A stretch of DNA of 64,000 bases from Neovahlkampfia damariscottae (taxonomy: Eukaryota; Heterolobosea; Selenaionea; Neovahlkampfiida; Neovahlkampfiidae), in NCBI GenBank assembly GCA_016618085.1, contig JABLTG010000073.1, positions 30,544 to 94,543 on the forward strand. Direction: 5' to 3'. The notes under the pieces are model-generated. The model had not been told where the DNA came from and did not search any database. It saw only the letters and a list, made by a program, of their open reading frames with translations. Below are positions 1-64,000 of the stretch, piece by piece. Each line of letters begins with the position of its first letter. Position 1 is the first letter of the stretch. A program made the position numbers and the translations under genes.

Positions 1-134
1 CAACTGGGACATTTAGGGTCTCTTCTGGTTACAGTTTGTCTACAGCGTCCACAGGTTTCTTCTGCATTCATTATGAATTCATTCATTTTTTTGTTATAAG
101 CCTCTTGTTCTTCAGGTGTACGTGTTGAGCTCAT
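1..134 (-). CDS. Small Cys-rich protein, 5' part only
   Basis: The reading frame opens with an ATG at 132-134 and runs off the left edge of the window. The visible 44 residues are hydrophilic, beginning MSSTRTPEEQEAY, and end in a CGRC motif followed by KCPS, which looks like the first half of a zinc-binding cluster. A CCAAT box (gaccaatg, 153-160) lies about 20 nt upstream of the ATG, as for most genes here, which supports the start. I do not recognise the family and cannot see the C-terminal half. Confidence 0.55.
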   Translation of the reverse strand, partial: MSSTRTPEEQEAYNKKMNEFIMNAEETCGRCRQTVTRRDPKCPS

Positions 135-399
135 TTAATATTTTGACCAATGAAAAAAAAAACAACAAAAACGCACTAATTCTATTCTCTTTCTTCACTT
201 CAACAATGAATTTCTAAATAGGGAATTCATCAACCCAAAAAAAAATGTCAACGTTAGTTTTAAGTGACTGATGTCATTGGTCAACTTCATCAACCAACCA
301 AATCACTCAAAGTTTTTGTAACGAACTTTTCTTCACTGATAAATACCATTGGCTTATTTCATTTTCAAGCGCGTAAAATAACGAAAAAAACAACAAACT

Positions 400-999
400 A
401 TGTCAGCTAAACCATTCTCATCAAAGAAAACAAATGTAAAATCAACACCAAAAACAAACTCTTTATCAAAAAGGTAACTAAATACAAACTAAAGTTTTCG
501 CAAGACTTCAATCAGAATTAATGTCGTTAATGATGTCCAAGACACCAGGTATTTCAGCATTTCCTGAAGGAGATAACATGATGTGCTGGACAGCATCAAT
601 TCAAGGAATCGAAGATACACCATACGCCGATCAAACATACAAATTAAGCATTAAGTTTCCAGTACGCATCGTTTCTGTTCGTTCTAAATTCTAATAGGAT
701 AATTACCCATTTTCAGCTCCTAAAGTTTGCTTTACTCATGTAATCTACCATCCTAACGTTGATACAAGCGGAAATATTTGTCTTGATATCCTTAAAGAAA
801 AATGGTCTGCTGTATATAATGTTAGAACCATTTTATTATCAATTCAAAGTTTACTTGGAGAACCAAATAATGAATCTCCATTAAATGCTCAAGCTGCAAT
901 GTTATGGGACAACCAAACAGGTATGTTCATTATATGTCATTTTTAACATTTATAGAATTTGTAAAAGTAGTCAAAAAAAAATATGAAGAAAATAAATAA
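400..999 (+). CDS. UBE2C: Ubiquitin-conjugating enzyme E2 C (UBE2C/UbcH10-type)
   Basis: The protein is an E2 enzyme that would carry activated ubiquitin on a cysteine and, by orthology, serve the anaphase-promoting complex in mitotic protein destruction. Joining four exons (400-473, 505-661, 698-920, 956-999) removes introns of 31, 36 and 35 nt and gives a 165-aa protein, the usual UBE2C size with the typical disordered N-terminal extension. The catalytic segment [12 protein letters not shown] is followed by a stretch very close to animal UBE2C ([16 protein letters not shown]). The HPN motif ([10 protein letters not shown]) is intact. The gene is divergent from the small gene at 1-134, and the 265-bp spacer carries CCAAT boxes near 153 and 276. 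Exon phases all agree, so the model is firm. Confidence 0.93.
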
Positions 1000-1055
1000 A
1001 CTTCAAATTTTCATTTACCACCAAAAAACACTTTTGTTTTTTTTATCCAATAACA

Positions 1056-1901
1056 ATGTTTTCGAAAATCATCTCCGCATTGGTAGCTATTGCTTTTTCG
1101 TTTGCATTTGTTTTACAACTACCAACACTTCAACCTGTTAATTGAAAGGATGGGTTGTTGATGTTGAAAAAGTTAGAATAACTCCAAACAAGTTGTTGGA
1201 AAAAACAAAATTGTTTAATCTTGGTATTTTTTTTTTTAACTTTTGATTTTCAGGCGAACACTTCGGTCCAGAAACAGTCCATGTTGATCCTACTGGCAAT
1301 TACATTGTGACTTTAACTGCGAAAAATATTCTAAAAATTAACATCAAAACAAAAGAAATAAACAAGTTCTCAAGATCCAACTGGAAGAGTTTTAAAATAC
1401 TCACCAAAAACGAAAAAAACAGAAATTATCATGAAAAACCTTCAATTCGCAAATGGTATCACTTTATCAAAAAATGATGATTATTTTCTTGTTGTTGAAA
1501 CTGGAAAATACAAAATTTTAAAATATTGGTTGAAAGGTGAAAATAAAGGTAAAACAGAGGTATTTGCATTTTGTCCAGGTTTTTGTGATAATATTTCAGT
1601 TTCACAAGACAGAAAAACATTTTGGGTTGGAGTTCCAACAGCAAGGAGTGATTTTTATGATACAATCCACAATGTTCCATGGATAAAAAAATTTATGTTA
1701 TCACTTCCACCTAGTTTCTTATCTCTCTCTGATGATGGGTTGATTATTCAATTGGACGAACAAGGAAACATGATAAAGGTATTAAATGATAAAGAAGGAA
1801 ATACGATAAGAAATATCAATTCAGTAAATGAATACGAAGGAAAATTGTATCTGGGAAATGTCAAATCAAATAAATTTGGAATATATGATTTGACAAATTA
1901 A
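1056..1901 (+). pseudogene. Strictosidine-synthase-like / APMAP-type beta-propeller, frame-broken
   Basis: The protein belongs to the membrane-anchored strictosidine synthase-like (APMAP) six-bladed propeller family. An N-terminal hydrophobic signal-anchor starts at 1056. The conserved blocks GEHFGPETVHVDPTGN (from about 1254), DPTGRVLKYSPKTKK (from about 1370) and LQFANGITLSKNDDYF (from 1440) follow in family order. A 30-nt intron sits at 1225-1254. The anchor exon is out of frame with the first conserved block (in-frame TGA at 1143-1145). The frame breaks again near 1365, where about 60-80 residues expected between the first and second blocks are missing. Neither break can be a normal intron. 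The final 156 residues remain open. A CCAAT sequence at 1047-1051 lies just before the ATG. A young pseudogene is most likely; sequence error is an alternative. Confidence 0.6.
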
Positions 1902-2071
1902 TTTGTTAAACAATATCAAATTTATTTTTGAATAAAAACCTTTTTTTGGAGAATATTGAAATTAATCCAGTGCAGTTCTCAACCTGGAAATATTAATAGA
2001 ATCTGATTTGTTAATTTGTTTTCTTTAATTTTCATTGGTTCCGTAAATAAAGCAAGATACACTCCGCACAA

Positions 2072-5000
2072 ATGTATGACAGGTCGCCCTTGATTGTTTT
2101 ATTGATAGTCACTGTATTCCATTCAGTACATGGACTTAACACTTTCATGGAAGCTCAAGGTTCAAAGAGTTTCAAGAAGGTTTCATTGTTTGGAACAAAA
2201 TTAACCCTCACTGCTGAAAAAACACAGTTGATCAACAAAGAAGATTCAAATTTTGCTTTTTATTATTGGGTAAAAAATAAAAAATCATTTTTAAAACAAA
2301 TTCAGACGCTTGTTGGAGATGGTTCAATAACTTTTAAATTAGAAAGCAATCAAGAATCAGGTTGTAACTTTTACACAAAAAGTGAAGAAACACTCACAGG
2401 ATTGATGGTTTTTTTTTTTTTTTTTTTTATTGTTGTACAAGATTTTTAATTCTACTCCTCATGAAAAACGAACAAATACAGCACAAGTAGGTTTTAAAAT
2501 TCAGAGAGGAAATGTGTATTTGTTCAACAAACTTTCAAAAAATGAACAAAACATTATTCAAACTCCAAAAACAGTCAAATGTAATTCAGGATTTTACAAG
2601 TAAAACCAAATCTACATATTTTTAAAACTTGATATTTAGGTTAGAAATTATTGGATCCAGTTTCACTGCTTATTTTTCAAAAGACGAAGTTTCATGGAGT
2701 AAAATAGGAGAGTCTATGGTAAATACTGCTATAAGAACTACAGTAATTTTTTTTTTATTTATTTTTCAATTAGAATCTTGGAATGATACTGAAATCAGGT
2801 GAAGAAACTGAACAAACAGTTCAGTTTTCAAATATCAAGTTTTATAATTTCAAAAAAACTACAGGATGCTCTTACAATCAATATTACTCAGTTGAGTCAG
2901 AAAATCCAGGTTGTAAATATATCAATTTTGAAGTTGTCCCAAAACTTGAATTTGATGTGCTTCAATTGCTATCTTATTGTTTTGGAAAGAATTCTTCAGA
3001 CCCAGAAGTTTGTTCAAAAAATGGAGGATGTGTTGGAACAGATACTTGTAATTGCAATACTGGCTATGTAGGAAATGAATGTCAATTTCCAACACCTTTT
3101 CCAAATCCATATACATTGCCAATGGGAGAAATAAATGCGCAATATTATGAATGGGATCCAATAACAACAACATTTAAAATGACAATTACTTCAGGGAATG
3201 ATATTTATTTTATCTTTCCAGTTTGTATTGCACAAGGTTGTAGATTGTATAGGTTGATTTTAAATGGATGGAGCAACAAAAGAGCTGAATTTTACCAAAC
3301 TCAATTTGGAGCTGGGTTGGTGATTCCAAATCCATCACCTTTGGTTGCACTTGAAAATTTAAAACCTTTAACAGGAAATGATAAAGTTTGGATGTCCTTC
3401 AATAAAAATAATTTCACCATTGGATATGGAGATGTTGTTGGAAATGACACTTTATTAAACTATCCATTAACTAATTTTCAGAAACCAAATTATGTTGGTG
3501 TTGTAGGTTTTATCAGTACAGTAGTGTTTAATGATGCATATTTTGAAGAGACATTGTTATTTTGTAATGGAAAAAATGCTTCCGATCCGTTAGTCTGTTC
3601 TTCAAGAGGAATTTGTAATAATACTGAGACTTGCTTTTGTTTTGTTGGATTTAGCGGAATTAATTGTGAATTGACAACTTGTTATGGTGTAATTTCATCA
3701 AATTCTTCAACTTGTTCTGGAAACGGTACTTGTATATCTCCAGACAATTGCATTTGTAATTCACGCCGCACTGGATTTAATTGTCAATATGTTTCATTGA
3801 ATGACGGTATTTTTAATGTTACCAAGAATAACACTGATATTCAGTATCATGAATGGAGTGGTAGTTCAAAGAGATACGCATTAAAGTTCACTGTTGTTAC
3901 AGGAAATGATTTATATTTCACTTTTCCAACATGCTTAGAAAAGGGTTGCTCCTTTTATAGATTTATTTTAAATGGTTGGTCCAATTCACAAAGCAAATTA
4001 ACAAATGGTACATTTCTTCAAGATAGAAACATAGATAATCTTTCCTTGACAACTAAACTATGGATAAACACAAATCCATTGACCTCCAATACTACATTTT
4101 GGTTAGCTTTTCTTAGAGGTTCATTTAAAGTTGGATATGGTGAAACTGTTGGAGATCAAATTTTTTTTAATGCTCCAATGGGAGAACTATTTTTTCCTAA
4201 TTTCATTGGTTTATCTCAAAATGGAGCTGTAGCTGATGTGTTTGTAAAAGACGTATATTTTGAAGAAATGACACCAATTTGTAATGGAACTAACCATACA
4301 GATCCAATGGTTTGTTTATCAAGAGGATATTGTGATTATTATGATACTTGTATCTGCCAAACTGGTTACTCAGGAAATTTATGTCAATTATCTAATTGTT
4401 TTGGAAAAAATGCAACCGACTCTAATATTTGTTCTGGTAAAGGTACTTGTGTTGATATTGACAAATGCTCTTGTGTTACTGGAAATGTAGGATTGGATTG
4501 TAGTGTTCCAACATGCTTTGGAAATAATGCAACTTCTTATGGAGTATGTTCCAACAATGGTAATTGTACTGCTGTTGATACTTGCAATTGTAATAATTCG
4601 TTTCTTGGAAATAATTGTCAATATGCTTCGTACTTCCCAAATCCATATACTTTGGTTTTAAGACAGAACAATGCTGAATACTTTGATTGGGAACTAGGCT
4701 CTGAAAAAACAGCGTTTAAGTTTACTGTTGCTCAAGGAAATGACATATATATCATGTTTCCAAATTGCATGACAAAGTCATGTCTATTATATAGAGTGGT
4801 TGTAAATGGGTGGAGTGATTCGTCTACTAGAATGGTATTAGGTAATTATTCGGATAATAATCAAGCAATTAATCGCATTGATTTACTACAATCAGTTAGT
4901 GTACCTTCTTTAACAGTTGGCACAAAATTATGGATGTATTTTGCAAAACCTCGATTTTGGATTGGGTATGGAGAAGTAATCGGAAAAGATGTGATGTTTA

Positions 5001-8000
5001 ATGTTTCCCTTCCACATTTTTTTTATCCACAAAAAGTTGGTTTATCACACTATGAATTCACATTTCCAAAAGCCATCATCAAAGATGTCCATTTTGAGAA
5101 ATTGATTCCAATTTGTAATGAAAAAAACAACACAGACCCAACAGTTTGCTCATCGAGAGGTGTTTGCGATTTCACTGACACCTGTATTTGTGAGTCTGGA
5201 TTCACTGGAAATGATTGTGAATTGAATGTTTGTGGAGGAAAAAATCAATCAGATTCTACTGTTTGTTCTGGTCGTGGAATATGTTCATCTCCGAATAATT
5301 GTACGTGTGAATCAGAATACTTTGGAGAAAATTGCTATGGTAGTTTTTGCTTTGGTATCAACTCTACAAATTCTTCAGTTTGTTCTGGAAATGGGACATG
5401 CGTTGCTCTTGACAATTGTAGTTGTAATCATGGCTACACAGGATATCTTTGTGACTTTTTAAATTGCAATGGAAAAAATGTATCTGATCCTGAAGTTTGT
5501 TCTGGAAATGGAACTTGTGTCTCAGTAGACAACTGTACATGTAACAACGGTTATTTGGGAAACAATTGTGAATCTCACACTTGTAGTGGGGTTATATATA
5601 ATAATACAACAGTTTGTTCTGGAAATGGAATGTGTATTGGTTATAATAAATGCCTCTGCAAATCTGGATATACTGGACTTAATTGTGATTTACCAATTTG
5701 TTTTGGAAATCATTCAACAGATGCATGCTCTGGCAATGGTATCTGTAAATCACCTGATAATTGTGTTTGTAATTCAAATTTTTCTGGACAAACATGTGAA
5801 TTATTTTATTGCTTTGGAATATCATCAAAAAATTCAGCGGCATGCTCAGCTCATGGAAAATGTATCTCACCCAATAACTGTTTTTGTGCTGAGTCATATT
5901 CAGGAAATCAATGTGAGTTCACTTCTTGTTATGGAAAAAATTCTTCAGACATAAATACCTGCATGAATGGCACATGTATTTCAGAGAACAATTGTTCTTG
6001 TTCAGAAGGATACTTTGGAGATCAATGTCAACTTTGGCAATGCAAAGGAATTTATTCAAACGATTCAACAGTTTGTTCCGGTCATGGGATATGTAGTTCA
6101 CCAGAATCTTGTGTATGTGAACGTGGATTTTTTGGTTCAATCTGTGAATCAAGGGTTCCACTTATTTGTTATGGAAAACAAGAAAATGATGCGACAGTTT
6201 GCTCTGGAAAAGGAAAATGTGTTGGTGCTGATGTCTGTCAATGTGATGAGTTTTATGCTGGCACTGAATGTCAAGGTTATTACTGTTTTGATAAATTGAA
6301 CACAAACCCAGGTGTTTGTTCATTTTTTGGAACTTGCACATCTCCAAATCAATGTACATGTATTCCAGGGTATGTTGGAGATGAATGTGACAAAACAACT
6401 TGTTTTGGAAAATCATCTTCAGATCCAACTGTATGCTCGTCAAATGGAGCTTGTGTTGGTCCAAACAAATGTATCTGTCGGGAAAAGAATGTTGATGCAC
6501 AATGTAATAAATTGAATACTACTGTAACTGTTCCTCCAACACCAGTACCTTCTTGTGTTGTGATTAAAAATGAATTTTTAAAATACTACAAAGATGGTAA
6601 TCATTTTGTTCAACAATAACATTTGAAAATAGAAAACACTTTTATCCTGGAACCTTTTATTTGTGATATTGACAGTGGCTGGGCAGGAATTTCGTTTCAT
6701 TTGAAAGATGGAATTTCAACTGCGAAGTTTATGGTTGTTGCATTTTATGACTCAAAACAACTCAGAATTGTAGAATTGGATGACCATAAGGATTTCAAAA
6801 CGAAAGAGTATTCAACTCTCGGTTTATTGTTACCGAAAGATGATGAAATTGAAGATTCAAAATTTGAAAATAAGAGAAGATTCATCATTAAAGTGTATGA
6901 TAATTCAATTGAGAAATTTGATCATATCACAGTCGCTTGCTCAAAAAATAGACCAACAATGAACTTTACATCTTTTCCAAGACATTCAATCATTTCCACA
7001 AAGGAATTTAGTATATCAAAAGGAAAATCAAATTGTGATGATTATATCATTCAAGAATTTTCAAAGAATTTATCTGATACATCTGCTGTTTATTGGTTGA
7101 TAGAATTATCAATTTATATAATCATATTATTTTTATTAATGGCATTTTCAAGAAATGAACCTTTGAAATCAAGAGGTTTCATTCCATATCTGGCAGTTTT
7201 GGCAAGATATTTTGCAACAATTCCATCAATTCAACATTTCTTCTTTGATTTAGAATGGAGATCAAAAAATTCATGTATTTTTCAAATAATGTTAGTAGAG
7301 AATTTCTTATCAACCACATTTTTAATTTTACCATTATGTTATTTAAGATACATGTTATTAATCAACTTAAACAAAGAAAAACAGAATATCAGCGAAGAAA
7401 ACAAGAATTCATTGTATTACAAATTATTTTTACTGGTCAAATTTTTAGTCAAACCTTTCACTTCAATTGTGTTGATTGTTGTTTTTTGGATTCTTGTGAC
7501 ATGTCAAGATTTGATTATTTTATTAGTTTTCCCACCTTATGTCGCAAATTGTTCAACAGCAAAATCATTTACAATATATATCCTTCATTTTGGAATCAAT
7601 ATCACAATCATTGTGTTCTTATTAAGTATTGGATTCATTGATATTCTATTTGCTATTAATCATTCAATAACACAAGCAAAAAGAGAAAAATATCGTAGAT
7701 TCTTTATTTGGAAAACTATAAAAGAACAATTCACTAATTTTTATATCACAAATGATCCATTTTTGTTTCGTTCAGAGCAATTACTTGGAATTGTTTTTTT
7801 TGTATTTTTTATTATCATTGAAATCTTAAATTTTACTTTTTTGATTCCAACTAAAAATGAATTTACATTTTACTTTTGGGACAATGCATTATTATTTGGA
7901 AAGAGTTTAAGACTTTATTTGTTGTTGTTTTCTCAAGCAATATTACCATTATTTATTACTATCGTCAATTTAGTCATCCGTAGAATTCGATCAAAAAATA

Positions 8001-8428
8001 AACGCAAAGTGAATTTAGATCTCTTAGACGCAAAATTAGAAAATCGTGAACTTTTTGATCTTTTTCTGGAATTTGCAAAACTTGAATGGTCTCAAGAAAA
8101 TGCATTTGCTTACAGAGATATTAAGAAATATCAAAGAACTAAATCAAAAGAAAAAAGAGAAAAATTGGCATTTGACATTTATTATCAATATTTTAATGGT
8201 GACTTATCACCATTGGAAGTTAATATTGATAAGAATTCTTGTAATCAATTGTGGAATGAAATCAATTCACCAAAATGTGATTTTTCTGATGATGTTTTTG
8301 AAAATGCGATGAAAACTGTGAAAGTGAATATATCTGATACTTGGAGTAGATTTATTATTTCTACAACTTATCACGTTTATTTATCAAATGAAAATTTATT
8401 TGAAAAGGAATTATTAGAAATGAAATAA
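2072..8428 (+). CDS. Giant surface receptor: signal peptide, EGF repeats, FAMeT-like domains, 7TM, RGS
   Basis: Five exons (2072-2407, 2442-2599, 2640-2718, 2774-6596, 6633-8428) encode about 2063 aa. The 36-nt intron at 6597-6632 joins two long frames into one gene. A signal peptide is followed by an ectodomain of about 1500 residues. This holds many EGF-like repeats of the form CSGNGTC..CTC..GYxGxxC, interleaved with three about 170-aa units ending FxIGYGxxVG that resemble the farnesoic-acid methyltransferase (Methyltransf_FA) sugar/ligand-binding fold. About seven membrane segments then follow, starting near ELSIYIIILFLLMAF and carrying the motif PLKSRG. The protein ends in a cytoplasmic RGS domain (LFLEFAKLEWSQENAF to about 8370), a GTPase-activating domain for G-alpha. 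It is a self-regulating GPCR-like receptor by inference. The related 7TM-RGS gene at 52191-53581 shares PLKSRG. An ATTGG box lies at 2034-2038. Confidence 0.85.
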
Positions 8429-8449
8429 ACTTTGAAATATAATTAATTT

Positions 8450-10183
8450 ATCAGAAAAACAGTTTTGCATTTGTTACAGAAAAAATCACCAAGAAAATAC
8501 TCCTTTATGAACTCACCAATCACCCAGAAATTTTGTTTGGAATGCTCTAAAATGGGTTTGTCCAATTGGAAAATTTGTTCGTTACTCAATGATCAAAATA
8601 GTGATTTTGTTCGCTCTCACTTGCTTTGCTTCTGCAAATATTCCAGCTGCTTCTTGCTCCACTGCTCCACTTTATTCTTTGGATGCATTGGAAATCCAAC
8701 AAACAACATCGGATGGATGTGAAGATAAAATTGTATGTCAACTAAACTGCCTAGCATTAAACAATACCATTTTCACTAACTATAACTTCACCCCATTTCT
8801 TGATTTAACTTTATTCTACTCTCAAAACAACGTTACCAGAGAAACTTATGATTTTGCTTGTTTAACTCGAGTGTTTTCAGAAGGATTTACTGACTGGAGT
8901 GATTTGGCATCAATTCTATTCCGTAACATAGTTTCAAATTATACAAATAATACTGACACATCTTTTTTATCATATAAATGTCCAGATATATCTAAACAAT
9001 TTCCAGACATGAAACATAGAACACTGCAATCACTTTTACAACTTGGCTTATCGTATGGAGAGGTTTCCGAATGTTTTAATAATTTTGATGAATTTTATTG
9101 GCAATGGGCAGTAAAAAACCTTACAGAACCAGAATTCCAAACTGAACTTCAAGTGATGAACGCGATTCTATACTACAAAGATGCTTTCCCTGGGTTTCAA
9201 AAGTTGTGTGTTGGAAAACTTTCAAATTCAAATTTAACAGGAAATGAATTAAAAACAAGAGTAGAAACTTTGCTCCATGACTTTGAACAGGAACAACTTC
9301 TTCTTTCTGACAAACAAAATCTCAAAGAAAAAGAACACAATTCAATGTACAATTATTTTGAAGCAGAAGCTGCATTAATTGATGATGGAAAGAACAGTAC
9401 AATATTTCCCATTTACAGAAAATTTGTTGATTTATTTGTATCAGAGTCATTGCCTGTTGAAAATAGAAGATATTGTGGATGTTCCAACTTTGTAAGACTC
9501 AATGACTTTTTAATTTTGGATTTTAATCAAACACAAACAAATGATTCATACCCCTCAATTACAACTTGGGAAAATATTAAATTGCTATCAAATTTTACAA
9601 GATTGCTGAATTCCATTTGTACATCTGGTTACTATAACTATTCCACTCCTCAAACTTCACCAAATCCTCAATACTCACCGCAAAATTCGCCATCTGCTTC
9701 TTATATTCCTAAAAGTTCAAATTCACCAATAGTTTCAAAGGCACCCCAATCATCACAAAATCCTCTGAATTCACCAGTCAACTCACCAAACCCACCATCA
9801 AGCTCAAGAGGACCAAATGCTTCACCATCAATTTCTTTTATCCCTTGTAAATCTGATGCTCCTCACTATTCTTATGAACCTAAAATCTCAAATTCAGCTA
9901 TTTTATCGCCTCAAAAAACTGTATCCCCAAGATATACAACCCAAAATCCAATTGCATCAAAAACATCAACAATTAAAATGTCACTCACGGCAATGTTTGT
10001 TGTGATTTGGTTTTCATTGTTCATAACCTGAATAAAATAATAAAAGTATTTGTTTCATACATTTGATGTTGAAGCAGTATTCATTTATCAGAAAAAGTTT
10101 TGCGTTTGAACAGAAAATCAAGAAAATACTCTTTTAGACTCACCAATCATGACCAGAAGTTTGGAATGTTCTAAAATTTCCAG
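8450..10183 (+). repeat. Duplicated 5' flank of the GPI-protein pair
   Basis: The segment 8450-8555, upstream of copy 1, and the segment 10089-10183, upstream of copy 2, are related over about 100 bp. Shared blocks include TCAGAAAAA, AAGAAAATACTC and ACTCACCAATCA, and then a TTTGGAATG block followed by TCTAAAAT. The tandem duplication therefore included the promoter region with its CCAATCA box. Confidence 0.7.
8589..10031 (+). CDS. GPI-anchored surface protein, copy 1 of tandem pair
   Basis: This intronless gene encodes 480 aa. A signal peptide (MIKIVILFALTCFASA) is followed by a cysteine-containing globular region of about 330 aa with many N-glycosylation sequons. Next comes a stalk of about 130 aa rich in Ser, Pro and Asn (repeated SPN/SPQ units). 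The protein ends in a hydrophobic tail (SLTAMFVVIWFSLFIT), the arrangement expected for GPI attachment. I do not recognise the globular domain. It shares long identical stretches with the next gene, such as KDAFPGFQKLC and IFPIYRKFVDLFVS. About 100 bp of 5' flank are also duplicated (8450-8555 matches 10089-10183). A surface role is inferred from the architecture. Confidence 0.85.
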   Translation: MIKIVILFALTCFASANIPAASCSTAPLYSLDALEIQQTTSDGCEDKIVCQLNCLALNNTIFTNYNFTPFLDLTLFYSQNNVTRETYDFACLTRVFSEGFTDWSDLASILFRNIVSNYTNNTDTSFLSYKCPDISKQFPDMKHRTLQSLLQLGLSYGEVSECFNNFDEFYWQWAVKNLTEPEFQTELQVMNAILYYKDAFPGFQKLCVGKLSNSNLTGNELKTRVETLLHDFEQEQLLLSDKQNLKEKEHNSMYNYFEAEAALIDDGKNSTIFPIYRKFVDLFVSESLPVENRRYCGCSNFVRLNDFLILDFNQTQTNDSYPSITTWENIKLLSNFTRLLNSICTSGYYNYSTPQTSPNPQYSPQNSPSASYIPKSSNSPIVSKAPQSSQNPLNSPVNSPNPPSSSRGPNASPSISFIPCKSDAPHYSYEPKISNSAILSPQKTVSPRYTTQNPIASKTSTIKMSLTAMFVVIWFSLFIT

Positions 10184-10324
10184 AAATTCTTTAGAAAATG
10201 AATACTCCTTTGTTGTTTGCCTGTATTGCTGACTTGTTCATCAGTTTTTTTCAGAATTCACAGCATGTAAGTTATTTTTGAACCGTTCGAACGACCAATC
10301 AGCACCGTTTTGCTTCACAAAAAA

Positions 10325-11698
10325 ATGAAAACACTTTTTCTGCTGTTCACCCTATTTTTATTGACATATGCAAATATACCTTCAGCATCTTGTTCCATTG
10401 CGTCAACACTAGGTTTAGATCTGCTTGAAATTAAACAAGGAAAAGATGGTTGTGAAGACAAAGTTGTTTGCAAACTCAACTGTCAAGCATTAAGCGCTGG
10501 ATACACTTACAAAAACTACAATTTCACACCTTTTCTTGATCTTACAACTTTTTATACTCAAAATAATGTCTCACGAAACTCATACGACTTTGCTTGTTTA
10601 ACTCGTGTTTTTACTGTAGGAATCGCTGATTGGAGCGATGTATCTTCTATATTGTTCCGCAGTTTAGTTTTCAATTACACAAATAATTCAGATACAACTT
10701 TTTTTGTTCAAAATTGTCCGGCCATTCATCAATTGTTTCCTGACATGAAACAAAGAGAACCACTTTCACTGTTACATCAAGGAATCTCTTTTGATAATAT
10801 TTCAGCATGTTTTAATAACTTTGACGAACGTTATTGGGAATGGGCTACAAAGAATCTTACAGAAGACAAAAACCAAGTTGAAATTGATGTTATGAACGCA
10901 ATTTTATATTATAAAGATGCATTTCCAGGTTTTCAAAAACTATGTATTGAACAATTTTCAAACACAAATTTGACAGGTGATTCTTTGAAAGCAAAATTAG
11001 AAATTTTACTTCATAAATTTGAACAGGATCAATTGGATGTTGGAAAGAATCAAACCAAGCAAGAACTTGAACACAACTCTATGTATCAATATTTTGAATC
11101 ATACAACGACCTGGTTCAAAATGGTCACAACAACAGCATCTTTCCAATATATCGAAAATTTGTTGATTTGTTTGTCAGTGGATCATTGGTTGTTGAAAAC
11201 AGAAGATATTGTGGCTGCTCAAACTTTGAAAGACTCAATGAATTTTTGATTTCAGATTTTAATCAAACTACGACAGATGATTCATATCCTTCAATTACAA
11301 CCAAAGAAAATATTCAAACTCTCACCAATTTCACCAATTTTATGATTTCTATTTGCAATGCTGGTTACTATAATTATACTCCTCCTTATACTTCACCGAA
11401 TCCACAATATTCACCTAGAATATCTCCAGGATTGTCACCATCAAATTCACCAGTATCATCATCTGCTCCAAAGTATTCTAAACTACCTCAAAGTTCAAAT
11501 TCACCAATTGCTTCCAATACTCCATCAAATTCACCTTCAACTTCGCTGATGTCTCCTTCATATTCACCAACAATTTCACCACAAACGTCAAACCCTCAAA
11601 CTTCAAACAAACCACAAACATCACCAAATACTACCTCAAGAGTCTCAATTTATCCTTCAATTTCAATATTTTTCATACTTGTTTTTCTTTTAAATTAA
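10325..11698 (+). CDS. GPI-anchored surface protein, copy 2 of tandem pair
   Basis: This intronless paralogue of the gene just upstream encodes 457 aa from the ATG at 10325. CCAATC at 10295-10300 supports this start over an in-frame TTG slightly upstream. The layout is the same: signal peptide (MKTLFLLFTLFLLTYA), a globular region with conserved cysteines (DGCEDKVVCKLNC), a Ser/Pro/Asn stalk rich in SPN, SPQ and TSP units, and a hydrophobic C-terminus (ISIFFILVFLLN) for GPI attachment. The stalks differ more than the globular parts, as expected for low-complexity linkers. The function is unknown; a cell-surface coat or recognition protein is the simplest reading. Confidence 0.85.
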   Translation: MKTLFLLFTLFLLTYANIPSASCSIASTLGLDLLEIKQGKDGCEDKVVCKLNCQALSAGYTYKNYNFTPFLDLTTFYTQNNVSRNSYDFACLTRVFTVGIADWSDVSSILFRSLVFNYTNNSDTTFFVQNCPAIHQLFPDMKQREPLSLLHQGISFDNISACFNNFDERYWEWATKNLTEDKNQVEIDVMNAILYYKDAFPGFQKLCIEQFSNTNLTGDSLKAKLEILLHKFEQDQLDVGKNQTKQELEHNSMYQYFESYNDLVQNGHNNSIFPIYRKFVDLFVSGSLVVENRRYCGCSNFERLNEFLISDFNQTTTDDSYPSITTKENIQTLTNFTNFMISICNAGYYNYTPPYTSPNPQYSPRISPGLSPSNSPVSSSAPKYSKLPQSSNSPIASNTPSNSPSTSLMSPSYSPTISPQTSNPQTSNKPQTSPNTTSRVSIYPSISIFFILVFLLN

Positions 11699-11795
11699 AA
11701 TACAATTTTTCTTGTTTCAACAAAACAATGCAATTTCTTTTTTAATAGCTGGATGTTCTACCAATCATATCAATTTTATTTTTCACAACACAAAC

Positions 11796-13072
11796 ATGTC
11801 CATAAACACATTGTTAGCAGGTGGAAGTAGTGGAAAAGGAGACGTCCCAAAGAAAAAAGTCCTTAGAAATGACGAACCAAATTTCAAACTCGACCCAAAT
11901 GTTGAACCATCTTTTTGGTCTGACAGAAACAAAGGAAAAATAAAAGTCAACCTTGAACCAACTGAAATTACCATCTACAAACTAAAACCAAAAGAACTAT
12001 TAACTGGTTTCATTAAAGAAGAAAAGTATATTGGCGATGTTGTTAACGACAAAAGAGAAGGAAAAGGAAAAATGGAATTTGAAAATGGTGGTAAGAAAAA
12101 AAAGATACTTTTTTAATATATATTCTATAGATGTATATGAAGGTGATTGGAAAAATGATGAAGCTCATGGAAAGGGTGTTTTCATTTTTTTTGATACAAC
12201 AAAACATACAGGTGAATTTCAACATAATCAAATGGAAGGAGAAGGTGAAAGAGAATATCCAAATGGTGATAAATTTACTGGAACTGTATTTTTTAATTCA
12301 ATTTTTTAACTTTTTCAAGTTTTCAAAAAACAAAAGAGTGAAAGGAAAATATTTATGGTCAAATGGTGGTAGGAAAAAATTAAAAAAAAATTGACAATAT
12401 TTGATAGATGTATATGATGGAGAATGGAATGATGAAGAAATTAACGGCTCAGGTGTCTTTCAATCAAAAAAAGGAACTCATTATTCAGGTGAATGGAAAA
12501 CTGGTGTGAAACATGGAAAAGGAACATTAAAAAACTCAGAAGGTACTTATATTGGTGATTTTGTTGAAGGAAAAAAGTACTCTAAAAAATGAAATTAAAC
12601 ATTATTTAGGCATGGAAATGGCGAATACATTGATCTTGAAGGAAATAAATACATTGGAAATTTTGAAAATAATGAAATTCATGGAGAAGGTGAATATCAT
12701 TGGACTGATGGATCTGTGTATAAAGGACCATTTATCCATGGAAAATTTGAAGGAAAAGGTGTATTAACATCCCCAAATACAATTTTTACAGGAGAATTTT
12801 CAATCAGTGAAATGAATGGAATTGGTGAAATGATTTGGAAAGAAGGCTCCAAAAAGTACATTGGTGAATTTAAAGACAATCAAAGACATGGTACAGGTAC
12901 ATTCTACTATGAAAATGGAAATGTTTATGAAGGACAATGGGAAGATGGAAGAAGAAATGGTCAAGGAACATTGACAAAAAAAGAAGGATCTGTTAAAAAA
13001 GGTATTTGGGAAGATGACAAATTAGTAATAGATGAAACTCCTTCAACAGGAAGAAGAAAAAAGAAAAAATAA
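11796..13072 (+). CDS. MORN-repeat protein
   Basis: Five exons (11796-12090, 12131-12285, 12320-12368, 12408-12576, 12610-13072) encode 376 aa. After an N-terminal extension of about 90 aa the protein is almost entirely MORN repeats. About ten units of the form YxGxWxxxxxHGxG are visible, for example YEGDWKNDEAHGKGVF and YEGQWEDGRRNGQGTL. It ends in a short basic tail (GRRKKKK). MORN repeats usually act as membrane- or cytoskeleton-linked scaffolds, and in flagellates also in the axoneme; the partner is not visible here. The start at 11796 is preferred to an upstream in-frame codon because CCAATCAT lies at 11761-11768 and the upstream residues look non-coding. Confidence 0.9.
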
Positions 13073-13082
13073 AAACTTGTAC

Positions 13083-13961
13083 TTATTGGATTGATTGTCC
13101 TGCTTTGTCTGAATGTTCATGATTGACATCACGATGATGAGCTTCATCTGCTCTCACAACTAAAACTACATCACGTAAAGTTGAATCAGGTGCTAAATTC
13201 CAATCTATTGAATATTGTAAAAGTGTATTCAGTACTTACATTTTTTTGCTATTTCTGGAGCTGGTTGATTTTTGATCTTTCCATTGTCAATTGCTTCTAA
13301 GAAATAAGTGTATTGACGAACAGCTTCTTCTTCTAAATACCCAACCATTCTATGAGCTGTTTTTGGACTGAACACATAAAAGAAAGTGTAAAATGGAATG
13401 AAAGCAGCTTGAGCTAAAACAACTAAAACTCTTTCAAAGAAAGTTGGACTGACGAATTGCATCCAAACTAATAAGTGCATTCTTTCGTTTTCTGCTTCTT
13501 CTAATAAAGTTGAAATCCAGCCATAATCTCTGTGCATTCTTCTTAAGCTTGTGAAATGTCTTAAAACCCCAGCGACTAAAAAAAAGTAAAGAAATATTAA
13601 AATCCTAACTCATTGGTGGGACTGCTGCAACAGTTTCAAGTACTACAGCGTGGTGACTGTACTTATCTCTGAAAACTAAGTGTACCACTTGTCTTAACAC
13701 TAACATTGTCCAATAAGCAATTTTATCTCCAAAAGATTTTGGAACAACATGGTCATCAATCTTTATGTTTTCTACTAATTTTGTGTCTGTGTATGGTGGT
13801 TTTGGATATTCATCTTTTTCCAGAAGTGATACTGGAGTGTGGTTTTCGAGGTAGTGGTCTTTTACTGATAATTTCTTATCAACAAATTTCAATAAAGAAG
13901 CATGGAAGCCCCTGTGGATTTTTGTTTGAGCAATTGAGCGCTTGTGAAAATTCTTCAACAT
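13083..13961 (-). CDS. AOX: Mitochondrial alternative oxidase
   Basis: This di-iron ubiquinol oxidase passes electrons from ubiquinol to oxygen without proton pumping at the inner mitochondrial membrane. Three exons (13961-13610, 13575-13240, 13204-13083) encode 269 aa. All four iron-binding motifs are visible: [24 protein letters not shown] and [12 protein letters not shown]. The N-terminus [19 protein letters not shown] is a good matrix presequence. The ATG at 13959-13961 is chosen because it begins this presequence and follows the box AACCAATAGG (13981-13990); a longer in-frame extension would erase both. The last exon was too short to stand out as a frame but carries the essential fourth motif and the TAA stop. 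Confidence 0.93.
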
Positions 13962-14158
13962 TTTTAGTTGGTGGTTGTTCAACCAATAGGATTTTTTATG
14001 GAGGAAAAACTTCAAAATTGAAGTATATACCAACGAGAATAAAAAACAAACCATAAACCAAACCTAAAAAAAAAACATTCTATTTGGAGAATGGTTTTCA
14101 TTGGTTTCATTGTTTCCAAAATGGTACATGAAATAGATTTGTTGATCTCAATAATATT

Positions 14159-14223
14159 GCGTTTTCACACCAAGTTGGTGATATATGGGTGAAAAAAATT
14201 TGGCTAATTTGGTGTGAAAACAC
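14159..14223. repeat. Inverted repeat between two genes
   Basis: GTTTTCACACCA at 14161-14172 is matched exactly by its reverse complement at 14210-14221. Including flanks, 16 of 17 bases pair (TTGxGTTTTCACACCAA), with a loop of about 37 nt. It lies between the stop of the 5-phosphatase gene and the promoter of AOX, both on the minus strand. It could be a structured 3' end, a paired regulatory site or a tiny mobile remnant. Confidence 0.6.
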
Positions 14224-14234
14224 AATACCTTTAT

Positions 14235-16945
14235 TCAAAAAAATTTGGAATCTTGATCAAGGAATAATTTGATAAAATTCATAACTGCTTTTTTTTCATA
14301 AACATTTTTTAAATCTTCAATTGGTGCTCTGACCAATACACTACTGAATAAAAAGCTAATTTCATCCAAATCCAATTTTTTGTTGTTATCTAACAATTCT
14401 TTCAAAAATGCAACAATGTACTGAAAACAATTATAATGAATTGGTGGTAATTTTGAAATCAAAGCCGATGCTTGTGATTTAGAGGCACATCCTTCAATAC
14501 ATTTATCATAATATTTTGAAGGAACTACACTTTCAACTTGACTTCCTAAAAATTTGATCAATGTTTCGGTGATTGAATGTATTGAAAATTCACCATCATT
14601 TAAAAATTCACCTTGATCTAATAATTCCATAATTTTATCCACTTCATCTGAATCACCTTGTTCTTTGAATAATTCTTCTTCATTGATTCCATTTCTATAA
14701 ATATAATCAACTAAAATCCATAATTCTTTTGGAATTTTGAGAGCATCATCAGGTCTTTTATTTTCATCATTTCTAATTGAACCTTTTGGATAGAGTACTA
14801 AATTTTCTAATGAATTGCCAAAAGCAGATTTGATAAAATTTCCTTGAACAGAAATAAAATTATCACCTCCTGTTTTCAAATGAAAGATAACAACATCATC
14901 TAATTTTTCTAAACCAACATTGAATAAAAAAGATGTTTCTTTTGTGATATCAATAGTCAGTTGAATTTCTGCAGTTTTTGAAGGTGATATTAAACCATGT
15001 GTTGGATTTATTTTTAACCATTTCTTTGAAATCAATTTTGATTCTCCTTTTGGAGCAAATGCAAATTGAGCAATAACATTACCTGTATTTTTAATACTTA
15101 ACGTTTGAGTAATAGGTTGACCATATTTAACATCTTTAAAATTGAAATCATTTTTTTCAACAGAAACTTCCATTTGAAGTGCATTTTCCATTTTATCAGT
15201 TTCCTTTAAAATTTCTGAATAAATAGCATTATAATTCTTTTGAACTAATTCCTTAACAGATACTTCATATATTGAAACAACTGGTTTGTGATCAGATACC
15301 ATATAATCTCCATGACTTGTATAAATCAAATTATTGATATTTTTAGTTTCTTGTGTTCGATAAAGAATACGATCACAATAAGCAGGTATTCTTTTTTTTT
15401 CACCTGTATCATAAATATCTGTTCCAACATCAAATTTATATGTTGGTGGAAATGTTATTTTTGATTCAATAAAATTCTCTAATGTTCTTCCTTCTTTTTG
15501 TTCTTTTGTTAACTGTTGTTGGAGTTTTTAATTCTCAAAATTGTGTCTTACTTGATCTGGTTTGAGTAATGTTTCATAATCTTTTTTCTTTATTAATTCT
15601 AGAGCTTCTTCGTATTTCAAATTCAATCTATAGTTCAAATCTCCATAAAAAAACAAAAAACTTGTTGTTAAATTATTTTTTTTTTTTGTTTACTCATGAT
15701 TATAAGGATGATATTCCAAGTATTGACCAAATGTTGTGTTATTTATAATATCATGAAAATTTTGATTTCTTTGTGTAACTTTTGATTGTTTTGCTGCTAA
15801 ATGAGCTGTAAAAAAGCATAAAGTACTTTCAAATAATTTGAAACGAATTCCAATACCACCTATCAATAATCATTAATTTTATAAATAATTTACCTTTATT
15901 TCCCATCATGCCAAGTGCTCCTACACCAGATTCATCCAATTTTGGATCTTCTAAAAATTGTAATAAACTTTTTTTAACATAAACACAATTGTAAAGACCA
16001 ACAAGTTGTTTTGAATGAATTTTTTCATATTTTGAAGAATCAAAGGTGTTTTCAAAAATAGAATCCCAAGCATCTCCTGCTTCTGTTTCTTCTTTCAAAA
16101 GAGCTGATGCGGACATGTCGATTTCTTGTAATCTAAAAAAAGTATGATTAAAATTGAACTAATAAAGTACCCACACGCATAAATATCTGCTTGGTATTCA
16201 TCCATATGCAACCAAGTTTTTAAGTTTTTTTTTGGAATTTTTTGATTTACATTCCAAGTTCCAATCACAACTCTGGAAATATTAATATTTAAAAAAAAGT
16301 TACATAAGTTTTTTATATTCTGTAAACTCATCCTCTCTTTCTTTTAATTTGTTTTTGATGAAAGATTCTTTCATAGCATTGAAATCTAAAGAACCATCAA
16401 GATTTTCAATAGAATTGGATTTTGTTTTTGAATTTGAGTTTTTTCCTTGATTTTGTTGTTTTTTAATCGATCTGTTGGTGGTTTCATTTGGAGTCAATTT
16501 GAATGTATTTATGTAGTTGTCTGTCCAATAATGTTCAAGTTTTATATTTGGTGAAAATTGACAAGCCTTAGTTAAAGCTGAAATAATAGTCCACATTGTA
16601 CTGACAGATTGTGATTCAAAAGACAATATTTGTTTCGTTTCTTTGAAGAAAATATTGAAATTCATTTCTCCTACAATTTTCAAACCAAAGTCTTGTTTTA
16701 ATGTATAAAATCCATTAACTTGATATCCTGTTACATCTGATGATTTTTCAATCAAAAGAATTCTATAGTTTATTTCAATTTTTTTTTTTTTACGCTTTTT
16801 CTTGAGGAGAAGGTTTATGAGTGATGATACTGAGGTATACTTTTCCTTTTGATTTATCCATACCTTCAAATAATTCAGCTGTTACTGTACATTCTTCGGT
16901 CTCGTTCAGAATTGAGTTGATGTAGGTTTTGATGTTTTTTATCAT
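14235..16945 (-). CDS. OCRL: OCRL/INPP5B-type inositol polyphosphate 5-phosphatase
   Basis: This is a phosphoinositide 5-phosphatase acting mainly on PtdIns(4,5)P2 at endosomal, Golgi and ciliary membranes. Seven exons give 834 aa, with introns at 15513-15551, 15661-15693, 15860-15893, 16133-16170, 16273-16303 and 16763-16793. An N-terminal PH-like domain comes first. The catalytic domain is complete: GTWNVN, ACGLQEID, GNKGGIGIRF, FFYGDLNYRLN, PAYCDRIL and SDHKPV. It is followed by an ASH domain (VEKNDFNFKDVKYGQ) and a RhoGAP-like region to the C-terminus, exactly the OCRL order. The RhoGAP part is divergent and probably inactive, as in animal OCRL. CCAATC at 16957-16962 (read on the minus strand) precedes the ATG at 16943-16945. 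Confidence 0.9.
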
Positions 16946-17053
16946 TAGAAACTTTGATTGGACGAAAAGGAAAATTTAATTTTGAATCAATTTATGAAAA
17001 TCAAACAATAAATACAAAACTTCAAGGGGAAGATTTTGATTTGATAAAAAAAA

Positions 17054-18043
17054 TTATTGAAGCGACTCAAGTTTGTTCACAATTTGTTTCAACTTATTGA
17101 TGTGATGTTCAGTTTCGTTTTCTTTTTTTGTTAGCTTTAATTTCAAGTCTTCATTTTCTTTTTTCAATTTGGAATTTCTTAATTTCAGCATTTCTACTAG
17201 AGATTGTGGAATATCAATCACTAATTCTGGGTCAAATTTGTTGTTTTTATCTTGTATCATACCTACTTGATTTGAAATTACCAGTGTTCCTGAAATGAGA
17301 TTTCAAACAACAAAATTTACCATTTATCAATTGAGACGATGAATAATGAGTATGACCGAAACACCAAGCTGCAATATTTCCACCCAACATATTATTTAGA
17401 TAAGTTGAAAATGCACATCCTAATGAACTCCCAACATGCTTTGGATCAACAACACCTTCAAAAACAGGAGCATGATGTGTTAAAACTACAGTCACTTCTC
17501 CATTCTTTTCTGCATTTTTAATTTCAGATTTAAGCCATTTTAATTCAATTTCATGAAAAAAATTTGTATCTTCAACTTTAATCTTTAAAATTTTATCATT
17601 CTTTTTTAATTCAATTTCATAATAATCACCTAAAGTTGTTTCAACTTATGATATAAGAATAAAAAATGTGAAAAATTACCAGTTCGTTTGTCATGTTCAT
17701 TGACATAAGACCATAAAGTACATCCTAAAAATCGAACATTTTCATGTAAAATACTTGTTCTATCTAAGAACGTTACTTTTTCAACTTGTGAAAATAGTTC
17801 AATTATTTTTTGTTTTGTTGAGTGGTATTCACCATGGTAAAATTCATGGTTACCAGCAATTATAAATACTTTTTTGTAATTGTTGATGTAGAAGTTCACA
17901 TATTTGATATAAGTTTCTTCTGAAGGACAGCCTATGTCTCCAAGCAACACAACTGTATCAGCTTTTGGTTTTAGTTGTATTTCTGAGAAGTTGTTGGTTT
18001 TCAACAACTCAACATGAACGTCACTGACAATTTGTAGCTTCAT
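17054..18043 (-). CDS. Calcineurin-like metallophosphoesterase with C-terminal coiled coil
   Basis: Three exons (18043-17680, 17644-17321, 17289-17054) encode 307 aa. The dimetal signature is complete: SDVHVE near the start, GDIGCP, GNHEFYHG, THHAPVFEG and GHTH. This is the single-domain phosphoesterase family found across protists and bacteria, whose substrate cannot be told from sequence. The last 50 residues form a charged coiled coil (LKLRNSKLKKENEDLKLKL), an addition not normal for the minimal enzyme and possibly used for oligomerisation. The box GACCAATT at 18055-18062 lies just upstream of the ATG. Confidence 0.87.
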
Positions 18044-18251
18044 TGAGAAAAACTGACCAATTATTTAGTTTTCTAAAGTTTATGCAGTTTTCATTTAATT
18101 CATAGAAAAACAAAAGTTTTCAAACCTTTAGTCTCGAATTTGTGATGACAAAAAAATTTCGAAAATGAAAATTTGAAAGTTAAATTTTTCATTGAAAATA
18201 AAGGTGTTTCCGACAAAAATAGTTGACAATTAAAACAGCCAAAATTTTTAA

Positions 18252-21200
18252 TTATAAACCTCTTAATACAATAGCAATTTCTTTCTTTCTCAATACTCTT
18301 GCTGGAATCCAAGATCCAAAAACAGCAACAACCAAAGCCATTGCAATCAAAGAGAAGAATAATATATAAGGAAAATCAAATTGAAATGGCATTTCCAAAA
18401 ATAAATTGAACTGTGCAGTCAAAGTTAAAGCAATTGTAACTCCAATAACGAATCCACAAATAAGTGAAGATGCAACCAAACATAAAGCTTCATAAATGTA
18501 TGATCGAATTAATGCAGAAACTGACAAACCAACAGCTCTGATAACACCAAATTCCCATGAATTTTCTCTAACATTTGCTTCAAAACTTAAAGTTAAAGTG
18601 AAAAAACATAAAAGAACAGCAATGACAGCAACAACATTATAAAACGCTAAAATAACAGTTGAAGCAGTTGTTGTTGAAGCTACAGCGGATTCAATATCTA
18701 AAATAGCAGAGAAATCAGGATCTACACGTGATTTCATTTCATTCATAATATCAGGTTTTCTTCCAAATCCTTTTTCTGTTAATTTAACATATACTCTTTC
18801 ATAATTTCTTTCATTCAATTCATTCATATTCTCATATCCAATTTTTTGTGCAGCAGCTATTGTTGCATTATAAAATTGATCAATACTAATTAAAACAGTT
18901 GATCCAGATGCAGCAAATCTATAAGATGAATAAAAGAATCCAGGAACTTTGTTCACTAAAGCACGAGCTTTACTAATATAATCTTCAGAAGATGTTCTTC
19001 CAGTTTTTGGATTTCTAATTTTAATCTTCAATTGTAAAGGTTGTCCAACTCTAACAGATACTTCATCCCTCAGAGCTTCTGAAACAATCACATCTAAATA
19101 TGTATTATATTTTGTAGCTGGATCAAAGCTCAATGAGTCATTATAAGAAACACCAATTTTTCTTCCAGAAAATATGACATCTGGAACATAACCTCTTCTT
19201 TCACCTTCAACAATCGCTTGACCTGCATGAGTGTACAAACTGTCAATTAAATCTAATTTATTTGAAGGTGTTCTTTTATAGTAAAAGTTACCATCATATT
19301 CTGTGTACAAAAAGAATTTATCAACAACACTACTTAAAAATCTTCTATCAATACCAGCGACATTCTATTTTTTTTAAATTCTTAAATTTTATCTTACGAT
19401 TCTTCTACTTGGATAATAAGCAAGTGATGCAAATCTTGTTTCTGTGATGAATGGATAATTTGTCATTGCAAATGTTTGATATGCATAATTACTAATTTCT
19501 CCTCTTTCTATTAAGCTATCAAGGTATGGAGTCATCACTTTTGGATCAACTGGTTTATTTAATAAAAATGCTTGTGCAACAATATCAGCTCCAACAAGAA
19601 CTTCCAAATTACTACTGATACTTGCATTTTGAAGCGAGAAAACTACACCAGCAAATATAATAAAAGCAATTGCCAAAACAAACATTAAGAATGTTTTTCT
19701 ACTTCTTCCTCTATGTCCTGCTAAATTTTTTGAAATCAAAGTCATTAGTCTTCTATCAGGACCCCATAAAATGAAAAATAAAACAATTCTTTCTAAAATT
19801 GGTTGAAACACTGAAGCAACCATGCACAAACCAAATAACATTCCTTTTTCTTTTAAATTCTAATAATTTTCTTACCAAGAAGAATACAATTTAAAATTGT
19901 GAAAAATAAAGGAAGATCATTGAAAATGAAAGTATAAGGAATGACGTAATAGACTACGAATCCACAAACAACCAACACTAATGACAAAGCTGTTTGCCAT
20001 GGCTCAAGACCAAGTTCAGCTAATTTAATCATTCTAACACTTGTATCATTGTTTGATATGTGAGCGATATCCAAACTATCTCTTAAAGTCTTTGACAAAG
20101 CTCTCTGAAAAAAAAAATAAACAAAAAATGAACTTACACGAATTGGTATAATATTTGATAATATTGGAATGAAAATACCAACTAAAATTGGAATGATAAT
20201 AGCCCAAGTTGCTAACATTAAAATTGGTGGAGGTAAAGTTGCAATATAAACCATAATATAATCAACTCCAATTCCAACACCCCATGAAAGTATCATGGCT
20301 ACTATAATACCAGGAAGAGCAAAATATAAAGCTTGAACTAATATGACTTCAATCAATGATGTTTGTGGAAGACCAAGCGCTCTAAGCATACCATATTCAT
20401 ATGTCTTTTCTTCAACTTTCCCAATAAGAATAGTGTAAATCAAAATAACACCTAAAACACCAATCATAACAACAACACCAACAAAAATCTAAATGATAAA
20501 TATTTAACATTCTTTTCTTACTTGATCAAGAAAAAGTGAAAGGAATTGTGTAGTTGCAAGACCTTCAACGATTGGAAATTGAAATGAAACTGGAAAATCA
20601 ACACCAATTGAACTAACAATGGAATTTGAAAAATCAATCATGTCATTGTCCAAAGGTTGAGCAGATTGAAAATATGAACTGTATCTTTTAGCGTACATAA
20701 CAAGTACAGTAAATGCATATTCTTTCAATGGAAAAGTATCAAAAAAAGTGTCAACATTCCTACAAAAAAAAATAAATTTTTGTGATAATTACTTTTTTAA
20801 ATTTCCTCCAGCCAAATTTAAGATAAAGCCCAATTGGTTGTTACAGTAAATTGATTTTTTAATTGTTTTCAACAAATATTTTGAATCTAAAACAACAACG
20901 TTTCCTAAAGCAGCTGTATATTTTGCTTTTGGATCTTCAATTGAATCGGCGACTAAAAAAAGATTAGTTTCTATCATTTTGTTTTCTTACTTGTATATTC
21001 ACCAGTAATTTTTAATTCAATGTTGAGCAATGTAATTACAGTTTTTAAAGGAACTGAAACAGGATCATTTGCTTGTATTAATCTTCTTAATAATGGATTG
21101 ATTGTTATATTAAATCTATCAATAACGTCTGTTATATTTACAGATAAAGGTTGATTTATGTCAACACCTTGTTGTGCTAATAGTGAAAGTATCATTTCTG

Positions 21201-21953
21201 TTGAACTTAAAGAAGTATTAGTTTGAGTTTGACCCGCGGCCTGCATCAACGTGGCAAAATCAACTTCTACTTTTACTTTTGAGCCACGATTGGGTTTTAA
21301 ACCTAATGCTCTAACTAAGCCTAATGACATATGACATTCTCCTTCTCCTATAATTCTGTGATCCCAAGCTCTTCCTTCTCCAATTGTCTTTGAAAAAAAT
21401 TAAAAAATTCAGGTTAGTTTTTACTGTTTCATGTTCAGAGTCAAGAATCAAAAGCATTGAAGATGTATTGTAATTTGGATTGTCACGGTTATATAATCTT
21501 CCTAACATATTCCAACGAGCACTTGTACCCCAAACTAGAGCATTGTCTTTCAAACGATCATCAATATAAGTTTGATTCAAAAAAGGACTTTGAGAGCTAT
21601 TTGTCTGTGCAGGAGTCATTATTATATCTGCGTCACCTGTTGTATCTTCAGTCATTTTGAAAAAAATGATCGGAACTTTTGTCAAAACATTTTGTAAAAA
21701 ACTGAAAGCGGAAAAATTAAAAAAAAAAACAAAAATTACCTAATCACAAAGACAACAACAATGACAGTGAAAAGACCGATGAGAAAACCAACAGGTTTTT
21801 TAATTGTCTCAATGGAAACGTATCTGAATGCGAAAAAGATACTTGAAAGTAAATTACAACCAGGTAGTGACCAGATAGCACTTACATCTACTTTATCTTT
21901 TTTTTTCTCCTGATAATTTGTTAGAAATTTGATTGTGCTGTTACCAAGCCCAT
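18252..21953 (-). CDS. FtsX/MacB-type permease, large membrane protein
   Basis: Ten exons give about 1129 aa. Introns lie at 19365-19397, 19844-19875, 20105-20137, 20489-20521, 20760-20792, 20953-20990, 21388-21424, 21702-21739 and 21910-21944. The first exon is only 9 nt (MGL). The protein has an N-terminal membrane anchor, a long extracellular MacB-like domain, a first FtsX block of about four membrane spans (YEYGMLRALGLPQTSLIEV), a second extracellular domain, and a C-terminal FtsX block (SWEFGVIRAVGLSVSALIR). This is the duplicated FtsX layout of lipoprotein-release or macrolide-exporter-like permeases, whose ATPase is normally separate; none is nearby. Eukaryotic members are known from several protists but their cargo is unknown. 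The start is placed where the small exon follows the box at 21984-21988. Confidence 0.85.
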
Positions 21954-22116
21954 TTTGTTGTTTGGAGGATGAGAAAAAATCCGATTGGTGAATTCTAGAA
22001 GTTGAAAAAAAGAGAATTATTAAAGAAAATTCTGACAAATTTCTTATTTTAATTTTTTCAATTCAAACAGTTGGAAAATCCCGCCAATCAATTCAAAATT
22101 CTCCATCAATTGAAAT

Positions 22117-22906
22117 ATGACGTTGATATCATTTATTGGAAATTTTCTCTGTACATATGGCTTTTCGTTCACTTTTTTCTTTGGATTTGTTTATCCTAGA
22201 CCACAACTGGTGATACTGAGTGTCATAAGGTTCAAAAAAAAAAATTAATTTTCGCAGCGCATTTTTCTACTTGATCGGATTGTTTTTAAATTCATTCATA
22301 TGGACATTATTACCATTAAAATCACCTGAATTTATATTTATACATGTGGGTTATGGCATATTTATCCATGAAATTAATCGATTAATTTTTTATATTTTAT
22401 ACATACACCTGGATAAACGATTTGAAAAAAAAACATCAAACAAAATTTACAATTCAAAATATGGGAATATACCCGTTGGATTAGCTTGTGGTGTTGGATA
22501 TTCAATATCAAAAGCTTTGGTTTTAAATGGTTCAATTATTTCTTGGTCTCTAGATGATGGAATATTCTACCCTGAATTTTGTCCAATTTTGCCATTTTTC
22601 CTGTTGACTTGTAAATTTCAATTTTTTTTTTAATTTTTTTATTCCAAAGCAATAACTAGTTTTATTGTTCAAATCAATGATATTTGTTTTATGGTTTTGG
22701 CATTTGAAGGATATAAACAACAAAGTATTTTAAGAATAATAATTCTTTTTGCTTTGAGATCTTTAATAACATTAATATGTGCTTTAAATTCAGTCATGAA
22801 TGCTTCTTGTTATATTGTAATACCATCTTTAATTTTTTTGACTTTATTGAATGTTGCATTCTTTATTTTTCAAATTTTGAAATATCGAAAAATTGAAAGA
22901 AAATAA
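22117..22906 (+). CDS. APH1: Gamma-secretase subunit APH-1, divergent
   Basis: APH-1 is the seven-span scaffold of the gamma-secretase intramembrane protease together with presenilin, nicastrin and PEN-2. Three exons (22117-22229, 22258-22610, 22650-22906) encode 240 aa, close to the family length. The N-terminus MTLISFIGNFLCTYGFSF, the block RPQLVILSVISAFFYLIG and the motif GLACGVGYSISKAL line up with APH-1 regions. About seven hydrophobic segments are present. Odd point: the C-terminal half contains no histidine at all, although animal APH-1 has conserved histidines in TM5 and TM6. The first intron is only 28 nt. CCAATCA at 22084-22090 precedes the ATG. Confidence 0.78.
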
Positions 22907-22910
22907 AAAT

Positions 22911-25094
22911 TTATTCTTTTTTGATTTCTTTGATTAAAAATTCAGGATTTGGTTTTTCTGAACCAATCAATTTTTTCAAAATGTTATTTGATGAATCACA
23001 TTCAAATAATGCAGCAATTTCACTTGATTTATTTTTTAAAATTTGATCCCAAATTTGAGATGAATAAAATTCTGAATAAATTTTAATGAAATTTGTTCCT
23101 AGATTTTTTAACATTTTAAAATTTGGAAGAAATTCAAAATTTGAATCTTCCAACGATTCATAAGAATTTTGTTCAAAAATTTTAAGTTCTAATGAAGCAT
23201 CTAAAACTTGTTTATAAGTCTCAAAAACTGAAATAAATGGTAAACTTATGATGTCTTCAACATATTCATCAAAAATTTTTTGATTGGTTTCAAAATGTTT
23301 CATTGATGATAAAAATTCTTTTTGATATGAAATTTTTTCAAAAACTGAACCAAAGATTTCTTTTAATAAAATATTTGAATTTTTTGATTTGAAATTGAAA
23401 ATTGAATGACCAATGAATTTTAATAATTGTCTTAATTGGGAATGTGATAAAAGTGTTGGCAATCCAAGAATATTTTTTTCAAAATTTGTTGAAATAATTG
23501 AAAGATTTGAATTTCCAGTAATATTAGTTTCTTTTGAGTCATTTTTGAAAACATCTAAATATAAAACACCAATCATATTTTCTCCTTCAAATAATTGAAT
23601 TTTCTTTAAATTTTTTGGATTCCAAGATTCATTTTCATCAAAATTTAAAGCTTTAAATGTAATATTAAAATATTTTTGACAATATGTTTCAATAGATTCT
23701 AAACATCTTGAAATTGAAAAAAATTCATCAATAGATTCATCTCTGTAACTTTTTTTTGATTTTAAATAAGCATTTTCAAAAAATAAAAGATTATAAGGTT
23801 CTAAATGATTAATATTTGAATCAGTTTCTTTTGCAAATTTTATAACTTTGTCTGTGTATTCAGCAATTTTAATTTCTTTTTCAAATTGAGTTAAAGTGTC
23901 AACTACAACTTGTTTTTCCATGCCTAAATCATTTAAAATCATATCTGAAAATGTTTTAAAATTTCTTTCTTTCGCAATTTCATTTGCAGATTCAACTACA
24001 TTTGTTAAGGAAGAAATGAATGCTTCAGAATCAATTGTTTTCTTTCTAATTAAGTTGTAAGTTTCCATTCTCTTTGCTTCATGTCTGACGTTTTTCAAAA
24101 TACTTGTTGGCATTTCTGATTCAAAATCAAAAGCAGCATATTTTTTTTTTTTTATTTTTTTTCTTTTGACGTTTTCTCTAAACAAAGAACTAAAGTTACA
24201 AAAATTAGTCAAACTAAAAAAAAAACCTTGGAACTTCATATAAACTTGATGGTTTAAGAACTTGAACTTCTGAAATCGACTTGAGAAAATCACCAAATTT
24301 TTGTTTTGAATCACCGAAATGTTGAATAGCTTCAAAGAAATTTCCTTCTTCTCCTTGTTCAAATTGAAAACCCTTCTTTTCATATTTTTGTAAAAGTTGA
24401 GTTTGTTGGTGTGAATCTTCACTTGAATCAAATTTCACACCTAAAAAAAAAATAAAATTTTTAAATTGTTTTAAATTACTCTTTAAACGTTTATAAATCT
24501 TTTGGAAATCTAATTGTTGATACAAAAATGCTTCAATTGATTCTTGAACAAAATTTGCTTGTTGAATGAATGGAACAATAGGAATATAACTTTTGACCAA
24601 AAAACATTTGAATTGAATATCTTCTGCTATTTCATGAATTTGTTGTGTGTGATGTAAAAATTCTTGGTCACTCATTTCATTTGTCTTTTAAAAAATTGTT
24701 AAAAAAAAAAAAAAAATACTGAAATTTTTTGAAGTTCTACTAATGTTTCTAATACTCTTTTATGTTCTTCTTTTAAAGAATCAACAGAAGCTAACTCTTT
24801 TAAACCGAAAAAACCTGAATTTGAATCAAAATTCACGTTTTGTTGAGAATCAAAATATTCTCTGAATTTATCTGGTATATTTTGCATGTCTTTCTTTGAG
24901 ATTAATTTGTATCCTTTCGGTTTTTCCGCATATTTTGGTTGTTTGAATATAACTCTTTTTTTTTTTGTAGTTGGTTCAGCTAATGTCGTCAAGTTTTTTG
25001 AAAAATTTTTTGTTTGAATTGATAACAAATTAATTGTTTTCAAATGGTTTATTCTTTTAACATCAATACTTTTGTTGAATAACTTCAAAAACAT
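22911..25094 (-). CDS. Mitochondrial intermediate peptidase-like protein with lost HExxH
   Basis: Four exons (25094-24720, 24684-24480, 24440-24227, 24189-22911) encode 690 aa, the normal size of the M3 oligopeptidase MIP/Oct1. The N-terminus MFLKLFNKSIDVKRINHLK is a matrix presequence. The block NSGFFGLKELASVDSL matches the family N-terminal GLFG..EL block. The region LPTLLSHSQLRQLLKF..GH aligns with family PTLLTHHEVETLFHEFGH, but the first zinc-binding His and the catalytic Glu are replaced (HEFGH to KFIGH). The frame is fully open, so this is probably a stable non-catalytic paralogue rather than a pseudogene. The CCAATC box at 25101-25106 (minus strand) is only 7 nt from the ATG. Confidence 0.75.
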
Positions 25095-25167
25095 GACTCT
25101 TGATTGGACAAAAAAAAAACAGTGGAAAAGTGATGGTTAAAAAAAAAAAAATTTTAAAAAATTTTGT

Positions 25168-25500
25168 TTATTCATTTGAGATTGCACGGAGGATATCTGA
25201 ATCACCAGCATCAAGAACGCTTAAAACACCACAAGTGAAATATTTACCGCAAGCAGTTCCAAGTTCAACGTTGTTACCTTGATAGTGGTAAACTGTTGTT
25301 TTTGATAACATAGCATAATATTCAATTTCTGATTTTCTAAGTGGTGGACAGTTGTTAGCAATAAGGATCAATTTAGCTTTTGCTTTACGGATGTTTTTGA
25401 GAGTTGTTTTGTATCCGAGTGAATATTTACCACTTTTTATAACAAGATTTAAATGTGAGTTAATATTTTCAGATGATTTCTTTTCTTTTCTTTTAACCAT
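25168..25500 (-). CDS. RPL30: Large ribosomal subunit protein eL30
   Basis: This 110-aa protein is a component of the 60S subunit at the subunit interface. The frame shows the whole eL30 fold: [56 protein letters not shown] and the C-terminal [10 protein letters not shown]. The ATG at 25498-25500 is chosen because it gives the canonical N-terminus; upstream in-frame residues (MLLAKKFCC...) are unlike the family. The 5' leader contains GTAACACAGACTTAG, so a short leader intron is possible but unproven. The CCAAT box (gaccaatga) sits at 25546-25554, about 45 nt upstream. Confidence 0.95.
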
Positions 25501-25639
25501 TTCTAAGTCTGTGTTACAACAAAATTTTTTAGCAAGAAGCAAACGACCAATGAAATTGTCTCAATTTGAAAAAAATCTTCACATGAACAAAAATTCCGAT
25601 TGGACAAAAAAAATTAATAAATTTAAAAAGAATTTTCAA

Positions 25640-26567
25640 TTATTTCTTTTTGTTTTGTCCTTCAAGATCACTTTTAAGTCTTTCGTATTCTTTTTCTGGC
25701 ATAACTTTTTTAAAAGCATCAAGAATCATTGAGTAATCTTGTGAACTTTCTTCTCCTTTTGTTGTTAATTTGACTGTTTTTTCAATCATTTTTCCAATTG
25801 CATCAAAAACTTCTACTTGATTAGCACTTTCATCCATATAAGCAGGTGTTGAAACAAAGTAATTTTTTTCATCAACAACAACATCTTTAACTGTTTTAAG
25901 TTGTAAAGTTGAACCATATCCTTCTACTTGACTAACATAATCTTCATCATCACCAAGTGTAATTGTACAACCATCACCACCATTATTTGTACCAAAAAGT
26001 TTTGCAACTAAAACTGGAGCGATACAAGACATTGCAATTGGTTTTTTTGCCTCATGAAAACCTCTAATAACTGTTTCAACATTTTTATCAACTGAAAAAT
26101 TTGTTGGTGATTCATCATAATTGCTTAAATTTTTTGTAACTCCAAAACCACCAGGAATAACCAAAAATTCATATTCTTCAACTTTGAGTTTGTCTAATTT
26201 TTGAACTGCTGTTCTTGTAATTCTTGTACTTTCAGAAATCATATTTCTAATTTCATTTTTTTCAAGATTTCTTGAAACATGGTCATAAACTTCTTCTTGT
26301 ACTTTGTCTAAAGTAAAATATGAAACGTTGAATCCTTTTTTTTTTAAATGGATAATACATGAAACTGCTTCAGTTACTTCGGTACCATCAAGATATCCAC
26401 AACCGGACATGAGAACAGCCACTTTTTTAGCTTCAGAATCTTCTTGTGCCTTTTTTTTTGTTAATAGTTATTTTTTTTACAAATCTTTGAATTGAAACGT
26501 GGAAGTTTCTGTATTTGTTACTTTGTGAAAAAAAGTTTGAAGACTTTATGAGTTTTTTTGCAAACAT
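25640..26567 (-). CDS. ES1/ElbB-type DJ-1/PfpI superfamily protein, mitochondrial
   Basis: Two exons (26567-26481 and 26449-25640) separated by a 31-nt intron encode 298 aa. Exon 1 supplies a clear mitochondrial presequence (MFAKKLIKSSNFFSQSNKYR). The mature part is the ES1/ElbB branch of the class-I glutamine amidotransferase/DJ-1 fold: KVAVLMSGCGYLDGTEVTEA, YEFLVIPGGFGVTKNLS, and the nucleophile-elbow cysteine in PIAMSCIAP. Family members are linked to glyoxalase or redox-protective roles in mitochondria, but the substrate is unsettled. The box TGATTGG at 26573-26579 lies 6 nt before the ATG. Confidence 0.85.
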
Positions 26568-26822
26568 TAACTTGATTGGTTGGTTAATTTAATTGGTTAA
26601 TGCTGAATTTAACAAATTCGAAAAGAAAAAGATGAACAAATAAATAAATCAAATTGAATTTTCATTTGATTATTAAAAATGAAACCTTTAATTTTATTTT
26701 AATCACAATTGATCATCAAACACCTGAGATATTAGCAGATCAAATAATAAAAAAAAAAAAAACTTCGACAACATTGAACATAACAAACTTCATTCTAATA
26801 AATATTTATGAAAATAACAAAA
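26568..26822. other. Spacer without a recognisable gene
   Basis: This AT-rich stretch lies upstream of the ES1-like gene and downstream of the nitroreductase gene stop. It holds the promoter box of the ES1-like gene near 26573 and a second ATTGGTTAA near 26590. I see no conserved coding frame in it. Confidence 0.5.
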
Positions 26823-27545
26823 TTATATTATTGTCATTATTTCTTCGAGTGATTTTCTCTTGAAGTCTGGTACTGTAGCATTATCATCTGGATATCCAAC
26901 TGGTAATAATAAAAATGGTTTTTCATTTTGAGGTCTACCACATAGTTCTCTTAAAAAATTCATTGGATGAGGTGTGTGGGTTAAAGTAACTAATCCTGCA
27001 TTTTGAATTGCTGAAATTAACATACCACATGAAATTCCAACACTCTCTGATTGATAATAATTTCCTTTCTTTTTTCCATCTTCTCCTAAAGTATACATAA
27101 TTTTGAAAACAACAATTACCCAAGGAGCTTTTGTAATGTGAGGTTTTTCCCAAGTTGTTCCAATTTCTTTGAGGTCATTTTTCCAAATTTCAGACATTCT
27201 TGATTCTTCTATTTCATGTCCGTAATTAATTTTTTCTTCTTGCTCAACTGCATCTCTGAGCATTTGTTTTTTTGTTGGATCTCTGATTACAACAAATTTC
27301 CATGGTTGTTTATGTGCTCCTGAAGGAGAAGTTCCAGCAGTTAAAATGATATTCTCTATAACTTCTTGTGGTACATCTTTCGTTGAAAAATCACGAATGG
27401 ATCTTCTTCCATTCAAAAGTGTGTAAAATTCTTTGGAACGTTTCAGGGTTTCATCTTCTGAGAATTTTGTATGTTTAAAAGGTATATGAAGTTCTTTGGC
27501 ATAGTTTCTGCGAGAACAGCTTTGCAACAATTTTTTTAGACTCAT
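26823..27545 (-). CDS. Nitroreductase-family flavoprotein, iodotyrosine-deiodinase-like
   Basis: This intronless 240-aa FMN-dependent enzyme resembles the iodotyrosine dehalogenase (IYD) branch of the nitroreductase fold. Visible signatures are NGRRSIRDFSTKDVP (FMN phosphate-binding arginines), TAGTSPSGAHKQPWKFVV, the E...Y lid region, and the C-terminal GYPDDNATVP. In animals IYD reductively removes halogen from iodotyrosine; in microbes relatives handle other halophenols, so the substrate is open. The N-terminus (SLKKLLQSCSRRNYAK) may be a mitochondrial signal. The ATG at 27543-27545 is used. Only 36 bp separate it from the divergent gene at 27582, and a single CCAATCA (27554-27560) lies in that gap. 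Confidence 0.87.
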   Translation of the reverse strand: MSLKKLLQSCSRRNYAKELHIPFKHTKFSEDETLKRSKEFYTLLNGRRSIRDFSTKDVPQEVIENIILTAGTSPSGAHKQPWKFVVIRDPTKKQMLRDAVEQEEKINYGHEIEESRMSEIWKNDLKEIGTTWEKPHITKAPWVIVVFKIMYTLGEDGKKKGNYYQSESVGISCGMLISAIQNAGLVTLTHTPHPMNFLRELCGRPQNEKPFLLLPVGYPDDNATVPDFKRKSLEEIMTII

Positions 27546-27581
27546 TTTGGTGTCCAATCACATTACTTCATCCAACAACGA
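27546..27581. promoter_or_regulatory. 36-bp bidirectional promoter with single CCAATCA box
   Basis: The interval between the start codons of two divergent genes (nitroreductase and B-box/RCC1 locus) is only 36 bp and contains one CCAATCA (27554-27560). It therefore has to serve as the core promoter for both directions unless transcription starts inside a gene. Confidence 0.6.
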
Positions 27582-29410
27582 ATGAAAAATCATCAAGAGG
27601 AAGAAGCAAATTCCAAACAATCTAAAACAAATTTAGGAATTCATATTTTCTTTTATTCAAGAACCAACAAAAAAAAGAAATCATTTTGAGCAAGAAGAAG
27701 TTTCACCAATTGAACCAGTCTTAAAAAAAGTTAAACAAGAACCATATGATTTTACTGCTCCTTTCATTGAATCAAAAGCAAGCGAAATTTGTGGTTTTCT
27801 ATTAATTTTTTTAAATTTTTTTTTCCAAGAGTTTTGTGAGACAAATGAAGTCCTAATTTATTGTCAAGATTGTGAACAATCTCAATGTGAAGACTGTTTT
27901 CAAAAATATTATCAAACAGAAAAAAGAAAAAAACATCAACATGAATTCATCAACCAATATACTTATGTACCAAAAAAAATGTGTTTTTCATGAAAATAAG
28001 AATAATGAATATTATTGTGTGAATGATAAAATTCTTTGTTGTCATATGTGCATTTTCAGAACATAAAGATCATAAGTTAATTTCCATTGAAGAAGCGTCA
28101 AATACTGCAAAACAAATTTTGGTGAATATCGATTTTGAAAGCATAAATGATGAAACTAGAAAAAAAATCAAAGTTATTGATGATGAAATGATGGAATCAA
28201 ATAAGAATTATTTATATCAAGAAAAAAATTTATTGGAAAAATTGAAAAAACTAAAGAAGGAATATCATGAAAAAATTGACAAATTGGACAAGAGAAAAAT
28301 ATTGGAACAAAATAGTTTAGAAACAATTTTGGATGTTTCAAATAACATAGAGTACGAAGAAAATCATGATACAATCATCAAATGGAGTGATTTCTTAAAA
28401 GAAAAAAATTGGTTGAAACTTTTGTGTTTATTTTTTTAATGCAGTTTTTTTAGAGAATAAAATTTATGCATGGGAAGAAAATAGCTTTTGAAGATGGATT
28501 AGATCATTCCTATCCGCAAGAAGTTGAATTTTTCAGAAATATCAAAATTCAAAGGACAATTAGGACTTGGTGATTCAGATTGCAGGTTATTACCAACAGA
28601 ATTCCTATTTTTTGATTTAAAATTAGAGCTAAGATTATTTTGTGGAGGTAATTTTACATTTGCTATCTATGGTAACTTTTTTCTTATTGTGTTTAATTAA
28701 AAAAGACAAACGAGTTTTTTGTTGGGGAGCAAATGAAAATGGTCAACTCGGATTGGGTTATTTGAAAGACAGATTGATTTCAACTGAACTTAAATTCTTT
28801 AATTTTCTAAATGTTAAAGAATTGTATTGTGGAAGTTTTCATTGTTTTGCTTTGACAGGTAAGCTTCTTTAAGACATTAAAAAATAGAAAATGGACAATT
28901 GTATGGATGGGGTTGTAACACATCAAGTCAACTTGGAAATGGTGAAATAAAAGTCCAAACTGTTCCGACTTTAATACTCAATCATCTCCCAAATATTCAA
29001 ATATGTTGTGGGTATGATTTTACCGTGATGGTTAAGGAAAAATGTGGAGTGTTTGTGACTGGAAGAAACGATAATGGTCAATTAGGGATTGGTCGAAAAA
29101 CTAAATAAGATTGTTTTACACTAATGAAGAGTTTGAAGGATGAAGAAATTATCAAAATAGCCTCCAAAGGACATCATACTATAGCATTGTCAAGTTTGCA
29201 TTATTAAATTAAAAATTGATTCAATTAGAAAATGGAAGTATTTTTACTTGGGGATATAATGATTGTGGTCAAATTGGTTCTGGTGATTTTAATGACCACG
29301 ATGTTCCAGTTGAAAGTTCAAAGAAAAAATTTTGAGTATTTATTCTGGAAATAGAACTTGCTATGTTTTGACAGAAAATACATTTAAAAATGAAATGAAT
29401 TCATTTTAAT
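27582..29410 (+). pseudogene. B-box / RCC1-repeat protein, multiply frame-broken
   Basis: The locus starts at an ATG beside a CCAATCA box and once encoded a B-box zinc finger protein with an RCC1-type propeller. A first zinc finger (CQDCEQSQCEDC) lies near 27860. A second B-box (CVFHENKNNEYYCVNDKILC) lies near 27980, followed by a coiled coil to about 28430. RCC1 repeats run from about 28550 to 29400 (VFCWGANENGQLGLGYL, LYGWGCNTSSQLGNGE, FTWGYNDCGQIGSGDF). The reading frame is interrupted several times between these blocks: a shift inside the first/second B-box, a shift at about 28050, losses near 28440-28560, a TAA near 29106 and a shift in the A-run near 29325. Some small introns remain recognisable (28671-28705 region, 28860-28890 region). 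Ancestral function was probably ubiquitin-ligase or GEF-like; now decayed. Confidence 0.65.
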
Positions 29411-29506
29411 TAAAATCATCAAATTTTGATGTTTTCAAATTCCGATCGGAGAATTGTAAAATAACTTCATTGATTGGTTGAACAATAATTGTACCACTGA
29501 CGAAAC

Positions 29507-29814
29507 ATGAACCAGACAGAAGAAATTGTTTCTTTAAAATTTAAAGGAATTGTAATAATTTAATATAAATAACAAACTAGGATGGAAAAATCACTGAATT
29601 CAAAACTAAGAACTCAGATCTTTTAAGAGGATTATTTGAAGTCTTTAAAAAAAAAAAAGGAAAACAAAATTGTAATTATCAATATTATTTTGAAGGATAT
29701 CCACTTGATGGAGACGATACTGTTGGAGAAGTAAATATTTTGAAACTATTTTAAAAAAATAAATTTGAGGTTGGATTTGAAAATGATGATATAATTGATG
29801 CTTTAGAAGAATAA
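29507..29814 (+). CDS. SUMO-like ubiquitin-fold protein without C-terminal GG
   Basis: Three exons (29507-29551, 29581-29730, 29770-29814) give a 79-aa protein that covers the SUMO beta-grasp fold: IVSLKFKGIDGKITEFKTK, then YYFEGYPLDGDDTVGEVGFE and DDIIDALEE. A box TGATTGG at 29471-29477 lies about 30 nt upstream of the ATG, so it looks like an expressed gene. The frame stops (TAA 29812-29814) just where SUMO would continue to its diglycine tail, and reading past the stop gives no GG. It is therefore either a non-conjugatable SUMO-like protein or a decaying copy. Confidence 0.65.
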
Positions 29815-30062
29815 CCTGAAGTTTACGAAGCTAAATAATCACCAAAACAATTTGTAAATAAATTTTTGACGAAAAAAAAAAAATTATTCAGTAAAGGCAA
29901 AACGAACCACTCCTCAACGAAAATGACAAATTTGATATTTGATTCTTATTAACGAAATTCATTTTTAAAATTGAACAAAAAAATATGAAAATACAAACAT
30001 CCAATAAGAATCTATCACCCATAACAAAAAAATAGACTTTTACTCAAAACAGATCATCCAAA

Positions 30063-31104
30063 ATGATTGAGGATTTATTGATTTCAAAGTCAGCTCCTAT
30101 AGATGAAAAACGTTCAAAAATACCCATGAACATACAATCTTACATATTCTCTTCAATATTTACCGAAAACTACTCCGCTATACAAGTAAGGTCACTTCTC
30201 AAACTTAAATTCTTGAAAGTTCAAAAAATTACTCTCTTCAGTAATTTATCAAATAATATCTGAAAAGTTGTTCAAAGTTTACCATTTTTATTTTTCTTCA
30301 GAGTCGAATTGTTTCACAGGTTTTTTTTATTAAAAAAAAAATATTAAAACCAAAAAAAAAGGTGATATTATTGTAGATGTTTTGATGAATATAAATGAAG
30401 AAAATCATTATATGTACTGTATACAAACCAGAAAAGATGCTGTTTCAATGGTTCAACTTTATTTGGAGTTAGGGGCAATAGTCAATGTTGTTGATTCAAC
30501 TAAACCATTTGTAGATAAAAATACAGAATTTTATAAATTCACAGATGATATGTCAAGCCTTGAAGGTTTTACAAAACTCATTTATTCAAGATTCAAAGAA
30601 ATACAAAGAATACAAGCCATAGTCTCATCATTTCCAGTAATCCAAATGTTTTACAAATCCGTGAAAGATAAAACATCAGGTGTTGAAATTAAAGACCGTT
30701 CTTATCGATTTTACTCTTATCCAAAGTGTTTTGTAGGTTTGAATTTTTCATTTTTTGAAATTATTTTTTCAGGTTCAGAATTAGTTGCTTGGATAGCCAT
30801 GAAGTATAATGTTTCAAAAGAAGGTGCTGTTGTCATTGGTGAATATATGAGAAGAGCTGGAGTTTTTGATCATGTTTGTAAGGATCATTCCTTGAAAGAT
30901 GCTTATTTATTTTATGAAATGAAACCACTTTGTGAATTTGCTAAATTATCAGAGAGTTATATTATTAATGTTAGAATGCATTATAATCCAAGAAGTAAAA
31001 CACCAACATCACCAAGAAGTTCAAGATCATCAATTAGTCTTGTTGATATGTCACCAAAAAAAGACATGCAAAATTTTCAAGATTTTAGTGTTGTTTTAGA
31101 ATAA
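30063..31104 (+). CDS. Tandem DEP-domain protein
   Basis: Four exons (30063-30240, 30302-30319, 30362-30736, 30773-31104) encode 300 aa. Exon 2 is only 18 nt. The first DEP domain spans the exon junctions (LFKSNCFTGDIIVDVLMN ... YKF). The second is complete (IKDRSYRFYSYPKCFVGSEL ... LFYEM). DEP domains bind membranes or receptor tails in G-protein signalling proteins, and two in tandem recall P-Rex, DEPDC or RGS-associated layouts. The C-terminus is a Ser/Arg/Pro-rich tail (PRSKTPTSPRSSRSSISL) likely to be phosphorylated. No catalytic domain is visible. I chose the 61-nt first intron (30241-30301) because only it keeps the conserved NCFTG frame. The mobile element begins 12 bp after the stop. 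Confidence 0.8.
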
Positions 31105-31115
31105 AATTTAAATTA

Positions 31116-31330
31116 AGACTCTTGGACAATTAGTGTCTTTATAAGAATAAACGTTATTTTCAAGTTGAAGATATGTGCTTCAACCGAACAAGGTTCCTTT
31201 TCAGATGTAACATCATTCATTAGACAATGAATGTATCAATTCACAATAAGGGCATCACCAAACAATAAGTCCATCATTCACAAAATAAGTCTCTCATAAC
31301 ACAACAAGTAACTTATTTCACCAAAAGTCT
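31116..31330 (+). repeat. Left TIR of element A with 19-bp iterons
   Basis: After the terminal 16 bp the repeat contains motifs of the form ACAATAAGT or ACAACAAGT starting at about 31224, 31243, 31262, 31281, 31301 and 31320, a spacing of 19-20 bp. The reverse complement of 33200-33408 matches this segment over most of its length. Confidence 0.75.
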
Positions 31331-31411
31331 TTAGTAATTATTAAAATTCTTGGGTAATGACCACATTTAAGAATAAGTTTTCAATATAAAAAATATAAGA
31401 TAACTCAAGAT

Positions 31412-32717
31412 TTATTTTTTATATTTTTCAATATAATTTTTAAAATAAACCCAACAAGTTCCTAGTTGACTTAAGTCACTTTCCAGATTTATTAATGTAA
31501 CTGGTGACCCACTATTTTTTGAGGAATATTTGTAAAGGTCTTCCCTTGGAGTAAAATATAGATAATAGCATTTTTCAGGTATTTTATATTTCGATATTTT
31601 TGGAATGTCTCCCCTAGCACAGCTTATATAATATTGCAATACAGATAATTCTCCTTTATCAGTTTGAATTTGATGATCAAACAAATTATTAACTTTACTA
31701 TCATGGTTGGCATATGTTGATAAAGATGCTTGAATAAAAAAAATGTCTCCATTTGTACTATGAATCACAAAATCTACTGCTGGATGCCCTTTATGACAAA
31801 TGATCATTGATTCTTTTCCAAATTTGCTTATTTTATATTTTTTTGATTTTTCTTGAACAATAAATTCTTTTGAGAATAAAAGAAGTTGTTTTGGTTCCCT
31901 TTTTTCACCTCTTGAGTTTCTATTTCTCACTTCTATACTCTTTCTTCCAATAAAAAATGATGAAATGAATAACTCGAAATCTCTGCCAATAGTTGAATCA
32001 TCTTGAGCCATAATTTTAATACATTCATCTTTTTCCTTGTAAAGAGCAGATATCACTGCCTTTTGTGCAGCAGGACATGAAATTTTCCAATTATCGTCTC
32101 TTTCTTCAAATAAGAGACCGGAATTTTCCCAGAGAGGTGGCACATTTTTTTCAATGCGATTCAAAAAAATACTTGTAGCAAACTGACTTATTTCTCTTTG
32201 GGTTTTTTCATTATCTTTTCCTACTTTTAAAACACTGTTCACTCTTGTTTCAAAAAATGTTGTTGCTTCTTTACTAAATTGAGGCTCAAGCTCTGATAGA
32301 GATTTTTTTGGGAATTTTTTCCAAATTTTAATAAGCAATCCAGCCATTCTTGGTAAAGAACCAGTCAAAAAAATGATTTTTTCGAATGCGCTTTTGGCTT
32401 CAAAGGTATTGTATTCTTTTTTTCGCAATGATATAAAATAATTGATTGAAATTCTTTTTTGTACTTCCATAATCCTTTATAGACAAATGAAAATCATCTG
32501 GACATCCTTCAGGAAAATCATCTAAATTCAACGAAAAGAATTCGTTGATATCGCTAAGGGTTATGTCTTGAATGTGTAGACTATCACGTTTTCTTTTAGT
32601 CTGTTGTAAAGACATCATGTCGTCTATTTTCTTGTATTTGAGTGCTTTATCTTCTGAGAGAATTTTTTTTGTTTTTTTCTTTTCAACATTACTTTTTTCA
32701 TGATTACTTGGGTCCAT
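31412..32717 (-). CDS. Crinkler/RHS-like protein: NTPase remnant plus PD-(D/E)XK-type nuclease
   Basis: Two exons (32717-32465 and 32415-31412) joined over a 49-nt intron encode about 418 aa. The N-terminus is basic and low in complexity (KKKTKKILSEDK). The middle begins with FLTGSLPRMAGLLIKIW, which resembles the C-terminal end of the STAND-type P-loop NTPase in Crinkler and RHS proteins, but no Walker A motif is present. The C-terminal half has the spaced E...D...Q pattern of a restriction-endonuclease fold (RDFELFISSFF, HPAVDFVIHS, DIFFIQASLSTYANHDSK), typical of Crinkler effectors. It is the sole gene of mobile element A. A CCACCAATCA box (32757-32766) gives it a host-like promoter. Family assignment is by pattern only. 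Confidence 0.6.
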
Positions 32718-33199
32718 TGTACAAATACAGTCCTATGAATGACAGAAAAGCTTGAACTTGATTGGTGGGAAAATTTCCAGTGGTTTTTACCATTTAATTT
32801 CTAAACCCATTGACTTTGCATAATACTTTATTCTCACAAGTAAAGAAGTAAATTAACAATATAAAGGCAAAATGTATTGCTTGAAAAAATTCCTTAATAA
32901 CATAGAATTATTTGGATGATGAAAGTAATACAAAGAATCTCACTCCATTGTACTGTTCTCACTAATGTCACACATAAATTATCCATCTAGAAATGAAGAT
33001 GATATTTACTCTAAAGTGGTCGTAAAAAGTTATGTGATGAAGAATTGGAAAGAAAGAGAAAACATCGAGAAAGTAATAAAAAATACAAGGAAAAGAAACA
33101 AAGAATTCATGAATAAAAATTTATTTCTTCAGAACTGGAGTTTTTAATAATAACAACACTCATCAACTTGAAGAGTGTCGCTATGGTTGATATTAGGAC
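32718..33199. other. Right interior of element A, no supported gene
   Basis: This part holds the promoter box of the cargo gene at about 32757-32766 and then about 400 bp of AT-rich sequence. A 60-codon plus-strand frame at 32965-33147 has no upstream box and no recognisable domain, so I do not call it a gene. Confidence 0.5.
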
Positions 33200-33408
33200 T
33201 TTGTAGGCAACAAGTGTCTTATTTGTTAATGATGCACTTATTGTGAAAAAGACACACTTAGTTTGGTGATATACTTATTGCCAAATAATGTGATCATTCT
33301 CCAATGAGTCGTGTTACATTTGAAAAGAATACTTGTTCGGTTGAAAAATCACTCTTTAACTTGAAAATAACGTTTATTCTCATAAAGAGACTAATTGTCC
33401 AAGAGTGT
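33200..33408 (-). repeat. Right TIR of element A
   Basis: Read on the minus strand it starts like the left end (CTCTTGGACAATTAG) and continues with the shared blocks GAATAAACGTTATTTTCAAG and CAACCGAACAAG, then CAATAAGT-type motifs. It is about 80-85 percent alike to the left TIR by eye. Confidence 0.75.
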
Positions 33409-33451
33409 TATTGTAAAAAAATTTGTTTTTGTTTTTATTGGTTGAAAAAAA

Positions 33452-34825
33452 ATGTCCACAAGAATTCGTAATGCTGCACAACTTGTTGTTGTTTGTTCAA
33501 ACAATGAAACTTTATTAAAAGGAGAAGCTCAAAATAAAGTATTATTTAAATTATTAAAAAAAAGATTAAAATCATTGAAAATGGAACTTTGATTATTGAT
33601 TCAAAAGGAATCATTCAAGATGTTGGTGAAGAAGCTGAATTATCAAAAAAATACAAAGAAACACAATTTATTGTTGATATTGATGCTACTGGAAAAAGTG
33701 TAATTCCAGGACTCTGTGATGGACATACACATCCTGTTTGGAGGTTTCATTTGAAAATGTTCTTAACTTTTTTTTGAAAGTGGTGATCGTTGTCATGAAT
33801 TTGCAATGAAATTACAAGGAGCTACATATATGGATATCCATAATCAAGGTGGAGGTATTGGTTACACTGTCAAATGTGTAAGAAAAAGTTCAAAAGAAGA
33901 ATTATCTTCATTATTAATTAAAAGATTGGACTTAATGGCCTCAAATGGAACAACTTTAGTAGAAACAAAAAGTGGTTATGGGTAAGTCAAAAGAAATATC
34001 TAATTTTTTTCAAGATTAAACTTTGAAGCAGAAATGAAAATGTTGGAAGTTCTTCATGAAGTTAATCATCCAGTTGATATTGTCAGCAACTACTTAGGCG
34101 CACATTCAGTTCCAAAAGCAGAAAAAAATCTTCAAGAATACACCAAAGAAATTGTTGAAAAGCACATACCAGAAATTGAAAAGTTAATCAAAGAAAACAA
34201 AATCTCTCCAGAATTTATTGATGTATTTCATGAAAAGGGTGTTTTTGAAACAAAAGAAACATTAGAAATTCTTAAAAAAGGACAAGAAATTGGATTGTCA
34301 ATTAACTTTCATGGTGATGAATTAAATTGTGTTGAATCAGGCTTGTTAGCAAAAGATTTAAAAATTACAGCAATTAGTCATTTAGAGAAGGTAAATGACG
34401 AAGAAATAGCAATCATGTCTCAAAAAGAAGTCATTGGAACCTTACTTCCAACTACTGCTTATGTGCTAAATTTAGAATACCCACCTGCTCGTAAAATGAT
34501 TGAAAATAATGTTCCAATCTGTTTAGGTTCAGATTTCAATCCAAATGCTCATTGTTTATCGATGCCATTTGTAATGAATTTAGCATGTGTGAAAATGAAA
34601 ATGACAATGAATGAATCATTGGTCGCAGCAACAATTAATGCAGCAGCTTCAATGAACAGAAGTAAAACACATGGATCACTTGAAGTTGGAAAATTTGGAG
34701 ATTGTTTAATTATTGACTCAAATAATTGGGAACATGTCATTTATGAACTTGTCAATTCACCAATTACACATGTTGTCAAGAAGGGAAAAATCATTTTTGA
34801 AAAGAACTTAAAAATAAAATATTAA
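33452..34825 (+). CDS. hutI: Imidazolonepropionase (histidine degradation)
   Basis: This metal-dependent amidohydrolase opens the imidazolone ring in the third step of histidine catabolism. Four exons (33452-33538, 33565-33743, 33781-33981, 34015-34825) encode 425 aa, the normal length. Family signatures are intact: GLCDGHTHPVWSGDR with metal-binding HxH, GGGIGYTV, ETKSGYGLN, FHGDELNC and the catalytic LGSDFNPNA. The first intron is only 26 nt, the shortest I found. TTATTGGTTG at 33436-33445 is the promoter box. No other hut gene is in the window. The element A insertion sits just upstream, its right end 43 bp from the ATG, leaving the box intact. Confidence 0.93.
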
Positions 34826-34833
34826 TTTTTTGA

Positions 34834-35494
34834 TCATAATTTATGGAAAAATGAGAACATAGTGTAAGGATTAATACGAAGAGGGGATTCATTTTGACTT
34901 GTCATTGGAATTCCCCATGAATCTGTTCCTTTGAATGATAAAAAGATGGAAAATTGAACATTGTTTTTTTCAATTGATTCAGCACAATCTTGAGATTCTA
35001 CACATTCTCTATTGTAATCAAACTGACAAATATTAGATTTACAAGAGTTTTGAAATTCAATTTTTGTTGTATTTACTGAATTCATTTTTCCAAGATTGAA
35101 ATTCAAACAACTGAAAAATTTTGATGCAAATAATTTGAGATTCTAATAAATAAGTTTCAAAGTTTCTTACTCCTGCTGGAAAGAGATACTTTGCTTTGGA
35201 GACATACGGAGGAACATGAATTCGAAAAAAACTACCTTCTTCTCCAAAAGTAAAATCTAACTCATTAGACACACATTTTAACTTACTCGCATTAATATTT
35301 AGTTTGGTCATTTCGTCAACTTTTACATCAAAAGGTATGAATTTTGAGACAATTCTATTATTTACTTCAATAATGATTCTCAAATGATTCCAGAATTGTC
35401 TACAACCACTTTCTGATGAACAAGGAGTGGTAGGAATCACATCAAGTCCAAAACAAAAAGTAAAAATCATGAAGAATACCAATGCTTTCAACAT
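34834..35494 (-). CDS. Secreted protein of unknown function
   Basis: Two exons (35494-35171 and 35142-34834) separated by a 28-nt intron encode 210 aa. The N-terminus MLKALVFFMIFTFCFG is a signal peptide, and the mature protein contains several cysteines, including SGCRQF, NSCKSNICQF and CVESQDC. No transmembrane or GPI tail is present, so it is probably secreted or luminal. I recognise no family. Unlike most neighbours it has no clear CCAAT box near the ATG. Confidence 0.72.
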
Positions 35495-35660
35495 TTAGAT
35501 TACAATATTTTGGATAATTTTTTTTTTTGAAGTTTCTTTATTTGGAATTTCATTCATCCAAAAATTTATTTGACTTTCCATTTCCAACTCATTTTCAATT
35601 TAATTTCACGTTTAGCTTTTTTACTATTAAAAAATTCAATGAGATATTCAATGATATTTA

Positions 35661-38117
35661 CTATTTTTTCATCTCTTTTTGTGAGATTTTCGATTTCACT
35701 TTGTAACGAACATCTTCCGACAATTTATCAATTTCATTTTCTTCAAATTGTTCATGATTATTTGAGATAAATTGAACACAATTTCTTTTTAATGAAGACT
35801 CATTGTATAAATCTGAAATACTTAAAATATCAAAAACATTTTGTGGTGTGATCAAATTTGAAACAATACCTGAACAATAATTTTTCAAATCTCCCAATTG
35901 AAGAAAAATAGAATACACAAGAATTTCCAAACTAATAAATGATTAGTCAATAGAAATATTGAATACCAATTTGTAGGATTGATAATTATTTTACCAGTAT
36001 AAATGAATAACAAAACTTGTAAGAAACCTTCTTTTGTGAATTCTTGTAAATTAATGATATTTTCAGTTGATTCTGACATTCCAGATTTGAACATATTTTC
36101 AAAGTGTGGACAACGATTAAGAAATACTTTGTGTAGATAAAAATTTGTCAATTCACCTGTTTCTGAGTCAACCAATTCAACAGTGACATCACTAAATGAA
36201 TTTTTTGACATCAATTTTTCAAAGCAATTCGAGACAAATTCCAATGTTGGGTATTCATTGATATACAATGATTTTGGATGAACTGTGCAAAGTTTTTCAA
36301 TAACGCTCATATTTTTTGCTGAATTTTTAGCAAATTTCACTAAATTATCAATTTCTTCCTTTCCATCAATTTTCAAATTTCCAGTATAAAGAAAATCTAC
36401 ACAATGAGTCAACAAATAATTAAATTACCAATATAAGTTTTAAAAACTTTTTTGTCACAATTTTCTATCATTGCCACTTCAAAAAATCGATTTCCTGAGA
36501 ATTCTTCAACTTTTAATTCTTTTGATAAGATTTTGTCTAAATAATCACATCTGGAAGCAACAATACATTTATGAGCTTCAATATGAGCAAAGCTGCCATC
36601 TTTTTCAACTGTTCTGAACATAACATCTGTGAAAATACCTTTTTTTCTTTGTTCTGAAATAAAATCCAATAATTCTTCATTCTTCCCTGCATCAATGGTG
36701 TCATGAAGAATATATGTTTCTGAATTGTATTTACTTTTTGAAGACATCCCTCCAAAGATAAAAATAGATGAATCTGAGCATGTCACCAATTGATGTGAAC
36801 AAATAGTCTTTTGATATTCATTTGGTGAAGTTGTTGTTGGTAATGAATATCCCATAACTAAAAATATTAAACAAAATAAGATCTACCATTCACAATGTAC
36901 CATTCTTGTCTCTGAACATTATATTTGTAGATATCTTTTTGTAATTTTTGGTCATGAATCCCACCAATCATTAAGATATTTCCACTTCCAATGTGCATCA
37001 TTGAACCATATGACAAAGAAGGAGGTGGTAATGAATTGATTTGAATCTCACACCATTTGTTTCTACCAGTGACAAATTGCCATAAATCATTCTTTTCTTT
37101 GTTTTTTTCATCAAATCCTCCAAAGAGATAAATGGATTCATTTACAGATGTCATTGTATGTCCATATCTCATTCCAGGAGTTAATTGACCGGATTTGTGT
37201 GAAAAATTCCAGATTGTGATATGTTCTTTCGAGGTATTGCCATATCCTTGTCTTTCTATTTCATATCTCCACATTTGACTGTTAGGGTTTCTGGTACTTG
37301 AAGATTTTCCTCCATAAGTGTAAAGCATTGAATTAATAAACACTGAGGCCCCTTGAATTGAATTGAAATAGGGGAGTTTGCAAAAAGTTGATCTTACATC
37401 CAGTTTCTCCCATTTTCTTTTTTCAAGATCAAGTGCATTTTTAAGTTGATAAATCACCACTCCTCCGTAATATAAATTTAATCCACCCCATCCATAAAAC
37501 ATAAAATGACCAGAAGCAGCTGGTGGTACCATTTCATCACTGTTGAATTGATACATATTCCATTCTTCAGTATCTGTACTGTTACAAACTCAAATAAGTG
37601 AACTTACCAACTGAAAATGAAATTAAGTCATTGAGAAGCTTGTTTCCGTTAAATCCACCATGAATAAAAATAACATTTCCAAGAGAAGCAATTGCATAAT
37701 CCTTTCTTCCAATATTCTCTTCAGTTTCAAATAATTTTTCAAAATGACTATTTTGAATTAAAAAAATATTTTCATACGTTCTGTAACAATTGACTGAATT
37801 TTGTTGAAAATTAACATTTTGTAAAAGTTCTATGTCTTTCTTAATTTCTTCAGTGGGTTCTTCATAAATTTGTTTTGTTTGTTTTTGTTTATTTTTTTTA
37901 ATTTTTTTTGGTTTTTGTAACTTTTTTAATTGTTGTTCTTCTGAAATATCAATTAAATCTTTTGGTTTGTAGATTTTTTCAATTTGAGAGTTTTGATATT
38001 CTTCTAAAAGTTCATCTTCACCTTCTTCATCTTCAAAATAATCTTCATCACTTTCATGAAGCTCAAGTTCATCCAAAACTGTATTTTTTAGAACAATGTT
38101 GGTTTACATTTTGACAT
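35661..38117 (-). CDS. Kelch-repeat and double BTB protein
   Basis: Six exons encode 765 aa, with introns at 35932-35966, 36397-36428, 36858-36886, 37574-37607 and 38079-38107. The first exon is a 10-nt microexon (MSK). An acidic then lysine-rich N-terminal stretch leads into kelch repeats (VIFIHGGFNGNKLLNDL, SIYLFGGFDEKNKEKNDLW, ILMIGGIHDQKLQKDIY, IFIFGGMSS). Two BTB/POZ domains follow: GIFTDVMFRTVEKDGSF ... DFLYTGNL and NSFSDVTVELVDSETGEL ... LLFIYTGKI, with a BACK-like tail. Kelch-N, BTB-C order recalls LZTR1-type proteins, which act as CUL3 substrate adaptors; that role is inferred. Confidence 0.87.
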
Positions 38118-38200
38118 CTTGCAAAGTTGGTGGAAAAAAAATGTAGCAAATGAAAATAAATCAAAATGTTCAAATTTGAAATTGAATTCTTCACAAAAAT

Positions 38201-39243
38201 TTATTTATACAAATTATTATCATGAATATATTTTGCAACTTCATCAGGAACCAAATATTTAATTGAAAATCCTCTTTTTGTGAATAATCTAACTTTAGTT
38301 GAACTAACATCATTGTTGATTAAATTAGGCATAATGTAAATGTTTTTTCTGTACTTGTACATTAATTCATTTGAAAACATGATATCTGCAATACTCTTTG
38401 TGCCTGCTCTATCCAATGCACAAATTCCGTATTTCTTGAGAATTTCTTCTTGATCTTCTTCTAACCATAATCCTGATTTGTCAAAAAAAAAATAAACTAT
38501 AATTACCTGGAACATTGAATGAATCCAATAAATCAGCACCACAGATGAAAAGTACTCTTACATTTTCTGGATAAAGTTGGTTTTTTTTAACCATTCTGTC
38601 AAAATGTTCCAATGCAACTCTTGTTCTTGACCAATCTTTTTGTTCTAATTCCCATGGGTCAAAACTGATCCAAGTTGAATCTTCATCGCATCTTTTTGCC
38701 ATTTCCGCTCTATGTTTACCAGGAAGAAGTCCTTTTTTACCATATTTATCATTAACTGGACTCATGAAACCACCAATCACATCTAAACCTAAATTATTTT
38801 CAAGATGATCCTTTGCTGATTCTGTTTATTCGAATTTTTTAATTGTCTATTTTAATTTACCAAAAAGTCTCAAATGTAACATTGTTGGTGGATTGAAAGA
38901 ACCACATGCAACCAAGACAACAGCTTTTTTATCTTTTGAAGCTTGTTTGAGTTTTTTTGTTGGAAATTCATATTTGTTGCTTGCTAAAAAATGAAAAGGG
39001 AAATAATAAAATACCTGCAGTTGAACATTCAGCTTTTTCTACAAATGAATTTTTTGAATAATAAACTGATACTCCAACTTGGAAATGTTTTGTTAATTTT
39101 TTTTTTTTTCTTTTACCAATTGTCCCAAAAGAGAAAAGTTTGAAAGTATTCAGTTTTGAAACATTGACAATTTTGGTGAATGTTCTTTTTGTCAATTGAG
39201 TTTTGAATTGTTGTAAAACGTTTTGAGTTTGCTTTTTGAACAT
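38201..39243 (-). CDS. NMNAT: Nicotinamide/nicotinate mononucleotide adenylyltransferase, likely mitochondrial
   Basis: This enzyme makes NAD or deamido-NAD from the mononucleotide and ATP. Five exons (39243-39117, 39077-39015, 38983-38861, 38821-38507, 38472-38201) encode 299 aa. The nucleotidyl-transferase core has GSFNPPTMLHLRLFE in place of the (H/T)xGH site, the STWISFDPWE block, FICGADLLDSF and the C-terminal SSTKVR motif. The N-terminus MFKKQTQNVLQQFKTQLTKR is mitochondrial in character, with a hydrophobic patch after it. CCAATC directly touches the start codon (CCAATCATG, reverse strand of 39241-39249), the tightest box-ATG spacing in the window. Confidence 0.92.
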
Positions 39244-39405
39244 GATTGGTTGTAATGAACCAATAGAAGCATTTAAAAATATTTAACAAATAAATTTAGA
39301 TTCAACTTTCAGTTCTCAATAAAAAAACTTCAAAGTGTTTTATTTTTTACTAACAAGTAATCCACCAATCATTTTCGTTTACAATTTTTTTTGCACCACC
39401 AAACA

Positions 39406-41146
39406 ATGAAACGTAAATCCTCAACAAAAAAAGGTTCACAACAAAAAAAAAAGAAAATTGAAAAAGAACCTGAACCACTTCCTGAATATTCTTCAGAAGA
39501 AGAAGAAATTCAACAACAAGATCTTTTTGGTTCAGATGAAGAAGAAGAACAAGAACAATTAGAAATTGAAAGAGAAGCTGAATTACAAGAAGAAGAGGAA
39601 GATGAAATCCAAAAAGAATCTAGACTTGAACTTGAAGAAGCAGCAAGAGAACAACAAGAAATTCATATAATGTCTGAAAAAATTGAAGACACAGAAGATA
39701 TAAAAAAAGTACATGCAAGAATCAGTGAAAATATGAGAGTTTTAGCAAACTTTAAAGAATTAGGTGAAGAAGGTCACAGCAGAGCAGAATACATGAAACT
39801 TTTAGTTAGAGATGTTTCAGTTTATTATGGATACATACCGGAATTAATAGAAAAATTTTTAGAATTCTTCTCAGTTCAAGAAGTTTGTTTTTTTATTTAA
39901 ATTTAACATTTTCAAAAAGATGATTGAATTTTTAGAAGCAAATGAAACACCAAGACCACTTACAATTAGATCAAATAGTCTTAAAACAAAAAGACGTGAA
40001 TTAGCTCAAGCTTTAATTAATAGAGGTATAAATCTTGATCCACTTGATAAATGGACAAAAACTGGTTTAAAAATTTATGATGCAAGTGTTCCTGTTGGTG
40101 CAACACCAGAATATTTATCAGGACAATATATGTTACAAGGTGCTTCTTCATTGTTACCAGTTATGGCACTTGCTCCAAAACCAAATGAAAAGATTTTAGA
40201 TATGGCTGCTGCTCCAGGTGGTAAAACAACACATATTGCATCAATTATGAAAAATTCAGGTGTTTTATATGCAAATGATGTTTCAAAAGATCGTTTGAAA
40301 TCACTCATTTCAAATGTTCATAGATTAGGTGTTAGAAATACAATTTGTTGTTGTTATGATGGAAGAGATTTAAAAGATGTTCTTCCACCACTTGATAGAG
40401 TATTATTAGATGCACCATGTACTGGTTTAGGTATTATTTCAAGAGATCCTTCAATCAAAATGGAAAAAACACCTGAAGATATTTTAACTTGTTCACATTT
40501 ACAAAAAGAATTAATTTTAGCTGCAATTGATCTTGTAAATCCAAAATCAAAAACAGGAGGTTATATTTTATATTCAACATGTTCAATTTCACCAGAAGAA
40601 AATGAAGCTATCATTGATTATGCTTTAAGAAAGAGATATGTTAAAGTAGTTGATACAGGTTTACCATTTGGTGTTAATGGTTTCAAAAGTGTTAAAGGAA
40701 AAAATTTCCATCCATCAGTTGAATTGTCAAAAAGATTTTATCCACATGTTCATAACATGGATGGATTTTTTGTTTGTAAATTGAAAAAATTACAAAATGG
40801 ACCAAGAAGTGATAAACAGAAAAAAGAATCTGAAAAAAAAGAATCAGAAAAAAAACAAGCTAAAAAAATTGAAAAAGAACCAATTAAAATTTTCAATGAA
40901 GAAGATTATGCATCTGATGAAGATGAAGATTTTAAAGATGCTGATGTTCAAAATGATGAAGATGACGAAATTGAAATTGATATGGATGATTTAAAAAATG
41001 AGGGAAAAGATTTGAAAAAAGATTTGAAACAACATGAAGCAAAAAAAAAAACAGAAAGTAAAAAAGTTCAAGCAAAACCAAAAACTGTTGAAAATAAAGA
41101 AAAAAATTCAAAAAAGAAAAAAAAGAAATGGAGAAAAATTAAATAA
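39406..41146 (+). CDS. NOP2: NOP2/NSUN1 rRNA (cytosine-C5) methyltransferase
   Basis: This nucleolar S-adenosylmethionine enzyme methylates 25S/28S rRNA and is needed for 60S assembly. Two exons (39406-39882, 39920-41146) encode 567 aa. An acidic/basic N-terminal region (SSEEEEIQQQDLFGSDEEEE) precedes the RsmB/NOL1 core: LSGQYMLQGASSLLPV, DMAAAPGGKTTHIA (SAM motif), LLDAPCTGLG with the first cysteine and YSTCSISPEENE with the catalytic cysteine. The lysine-rich C-terminus is a nucleolar signal. CCAATCA at 39364-39370 precedes the ATG. Assignment to NOP2 rather than other NSUN members rests on the N-terminal extension and the NPLDKW-like block (DPLDKWTKTGLKIYD). Confidence 0.94.
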
Positions 41147-41284
41147 ATTTTAGAATTGAAGAATAAATTTTTGATTGGATGTTTTACCTTCTTTCATTGC
41201 AATGCCGCAGGAAAACAGATTTGCTGATTTTGTAGTGGTATCTATTAGAATTGGTGATTGCATGACATATTAAAAATGGTAAAT

Positions 41285-42844
41285 TTATTGAGTTATAGAT
41301 ATCTCTTTGAATTGTAATTCCAATGGATTTGGTCCCATAACTCTGTTGGTTGGATCAATTGTGATTTTTGCATTTTTGTCAGTTGCTTCAAATTTAAATT
41401 TTTGTAGCAAAGTTGCCAAGAAGATGTTTTGTTCCAACAATGAAAAATTATTTCCAACGCATACTCTTGAACTTGCTGAGAAAGGAATCCACGCAAAATT
41501 TGGAATTTTCTTTTCCCATCTTTCTGGAATAAATTCATCTGGATTTTCATAAACTTCAGGAGACTATTGAACAATATAAGTAAGGTAATTTTGATCAAAC
41601 GTGATGAATTGCAGTGATTGATACTTGAACAAGTTGATCTTTTGGAAGTGTATACCCTCCAAGAATAACTTCTTTTGTTGTTATTCGGTTTGCTGAAACA
41701 ACTGGGGAATAAAGTCTCATTGATTCTTTGATAATCATTGAAAGATATTTTAATTTTGAACATGATTCATAATCACACTTTTTGTCTCCTAACACTTCAA
41801 GAACTTCTTTTCTTGCTTTTTCTTGAACTTCGGGATGTTGAGCCAATAAAATCATCGCAAATGCAAGAGACTTTGCAGTTCTGAAAATCTAATTACAGTA
41901 TAATGAACTTACGTTTCATGCCCAGCAATGAAGAAAATGAACACATTTGAGATTAATTCAACTTCACTCAATTCTTCGTTCAAATGAGCGTCTATCATAA
42001 AATCTAACATTGAATTTGATTTTCCTCCCTTTTCTAGTCTTTCCTTTGATTCATTAATTAACTTTGATAATAAAATTAAAAGATTCTTTGAATTTTCTGA
42101 CAGCTCTTTTTGGAAAGAGACAAACTCTTGGAAGTTTTTTGTTGCCATTAAAAATATCATATTTTTTGGATTCAATAGAATGGACATTACTTTGTTGTAA
42201 GAAACTAAATCTTTTCCTAAAGACCCTCTTAATGAGTCAAACTCATGGTCAAATATAGTAACTCCCAAAACATCTCTTCGAAAAAGATAAAATTGATAAG
42301 TGTCTTACAAAGTCATTTTTTGAAGAATCTCGTGAATATCTGGGATAATTGGTTCTTTTTTGATGCATTCCATTGATATATCAGTTTTATCAACAATTTT
42401 TTCAGTGTAAATAGATAAATCATAAAACCCTGAGTTTATGGATTGTCTATGTCTCTTCCAATCTTCGCCATTGAGTAAAAACACATTTTTTGGATTAATA
42501 ATCTTTTCAAATTGAGTATTTACATTGATCTTTTGGTTTGGTTTTGGAAATGTTTTCGAATTTGTGAGAACAATTCTTGCCAATTCTGGTGATGCAACAG
42601 AAACTACAGGTTTCAGTAGTGGATAATAAACAATCATATCTCCATTTTCTTTATGAAGATTTGATGAAAAGAAACCATGGTGGACCTTGGATTTTGAAAA
42701 CAAGCTGATAATTGAAGAGAGGAATCCTTGTGCAACTGGAATTGAATTTCCTGTTGTTCTATTTTTTATCTTGTAAGAATTCTCCAACAATATAATTGCA
42801 ACTATTAACAACGCAACAACTGCTACAAGTGTTTGAAAAATCAT
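41285..42844 (-). CDS. Cytochrome P450 monooxygenase
   Basis: Four exons (42844-42309, 42275-41913, 41880-41601, 41563-41285) encode 485 aa with an N-terminal membrane anchor (MIFQTLVAVVALLIVAIILL). The I-helix oxygen-binding motif is AGHETTA, the K-helix is KESMRLYSP, and the PERW-type block is FIPERWEKK. The haem loop reads FSASSRVCVG, keeping the axial cysteine but with Ser where most P450s have Gly (FxxGxRxCxG). The I-helix and K-helix make it resemble CYP3/4/5-type enzymes of fatty acid or xenobiotic oxidation; the substrate cannot be inferred. The ATG at 42842-42844 follows the box TGATTGG (reverse strand of 42854-42860). Confidence 0.92.
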
Positions 42845-43469
42845 CACAAAATAGGCCAATCAGGATTTTAGTTATCAATAGATTCTTTAATTTTCCGTTT
42901 TTCCGCAATGTTATATGATGAGGTTGAAAAGTTATTGGATCATTCCACATAACTTTTAAAATGCTTTTGATCAATATTCCACAAACTATTCTGTTACAAA
43001 TCTTAGAGTTTTTCTGTGGTCAACTTCAGTTTTCTTTGAAGGTAAAAATCTTCCAATAAAATCACAAAGTGATTTTATTCAAAACCACAGATTTCCAATT
43101 TCTGAGTGAATGACATATTCAAGAAATGGTAAAGAGGACTGTCTGGAGACTATCTACTCTTAGGTATTGATACGAAGATGCGGAAAGTTAGTTGTGGAAT
43201 TACCAAAAATAGAATTGGCCAATCGGAATTCTAACAATCAATTTAGTTTGATTGTCAAATGGAAATTTGAATATTCACACATCGTGGTTGGATTGGAAAT
43301 TCGGAATTTGGTTATTTTTAGTTCTCAGAAGACTATAAATACAAGTGAATTTTAACAGATAAAACAGATAAAATAAATCTTTTCAATTTGGAAGAGATTC
43401 CCATATTTTATTACAACAGTCACAAATTCGTCACATATTCTTACCAGGAACACCATAAATAAAAACCCC
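42845..43469. other. Non-coding spacer with nested inverted repeat and TATA-like box
   Basis: No convincing coding frame is present in this 625-bp stretch. It holds the P450 promoter box (42854-42860), a nested inverted repeat at 43013-43090, a CCAATCGG near 43219-43226 and a TATA-like CTATAAATAC near 43334. The last two suggest a promoter whose product I cannot identify, perhaps a non-coding RNA. Confidence 0.45.
43013..43090. repeat. Nested inverted repeat
   Basis: An inner hairpin AATAAAATCAC-AAA-GTGATTTTATT at 43055-43079 is perfect over 11 bp. An outer pair TCTGTGGT (43013-43020 area) and ACCACAGA (43083-43090) encloses it. It lies upstream of the P450 gene and outside any gene. Confidence 0.55.
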
Positions 43470-43957
43470 TCAATCCTCAACAATATCCTTCAATTTTTGA
43501 CCAATGAATGCCTCCGAATCTTGTTTTTTTCCAATTTCCGATTCAACTCTATTTTTATAATGTGATCTTTTTGGTCTTTTGTTTTTTACATTAATCGATT
43601 CTTCTCTTTCTTTTCTTTTTTTTATCTTTTTTTAATTTTTTCTCTTCAATTTTTTCATTTGAATTTTTTTTGATTCTTTCAGTGTTTCGTCTTTCATATG
43701 GTTGAAACATTCATCCCAATAACATAATTTGGGATTATTTTTTTTGATTTTTGTTGCTAATCCCGGATATTTTGAGATATCCAATTATTCTTCATTTTTT
43801 CTTTCCTAACATATTCTTGATACAATTCAACACTAATGAATCTTTTGGAATATAAGAATCCAGTGCAACTTGTGAAAAAAAAATTATACTGCTTCGACAC
43901 TGGTGGTGTTTGGTTTTTTTTTGAAAAAGATAAATGATTGGTTTTGAGAGGATTCAT
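43470..43957 (-). pseudogene. Lysine-rich small gene, decayed
   Basis: From an ATG at 43955-43957, preceded by a CCAATGA box at 43992-43998, a coding-like stretch runs through YSKRFISVELYQEYVRKEK. It then shifts frame (near 43770) into YPGLATKIKKNNPKLCYWD, and ends in a lysine/glutamate-rich tail to TGA at 43470. An in-frame TAA interrupts the tail near 43635. A 21-nt GT-AG gap may be an intron near 43866-43886. I do not recognise the family. The shift and the stop suggest a pseudogene. Confidence 0.4.
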
Positions 43958-44015
43958 TGTTTTCAACGAAAAAGTTAATTTAAATTGAATTCATTGGTGG
44001 AAAATTAAAACGCCA

Positions 44016-44435
44016 ATGTATAATATTCAGTTATCCAAACCATTTGCTTTTAAAGATTCTGATAAAGAAAGATTATTTTTAATTAATTTTGTTGAATAAG
44101 TTGTTTCTTTTATTTCAAAATTTTATGAAGGAAAAGATTTTTGTATTTCATCAAATTCTAGAAAAAATATTAAAAATAGCATTTTGTTAATTTTAGCTGG
44201 TTGGAATAAAGATCCAGATTTTTTTCAAATGTTAATGCAGAAAATAGAAAAAAAAATTGAAAATGATCGCAACAGAAATAAAAAACCAGTTTCAGAAACA
44301 AAATTATTCAAAAACACATCGAATTTATCTACATTTAATTTAAAAGAAATTAATGAAATAACTGAAGAAATCAATACAAATGATTTCGATTCTCAATGTG
44401 TCCGATTTAAATTGTTAAAAATAATGGATTATTAA
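44016..44435 (+). pseudogene. Small unknown gene with one in-frame stop, ending at element B
   Basis: An ATG at 44016, shortly after the shared box CATTGGTGG, opens a 139-codon frame that is coding-like throughout. One TAA at 44097-44099 interrupts it, between FLINFVE and VVSFISKFYEG. No intron can remove the stop. The C-terminal part (LLILAGWNKDPDFFQMLMQK) is followed by a Ser/Thr/Asn-rich tail. The natural stop TAA (44433-44435) abuts the TA flank of mobile element B. The product is unknown; a single nonsense change suggests recent decay. Confidence 0.45.
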
Positions 44436-44437
44436 TA

Positions 44438-44670
44438 AGACTCTTGGACAATTCGTCACGTTACTATAATAAACTTTAGTTTTCAAGTTGAAGTATGATG
44501 TTTTAGATAAACAAGTAGCGTTTTCAAATATACCACTACTTTTTAGACAACAAGTGGTGTTATTCACAACAAGTATGCAATTGGGCAATAAGTAGTGTTT
44601 TTAAGCAATAAGTCGTGTTACTCACAATGAGTCATTTATTGCACAAAAAGGCATGTTAATACAAATAACG
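44438..44670 (+). repeat. Left TIR of element B with 19-bp iterons
   Basis: Motifs of the form ACAACAAGT, GCAATAAGT or ACAATGAGT start at about 44547, 44566, 44585, 44605 and 44624, with weaker units near 44508, 44642 and 44661. The spacing is 18-20 bp throughout. The array matches the reverse complement of the right end. Confidence 0.8.
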
Positions 44671-44763
44671 AAGCACTTCAGCTTGAAACATGCCGTTTTT
44701 TAATTGAAGCACTGGTTTTGAAGTAAAAGAAAATTTATTCTTCAATCAGTTTCTTTGTTATTT

Positions 44764-45498
44764 TTACTCCCGAGTTTTTCTCTTCAATTTTATAGTTTTC
44801 CAAAAATTTCCATGTTTTGAGATTTTTTTCTTCTTTCTGTGACTGATTTTTTTTTTCTTCCCATGACTTTGAAAATGTCTCATAAAGGAGGATTTCTTTC
44901 TTTTTGTCTTTTTTTCGGATTTCTTTGGTGGTTTTGGTTTTATAAATTCATCTAATGAAAATTCCCATATTATTTGGTCCTTTTTCCAATCTTTCTTAAA
45001 TTCGTCAAAGAAAACAGTCTTTGCTTTTTTTTCTGAAATAAGAAAATATGTTCCATAACTTGATCCTGCTGTGATAGAAATGACATCGTTCTGAAGTAGA
45101 AATGTATTGTTGTTAGCAGAAAGTGGTACATTTTCAGGAAGAAATAAATCAAATTCTCTCGACGGATCATAAACATAATACCCACATTCAGTTTTAAATG
45201 CTAAGAAAACGTGAAACTCTGGACTGTCATTTTTTTTATAAAAATAGCCAACAAAAAAATTTGGTTTATGTTTTCTTCTAAGTTTTTCATAGAAATAGAT
45301 GCAATTAGTAATGCAATTTCCATAAATAAAATTTGTACAAAGTGAATAAAACCCATTTTCATTGTAATCCTTTTTACTCATTTCATCAAAATAAAGCAAT
45401 TCATAAAATTTTGTTATTGTAAATACTAAATTCTTGCTTTTCTCTATGAACATCTTTTGAAACATCAGATAATTTTTCCATATGAGAATACACTGCAT
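44764..45498 (-). CDS. Transglutaminase-like Cys-His-Asp protein, element B cargo
   Basis: The open frame encodes up to 244 aa. A central region shows the order expected of a transglutaminase/papain-like triad: Cys in YGNCITNCIYFYEKL, His in SPEFHVFLAFK and Asp in YYVYDPSRE. The C-terminal 60 residues are very lysine-rich (SEKKTKRKKSSF), perhaps a nuclear signal. The true start is unsure: another ATG at 45509-45511 in a different frame opens MEQKDAVYSHMEK and may join through an intron that I cannot fix. It is one of two genes in the mobile element and its role there is unknown. Confidence 0.55.
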   Translation of the reverse strand: MQCILIWKNYLMFQKMFIEKSKNLVFTITKFYELLYFDEMSKKDYNENGFYSLCTNFIYGNCITNCIYFYEKLRRKHKPNFFVGYFYKKNDSPEFHVFLAFKTECGYYVYDPSREFDLFLPENVPLSANNNTFLLQNDVISITAGSSYGTYFLISEKKAKTVFFDEFKKDWKKDQIIWEFSLDEFIKPKPPKKSEKKTKRKKSSFMRHFQSHGKKKKISHRKKKKISKHGNFWKTIKLKRKTRE

Positions 45499-45586
45499 CC
45501 TTTTGTTCCATAATCTAATTCTTCAAGTTGTTCAATTTCAGTTATAAATTTAATAATAGTTTTTTTTTCCACCAACCAAATTTCAA

Positions 45587-46146
45587 ATGAGCATTGTGGT
45601 CGAAGTTGTTCAAAGTTTTGATGAAACAATTAAAGAAGGAAATCATGAAATGAAGTCAGACAAACTCATGTAGATTTTTGTAATTTTTCATGGGATGTTA
45701 ATTGAGAAAGACAACATATTTCTTTTTACAAGTACAAAAACTACAATTTGGAGGATCAGATTGTATGCCAAAAACAACTTGTTCACTGGTGAATGGCGTA
45801 AACATATTGGAAATAATGTATTTGAGATCATAGCTTTACTAAATCTTCCTGGTAAACAACAATTTCCAAGTGACTTAAGTCACCAATTCAAATTAAATGA
45901 TAAATACAAAAAAATGCTTCCTGAATCAGAGATAATAGAAAAAGAAGAAAAATTTAGTTGGGAAAAATCCTTTCTGAGTTGGAAATTGATAAAGGATTTG
46001 CGCAAAAATTTGAAGATGCTAATCTTGAATTAGATGATTTGCAATATCTCACCAAAAATGATTTTGAAGTGTTTGTCAAAGACGTGGTTCCAAGAATTAA
46101 ATTGATGAAATATGTAGAAAGTAATTATGATTGTAAAGTGAAATAA
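45587..46146 (+). CDS. SAM-like domain protein, element B cargo (spliced)
   Basis: The ATG at 45587 follows CCACCAACCAAAT and opens MSIVVEVVQSFDETIKEGN. A GT at about 45667 begins an intron whose end I cannot place with certainty. Coding continues in the frame with FTSTKTTIWRIRLYAK and EIIALLNLPGKQQF. A second intron or frame change before 45958 leads to a final exon with LEIDKGFAQKFEDANLELDD and a basic helix (VPRIKLMKYVESNY), a good sterile-alpha-motif pattern. SAM domains mediate self-association or RNA binding. The gene is divergent from the transglutaminase-like gene within element B. Confidence 0.5.
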
Positions 46147-46234
46147 ATTTTCTTTGTTCAAATAAATCCTTTTATTACAAGCAACTTCTTGTATAGTTTA
46201 CTTTTAAAACAAGTAACGTTTTGTACAATTTCTT

Positions 46235-46429
46235 ACTTATTGAGACTAACACCACTTATCGCTTAAAAATACTACTTATTGCCCAATTGCATACTTGTTG
46301 TGAATAACACCACTTGTTGTCAAATTAGTGATGTTAAATTTGAAAATACCACTTGTTTATCTAAAACATCATAATTCAACTTGAAAACTAAAGTTTATTA
46401 TAGTAACGTGACGAATTGTCCAAGAGTCT
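46235..46429 (-). repeat. Right TIR of element B
   Basis: The reverse complement matches 44438-44632 with only scattered differences, including ACGTTACTATAATAAACTTT and the periodic ACAACAAGT/CAATAAGT motifs. The 85 bp before it, and the 100 bp from here to the Ras gene, contain no gene. Confidence 0.8.
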
Positions 46430-46531
46430 TAATAATAGTGAATTAATTATTTTCAAGTGAATCTATTGGATGTGGAACATTTTCATGAACATCATTCTAT
46501 TTATGGATATTTTTCCATTGATCATTAGAGA

Positions 46532-47247
46532 ATGAAAAAGGATAACAAAACACAACAGCAAAAATCAAACTCCACAGATAACTTAGATTCACCTACAAAA
46601 GAAAAAGTAAGAATTGTCATTTTAGGATCTGGATATTGTGGAAAAAGCGCTTTAACTCATCAGTACATGTATTCCAAATTTGAAGAGAAACTGGACCCGA
46701 CTATTGAAGATTGCTTCATGAAGAACACAATCATCGATAATGATCCAATTATTTTGGATATCCTTGATACAGGTGGAAGAGGTACAAAAAATGACATTAA
46801 GTTCAACTTTTTTTAGAAGAGTATGGAAGTATTAGAGACGAATATATGAGAACTGCACAGTGTTTCATACTGTTTTTCAGTATTACTGACCCCTCATCAT
46901 TTCAAGATGCATACTCATATTTTGAACAACTTCTGCGATCTACTGATTCAAATGCAGTTCCCCTTGTGCTAATTGGGAATAAATCTGATTTAACAGAGGA
47001 AAGAGGTGTGAGTTTTGACGAAGGAAAAGAAATGGCTTTGAGAATGGGATGCCCATATATTGAAACTTCAGCAAAAGAAAATATAAATGTTATTGAAGCA
47101 TTTGAAATATTAATCAGAGAATATAAGAGCTCTGAAGGTATCAATGATGAAAATGAACAATTTAGAGATGAAAACAAGAAAAATGTCAACTCCATTCATT
47201 ATCCAAAAAAAGAAAAAACAAAAAAATCTATTTGCCATTTAATGTAA
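46532..47247 (+). CDS. Ras-family small GTPase with altered switch II (Q61R-equivalent)
   Basis: Two exons (46532-46781, 46817-47247) encode 226 aa. The Ras layout is clear: P-loop GSGYCGKSALT, effector loop DPTIEDCF, switch II DTGGREEYGSIRDEYM, NKSDL and ETSAK. The C-terminus CHLM is a CaaX box for prenylation after a basic stretch, so it acts at a membrane. Ras normally has DTAGQEEY; here the catalytic Gln61 equivalent is Arg and Ala59 is Gly, and position 13 is Tyr. Q61R locks human Ras in the GTP state, so this GTPase may hydrolyse GTP slowly or by another route. N- and C-terminal extensions are longer than in Ras itself. Confidence 0.9.
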
Positions 47248-47335
47248 TAAACAATTAATGCTGTTCTTCTCTTCTATGGTTTTTTGATAAAAATATCATT
47301 GACCAATCAAACAACAAAGCATCTCTGAAAAACAA

Positions 47336-48328
47336 ATGACTAAGTTCTTGTCAATTGAAGTTGTTGATAAAACAAACATCAATAAAATTAAAAATAAGTA
47401 TCAAAATGAAATCAATTTTGCGTACCAAATCAACAAAGAAAATGATAATATTCTTTTTCCTTTGAAATCTAACCTTCCAAATGAAGCAACTCAAAAAATT
47501 ATACAAGATGAAGATGTTGTTTTAAAAGAACTCCAAAAGTTTTCACAAAAAACTGACCACATAAAAAAAGAGAAAATCGGAAAAATTTTAATTATTAAAG
47601 ATCAATCAATTTCAACGAATTTCGAGTTGCTAAATAGTTTATTAAGCAATGAAAATGCTGAAACTGTGTTATTTCGTGATCCAAAAGGTTCAAATGGAGA
47701 ATTTAAATTAACAAAATATTTTCATATTTTTGGAAAAGACTCAAGAGAAACTATTTATGAGGAAAATAACATAAAATTTAAAATTGATTTAGAATGTGTC
47801 TTTTATTCATCTAAAATGTTTTCTGATCGAAAAAGAATTTCGAAGATGGTTAAAAAAGATGAAACAGTTTTGATTTGTTATTGTGGCCACGGAGAGTTCA
47901 TTTGTTATTTTTACAAACAATCAAAAAAGATAATAGGGATAGATTCAAATAAAAAAGCTATTGAATACGCTAAACACAATTTAAAAATGAACAATATGGA
48001 AGAGAAATCGATTTTATTGGAAGACGATATTTTCAAGATAGATTTTAATCGAGAGAAATTTGATAGGATTGTAATTCCACAACTATTATTCAAAGATTTA
48101 GATTTAACAAAAAAATTCATTGACCATTTATCAAATAACATGAAAAATAATTCAATGATTCATATCTACGACCATTTAAAGAAAAATGAAATTCATGAAA
48201 AGAAGGAAAAGATCATTGAATGGTTTAAAGAGAATGATCATATAATTACGATTTCTTATTATTTAGTTGGAAATATTGGTATCAATTTTTATCGAATTTG
48301 TTTTGATATCAAAATTATTGGTCACTGA
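47336..48328 (+). CDS. Trm5/TYW2-like methyltransferase, divergent
   Basis: This intronless gene encodes 330 aa. The middle resembles the class-I methyltransferase of the Trm5/TYW2 family, which modify G37 of tRNA: ETIYEENNIKFKIDLECVF, then FSDRKRISKMVKKDETVL, then IGIDSNKKAIEYAKHNL for SAM binding. SAM motif I is unusual (ICYCGHGEF instead of D-FAG-GPF), and the usual NLP/NPP motif is replaced by VIPQ. It may therefore be a distant or weakened member. CCAATCA at 47303-47309 precedes the ATG. Confidence 0.7.
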   Translation: MTKFLSIEVVDKTNINKIKNKYQNEINFAYQINKENDNILFPLKSNLPNEATQKIIQDEDVVLKELQKFSQKTDHIKKEKIGKILIIKDQSISTNFELLNSLLSNENAETVLFRDPKGSNGEFKLTKYFHIFGKDSRETIYEENNIKFKIDLECVFYSSKMFSDRKRISKMVKKDETVLICYCGHGEFICYFYKQSKKIIGIDSNKKAIEYAKHNLKMNNMEEKSILLEDDIFKIDFNREKFDRIVIPQLLFKDLDLTKKFIDHLSNNMKNNSMIHIYDHLKKNEIHEKKEKIIEWFKENDHIITISYYLVGNIGINFYRICFDIKIIGH

Positions 48329-48596
48329 AATCCTTAAAGAAAACTGATTGTATTGGAAAATCTAATCCAAAGATAATTATAAATTCCAAATTCTAAATTG
48401 TAGAATTTTGGGAACTTTTTATCAAAGCAAAATAATTTTAATGAATTAAATGACTCCTTTGTCATAAATCAAACACAAACTAAAACAACAAACACCTAGC
48501 CAAGACACATAATCCAAGAGGATAAAAAATAACATCTCAAATAGAAGGAGACAAAAAATACCATTTTCTTAAACATTTTAAATAAAAAAAAATGCC
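48329..48596. other. Convergent 3' spacer without a gene
   Basis: This is the tail-to-tail gap between the Trm5-like gene (plus) and the large helical protein (minus). It is AT-rich, with a weak inverted pair around AATTCTAAATTGTAGAATT near 48388-48406. I see no coding sequence. Confidence 0.5.
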
Positions 48597-51500
48597 TTAT
48601 TCTTGTTTTATGTCATCTATTTGTGAGTCATCATCAAATTCTTCTTCATTTGAAGAATTAAACAATCCTCTTCTTTTTCCCTTTCCACCAAATAACCCTT
48701 TTTAATTTAGAACTTTATATAAACTTACCAGATGCAATTCTTTTAATACCACTGAAAAAGTCTCTTTGTTCTTCGTCATTTGGTATTAATTCCACTTGAT
48801 GAAACTCATCTTCATCTTCTTCATCTTTGTCTGTTGATTTAGTTGACTCATTTATCTGTTCTTTATTTTCCTCGTGTTCTGGATTACTGATTGTGATATC
48901 AACTTCATTCTCTTTGATTTTTGATTCTGCAGCTTTGTCGCTTGATACTAATTTGTTTGTTTCCAGCTTTGAATCAATAACTGTTGTTGTCTTTTCAACA
49001 ATTTCTTTTTCTTTTCTTGGTGTTTTTGTGACTACCACTTGTAATTCTGTAGGTTCACTGAGAATTGTAGAAGAAACATCATCATCTTTATGCACTCTAT
49101 CATTTAATATTGAATCTCCTCTTTTTGAATCAGCAAGTCTCTCTGCAAAAAGACTAGTTGCTTTTTTTACTTCATCTTGTTTTGAAGAATGTTCAAATTC
49201 TCTTCCTGAGACTTGTATTTCAACATTTTTCTCATCTGTGGGAGGAATTATTTCAATATTTGTAGAATGGATTTCCGTGTTTTCTATAATTTGTGATTCA
49301 ATTCCTTCAACTTGAATGATGGTCTCAGATCTTTCTCTTTTTGAATTTTCAACCATTTCTTGAATAACTTCCTTCTTTTCGACTTCTTTTTCAATTGGTT
49401 TTGAAACAGTCAAATCTAAATCTCCATTTACTATTTTTGAATTAGAAATCAAAAAGACTACCATCAAATTCTTCTAAAGATAATGTTGTTTTTGAAAATG
49501 CAATTTCTAATTCTTGACTCTCAAAATTAGACATAAAATCTTGTTTTTTCAATAAAATATTCAATCCTTGTAATATAACTTCTGCACTTGAAGCATCAGA
49601 TGATCTGATATTTAAAAAATCACCTGTAAAATATTTCTCACTTCTGTCAATTGATTTAACAACTTTAGACATGATTTTATGATATATATTGAAGAAATTC
49701 TTCATTAATTCATTGAATTTAAATTTTTCACTTCTCAGAGCATTTATAAATGATTCATTTTCAAATGATGTAGAAAAAGAGATCAAGATGAGTAGTTGAT
49801 CAGAAATATTTGAAAATTGACATAAATCAAACAATACTTTAAATTCATTAACAAAATTGATCAATATAGAACTTTTTTCTTCTCCTAGAATTGAATCTAA
49901 AGTTTCTTTTGGAAATGCAAAAAATGAATTTGCTTCTGAAATAGCATCAACAGTTTTTTGGAATCTTTCAGCATTGAAATTAGAAGTGATTCCTTTGATA
50001 GATAATAAAACTTTTGTTATTGCATTTAAATCAAATTCTTGAATAGTTTTCATAATTTCTCCTTTTGATTCCAATGAATTTCTTATATTTCTCAATTCTG
50101 AACTTTCTTCAGTTAATTTATTCACAAGATCTTCTCTAGTAGAACATTCTTCATTAAAAAAATCAATTTGAGAAGCAATATCAAGAATTTCAATAAAATT
50201 TAATTCTTTTTCATTTTTATTCAATTGATCATAGTACGCTGTGAATAAATCAATGAAACTCAAAACATTTTGTGATTTCTCCAAAATTTGTTCTGTTTCT
50301 TTAATGAAATCACATGAATTTTCAATAACGTTTAAATATGTCTCAATGATATTTTCTTCAAGTTTCTTTTTCAACATGAAGGAAAATTTGAAAAATTCGA
50401 ATGGAAATAAATCAATGATTTTTGTGATTAATTTTGAAATATGATTGATGAATATTTCTGAAGTTTCCATTTCTATTGTGGACAAATCAATATTTGCTTC
50501 TTTAAATTGATCTCCTGATTTGAAATTTTTTTCAAATTTTTCAACTTGATTTTGGAATCGTTCTTGAAATGAAAGCAGCTCAATAATTGGTACTTTTTCA
50601 GTTATTTCCAAAGTTGTTTTGAATAATTTAATCATTTTTTCTTTAGCAAAATTTTTCTTTAAAAAATCAAGCCTTTCTTGTAATTCTGGAATTGAATCAA
50701 AGTACAATTGAAAATTAATTCTAATCGTTGCAATTTCATTCTGAATTTCATCAAATATATCGGAATCTTCCAATAATTCAAATATTTCACTTCCAATATT
50801 TGTCGGAAATTTTTCAATGTCTAATTCATTAACGAATGAAAATTGAATTTCTTCTTGTGAAAATTTATCCAAATCTTCTTTTTTTAAAGTTTTTTTTTCA
50901 TCTTGAATGAATAAATTACTTCCTATTTTCTTTATTTTTCTCGATATTTCTGATACATCTACTTCATCAACATCTGGTTCTTCTGATTTTATTTTTTCAA
51001 ATTGTTCATTTGTTTCTTCATTTTCAAATAAATCTTCTGATCTTTCAACACTCTTTGAAAGTTTAACTGAATATTCATTATAAATTGAAATGTTTTTTTC
51101 AATCAAAGATAAAAGAAGTGATTTTTTTTTTCTTAAATTTTGAAAATATTCCAATGTGAAATTGGAATCATTGAAGAGCGAAATAATTTTTTCAACAGTT
51201 TCTTTTATCATTTTAACATCTAATTTTGTATATATTTCATTCAAATTTGGTGAATTGATGATGAATTTTTCAAAAATTTCTGATACCTCTGCAGCTTTTT
51301 CTTCACTGAATTTTTCAGGTTCAAGTATAAATAAATGAAATTCTTCAAGTGATTTAATAAAATTTGATAAGTTAGGAATTCCTTCAATTAAACGTTGAAA
51401 AGAAATGAATATTTTTGTAATTGCGTTAAAATTAATTTTTGACAGTAATGATAATACTTCATTTTTGGATGAAACAATTCGTGAAAGTGAAGATAATCTT

Positions 51501-52150
51501 GAAGAATCTTTCATTAGTAATTCTTTTAGTTTTTCTTTTTCGAATTTTTTAAATTCTTCAATTGAAAATCCAATGGTGAATATTTCATCAAGAGAAAACT
51601 CATCTTCTTCATGTTCCAAATGATCATAATAAATTGAAAAAAGGTTTAAGGTATTTATAACTTCTGAACACTGATCTATTTCTCCCTTTGAGTTCCCTAA
51701 ATTTTCAGTTATTTCATCAACTGCTTCTTGAAAGGTTTCTGTTGATTCAAAAAAAGAATTTTTAAAAAAAAAAATTAGTTGAAAAAATTCTTGTGGAAAA
51801 GAATTTGACACATTCTTTGATAAGTTTTCAATAGTTTCTATGAAAAATTTTGTGTTTTCATTTTTTTCCTTTCCTTCTAAACTATTTTGAAAATTTGAAC
51901 TAGCAAGAGTATTTTGTTTTCCAAAATGAATCAGTTCTTTAATAGGTAGGGTTTCTGATAATTGAATCAGCTGTTGAACCAGTTGAATCAAATTATTAGT
52001 TGAGAGTTTTTCTTTAAACTCTGATGAAGAATCTTTAATTCTTTCTATATTTTCTTGATATTTTTTCAGATCTTCCAAGAAAGTAGAAACATCTGTTTGA
52101 ATTTGAGTTACAATTTCTTCTTCCAAAAATTGTTCGTCAATCGTTTTCAT
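48597..52150 (-). CDS. Large helical protein with internally duplicated domain
   Basis: Three exons (52150-49462, 49430-48729, 48697-48597) encode 1163 aa. The first 900 residues are alpha-helical and acidic, and consist of two related units of about 430 aa. Paired blocks include LFSIYYDHLEHEEDEFSLDE with LFTAYYDQLNKNEKELNFIE, and KINFNAITKIFISFQRLIEG with EFDLNAITKVLLSIKGITSN. The last 260 residues are low-complexity Glu/Ser/Thr/Lys sequence, ending in a Gly/Arg patch (LFGGKGKRRGLF) and an acidic tail. I do not recognise the family; the layout suggests a structural or scaffold protein. A CCAATGA box at 52164-52170 precedes the ATG. Confidence 0.8.
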
Positions 52151-52190
52151 AGTCAATAACCAACCAATGAAATAAAAAAAAAAAAAAAAT

Positions 52191-53581
52191 TTATTTAAAG
52201 TCTTTGATAAGTTTATCTTGAAATTTATGTTTTTTTACAAATAATGTATATTCTGGTGAAATGACCAATCGAGAATAAGTATCTGCTAAATTTGTTTTAA
52301 TAGAACACATTAATTCATCAAACAAATTGGACTTAATTTCTTGTTGTTCATCAGATATCACTTTCCAAACTGATGTGCATTGTTTTTTAGGGACATTGAT
52401 TTCCAAAGGTGACAAAGCTCCGTTCAAGTAGGCACCATAAATTTCAAGTGCACTTTCTCTCGATTTCTCTTTGTTCCATTCTTCAATAGCTGTCCAAAAT
52501 TTTATATTTTCTAAAGACCATTCATTTTGTGCGAAGTCAAAAAACATTTTGTATCCATGCTCATCATGTAACAAGAAATCCAATTGTTCAATATCAACTT
52601 TTTTTGAATCTGTCTTTTTGATTTTTGAAATGATCGATTTTACAATTGTCAACAATAAAGGGAATCCAAATACAACAATAATTAACATACCATCAGGTAT
52701 TAATCTTTGTACTTCAAAAAATGTGTCAAATGCTTCTTTTGCGCTGGAATTTTGTCCTAGTATTGGGGCAATGGAATCAAGTATGACTCCAGTTAAAATA
52801 AACAAATAATTAATAACAAATACAGCTAAATAAAGAATCATTTCAAACCTAAAATAATAAGGATCTTCTTTGATGAAATAATCAGATATCTTGCAACGAA
52901 GAAATAATCTCCAATTCAGAATCAAGTCAAATACAACCAATACTCCTAAAAGTAGCATTTGAATTGTTACTAAAACATAAGAGTAAATCCTAGAGTACAA
53001 AAGAAATCCATCTCTGTTGCATGTTTGTCCAGTTCCAAAATAGAAAGAAAGGTGATAAATTCCAAATACTGCAATCATAAACATCATTATAATCATATAT
53101 GGTATGAAACTGGTGATGAATTTCAAAAAGAACATTTGAACTTTGACAATTTTGTTTTTTTTTGATTTGAAGATCGCTTTTCTACTATTGAAGAATACAA
53201 CAAGGAGGTATCTCAATAAGTGAAATAAAACCGCAAAGTAACAAGTGTTTGAACTATTTCAAAAACCGTAAATTTTTATATTAATGGTTCTTACACTCCA
53301 ACTAACCAAATAGATGAGCATCCATCAATGGTAATATGTAAAATTACATCCACCACAATTTTTATGAATAAAACAAAAGCCAAAAAAAATGGTGTGACTC
53401 CTCTTGATTTTAAAGGTTGTTTTCTTGAAAATAGAACAGCCATAACAAAAAACAGTATTATAGCCAGTAGAACAGTACCAGGAAATATATTAAACCAGAG
53501 TTCAGCTTTTGCATGTGCATCTGTTCCACCAAAATTATTATTATTTGTTCCTGATGGAAGAGGTTTTGGTGATTCCATCAT
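52191..53581 (-). CDS. 7TM protein with C-ter RGS domain
   Basis: Two exons (53581-53295, 53253-52191) encode 449 aa. After a short extracellular N-terminus there are about seven membrane segments, beginning FPGTVLLAIILFFVMAVLF and followed by the motif KQPLKSRGVTPFF. A C-terminal RGS domain (HDEHGYKMFFDFAQNEWSLE ... YSRLVISPEY) ends the protein. RGS domains speed GTP hydrolysis by G-alpha subunits, so this couples a receptor-like membrane part to G-protein shut-off, as in plant AtRGS1. It shares the PLKSRG motif and C-terminal layout with the giant receptor at 2072-8428 but lacks the EGF ectodomain. A CCAATCA box lies at 53612-53618. Confidence 0.88.
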
Positions 53582-53827
53582 TTTTATCAACCGTTGCTGG
53601 TGAAAAATAAACCAATCAGTCTACAAAGTAATCATTTTGGAAGTATTTCCAAACATTTGTTTTATAAACTTGGATCAAAACTCTCTTTTTAGAAATGTGA
53701 TTGACTTTGAAAGGTCATGACAAGATTAAGATAAAGAACAAAAAAAGAACATCCACCAACAAACTTCATTTTTATTTACAAATTTATTTTACATTTTTAT
53801 TGTAACATTTATTTACAATTTTCAGTT

Positions 53828-54688
53828 TTAAAAGAGGCTATCCATTTCATCAGGTAAAATTATTTCTTTTTTAAATTTTCTTCTTTTATGTTTTTTTTCT
53901 TCTTCTATTTCCTCTCCAATGCCTGCTTCTTCTTCAATTTTGAAAAGTTTTCTTTTTTTTCTTTTTGGTTCTTCTTCTTCATCTGAAACCCAAGCTTCTA
54001 TGTCTTCTAAATCATTTTTTCTTGCAAAAGTTTGAAATGGTTTGCTTCTGAAAAATAATTTTTCTTCTTCTGTTTCTTTGTCTTTTAAAAATGCCTTTAA
54101 AATAAAAGGACGACGATAATGATGAAAAGAACAAACTGTAAAACATACTCTGTACAATAATTCAGTTATCTTTTCATCTTTTTGAGTGACTCTTGTTTTT
54201 CCAATGTCTAAAGCTGGTTTATTTTTATGATTGAAAGATATCTCTTCATTCGTTTCTGAATCAAGATATACAAAAACAACTTCACTTTTTTCATTTAAGT
54301 CGGTAGGAATTTGTACTAAAAGATCATACTTATATGGTGAACAGTAAATCTTTTCTGGAAAGTATGGAATGTAATATTTTGGTGTTTTTCTGGCTGGTTT
54401 TATATATAAAGTTGGTTGTCCTGGTGATGAATCAATGTTTTCTTCTCCAGAAAATGTTTTCGTTGTTGAATTTTGAAATTCCGATTTAATTTTTGTTTTT
54501 TTGGTTGGATTTTCAATTAGAGTGGATAAAATTGAATCTCTGCGGCTGGATTGTTTTGAAATTTGTGGTGTTTTTTTTTGTAGTGGTTCTGGTTCTGGTA
54601 GGAGTGTATCTACAGAAAACGGTTCATGTTCTTGATCAAAGAACTCTAGTACCTCCTTCACAAATAACTCTTCGTCTTCTCTATTCAT
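53828..54688 (-). CDS. Unknown protein, possible beta-sandwich core with acidic/basic tail
   Basis: This intronless gene encodes 286 aa. An acidic N-terminus (MNREDEELFVKEVLEFF) and a Ser/Lys-rich linker precede a region of about 130 aa with beta-strand character: YDLLVQIPTDLNEKSEVVFV, YRVCFTVCSFHHYRRPFILK and PFQTFARKNDLED. The C-terminus alternates acidic and KRKKRK blocks, as in nuclear proteins. The core vaguely recalls DNA-binding Ig-like folds, but I cannot name a family. The ATG at 54686-54688 follows CCAATCA (reverse strand of 54696-54702); a longer upstream frame lacks an ATG. Confidence 0.75.
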   Translation of the reverse strand: MNREDEELFVKEVLEFFDQEHEPFSVDTLLPEPEPLQKKTPQISKQSSRRDSILSTLIENPTKKTKIKSEFQNSTTKTFSGEENIDSSPGQPTLYIKPARKTPKYYIPYFPEKIYCSPYKYDLLVQIPTDLNEKSEVVFVYLDSETNEEISFNHKNKPALDIGKTRVTQKDEKITELLYRVCFTVCSFHHYRRPFILKAFLKDKETEEEKLFFRSKPFQTFARKNDLEDIEAWVSDEEEEPKRKKRKLFKIEEEAGIGEEIEEEKKHKRRKFKKEIILPDEMDSLF

Positions 54689-54858
54689 GTCTAAGTGATT
54701 GGTTTTCTTTTTGTTTGTTGTCCATAAAACAACCAAAAAATCTATTTATAGGACAAATTGATCAATCAGGATAATTGGTGGAAAATAAACCAATCAGTTT
54801 CTCTCAATCTTCAAAACTCCTTCGTTCTAATATTTGGAAAAATAACCAACAAAAAAAA

Positions 54859-55456
54859 ATGGAACCTGAATTTTTTATTGTCCATCAAAAAAATATAAAT
54901 CAACTATATAAACTCTCACAAAGTTATGCAATTCATAATCCTGACCTTTCCAGGTTTTATTATGATCAGTTCATGAAATACCTTCAAGATTTAAACATTG
55001 ATAGTTCAAAATTATCACATAAATCATGTGGTAAATGTTGTAATGTCTTTATCCCTGGAGTCACTTGTCGTATTTCAGAAGAACAAAGAAAAAACATGAA
55101 ATTAAATGGAATATTATTTGACTGGAGTTTCAAAGACAACAAAAAAATTAATTTTGTCGATTACACAACAAATAAGTGCAGTTCAATTTTGGTAAAAAAA
55201 AAAATTAAATTCAATTTTTGTATGTTTTTAGATTTATGAATGTTCACTCTGTAAATGTTTTAATTTGTATTCTGGAATAAAAATGATGAAAGATATCAAA
55301 CAGAATCAATACATACCACCAAAGTTGAACACAAATGTAAAACGAAAACGAGAAGATGGAAAATCTAAACCAAAAAACAAAAAGAAAAAAGAAGAGGAAA
55401 AGTTTGACATGATCAACCAAAGTTTGAAGGAACTTGGACTTGATTTAACTCTTTAA
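54859..55456 (+). CDS. RPP21: RNase P/MRP protein subunit Rpp21/Rpr2 family
   Basis: This is a protein subunit of the ribonucleoprotein that matures tRNA 5' ends. Two exons (54859-55191, 55232-55456) encode 185 aa. Helices at the N-terminus (LYKLSQSYAIHNPDLSRFYY) lead into the zinc ribbon: KSCGKCCNVFIPGVTCRIS provides the first cysteine pair and IYECSLCKCFNLYSG the second, split by a 40-nt intron. A lysine-rich C-terminus (KSKPKNKKKKEEEKFD) fits RNA binding. The IPGVTCR block is the best family mark. CCAATCA at 54791-54797 is about 60 nt upstream. The gene is divergent from 53828-54688. Confidence 0.85.
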
Positions 55457-55549
55457 AAAAAATTAATTTGAAACAAATCACTCTTTATTCTTTTTACATG
55501 TTTGGATAAGCCGGCATAATTTTACAAAATCTTTTCTTTTGGGAAAGTA

Positions 55550-55777
55550 TTAACAAAAACAACAATGAAATTCCATGAGATATTCATTGGAATTCAATGG
55601 AGCAGGTGGTGGTAATTGAACTTGTGGTTGAATCTTTATGATTTTTGATTTAGTTGAGTTCTTTTTCGTCTTTTGCATTTTTCTTTTTTTTCTTCGAACT
55701 AAGACCTTCACTTTCTTTGGACCACTTGTTCTCTTGGGTCTTCGATGTATTATGTTGTTTTGGTTGGCAGAAGTCAT
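55550..55777 (-). CDS. Small basic protein, hypothetical
   Basis: The frame encodes 75 aa rich in Arg and Lys (RRPKRTSGPKKVKVLVRRKK), then a Pro/Gln stretch, and ends EFHCCFC. No family is recognised. Upstream on the minus strand there is a CCAATAGGAC box (about 55870-55879), a TATA-like CTATAAATA (about 55848-55856) and a 12-codon upstream frame beginning MKTKDERS. A real short mRNA is plausible, but the protein is not certain. Confidence 0.4.
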   Translation of the reverse strand: MTSANQNNIIHRRPKRTSGPKKVKVLVRRKKRKMQKTKKNSTKSKIIKIQPQVQLPPPAPLNSNEYLMEFHCCFC

Positions 55778-56117
55778 GGTTTTTCAACTACTATAGCTTC
55801 GCTCGTCCTTGGTTTTCATTGTGCTGATCATACAAATTCTGCGGTATTTATAGGTTTTTGAAAAAAAAAAATATTGTCCTATTGGTCAAACAGATTAGAT
55901 TTTTCTACCCGTGGACCAATGATTTTTTTTTGTTCTTCAATAAAATTGTGAATCCGTTACCAGTTTGGCGGGGAATTTCCGACCAATAAAATCTAAAAAA
56001 ATAGTTGTTTTTTTTTCTATTCTTGAGCATTTTCTCTATGACTTGCAAGCCTCCTAAAGTAATTTTTTATTTCAAACACTAATGATGATGGCATCAGTAG
56101 ATGTAAAGAAAATAAAC
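55778..56117. promoter_or_regulatory. Spacer with CCAAT and TATA-like boxes, no gene seen
   Basis: The 340-bp interval holds the leader and promoter of the small basic protein and the 3' region of the CDK gene. CCAAT boxes occur near 55872, 55916 and 55982, and a TATA-like element near 55850. A snoRNA-like TGATGA occurs near 56080 but without a matching D box. Confidence 0.45.
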
Positions 56118-57343
56118 TTATTTTATTTTGCCAGCTGTAACTTTTTCTATGATTTCTGAAGGTTTTTTCAACATCTTACTTTTATGAATTGGTTTCTGAA
56201 CACCTTTTTTTTTCATATTTTCTCTAATCCTTTCTACTCTCAATTTCAACCATTGTTCGTTTCTTGGATTTCTCGGTATATTTTCAGAAACTTTTTTAGC
56301 CAAAGGTTCTGTAAGAAACCATTCATGTTTTAAAGCATCTGATGCTGAAATTCTTTTTTTTGGATCATAGTCAAGCAATTTTTCAAGTAAATCCAAAACT
56401 TCTTCAGGAAAACTTTTTTAAAAATTAGTAAGAGTAAAAAATTTCAAACTCTTGAAACTTCTGACGTAAAATATTTTGTTTTTTTTGTTTGATTTGTACA
56501 TTCCATAAAGTTTCATCTTTTGGTGTTCCACAGATATCAACTATAACTCTTAACTGATCAAAATCATCTTTTCCAGTGAACAAAGCAGCTCTTTGCATAA
56601 ATTCAGCAAGAATACAACCTATTTCATAATAAAAATTAAAAAACAAAAATACAAACCAATTGACCACATATCAACTTCAGGTCCATACTTGGTCGAACCA
56701 AGTAAAAGTTCAGGACACCTATACCATCTAGTAACAACGTTGTTCGTCAAATAACCATCTTTTCTTAACTCTTTTGAAAGACCAAAATCGATAATTTTGA
56801 CAGTACCATCTGAATCAAGTAAAATATTTGAAGTTTTTAAATCTCGATGTACATAACCTTTGGAGTGAAACTGCTGAATTCCTTCTATAATTTGTTTCAT
56901 GAAACTTTTAATTTGTGGTTCAGAAAATCTAACGTCTTCTGAAAGATTTATTCCATACAAGTCGTGTGGGCAGTAAGTGTAAACCAAGTACAAAAAATTC
57001 TTTTCAATAAAATTATCCACCAAAACTACAATATTTTCATGTAGTAATTCTTTTGAAGCTTTAATTTCTCTTAAGGATGAAATAGGAATCTATGTTTCTT
57101 TTAGAACCACTAAAAAATTACTCCTTGGTTTTCTTTAATATATGTTGCCTTGACTGCGTATTGTTTCTTTGTTGTTGTTTCTTTTCCAAGATAAACAGCG
57201 CCATAAGAACCGTTTCCAAGTTTTGACACCAACTCATAACAAAGTCCAGTTTGTGAACTTTAAAATATTTTGTGAGTTTTTTCTTGTTTATTTTACCTTG
57301 TTAAAAAAGTTGTGGTTTGGTCAGAGAATTTCTCTTCAGACAT
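56118..57343 (-). CDS. Cyclin-dependent kinase, CDK9/12-like
   Basis: Five exons (57343-57297, 57257-57122, 57089-56657, 56618-56450, 56412-56118) encode 359 aa. The kinase core is intact: glycine loop [11 protein letters not shown], the cyclin-binding helix [10 protein letters not shown] (PSTAIRE position), [23 protein letters not shown] and the T-loop [14 protein letters not shown]. The ISSLREI helix and the ELLLG..YGP block place it near the transcriptional CDK9/CDK12 and CDK11/CDK10 groups rather than cell-cycle CDK1. It ends with a lysine-rich tail. The cyclin partner is not in the window. The box GACCAATTGG lies near 57370. Confidence 0.9.
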
Positions 57344-57519
57344 GTTGATGTTTCAACCTTTGCTGTGAGAACAAAATTGACCAATTGGAAAATTCTCCAC
57401 AAATTGAACCTCATATTCAGAAAAAAATGCATCTGAAAAAGTTTCAGAAAATTTCCTTTTTGGTAAAAAAATTGATAGTCTCTTTTGATACTTTTTATGA
57501 GTTAAAAAACAATTTATTA

Positions 57520-58300
57520 TTATAATTCTATTTCTGCTTGACGAAATGTCAAATTTATTCTTGGAGTTTTTATTTTTGGTTGTTTTGGAACTGAATGTTT
57601 CCAATATTCTTGAGTTCTACCTGTCATTACAATTAAAGATCCACATGTTAGTGCATATTCTTTTATATTCTTTTGATTTTCTATGTTTTTTATTAAAAAT
57701 CTTCTTGTTTCGCCTAATGAAAGTGATGCGATGGTATTACAGTTTTCTCCTATTGCTTCTTTGTCTTGATGATAATGAATTGAGTCATTTCCGTCTCTAT
57801 AACTTCAAAAATTTAAAATATCAAAATATAATTTACTAATTCAATAAGAGGTAATTGAATTTCATATTTAACTCTTTTTCAATTTTTTCTTTAACTTCTT
57901 TAATTTCTTTTGTCCATGGCATTGCTTTTTCAACTGAATAAACTGATAATTTTGTTTCAGACATATCAGTCATTACACATTGAAGTCTTGGAACTTTTAC
58001 ATCTTTTCCGTACATTTTAATGGTTGATTCTGTCCAAGGTATATTATCTAATAAGTAATGGAAAAAATCATTTGATTCTTTTTTCTCAATAAAAGTTGGT
58101 TGATAATGAATGATACTCCCTTTTTTATCCAATTCAATTGTTTTTGTTTCTGTTTTTTGTTTTTTTAAAAATACATCCAAAGTTTGTTGCTGACTACTTT
58201 TTCTTTTTAAAGGTTTTGTTTTTTCTTCTTGTTCTTCTGGTCTTTTTTGTTTTACAATCTTTTCTTCTGTTGGGTTTTGTTTTTTTTCAATATTTGACAT
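57520..58300 (-). CDS. ALKBH2: AlkB-family DNA repair dioxygenase with PCNA-box-like N-terminus
   Basis: This Fe(II)/2-oxoglutarate dioxygenase, by orthology, removes N1-methyladenine and N3-methylcytosine from DNA. Two exons (58300-57837, 57802-57520) encode 248 aa. Iron ligands are visible in IHYHQDKEAIG (HxD) and YWKHSVPK (distal His). The 2-oxoglutarate arginine lies in PRINLTFR, and VPRLQCVMTDM is the substrate-loop region. The N-terminal segment QQQTLDVFLKK resembles the PCNA-interacting box that human ALKBH2 uses at replication forks. The basic N-terminus also fits nuclear targeting. The second exon, which carries the active site, is out of frame with the first without splicing. Confidence 0.9.
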
Positions 58301-58498
58301 TTTACCAGTAATTCTATTTTTGAAACTTCAAGAAATCAAGTTCAATTTTAAATAGTCTTTTGTGAAAAGAGAAGTTTTTTTATTGGACAAAAAAATCCAT
58401 GGATTCACACAATTATCCACTTGTTTTACATCAAACATTCAGGGAATACGCTTGATTTACTGTTGCGAATTCAAACATAATAAAATTAGACAACAACA

Positions 58499-58568
58499 TC
58501 CGATGTAGTCTAGTGGCAGGATATCTGGCTTTCACCCAGGCGACCCGGGTTCGATTCCCGGCATCGGA
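58499..58568 (+). tRNA. tRNA-Glu (anticodon TTC)
   Basis: The 70-nt cloverleaf has a 7-bp acceptor stem (TCCGATG with CATCGGA), a D arm with AGTGGCAGGAT, an anticodon loop CTTTCAC with anticodon TTC at 58531-58533, and a T arm CCGGGTTCGATTCCCGG. It has no intron. The internal A and B boxes (TAGTCTAGTGG, GGTTCGATTCC) are intact and the sequence is close to typical eukaryotic tRNA-Glu. It lies between AlkB and NXF1. Confidence 0.97.
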
Positions 58569-58714
58569 GTTCATATTTTTGTTTTCTCCTGTTGTTTTTA
58601 TGCAGATAAAGAAAGTGTCTGCATGAAAGCCAAAAGAAAAAATCTTTTTCAAAAGTTGTGGTGAACTTTTTTCTCCAGTTAAAATTCATTTCAATCTTTT
58701 CAAAAAAAAAACAT

Positions 58715-60641
58715 TTATTGAAAAGCATCTTTTGGCAATTGATTACGATAATAAGCAAAGAATTCCTTTGCTTTTGCATAATTCCAACCTGAATCATTCA
58801 AACATTTCTTTGCATAAGGTTCATTCATTCCAGTTTCATTCATTAATTGTTTCAACATTGCTTGATTTTGAACATTTTGATTTTGTTGTTGTTGTGGTTG
58901 TTGACTCATTTGAACTTGTTGTATTTTATCATTTTTACTATTTGTATCTGGACGAATATGAAGTTCATCATTAAGAATAACAGCAGGAAATCCAGAGTTT
59001 CTTTTTGAAAAGTTAAATTATTTTTTGTTACTGTGAAGGTGGAGCCAATATAAAAGTTCTATCAAAACATCTAATGAAACCATATTGATTCTTATATTTT
59101 CCATGCATTGAGACAAAAATTACAGATGCTTGATTTGGAATTGAAAGTGTATGAGCGTCAATAATAATACCACCAAGGTCATGTTGAGTTTTTGGTAATT
59201 GTGTCATAAAATATAAAATTGGAATCCTTTTATGAAAAATTGTCTTTTGACGTTTATCTTGATGATTAATTTTTTTTTTTTTTTTACCAATATCTTTGTC
59301 AGTTAATAAATTTCTTCCGAGTTTTGCTACGTATTTAAGTTGTTCAAATGAATCTTTTCCATCTACTCTTCCTTCTTGTAAACCTACAGAAAGTGTAAAA
59401 GTTGAATTTTCATGATAAGCATTTGTTAAATTATCTCTATCTGAATCATAAGCAGCAAAAAACCTAAAATAAAACTTTAATTATTTTTTTCAAAAAAAAA
59501 ACTTTTCAAAGAATGCATAAACTAATTTTTGATTATTTTCAGTGTCAAAAAAGCTTCCTAAAAAAATTAAAATGTGTGAATAAAAAAAACCTTTTGGCTG
59601 TGGTAATTCGATTTTTTCTGTTGGTATTACAAATTTAATTTGCTTAACTTCAGAAGAATCATGATATTTCAAATTTGGAAATCTATTCAAAACTTCAGTT
59701 GAATAAACATCATTTTGATTTTGAGTTTGAATTGGATTTCCTCTGAATGAAACTTCTCTAAGAGGAGACATTTGATCACTATCCTGAAAAATAAAAAAAA
59801 AATTAAAAAAAAAAAAAGTTACAGCAATGTAGTTCAATTCATTAAAATCTGAAATTAAATTTCCATCAAAACATAAATTAACGCAATTTTTAAAGTATTT
59901 TCTTAAATTTTGAAAACCTGATAAACTATAAATTCCATTATTAGAAAAGTTTATAGCTGTAATTTTATCTTGTTCATTTTGAAATAAAAAACATAATTGT
60001 TTCAGGAGCTCAGGGTTATTTAAATCTATATTTTGTATCATTTGTTGTAATGCTAATTTGATTTTTAATTTTTTTTTTTTCCTTACGAGTGCTATGAAGA
60101 TTATCCAAATGTATTATATGCTTTGATGAATCATATTTACTTGAATATAAATATTGAGAAACTTGTTGTGCATTAAATGAAACTTTGGATGGTTTAGGTT
60201 TTGGTTGTTGAAAACCACCACCTCCTCCTTGTTTTTTATCTTGTTGAATAATCAATTTATGACCAGAGACAACAGTTCCATTTAATTGAAGTATACCATT
60301 CATTTCTTCAGGGTTTGATACTGTAATTGTTGCCATTGTTGAGGAAAATGTTTTCTTTTGTTTTGGTCAATTTTTTTTTTTTGAATTTTTCTTACGTTGG
60401 TAAAACGAAATTTAACATTTGAATTTAAAAAACCGAGGAGAGTTTTCCAGTCTAAATTTTGTGGGTAACCTGTTATTTTAATTGTATATCCTCCTTTTCC
60501 ATGTGGTTTTTGAAATCCACCTTTTGGTTTTTGAAAACCTCCTTGTTGAAAGCCACTTTGTTGTTTTTGAAAACCATTTTGTTGGAATTTGTTCTTGTAA
60601 TTTGGATCATAATTTTTTCCTTTGTAACCTCCTCCACTCAT
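58715..60641 (-). CDS. NXF1: Nuclear RNA export factor NXF1/Mex67/TAP
   Basis: The principal mRNA export receptor. Eight exons encode 559 aa, with introns at 59001-59031, 59258-59287, 59464-59502, 59558-59590, 59784-59822, 60053-60086 and 60355-60395. In order they give a Gly/Gln/Lys-rich N-terminus (FQKPKGGFQKPHGKGGYTIK), an RRM-like domain, leucine-rich repeats (ITAINFSNNGIYSLSGFQNL, REVSFRGNPIQ), an NTF2-like domain (LVYAFFEKFFAAYDSDRDNL, LPKTQHDLGGIIIDA, FDRTFILAPPS) and the C-terminal UBA/TAP-C domain (LMNETGMNEPYAKKCLNDSG) that binds nucleoporin FG repeats. Every domain of NXF1 is present. Its p15 partner is not nearby. The box CCAATCA (reverse strand of 60666-60672) precedes the ATG. 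Confidence 0.93.
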
Positions 60642-60818
60642 TTTTAAAAAAGAAAGAGTGTTGATTTGATTGGTTACAAAAAAGAAGAATAAAAATTAAT
60701 AAAGGAAAAGTTTATATTGTCAAAATTAAATTATTTCATTGAAGTCTCAAAAAAAGAGAAATATTCATCCAATCATTTCATTTTACAAAAAAAACGAAAA
60801 GGAAAAAGAAAACAGTGG

Positions 60819-62555
60819 ATGTTGAACGGGATAAAAAAATTTCAAAAGAAAAAGAAATTCCTACGTTTTATTAGAATCTCTATGCCTTCAAAATCGATTG
60901 AAGATGCAAATAAAGCAATAAACTCATGGAAAAATACAATCTGGTACGAAAAATTTTCAGTCCAAGAAAAAGATACAAAACTAATTTATTTACCATTTCA
61001 TCATGCAAAACTATCAGGAAATATAAAGTACTCTGTCAAAATTGTCGACCAAAAAGGAAACGTAATGGAGGATTCAAAACGACTTTTACTGAAAGACTCT
61101 TTTCAAATATATTACGCATCAAATTGGAACGAAAAAGAGATTAAAAGATTATTTCCAGACCATGAATCATTTGATTTAAGTCAAATTTATGAATCACCTG
61201 ATAATTATTTAAACAAAAATTCATACAACAAACCTTCTGTTCCATACTCAAAATTTAGCGAAGATTTCGAGGATATATCAAGGGAATTCTTTAAAAAAGA
61301 GATTGTTAAAAGACTAAAGAAAAAATATCCAGAGAATGGAAATTCATTCAAATTTGAACAACTACAAATTTTTGAAACACCAAAACATGAAATTTTTTAT
61401 TTACCAATTTATCGGAACATTTACAGATATCAAAATAATTTCTTCACTATTTTGGTGAATGGGGTAAATGGAAAAGTTGTTGGTGATGGACAAATATCAA
61501 TTTTGTCAGTCGGAACCGGCTTAACAGCTGCTGTCATTTCAATATTGGAAACTTGGGGTAACATAGAATTAATTGGTGCCACATTAATTGGGTTTGGAAT
61601 GGCAGCTTTCTTCAAGTATTATGTTCAAATAACCAATAGAAAAGATGATGATTTATTTTTAGAATTTGGTGATAATATTTTAAAAGATTCACTTGACATT
61701 CAACCGGATGGATTTAATAAATTTGAAGAAAAATTCAAAAAAATACGAAAAAATGAAACATTGAATAATATTTCAAATTATACAAATCAAATAAAAAGTG
61801 ATATGAAATCACATGCATCTGAACAAATGAATGAAATTAAAAGACAAACAAAAGAGAATTTAAGTGAAATTAAATCTAGAACTGAAGGAAAATTTGATAG
61901 ATTCAGAACAAAAAACAAAGATGATAATATTGAATTTACAAGTAATAAATCAGAAATGAAAAAATCAAAAGTATCTTCTTCAGATGTTTTTAATAGAAAG
62001 CAACACTCAATTTGGAAAGACTCCAGTTCTTTGAGTAATGATGATTTTTTCAATACATCAACATCTTCAATGCCAGAAATATCCAAAGGTGAACCTTTTC
62101 AAAATATATTAACTGATCAACGAGTTGAAATGGATTCAATTAAAACTAAAGAAATCCAATTTGATCAAAGAGATCCTTTTGAAGAAAATTTTTCAAAGGA
62201 AATTTTTTCAACTAATTTGAAAGATCCTTTCCAAACAGATTTTTCAAAAAACTTTTTAAAAGAATTTGAAGATTCAAAAGTAAATAGTTCATCTAGAGGA
62301 TCAAAATTTTCAATTGATAAAAAAAGAGTAATTCGAGAAGAGTTATCAAAAAATGGTGATTTTTATAAAATATTAGGATTAAATGAATCAAGAGGAAAGA
62401 AATATACCAATGATACAATACAAAGGAATTATATGAAATTGGAAAAGAATTTGAAAAGACAAGGAGATTTAACAGAACTACATCGAGTAAAAGTTGCATA
62501 CGATATATTATCAGATCCTTCAAAAAGACAAGTTTATGATGAGATGAAAATGTAA
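60819..62555 (+). CDS. Membrane protein with C-terminal J-like domain lacking HPD
   Basis: This intronless gene encodes 578 aa from the ATG at 60819. CCAATCA at 60769-60775 supports this start. A basic N-terminus (MLNGIKKFQKKKKFLRFIR) could be a mitochondrial or membrane signal. A globular region of about 200 aa follows, then two adjacent hydrophobic segments (SVGTGLTAAVISILETWG, IELIGATLIGFGMAAFF), a long charged and disordered Ser/Lys/Asp-rich linker, and a J-like domain (DFYKILGLNESRGKKYTND ... AYDILSDPSKRQVYDEM). The helix II-III loop reads MKLEKNLKRQGD, so the HPD that activates Hsp70 is absent. It may be a J-like protein used for tethering. Confidence 0.78.
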   Translation: MLNGIKKFQKKKKFLRFIRISMPSKSIEDANKAINSWKNTIWYEKFSVQEKDTKLIYLPFHHAKLSGNIKYSVKIVDQKGNVMEDSKRLLLKDSFQIYYASNWNEKEIKRLFPDHESFDLSQIYESPDNYLNKNSYNKPSVPYSKFSEDFEDISREFFKKEIVKRLKKKYPENGNSFKFEQLQIFETPKHEIFYLPIYRNIYRYQNNFFTILVNGVNGKVVGDGQISILSVGTGLTAAVISILETWGNIELIGATLIGFGMAAFFKYYVQITNRKDDDLFLEFGDNILKDSLDIQPDGFNKFEEKFKKIRKNETLNNISNYTNQIKSDMKSHASEQMNEIKRQTKENLSEIKSRTEGKFDRFRTKNKDDNIEFTSNKSEMKKSKVSSSDVFNRKQHSIWKDSSSLSNDDFFNTSTSSMPEISKGEPFQNILTDQRVEMDSIKTKEIQFDQRDPFEENFSKEIFSTNLKDPFQTDFSKNFLKEFEDSKVNSSSRGSKFSIDKKRVIREELSKNGDFYKILGLNESRGKKYTNDTIQRNYMKLEKNLKRQGDLTELHRVKVAYDILSDPSKRQVYDEMKM

Positions 62556-62575
62556 AATCAAAAGAAGATAAACCT

Positions 62576-62986
62576 TTATTCAATGGTAACCTTTGAAGTT
62601 TTTGGTTTTGGTGTTTCAGCTTTTGGAATGTGAATGTCCAATACTCCATTTTCATATTTTGCTTTTAACTTATCAAAGCATGCATTTTCTGGAAAACGGA
62701 GAGTTCTTTTGAAGTTGCCATAAGATCTTTCCACAATATGACTTCTCATATCTTTGGTTTCTTTTCTTTGACTTTTTTCTCCTGCAACTGTGAGATTTGA
62801 TCCTTCATAGTCAACAGTAAGATCTTCTTTGTTGATTCCAGGGACTTCTGCTGAGAGTTGATATTCTTTATCTGTTTCTCTAATATCCATATCTAAGTTG
62901 ATTTCTGATGATAAAGGTTTCCAGGAACTCCAGCTTGTAACCCAAAGTGGATCAATCCATGTATCGAATGCTCTTGTTAAACTCAT
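62576..62986 (-). CDS. HSP20: Small heat-shock protein (alpha-crystallin domain)
   Basis: This intronless gene encodes 136 aa. The N-terminal Trp-rich arm (DPLWVTSWSSWKPL) is followed by a complete alpha-crystallin domain: DIRETDKEYQLSAEVPGINK, HIVERSYGNFKRTLRFPEN, YENGVLDIHIPK. It is an ATP-independent holdase, close to class I bacterial/plant-type Hsp20. Fourteen to twenty-five nt upstream of the ATG the strand has TTCAAGAA (63002-63009), a two-unit heat-shock element, and CCAATC lies near 63034-63039. Stress induction is therefore likely. Confidence 0.95.
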   Translation of the reverse strand: MSLTRAFDTWIDPLWVTSWSSWKPLSSEINLDMDIRETDKEYQLSAEVPGINKEDLTVDYEGSNLTVAGEKSQRKETKDMRSHIVERSYGNFKRTLRFPENACFDKLKAKYENGVLDIHIPKAETPKPKTSKVTIE

Positions 62987-62999
62987 CTTTGTTGTTTGT

Positions 63000-63042
63000 A
63001 TTTCTTGAAGTGAAAACTGATCTGGGAAATTTTGATTGGAAT
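63000..63042 (-). promoter_or_regulatory. Heat-shock-element-like site and CCAAT box of Hsp20
   Basis: CTTCAAGAAA around 63001-63010 is a perfect TTCnnGAA pair. The AATTCCAATC block at 63034-63042 holds the CCAAT box. Both lie directly upstream of the Hsp20 start. Confidence 0.5.
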
Positions 63043-63195
63043 TTAAAGCAAAATGATGAGATCAAGATCTGCTTTTTTCACCAATCAATTCATCAGTGGA
63101 ATCTGCCATTTTTTGCTTTTGGCAGAAAACTCTTTTGTCACTAAGGAAGAAATGAGAGAAAAATAAAAATTGGAATTGGAGACTCAAGAATCACA

Positions 63196-63735
63196 ATGTC
63201 CGCATCAATATTTAATTTTTTTCTCCTTTTATCATTGGACATTTTTTCGTCCAAGGGATTCAAGAAAACTTTGGAAATAGTCATGAAGTTGATTGATGCT
63301 TACTGCATTGACAAAAGCAAAACAATTTCTTCAAATATCAGAAGTTATGGCAGATAACAGCTATTGAAGTTTTTTTCATTTTGAATGGGAGAAATTTTAC
63401 GACCAAACTTAAAAATTCATTGAAAACAAAACAAGAAGAAAAAGAAACAGCTGAAAATACCTTTATCAAAAAAGCATTCCACAATTACAGAAGTTTATGA
63501 ATTTTACAAATCAGAAGAAGATTTCAAAAATTTTTCAGATCAAATTGCAGACCAGATTTGCATGTGGTTTAAACAATATTTTGAATTTCAAAGCTTCTGG
63601 TGGCAAAGCAAATTTTGAAAGTTTTGAAAATGAAGGTTTTGGAACGGATGAAAATGAGTGTAACAAAGATTTCCTTTTCATGGTAGAAAAAATAATGAAT
63701 TCTAAAAATTTTCTTCAAATCGAGATTTATTAAAT
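63196..63735 (+). pseudogene. Secreted-protein gene remnant
   Basis: An ATG at 63196 opens a signal peptide (MSASIFNFFLLLSLDIFSSK) and KTLEIVMKLIDAYCIDKSK before a TAA at about 63355. Coding-like stretches then continue in changing frames, for example EFYKSEEDFKNFSDQIADQI near 63500 and ENECNKDFLFMVEKIMNSK near 63650 to TAA at about 63731. No introns reconcile them cleanly. It looks like a decayed small secreted protein; an unusual spliced gene is the alternative. Confidence 0.4.
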
Positions 63736-64000
63736 TAGAACATATATCCAAGAACTGAGAATACAATTGCGAGACATGCAACGAATACAGTCGCAGCTGA
63801 TCCAGTAGTTGGTGATTTTGTTGGTGTTGAAGATGTTGCAGCATTTGTTGAGAAGAATGCAGCATAATATGTGTTAGTTGTTTGAACTGAACCACACATT
63901 TGTTGTGAAAAATCTGTTCCGATTAATTGAACTGAAGTTTTAACTAATGCACCTGAAGCATCTTTTGTAGCGAATGCAGCATCAGTATAAGCAGCACCTA
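63735..64000 (-). CDS. GPI-anchored surface protein, C-terminal part
   Basis: The reading frame enters from the right edge and ends at TAA 63735-63737. The visible 88 residues contain a globular end (VQLIGTDFSQQMCGSVQTT), a Thr/Ser/Pro stretch (TSSTPTKSPTTGSA) and a hydrophobic C-terminus (TVFVACLAIVFSVLGYMF), the usual layout of a GPI-anchored protein. It is alanine-rich and uses somewhat more GC than its neighbours, typical of a highly expressed gene. The N-terminus is outside the window, so the family is unknown. Confidence 0.7.
   Translation of the reverse strand, partial: GAAYTDAAFATKDASGALVKTSVQLIGTDFSQQMCGSVQTTNTYYAAFFSTNAATSSTPTKSPTTGSAATVFVACLAIVFSVLGYMF

Follow-up and report, generated by a model that had tools for sequence, protein, structure and literature searches.

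Gene carriage by transposons with terminal inverted repeats (TIRs) is best described in plants, where the source genes can be traced. By definition, the sequence captured by the Pack-TYPE elements of plants (Pack-MULE, Pack-CACTA and others) is traceable to a parental host gene. A Pack-TYPE survey of rice and maize took in Harbinger-PIF elements (abridged text of PMC8903248). These belong to the PHIS superfamily (PIF/Harbinger-ISL2EU-Spy-Pangu-Nuwa), which is split by target site into PIF/Harbinger (TWA), ISL2EU (AT), Spy (none), Pangu (ANT), NuwaI (CWG) and NuwaII (TNA), with TIRs of 11-40 bp in Pangu (partial text of PMC4482050); Pangu corresponds to Harbinger2 in Repbase (excerpt of PMC12730594). 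Several transposase-binding sites lie within the long TIRs of Galileo (excerpt of PMC3688188), and in fungi, DNA transposons of more than one superfamily, PHIS included, carry a TET/JBP enzyme gene (excerpt of PMC12730594). In titles and abstract openings of the mostly open literature, no description was found of a PHIS family with varied cargo in a protist.

The window analysed here is the whole stretch of 64,000 nucleotides taken from contig JABLTG010000073.1 of Neovahlkampfia damariscottae (assembly GCA_016618085.1, positions 30,544 to 94,543). It contains two elements, A and B (Table 1), which an earlier note, made from the letters of the window, had described as a cargo-carrying pair with common ends. 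Both are TIR transposons from one multi-copy family, and very probably they are cargo-bearing members of one cut-and-paste PHIS family which, by target site, is nearest to Pangu/Harbinger2. Elsewhere in the window, positions 8589-11698 encode two tandem paralogous secreted-looking proteins (480 and 457 aa), whose tails are rich in proline and serine, and at 18252-20467 minus-strand ORFs were seen whose translations resemble pieces of an FtsX-type ABC permease, in a eukaryote genome.

Table 1 Features of elements A and B (positions in the window; C241 and C258 are other family copies in the genome)
Feature	Position	Strand	Remarks
Element A	31115..33409	.	31116-33408 plus the A/T adjoining each tip
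A left terminal inverted repeat	31116..31330	+	iteron starts near 31243, 31262, 31282, 31301
A right terminal inverted repeat	33194..33408	-	
A left target-site duplication copy, 3 bp	31112..31114	.	ATT
A right target-site duplication copy, 3 bp	33410..33412	.	ATT
A cargo gene, second exon	31412..32413	-	EukProt model P0061, 418 aa; stop codon included; orphan
A cargo gene, first exon	32466..32717	-	aa 1-84 of P0061
Transposase-proximal end of A	32949..33406	.	82% over 463 columns to C241 (decayed transposase)
Transposase C-terminus remnant in A	33015..33113	+	aa 358-390, 61%, E 2e-4; 295 bp from right tip
Element B	44437..46430	.	44438-46429 plus the A/T adjoining each tip
B left terminal inverted repeat	44438..44660	+	iteron starts near 44547, 44566, 44585, 44605, 44624
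B right terminal inverted repeat	46209..46429	-	
B left target-site duplication copy, 3 bp	44434..44436	.	AAT
B right target-site duplication copy, 3 bp	46431..46433	.	AAT
B cargo ORF 1	44764..45498	-	244 aa
B interior common to C258	45322..46211	.	92% over 896 columns
B cargo gene 2	45695..46146	+	SAM-like C-terminus, sub-threshold; no single open frame

Ends, iterons and copies of the family

The tips of A and B are AGACTCTTGGACAATT, as the earlier note had reported, with one substitution in the right tip of A. The inverted repeats, which it had put at about 200 bp, have arms of 177 nt (77% identity) in A and 230 nt (88%) in B; the interiors, which it had called unrelated, gave no match among those listed, ends aside. 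A search of the 20.4 Mb genome (307 contigs) for further copies, as the note had proposed, returned at least 38 matches to the left end of A and at least 42 to that of B. The arrays of ACAAYAAGT-type motifs, for which a spacing of 18-20 bp had been given, were recovered over 32 paired elements: 108 motifs (at most one mismatch) were counted in their terminal stretches (no longer than 260 bp), 9 of the 108 being the tip itself (position 11), where shuffles expect 7.0. Successive iterons are spaced by 19 bp in 39/72 cases and by 20 bp in 11/72 (together 50/72).

A second end subfamily (AGACTCCTAYGTAATT) retains the 19-bp period, and its motif differs (CCAACTAAGT); its pattern AGACTCCTATGTAATTAGTCACGTTAT was found at 63 sites with at most 3 mismatches, compared with 0 for the reversed control. 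Since the 16-base pattern of the first tip was unspecific at 3 mismatches (494 sites vs 204 in the control), only those of its sites with at most one mismatch or with inverted-repeat support were kept. Together with the 63 sites of the second subfamily these make up the tip set, in which 114 distinct tips were counted; 66 pair up convergently (33 pairs, within 7 kb), 48 are unpaired, and tips are frequently nested or adjacent. Same-orientation double tips approximately 250 bp apart were observed in C274 (L017), C241 (L019), C173 (L020) and C206 (L018), each an end within an end with stacked TIRs, and 16 bp separate the left tip of C140 from the right end of an element that precedes it (L044:88-104).

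The two arms of an element diverge by 12-22% even in the three elements that combine two ends with an intact transposase. Of the 58 ends in 29 of the 32 pairs, only 13 had their nearest relative in the opposite arm of the same element, and recombination may therefore have produced some of the pairs. Arm divergence was dropped both as an insertion clock and as an argument for selection on the cargo, because elements with an intact transposase likewise have divergent arms.

Target-site duplication and empty sites

Read in the register T/ANT/ (slashes enclosing the duplicated unit), a 3-bp duplication matches in 27 of 32 hand-chosen pairs (ATT 13, AAT 10, AGT 2, TTT 1, ATA 1), compared with 10.9 on average and at most 21 when pairing is shuffled; the other 5/32 pairs have no matching 3-bp duplication. 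For C137 the outer right tip, whose duplication matches, was used in place of the inner one (mismatch), and the inner pair of C274 (mismatch) and the outer pair of C22 (flanks would match) were omitted; adding the C274 inner pair and substituting the C137 inner tip changes the count to 26/33. In 24/24 pairs an A adjoins the left tip and a T the right tip, nearly always as TA, and the base outside the left 3-mer varies (T 18, C 4, A 2; n = 24). This tip-adjoining A/T behaves as part of the element, and the flanks resemble TA because it is constant while the outer base varies. The TA flanks of the earlier note are literally present, but they are not a 2-bp duplication: the true unit is 3 bp, ATT/ATT for A and AAT/AAT for B.

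Three other registers were tried and rejected, namely the 2-bp TA duplication of Tc1/mariner and the TTAA of piggyBac, for both of which the two sides disagree in the flanks, and a 5-bp TANTA duplication, which fits only 9/32 pairs. A Tc1/mariner-type family with TA duplication would account for the constant A and T beside the tips, but with a duplicated unit of 3 bp, outer bases that differ between the sides and a DDE_Tnp_4 transposase, the probability left to it is vanishingly small. The right flank TATTGT recurs in A, C140, C188, C26, C33, C90, C268b and C44, which suggests a longer target preference.

For 2 of 12 insertions tested (C202 and C258), the genome also contains a paralogous empty site, with an alignment of 113-125 query bases across the junction. 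The C202 insertion is 90% identical across the junction to the empty C87:171561-171686 (query bases 476-600), where a single ATT stands for the two of the filled site; the C258 insertion is 90% identical to the empty C221:104195-104310 (query bases 248-360), which has ACA, with ATA in the filled copies. Identity goes down to 74% and 77% in the wider flanks of these two alignments, and a third case, C238 vs C57, is weaker. The check on empty sites that the earlier note had called for thus succeeded for C202 and C258 and not for A and B, whose flanks matched only themselves in the genome search. Taken as alignments of paralogous loci, the two empty sites, one of them at a close copy of B (C258), indicate precise insertion.

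Transposase and classification

The C296 element (6,006 bp, with a second element nested inside) encodes a 390-aa transposase with a match to DDE_Tnp_4 (PF13359) at E 1.5e-25. In Pfam only DDE_Tnp_4 and DDE_Tnp_1 are above the cut-off, and the match to NCBIfam transpos_IS5_4 (E 5.3e-12) falls below the cut-off of that model. The transposase is open over nearly its full length in 5 genomic copies (C296, C295, C268, C22, C176), and decayed copies include C241, C267 and C152. Both ends, a matching 3-bp duplication and an intact transposase occur together in C296, C295 and C22, which answers the earlier note's call for a full-length member and overturns its view of the family as only non-autonomous; one end was found around the C268 transposase and none around that of C176. 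No relatives of the transposase were found in viral contigs or prokaryote genome contigs, and PDB sequence searches gave nothing significant. Companion ORFs differ among C296, C295, C22 and C176, and a constant second ORF was not seen. L031:2361-2972, which lies upstream of the C268 transposase, is an ORF which we take to be like the C-terminal dimerisation region of hAT transposases.

In 13 elements measured, the distance from the end of the transposase to the tip is 277-317 bp, with 295 bp in A; the transposase of the full-length members ends about 298 bp inside one tip. Neither A nor B contains an intact transposase ORF, and no transposase remnant was detected in B. The 33-residue tail at the usual tip distance, together with the C241-like end, makes A a derivative of a transposase-bearing element.

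Two features of PHIS are present, a DDE_Tnp_4/IS5-like transposase and TIRs with a duplication within 0-3 bp. The earlier note could match the family to nothing named; the transposase family points to a place in or near PHIS, within which the nearest group would be Pangu/Harbinger2, judged by target site and single-domain transposase rather than by a tree. A DDE_Tnp_4 transposase without other recognised domain and the 3-bp ANT duplication are common to both, as is AG at the tip when the flanking A is omitted; in the ANT register the element starts with AAGACTC and so departs from the first bases AG or GG that are usual at Pangu tips. It differs further in its variable cargo, in which a constant second ORF was not seen, and in TIRs that measure approximately 200 bp or more and contain 19-bp iterons, a combination with a Pangu-type target site for which the partial text of PMC4482050 holds no description for Pangu.

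Other named groups were rejected: canonical PIF/Harbinger (TWA, in most a Myb/SANT second ORF) on the ANT register and the lack of a Myb/SANT hit in the scanned cargo, ISL2EU (2-bp AT, in most a YqaJ second ORF) on the 3-bp duplication and the lack of a YqaJ hit in the scanned cargo, Spy (AAATTT target without duplication) on the duplication found, and Tc1/mariner (own transposase family) on duplication length and DDE_Tnp_4. Long TIRs holding internal repeats are also found in Galileo and Foldback-like elements, which differ by a P-superfamily THAP transposase and for which the excerpt of PMC3688188 reports no rotating cargo. The fungal TET/JBP transposons are likewise eukaryotic carriers of a non-transposase gene, but there one cargo occurs across superfamilies, whereas here many cargoes occur in one family.

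Cargo of A and B

The cargo protein of A matches only itself in the genome, and its own record was the sole match among 5.8 billion proteins in a search that needs shared 5-residue words. No significant match was obtained in Pfam, PADLOC, NCBIfam or PDB sequences, and the single-sequence model (pLDDT 33.9) was too poor for a fold search. The C-terminus may hold what we take to be a PD-(D/E)XK-like arrangement; the nuclease-like label of the earlier note gained no significant support in Pfam, NCBIfam, PADLOC or PDB sequences, and 'nuclease' is unproven. Such an arrangement would be shared with Crinkler/RHS-type (CR) effectors, which have a recognisable REase or NTPase domain; they differ in that the A protein has no profile, structure or homologue support, an absence that weighs little at this pLDDT.

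In ORF 1 of B, residues C47/C51, H81 and D96 are invariant in 3 aligned sequences, an order and spacing of Cys, His and Asp that presumably corresponds to that of transglutaminase-like enzymes, whose Cys-His-Asp triad sits in a papain-like fold. Metagenome relatives have 92%, 52% and 68% identity at partial coverage, relatives elsewhere in the genome 32-35%, and none were found in viral contigs (query P0064). Searches of Pfam, NCBIfam, PADLOC and PDB sequences gave no significant match, and Foldseek with the available model (pLDDT 45.5) gave no match at E<=0.001; the label 'transglutaminase', too, is unproven. The last exon of the EukProt model of this protein lies outside the element (43795-43866) and may be a prediction artefact. 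For gene 2, the SAM-like assignment of the earlier note finds a SAM_1 match, but only a sub-threshold one (E 0.083).

C258, a close copy of B, matches the B ends over 77 bp at 92-94% with its end 1 and over 60 bp at 87-88% with its end 2. It contains the first 33 residues of ORF 1, and its gene 2 is split over two overlapping frames; among further matches to ORF 1, the highest score belongs to a relative of 35% identity at the genomic locus C47.

Cargo across the family

A long non-transposase ORF (above the 99th percentile for Markov-resampled sequence) is present in 22 of 31 delimited elements, where nested elements were counted apart, the outer and inner elements of C296 were both counted with the same ORF, and the inner pair of C41 was omitted. 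A common end structure with different genes, as proposed in the earlier note, is thereby borne out, and so is the non-transposase cargo, except that A retains its transposase tail. Pfam recognised F-box (C101, C22), ResIII/helicase (C176), BRCT (C110) and SAM (C296 inner) proteins, and the cargo of C140 matches CfaA_B_C just under the cut-off. At C22:1062-7292 (L051, L033), an outer element with a Fic gene (PF02661, E 1.2e-12) appears to enclose an inner element with transposase, F-box gene and a cysteine-rich 153-aa ORF. L034:2443-3930 encodes a transposase-linked ResIII/SNF2-like helicase, the C-terminus of which resembles, in our estimate, an OTU peptidase motif (no Pfam hit). Cargo ORFs of C44 and C70 (L027:7830-8273, L038:612-1037), each adjoining a companion ORF, resemble a retropepsin-like aspartyl protease by their DSG/DCG motif, again with no Pfam hit.

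The genome was searched at E<=1e-3 with 20 cargo proteins, 17 of them as three joined queries; outside this set were the C22 F-box, C296 coiled-coil, C44 147-aa and 119-aa ORFs, small ORFs, B gene 2 and others. Only themselves were matched by 12, sequences in or beside another element by 5, and sequences elsewhere only by 3. The F-box gene of C101 is also present in C202; the helicase of C176 recurs in C267, a transposase-helicase stretch being common to both at 73-75%; the 264-aa protein of C44 has a copy at C285, no more than 1.2 kb inward of a tip; and the 191-aa protein of C70 has copies in C238, in C44 and also at C134, with 770 columns common to C70 and C238 at 84%. On the evidence of these alignments, cargo is moved as a unit, as it is shared between B and C258, C101 and C202, C70 and C238, and C267 and C176.

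The 222-aa protein of C295 has relatives only elsewhere (C46, C303, C143), and nine weak genome relatives of the C140 cargo were among the matches listed. For the C137 cargo (382 aa), an intact ORF of 385 aa with 46% identity was found at C44:57938-59086; it lies 158 bp outside the tip of the C44 element (C44:57780) and, by similarity, comes closest to a source gene among the sequences found. Decayed cargo was seen in the F-box gene of C202, the helicase of C267 and gene 2 of B and C258; in C295 and C22 cargo stands alongside an intact transposase, and no cargo is common to all sampled members.

Discussion

As non-autonomous TIR elements with foreign coding DNA, A and B share with Pack-TYPE elements a length of a few kilobases, enclosed non-transposase coding sequence and a supposed mobilisation in trans. 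They differ in that parental host genes are mostly not found and several long ORFs are without relatives (12 of 20 cargo proteins, that of A among them, match only themselves, C137 and C140 being possible exceptions), in that C295 and C22 combine cargo with an intact transposase, and in a host that is not a plant as far as can be judged by gene content. The gene carriage resembles Pack-TYPE, mostly without recognisable parental genes. We consider it somewhat unlikely that the cargo is plain Pack-TYPE capture, i.e. recent copies of ordinary host gene fragments: the ORF 158 bp outside the C44 tip, the weak relatives of the CfaA_B_C-like C140 protein and the inclusion of Harbinger-PIF in the rice and maize survey (abridged text of PMC8903248) speak for such an origin, but 12/20 cargo proteins have no other genome match at E<=1e-3, 5/20 lead to sequences in or beside family elements, and many are long ORFs, not gene fragments.

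That the cargo consists of accessory genes, kept for a benefit to element or host and not passengers, would fit the recurrence of modules in diverged copies (the C70 191-aa and C44 264-aa proteins, the helicase) and the long two-exon ORF of A beside a mere transposase tail; given that the sampled members have no common cargo and that several cargo genes are decayed (C202, C267, B, C258), this is unlikely. Matching duplications in 27/32 pairs, duplication of cargo together with ends at separate loci (B/C258, C101/C202) and the two empty sites make it highly improbable that there is no cargo unit and that independent short TIR insertions chanced to flank ordinary host genes, despite 48/114 unpaired tips, nested or adjacent tips and arms that are often not mutually closest.

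In the preferred reading of A and B as cargo-bearing PHIS elements, full-length members elsewhere in the genome would supply the 390-aa DDE_Tnp_4 transposase, which would bind both the AGACTC tips and the arrays of 19-bp iterons. Binding to iterons is inferred from Galileo, whose long TIRs contain several transposase-binding sites (excerpt of PMC3688188). The transposase would then excise the element and insert it at T/ANT/R-like sites. The space adjoining the transposase would serve as a variable slot for differing cargo genes, and copies in which the transposase is a tail (A), decayed (C241, C267, C152) or undetected (B) would move only in trans. As the route of cargo entry we favour post-excision repair in which DNA of foreign or host origin is copied into the element, with the transposase presumably lost later.

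With cargo in 22/31 elements, 12/20 cargo proteins unmatched and an intact transposase in some members, the origin of cargo becomes testable in one small genome, and the same genome allows a test of whether transposon cargo yields new host genes. It is rather unlikely that the Pangu-like family is a protist cargo-shuffling system in which a single transposase, acting with a modular iteron end, mobilises and rotates effector-like, mostly single-copy genes (Fic, F-box, helicase, orphans) from outside the current host pool. If this were true, cargo shuffling would be a small eukaryotic counterpart of the bacterial cargo transposons, supplying new host genes.
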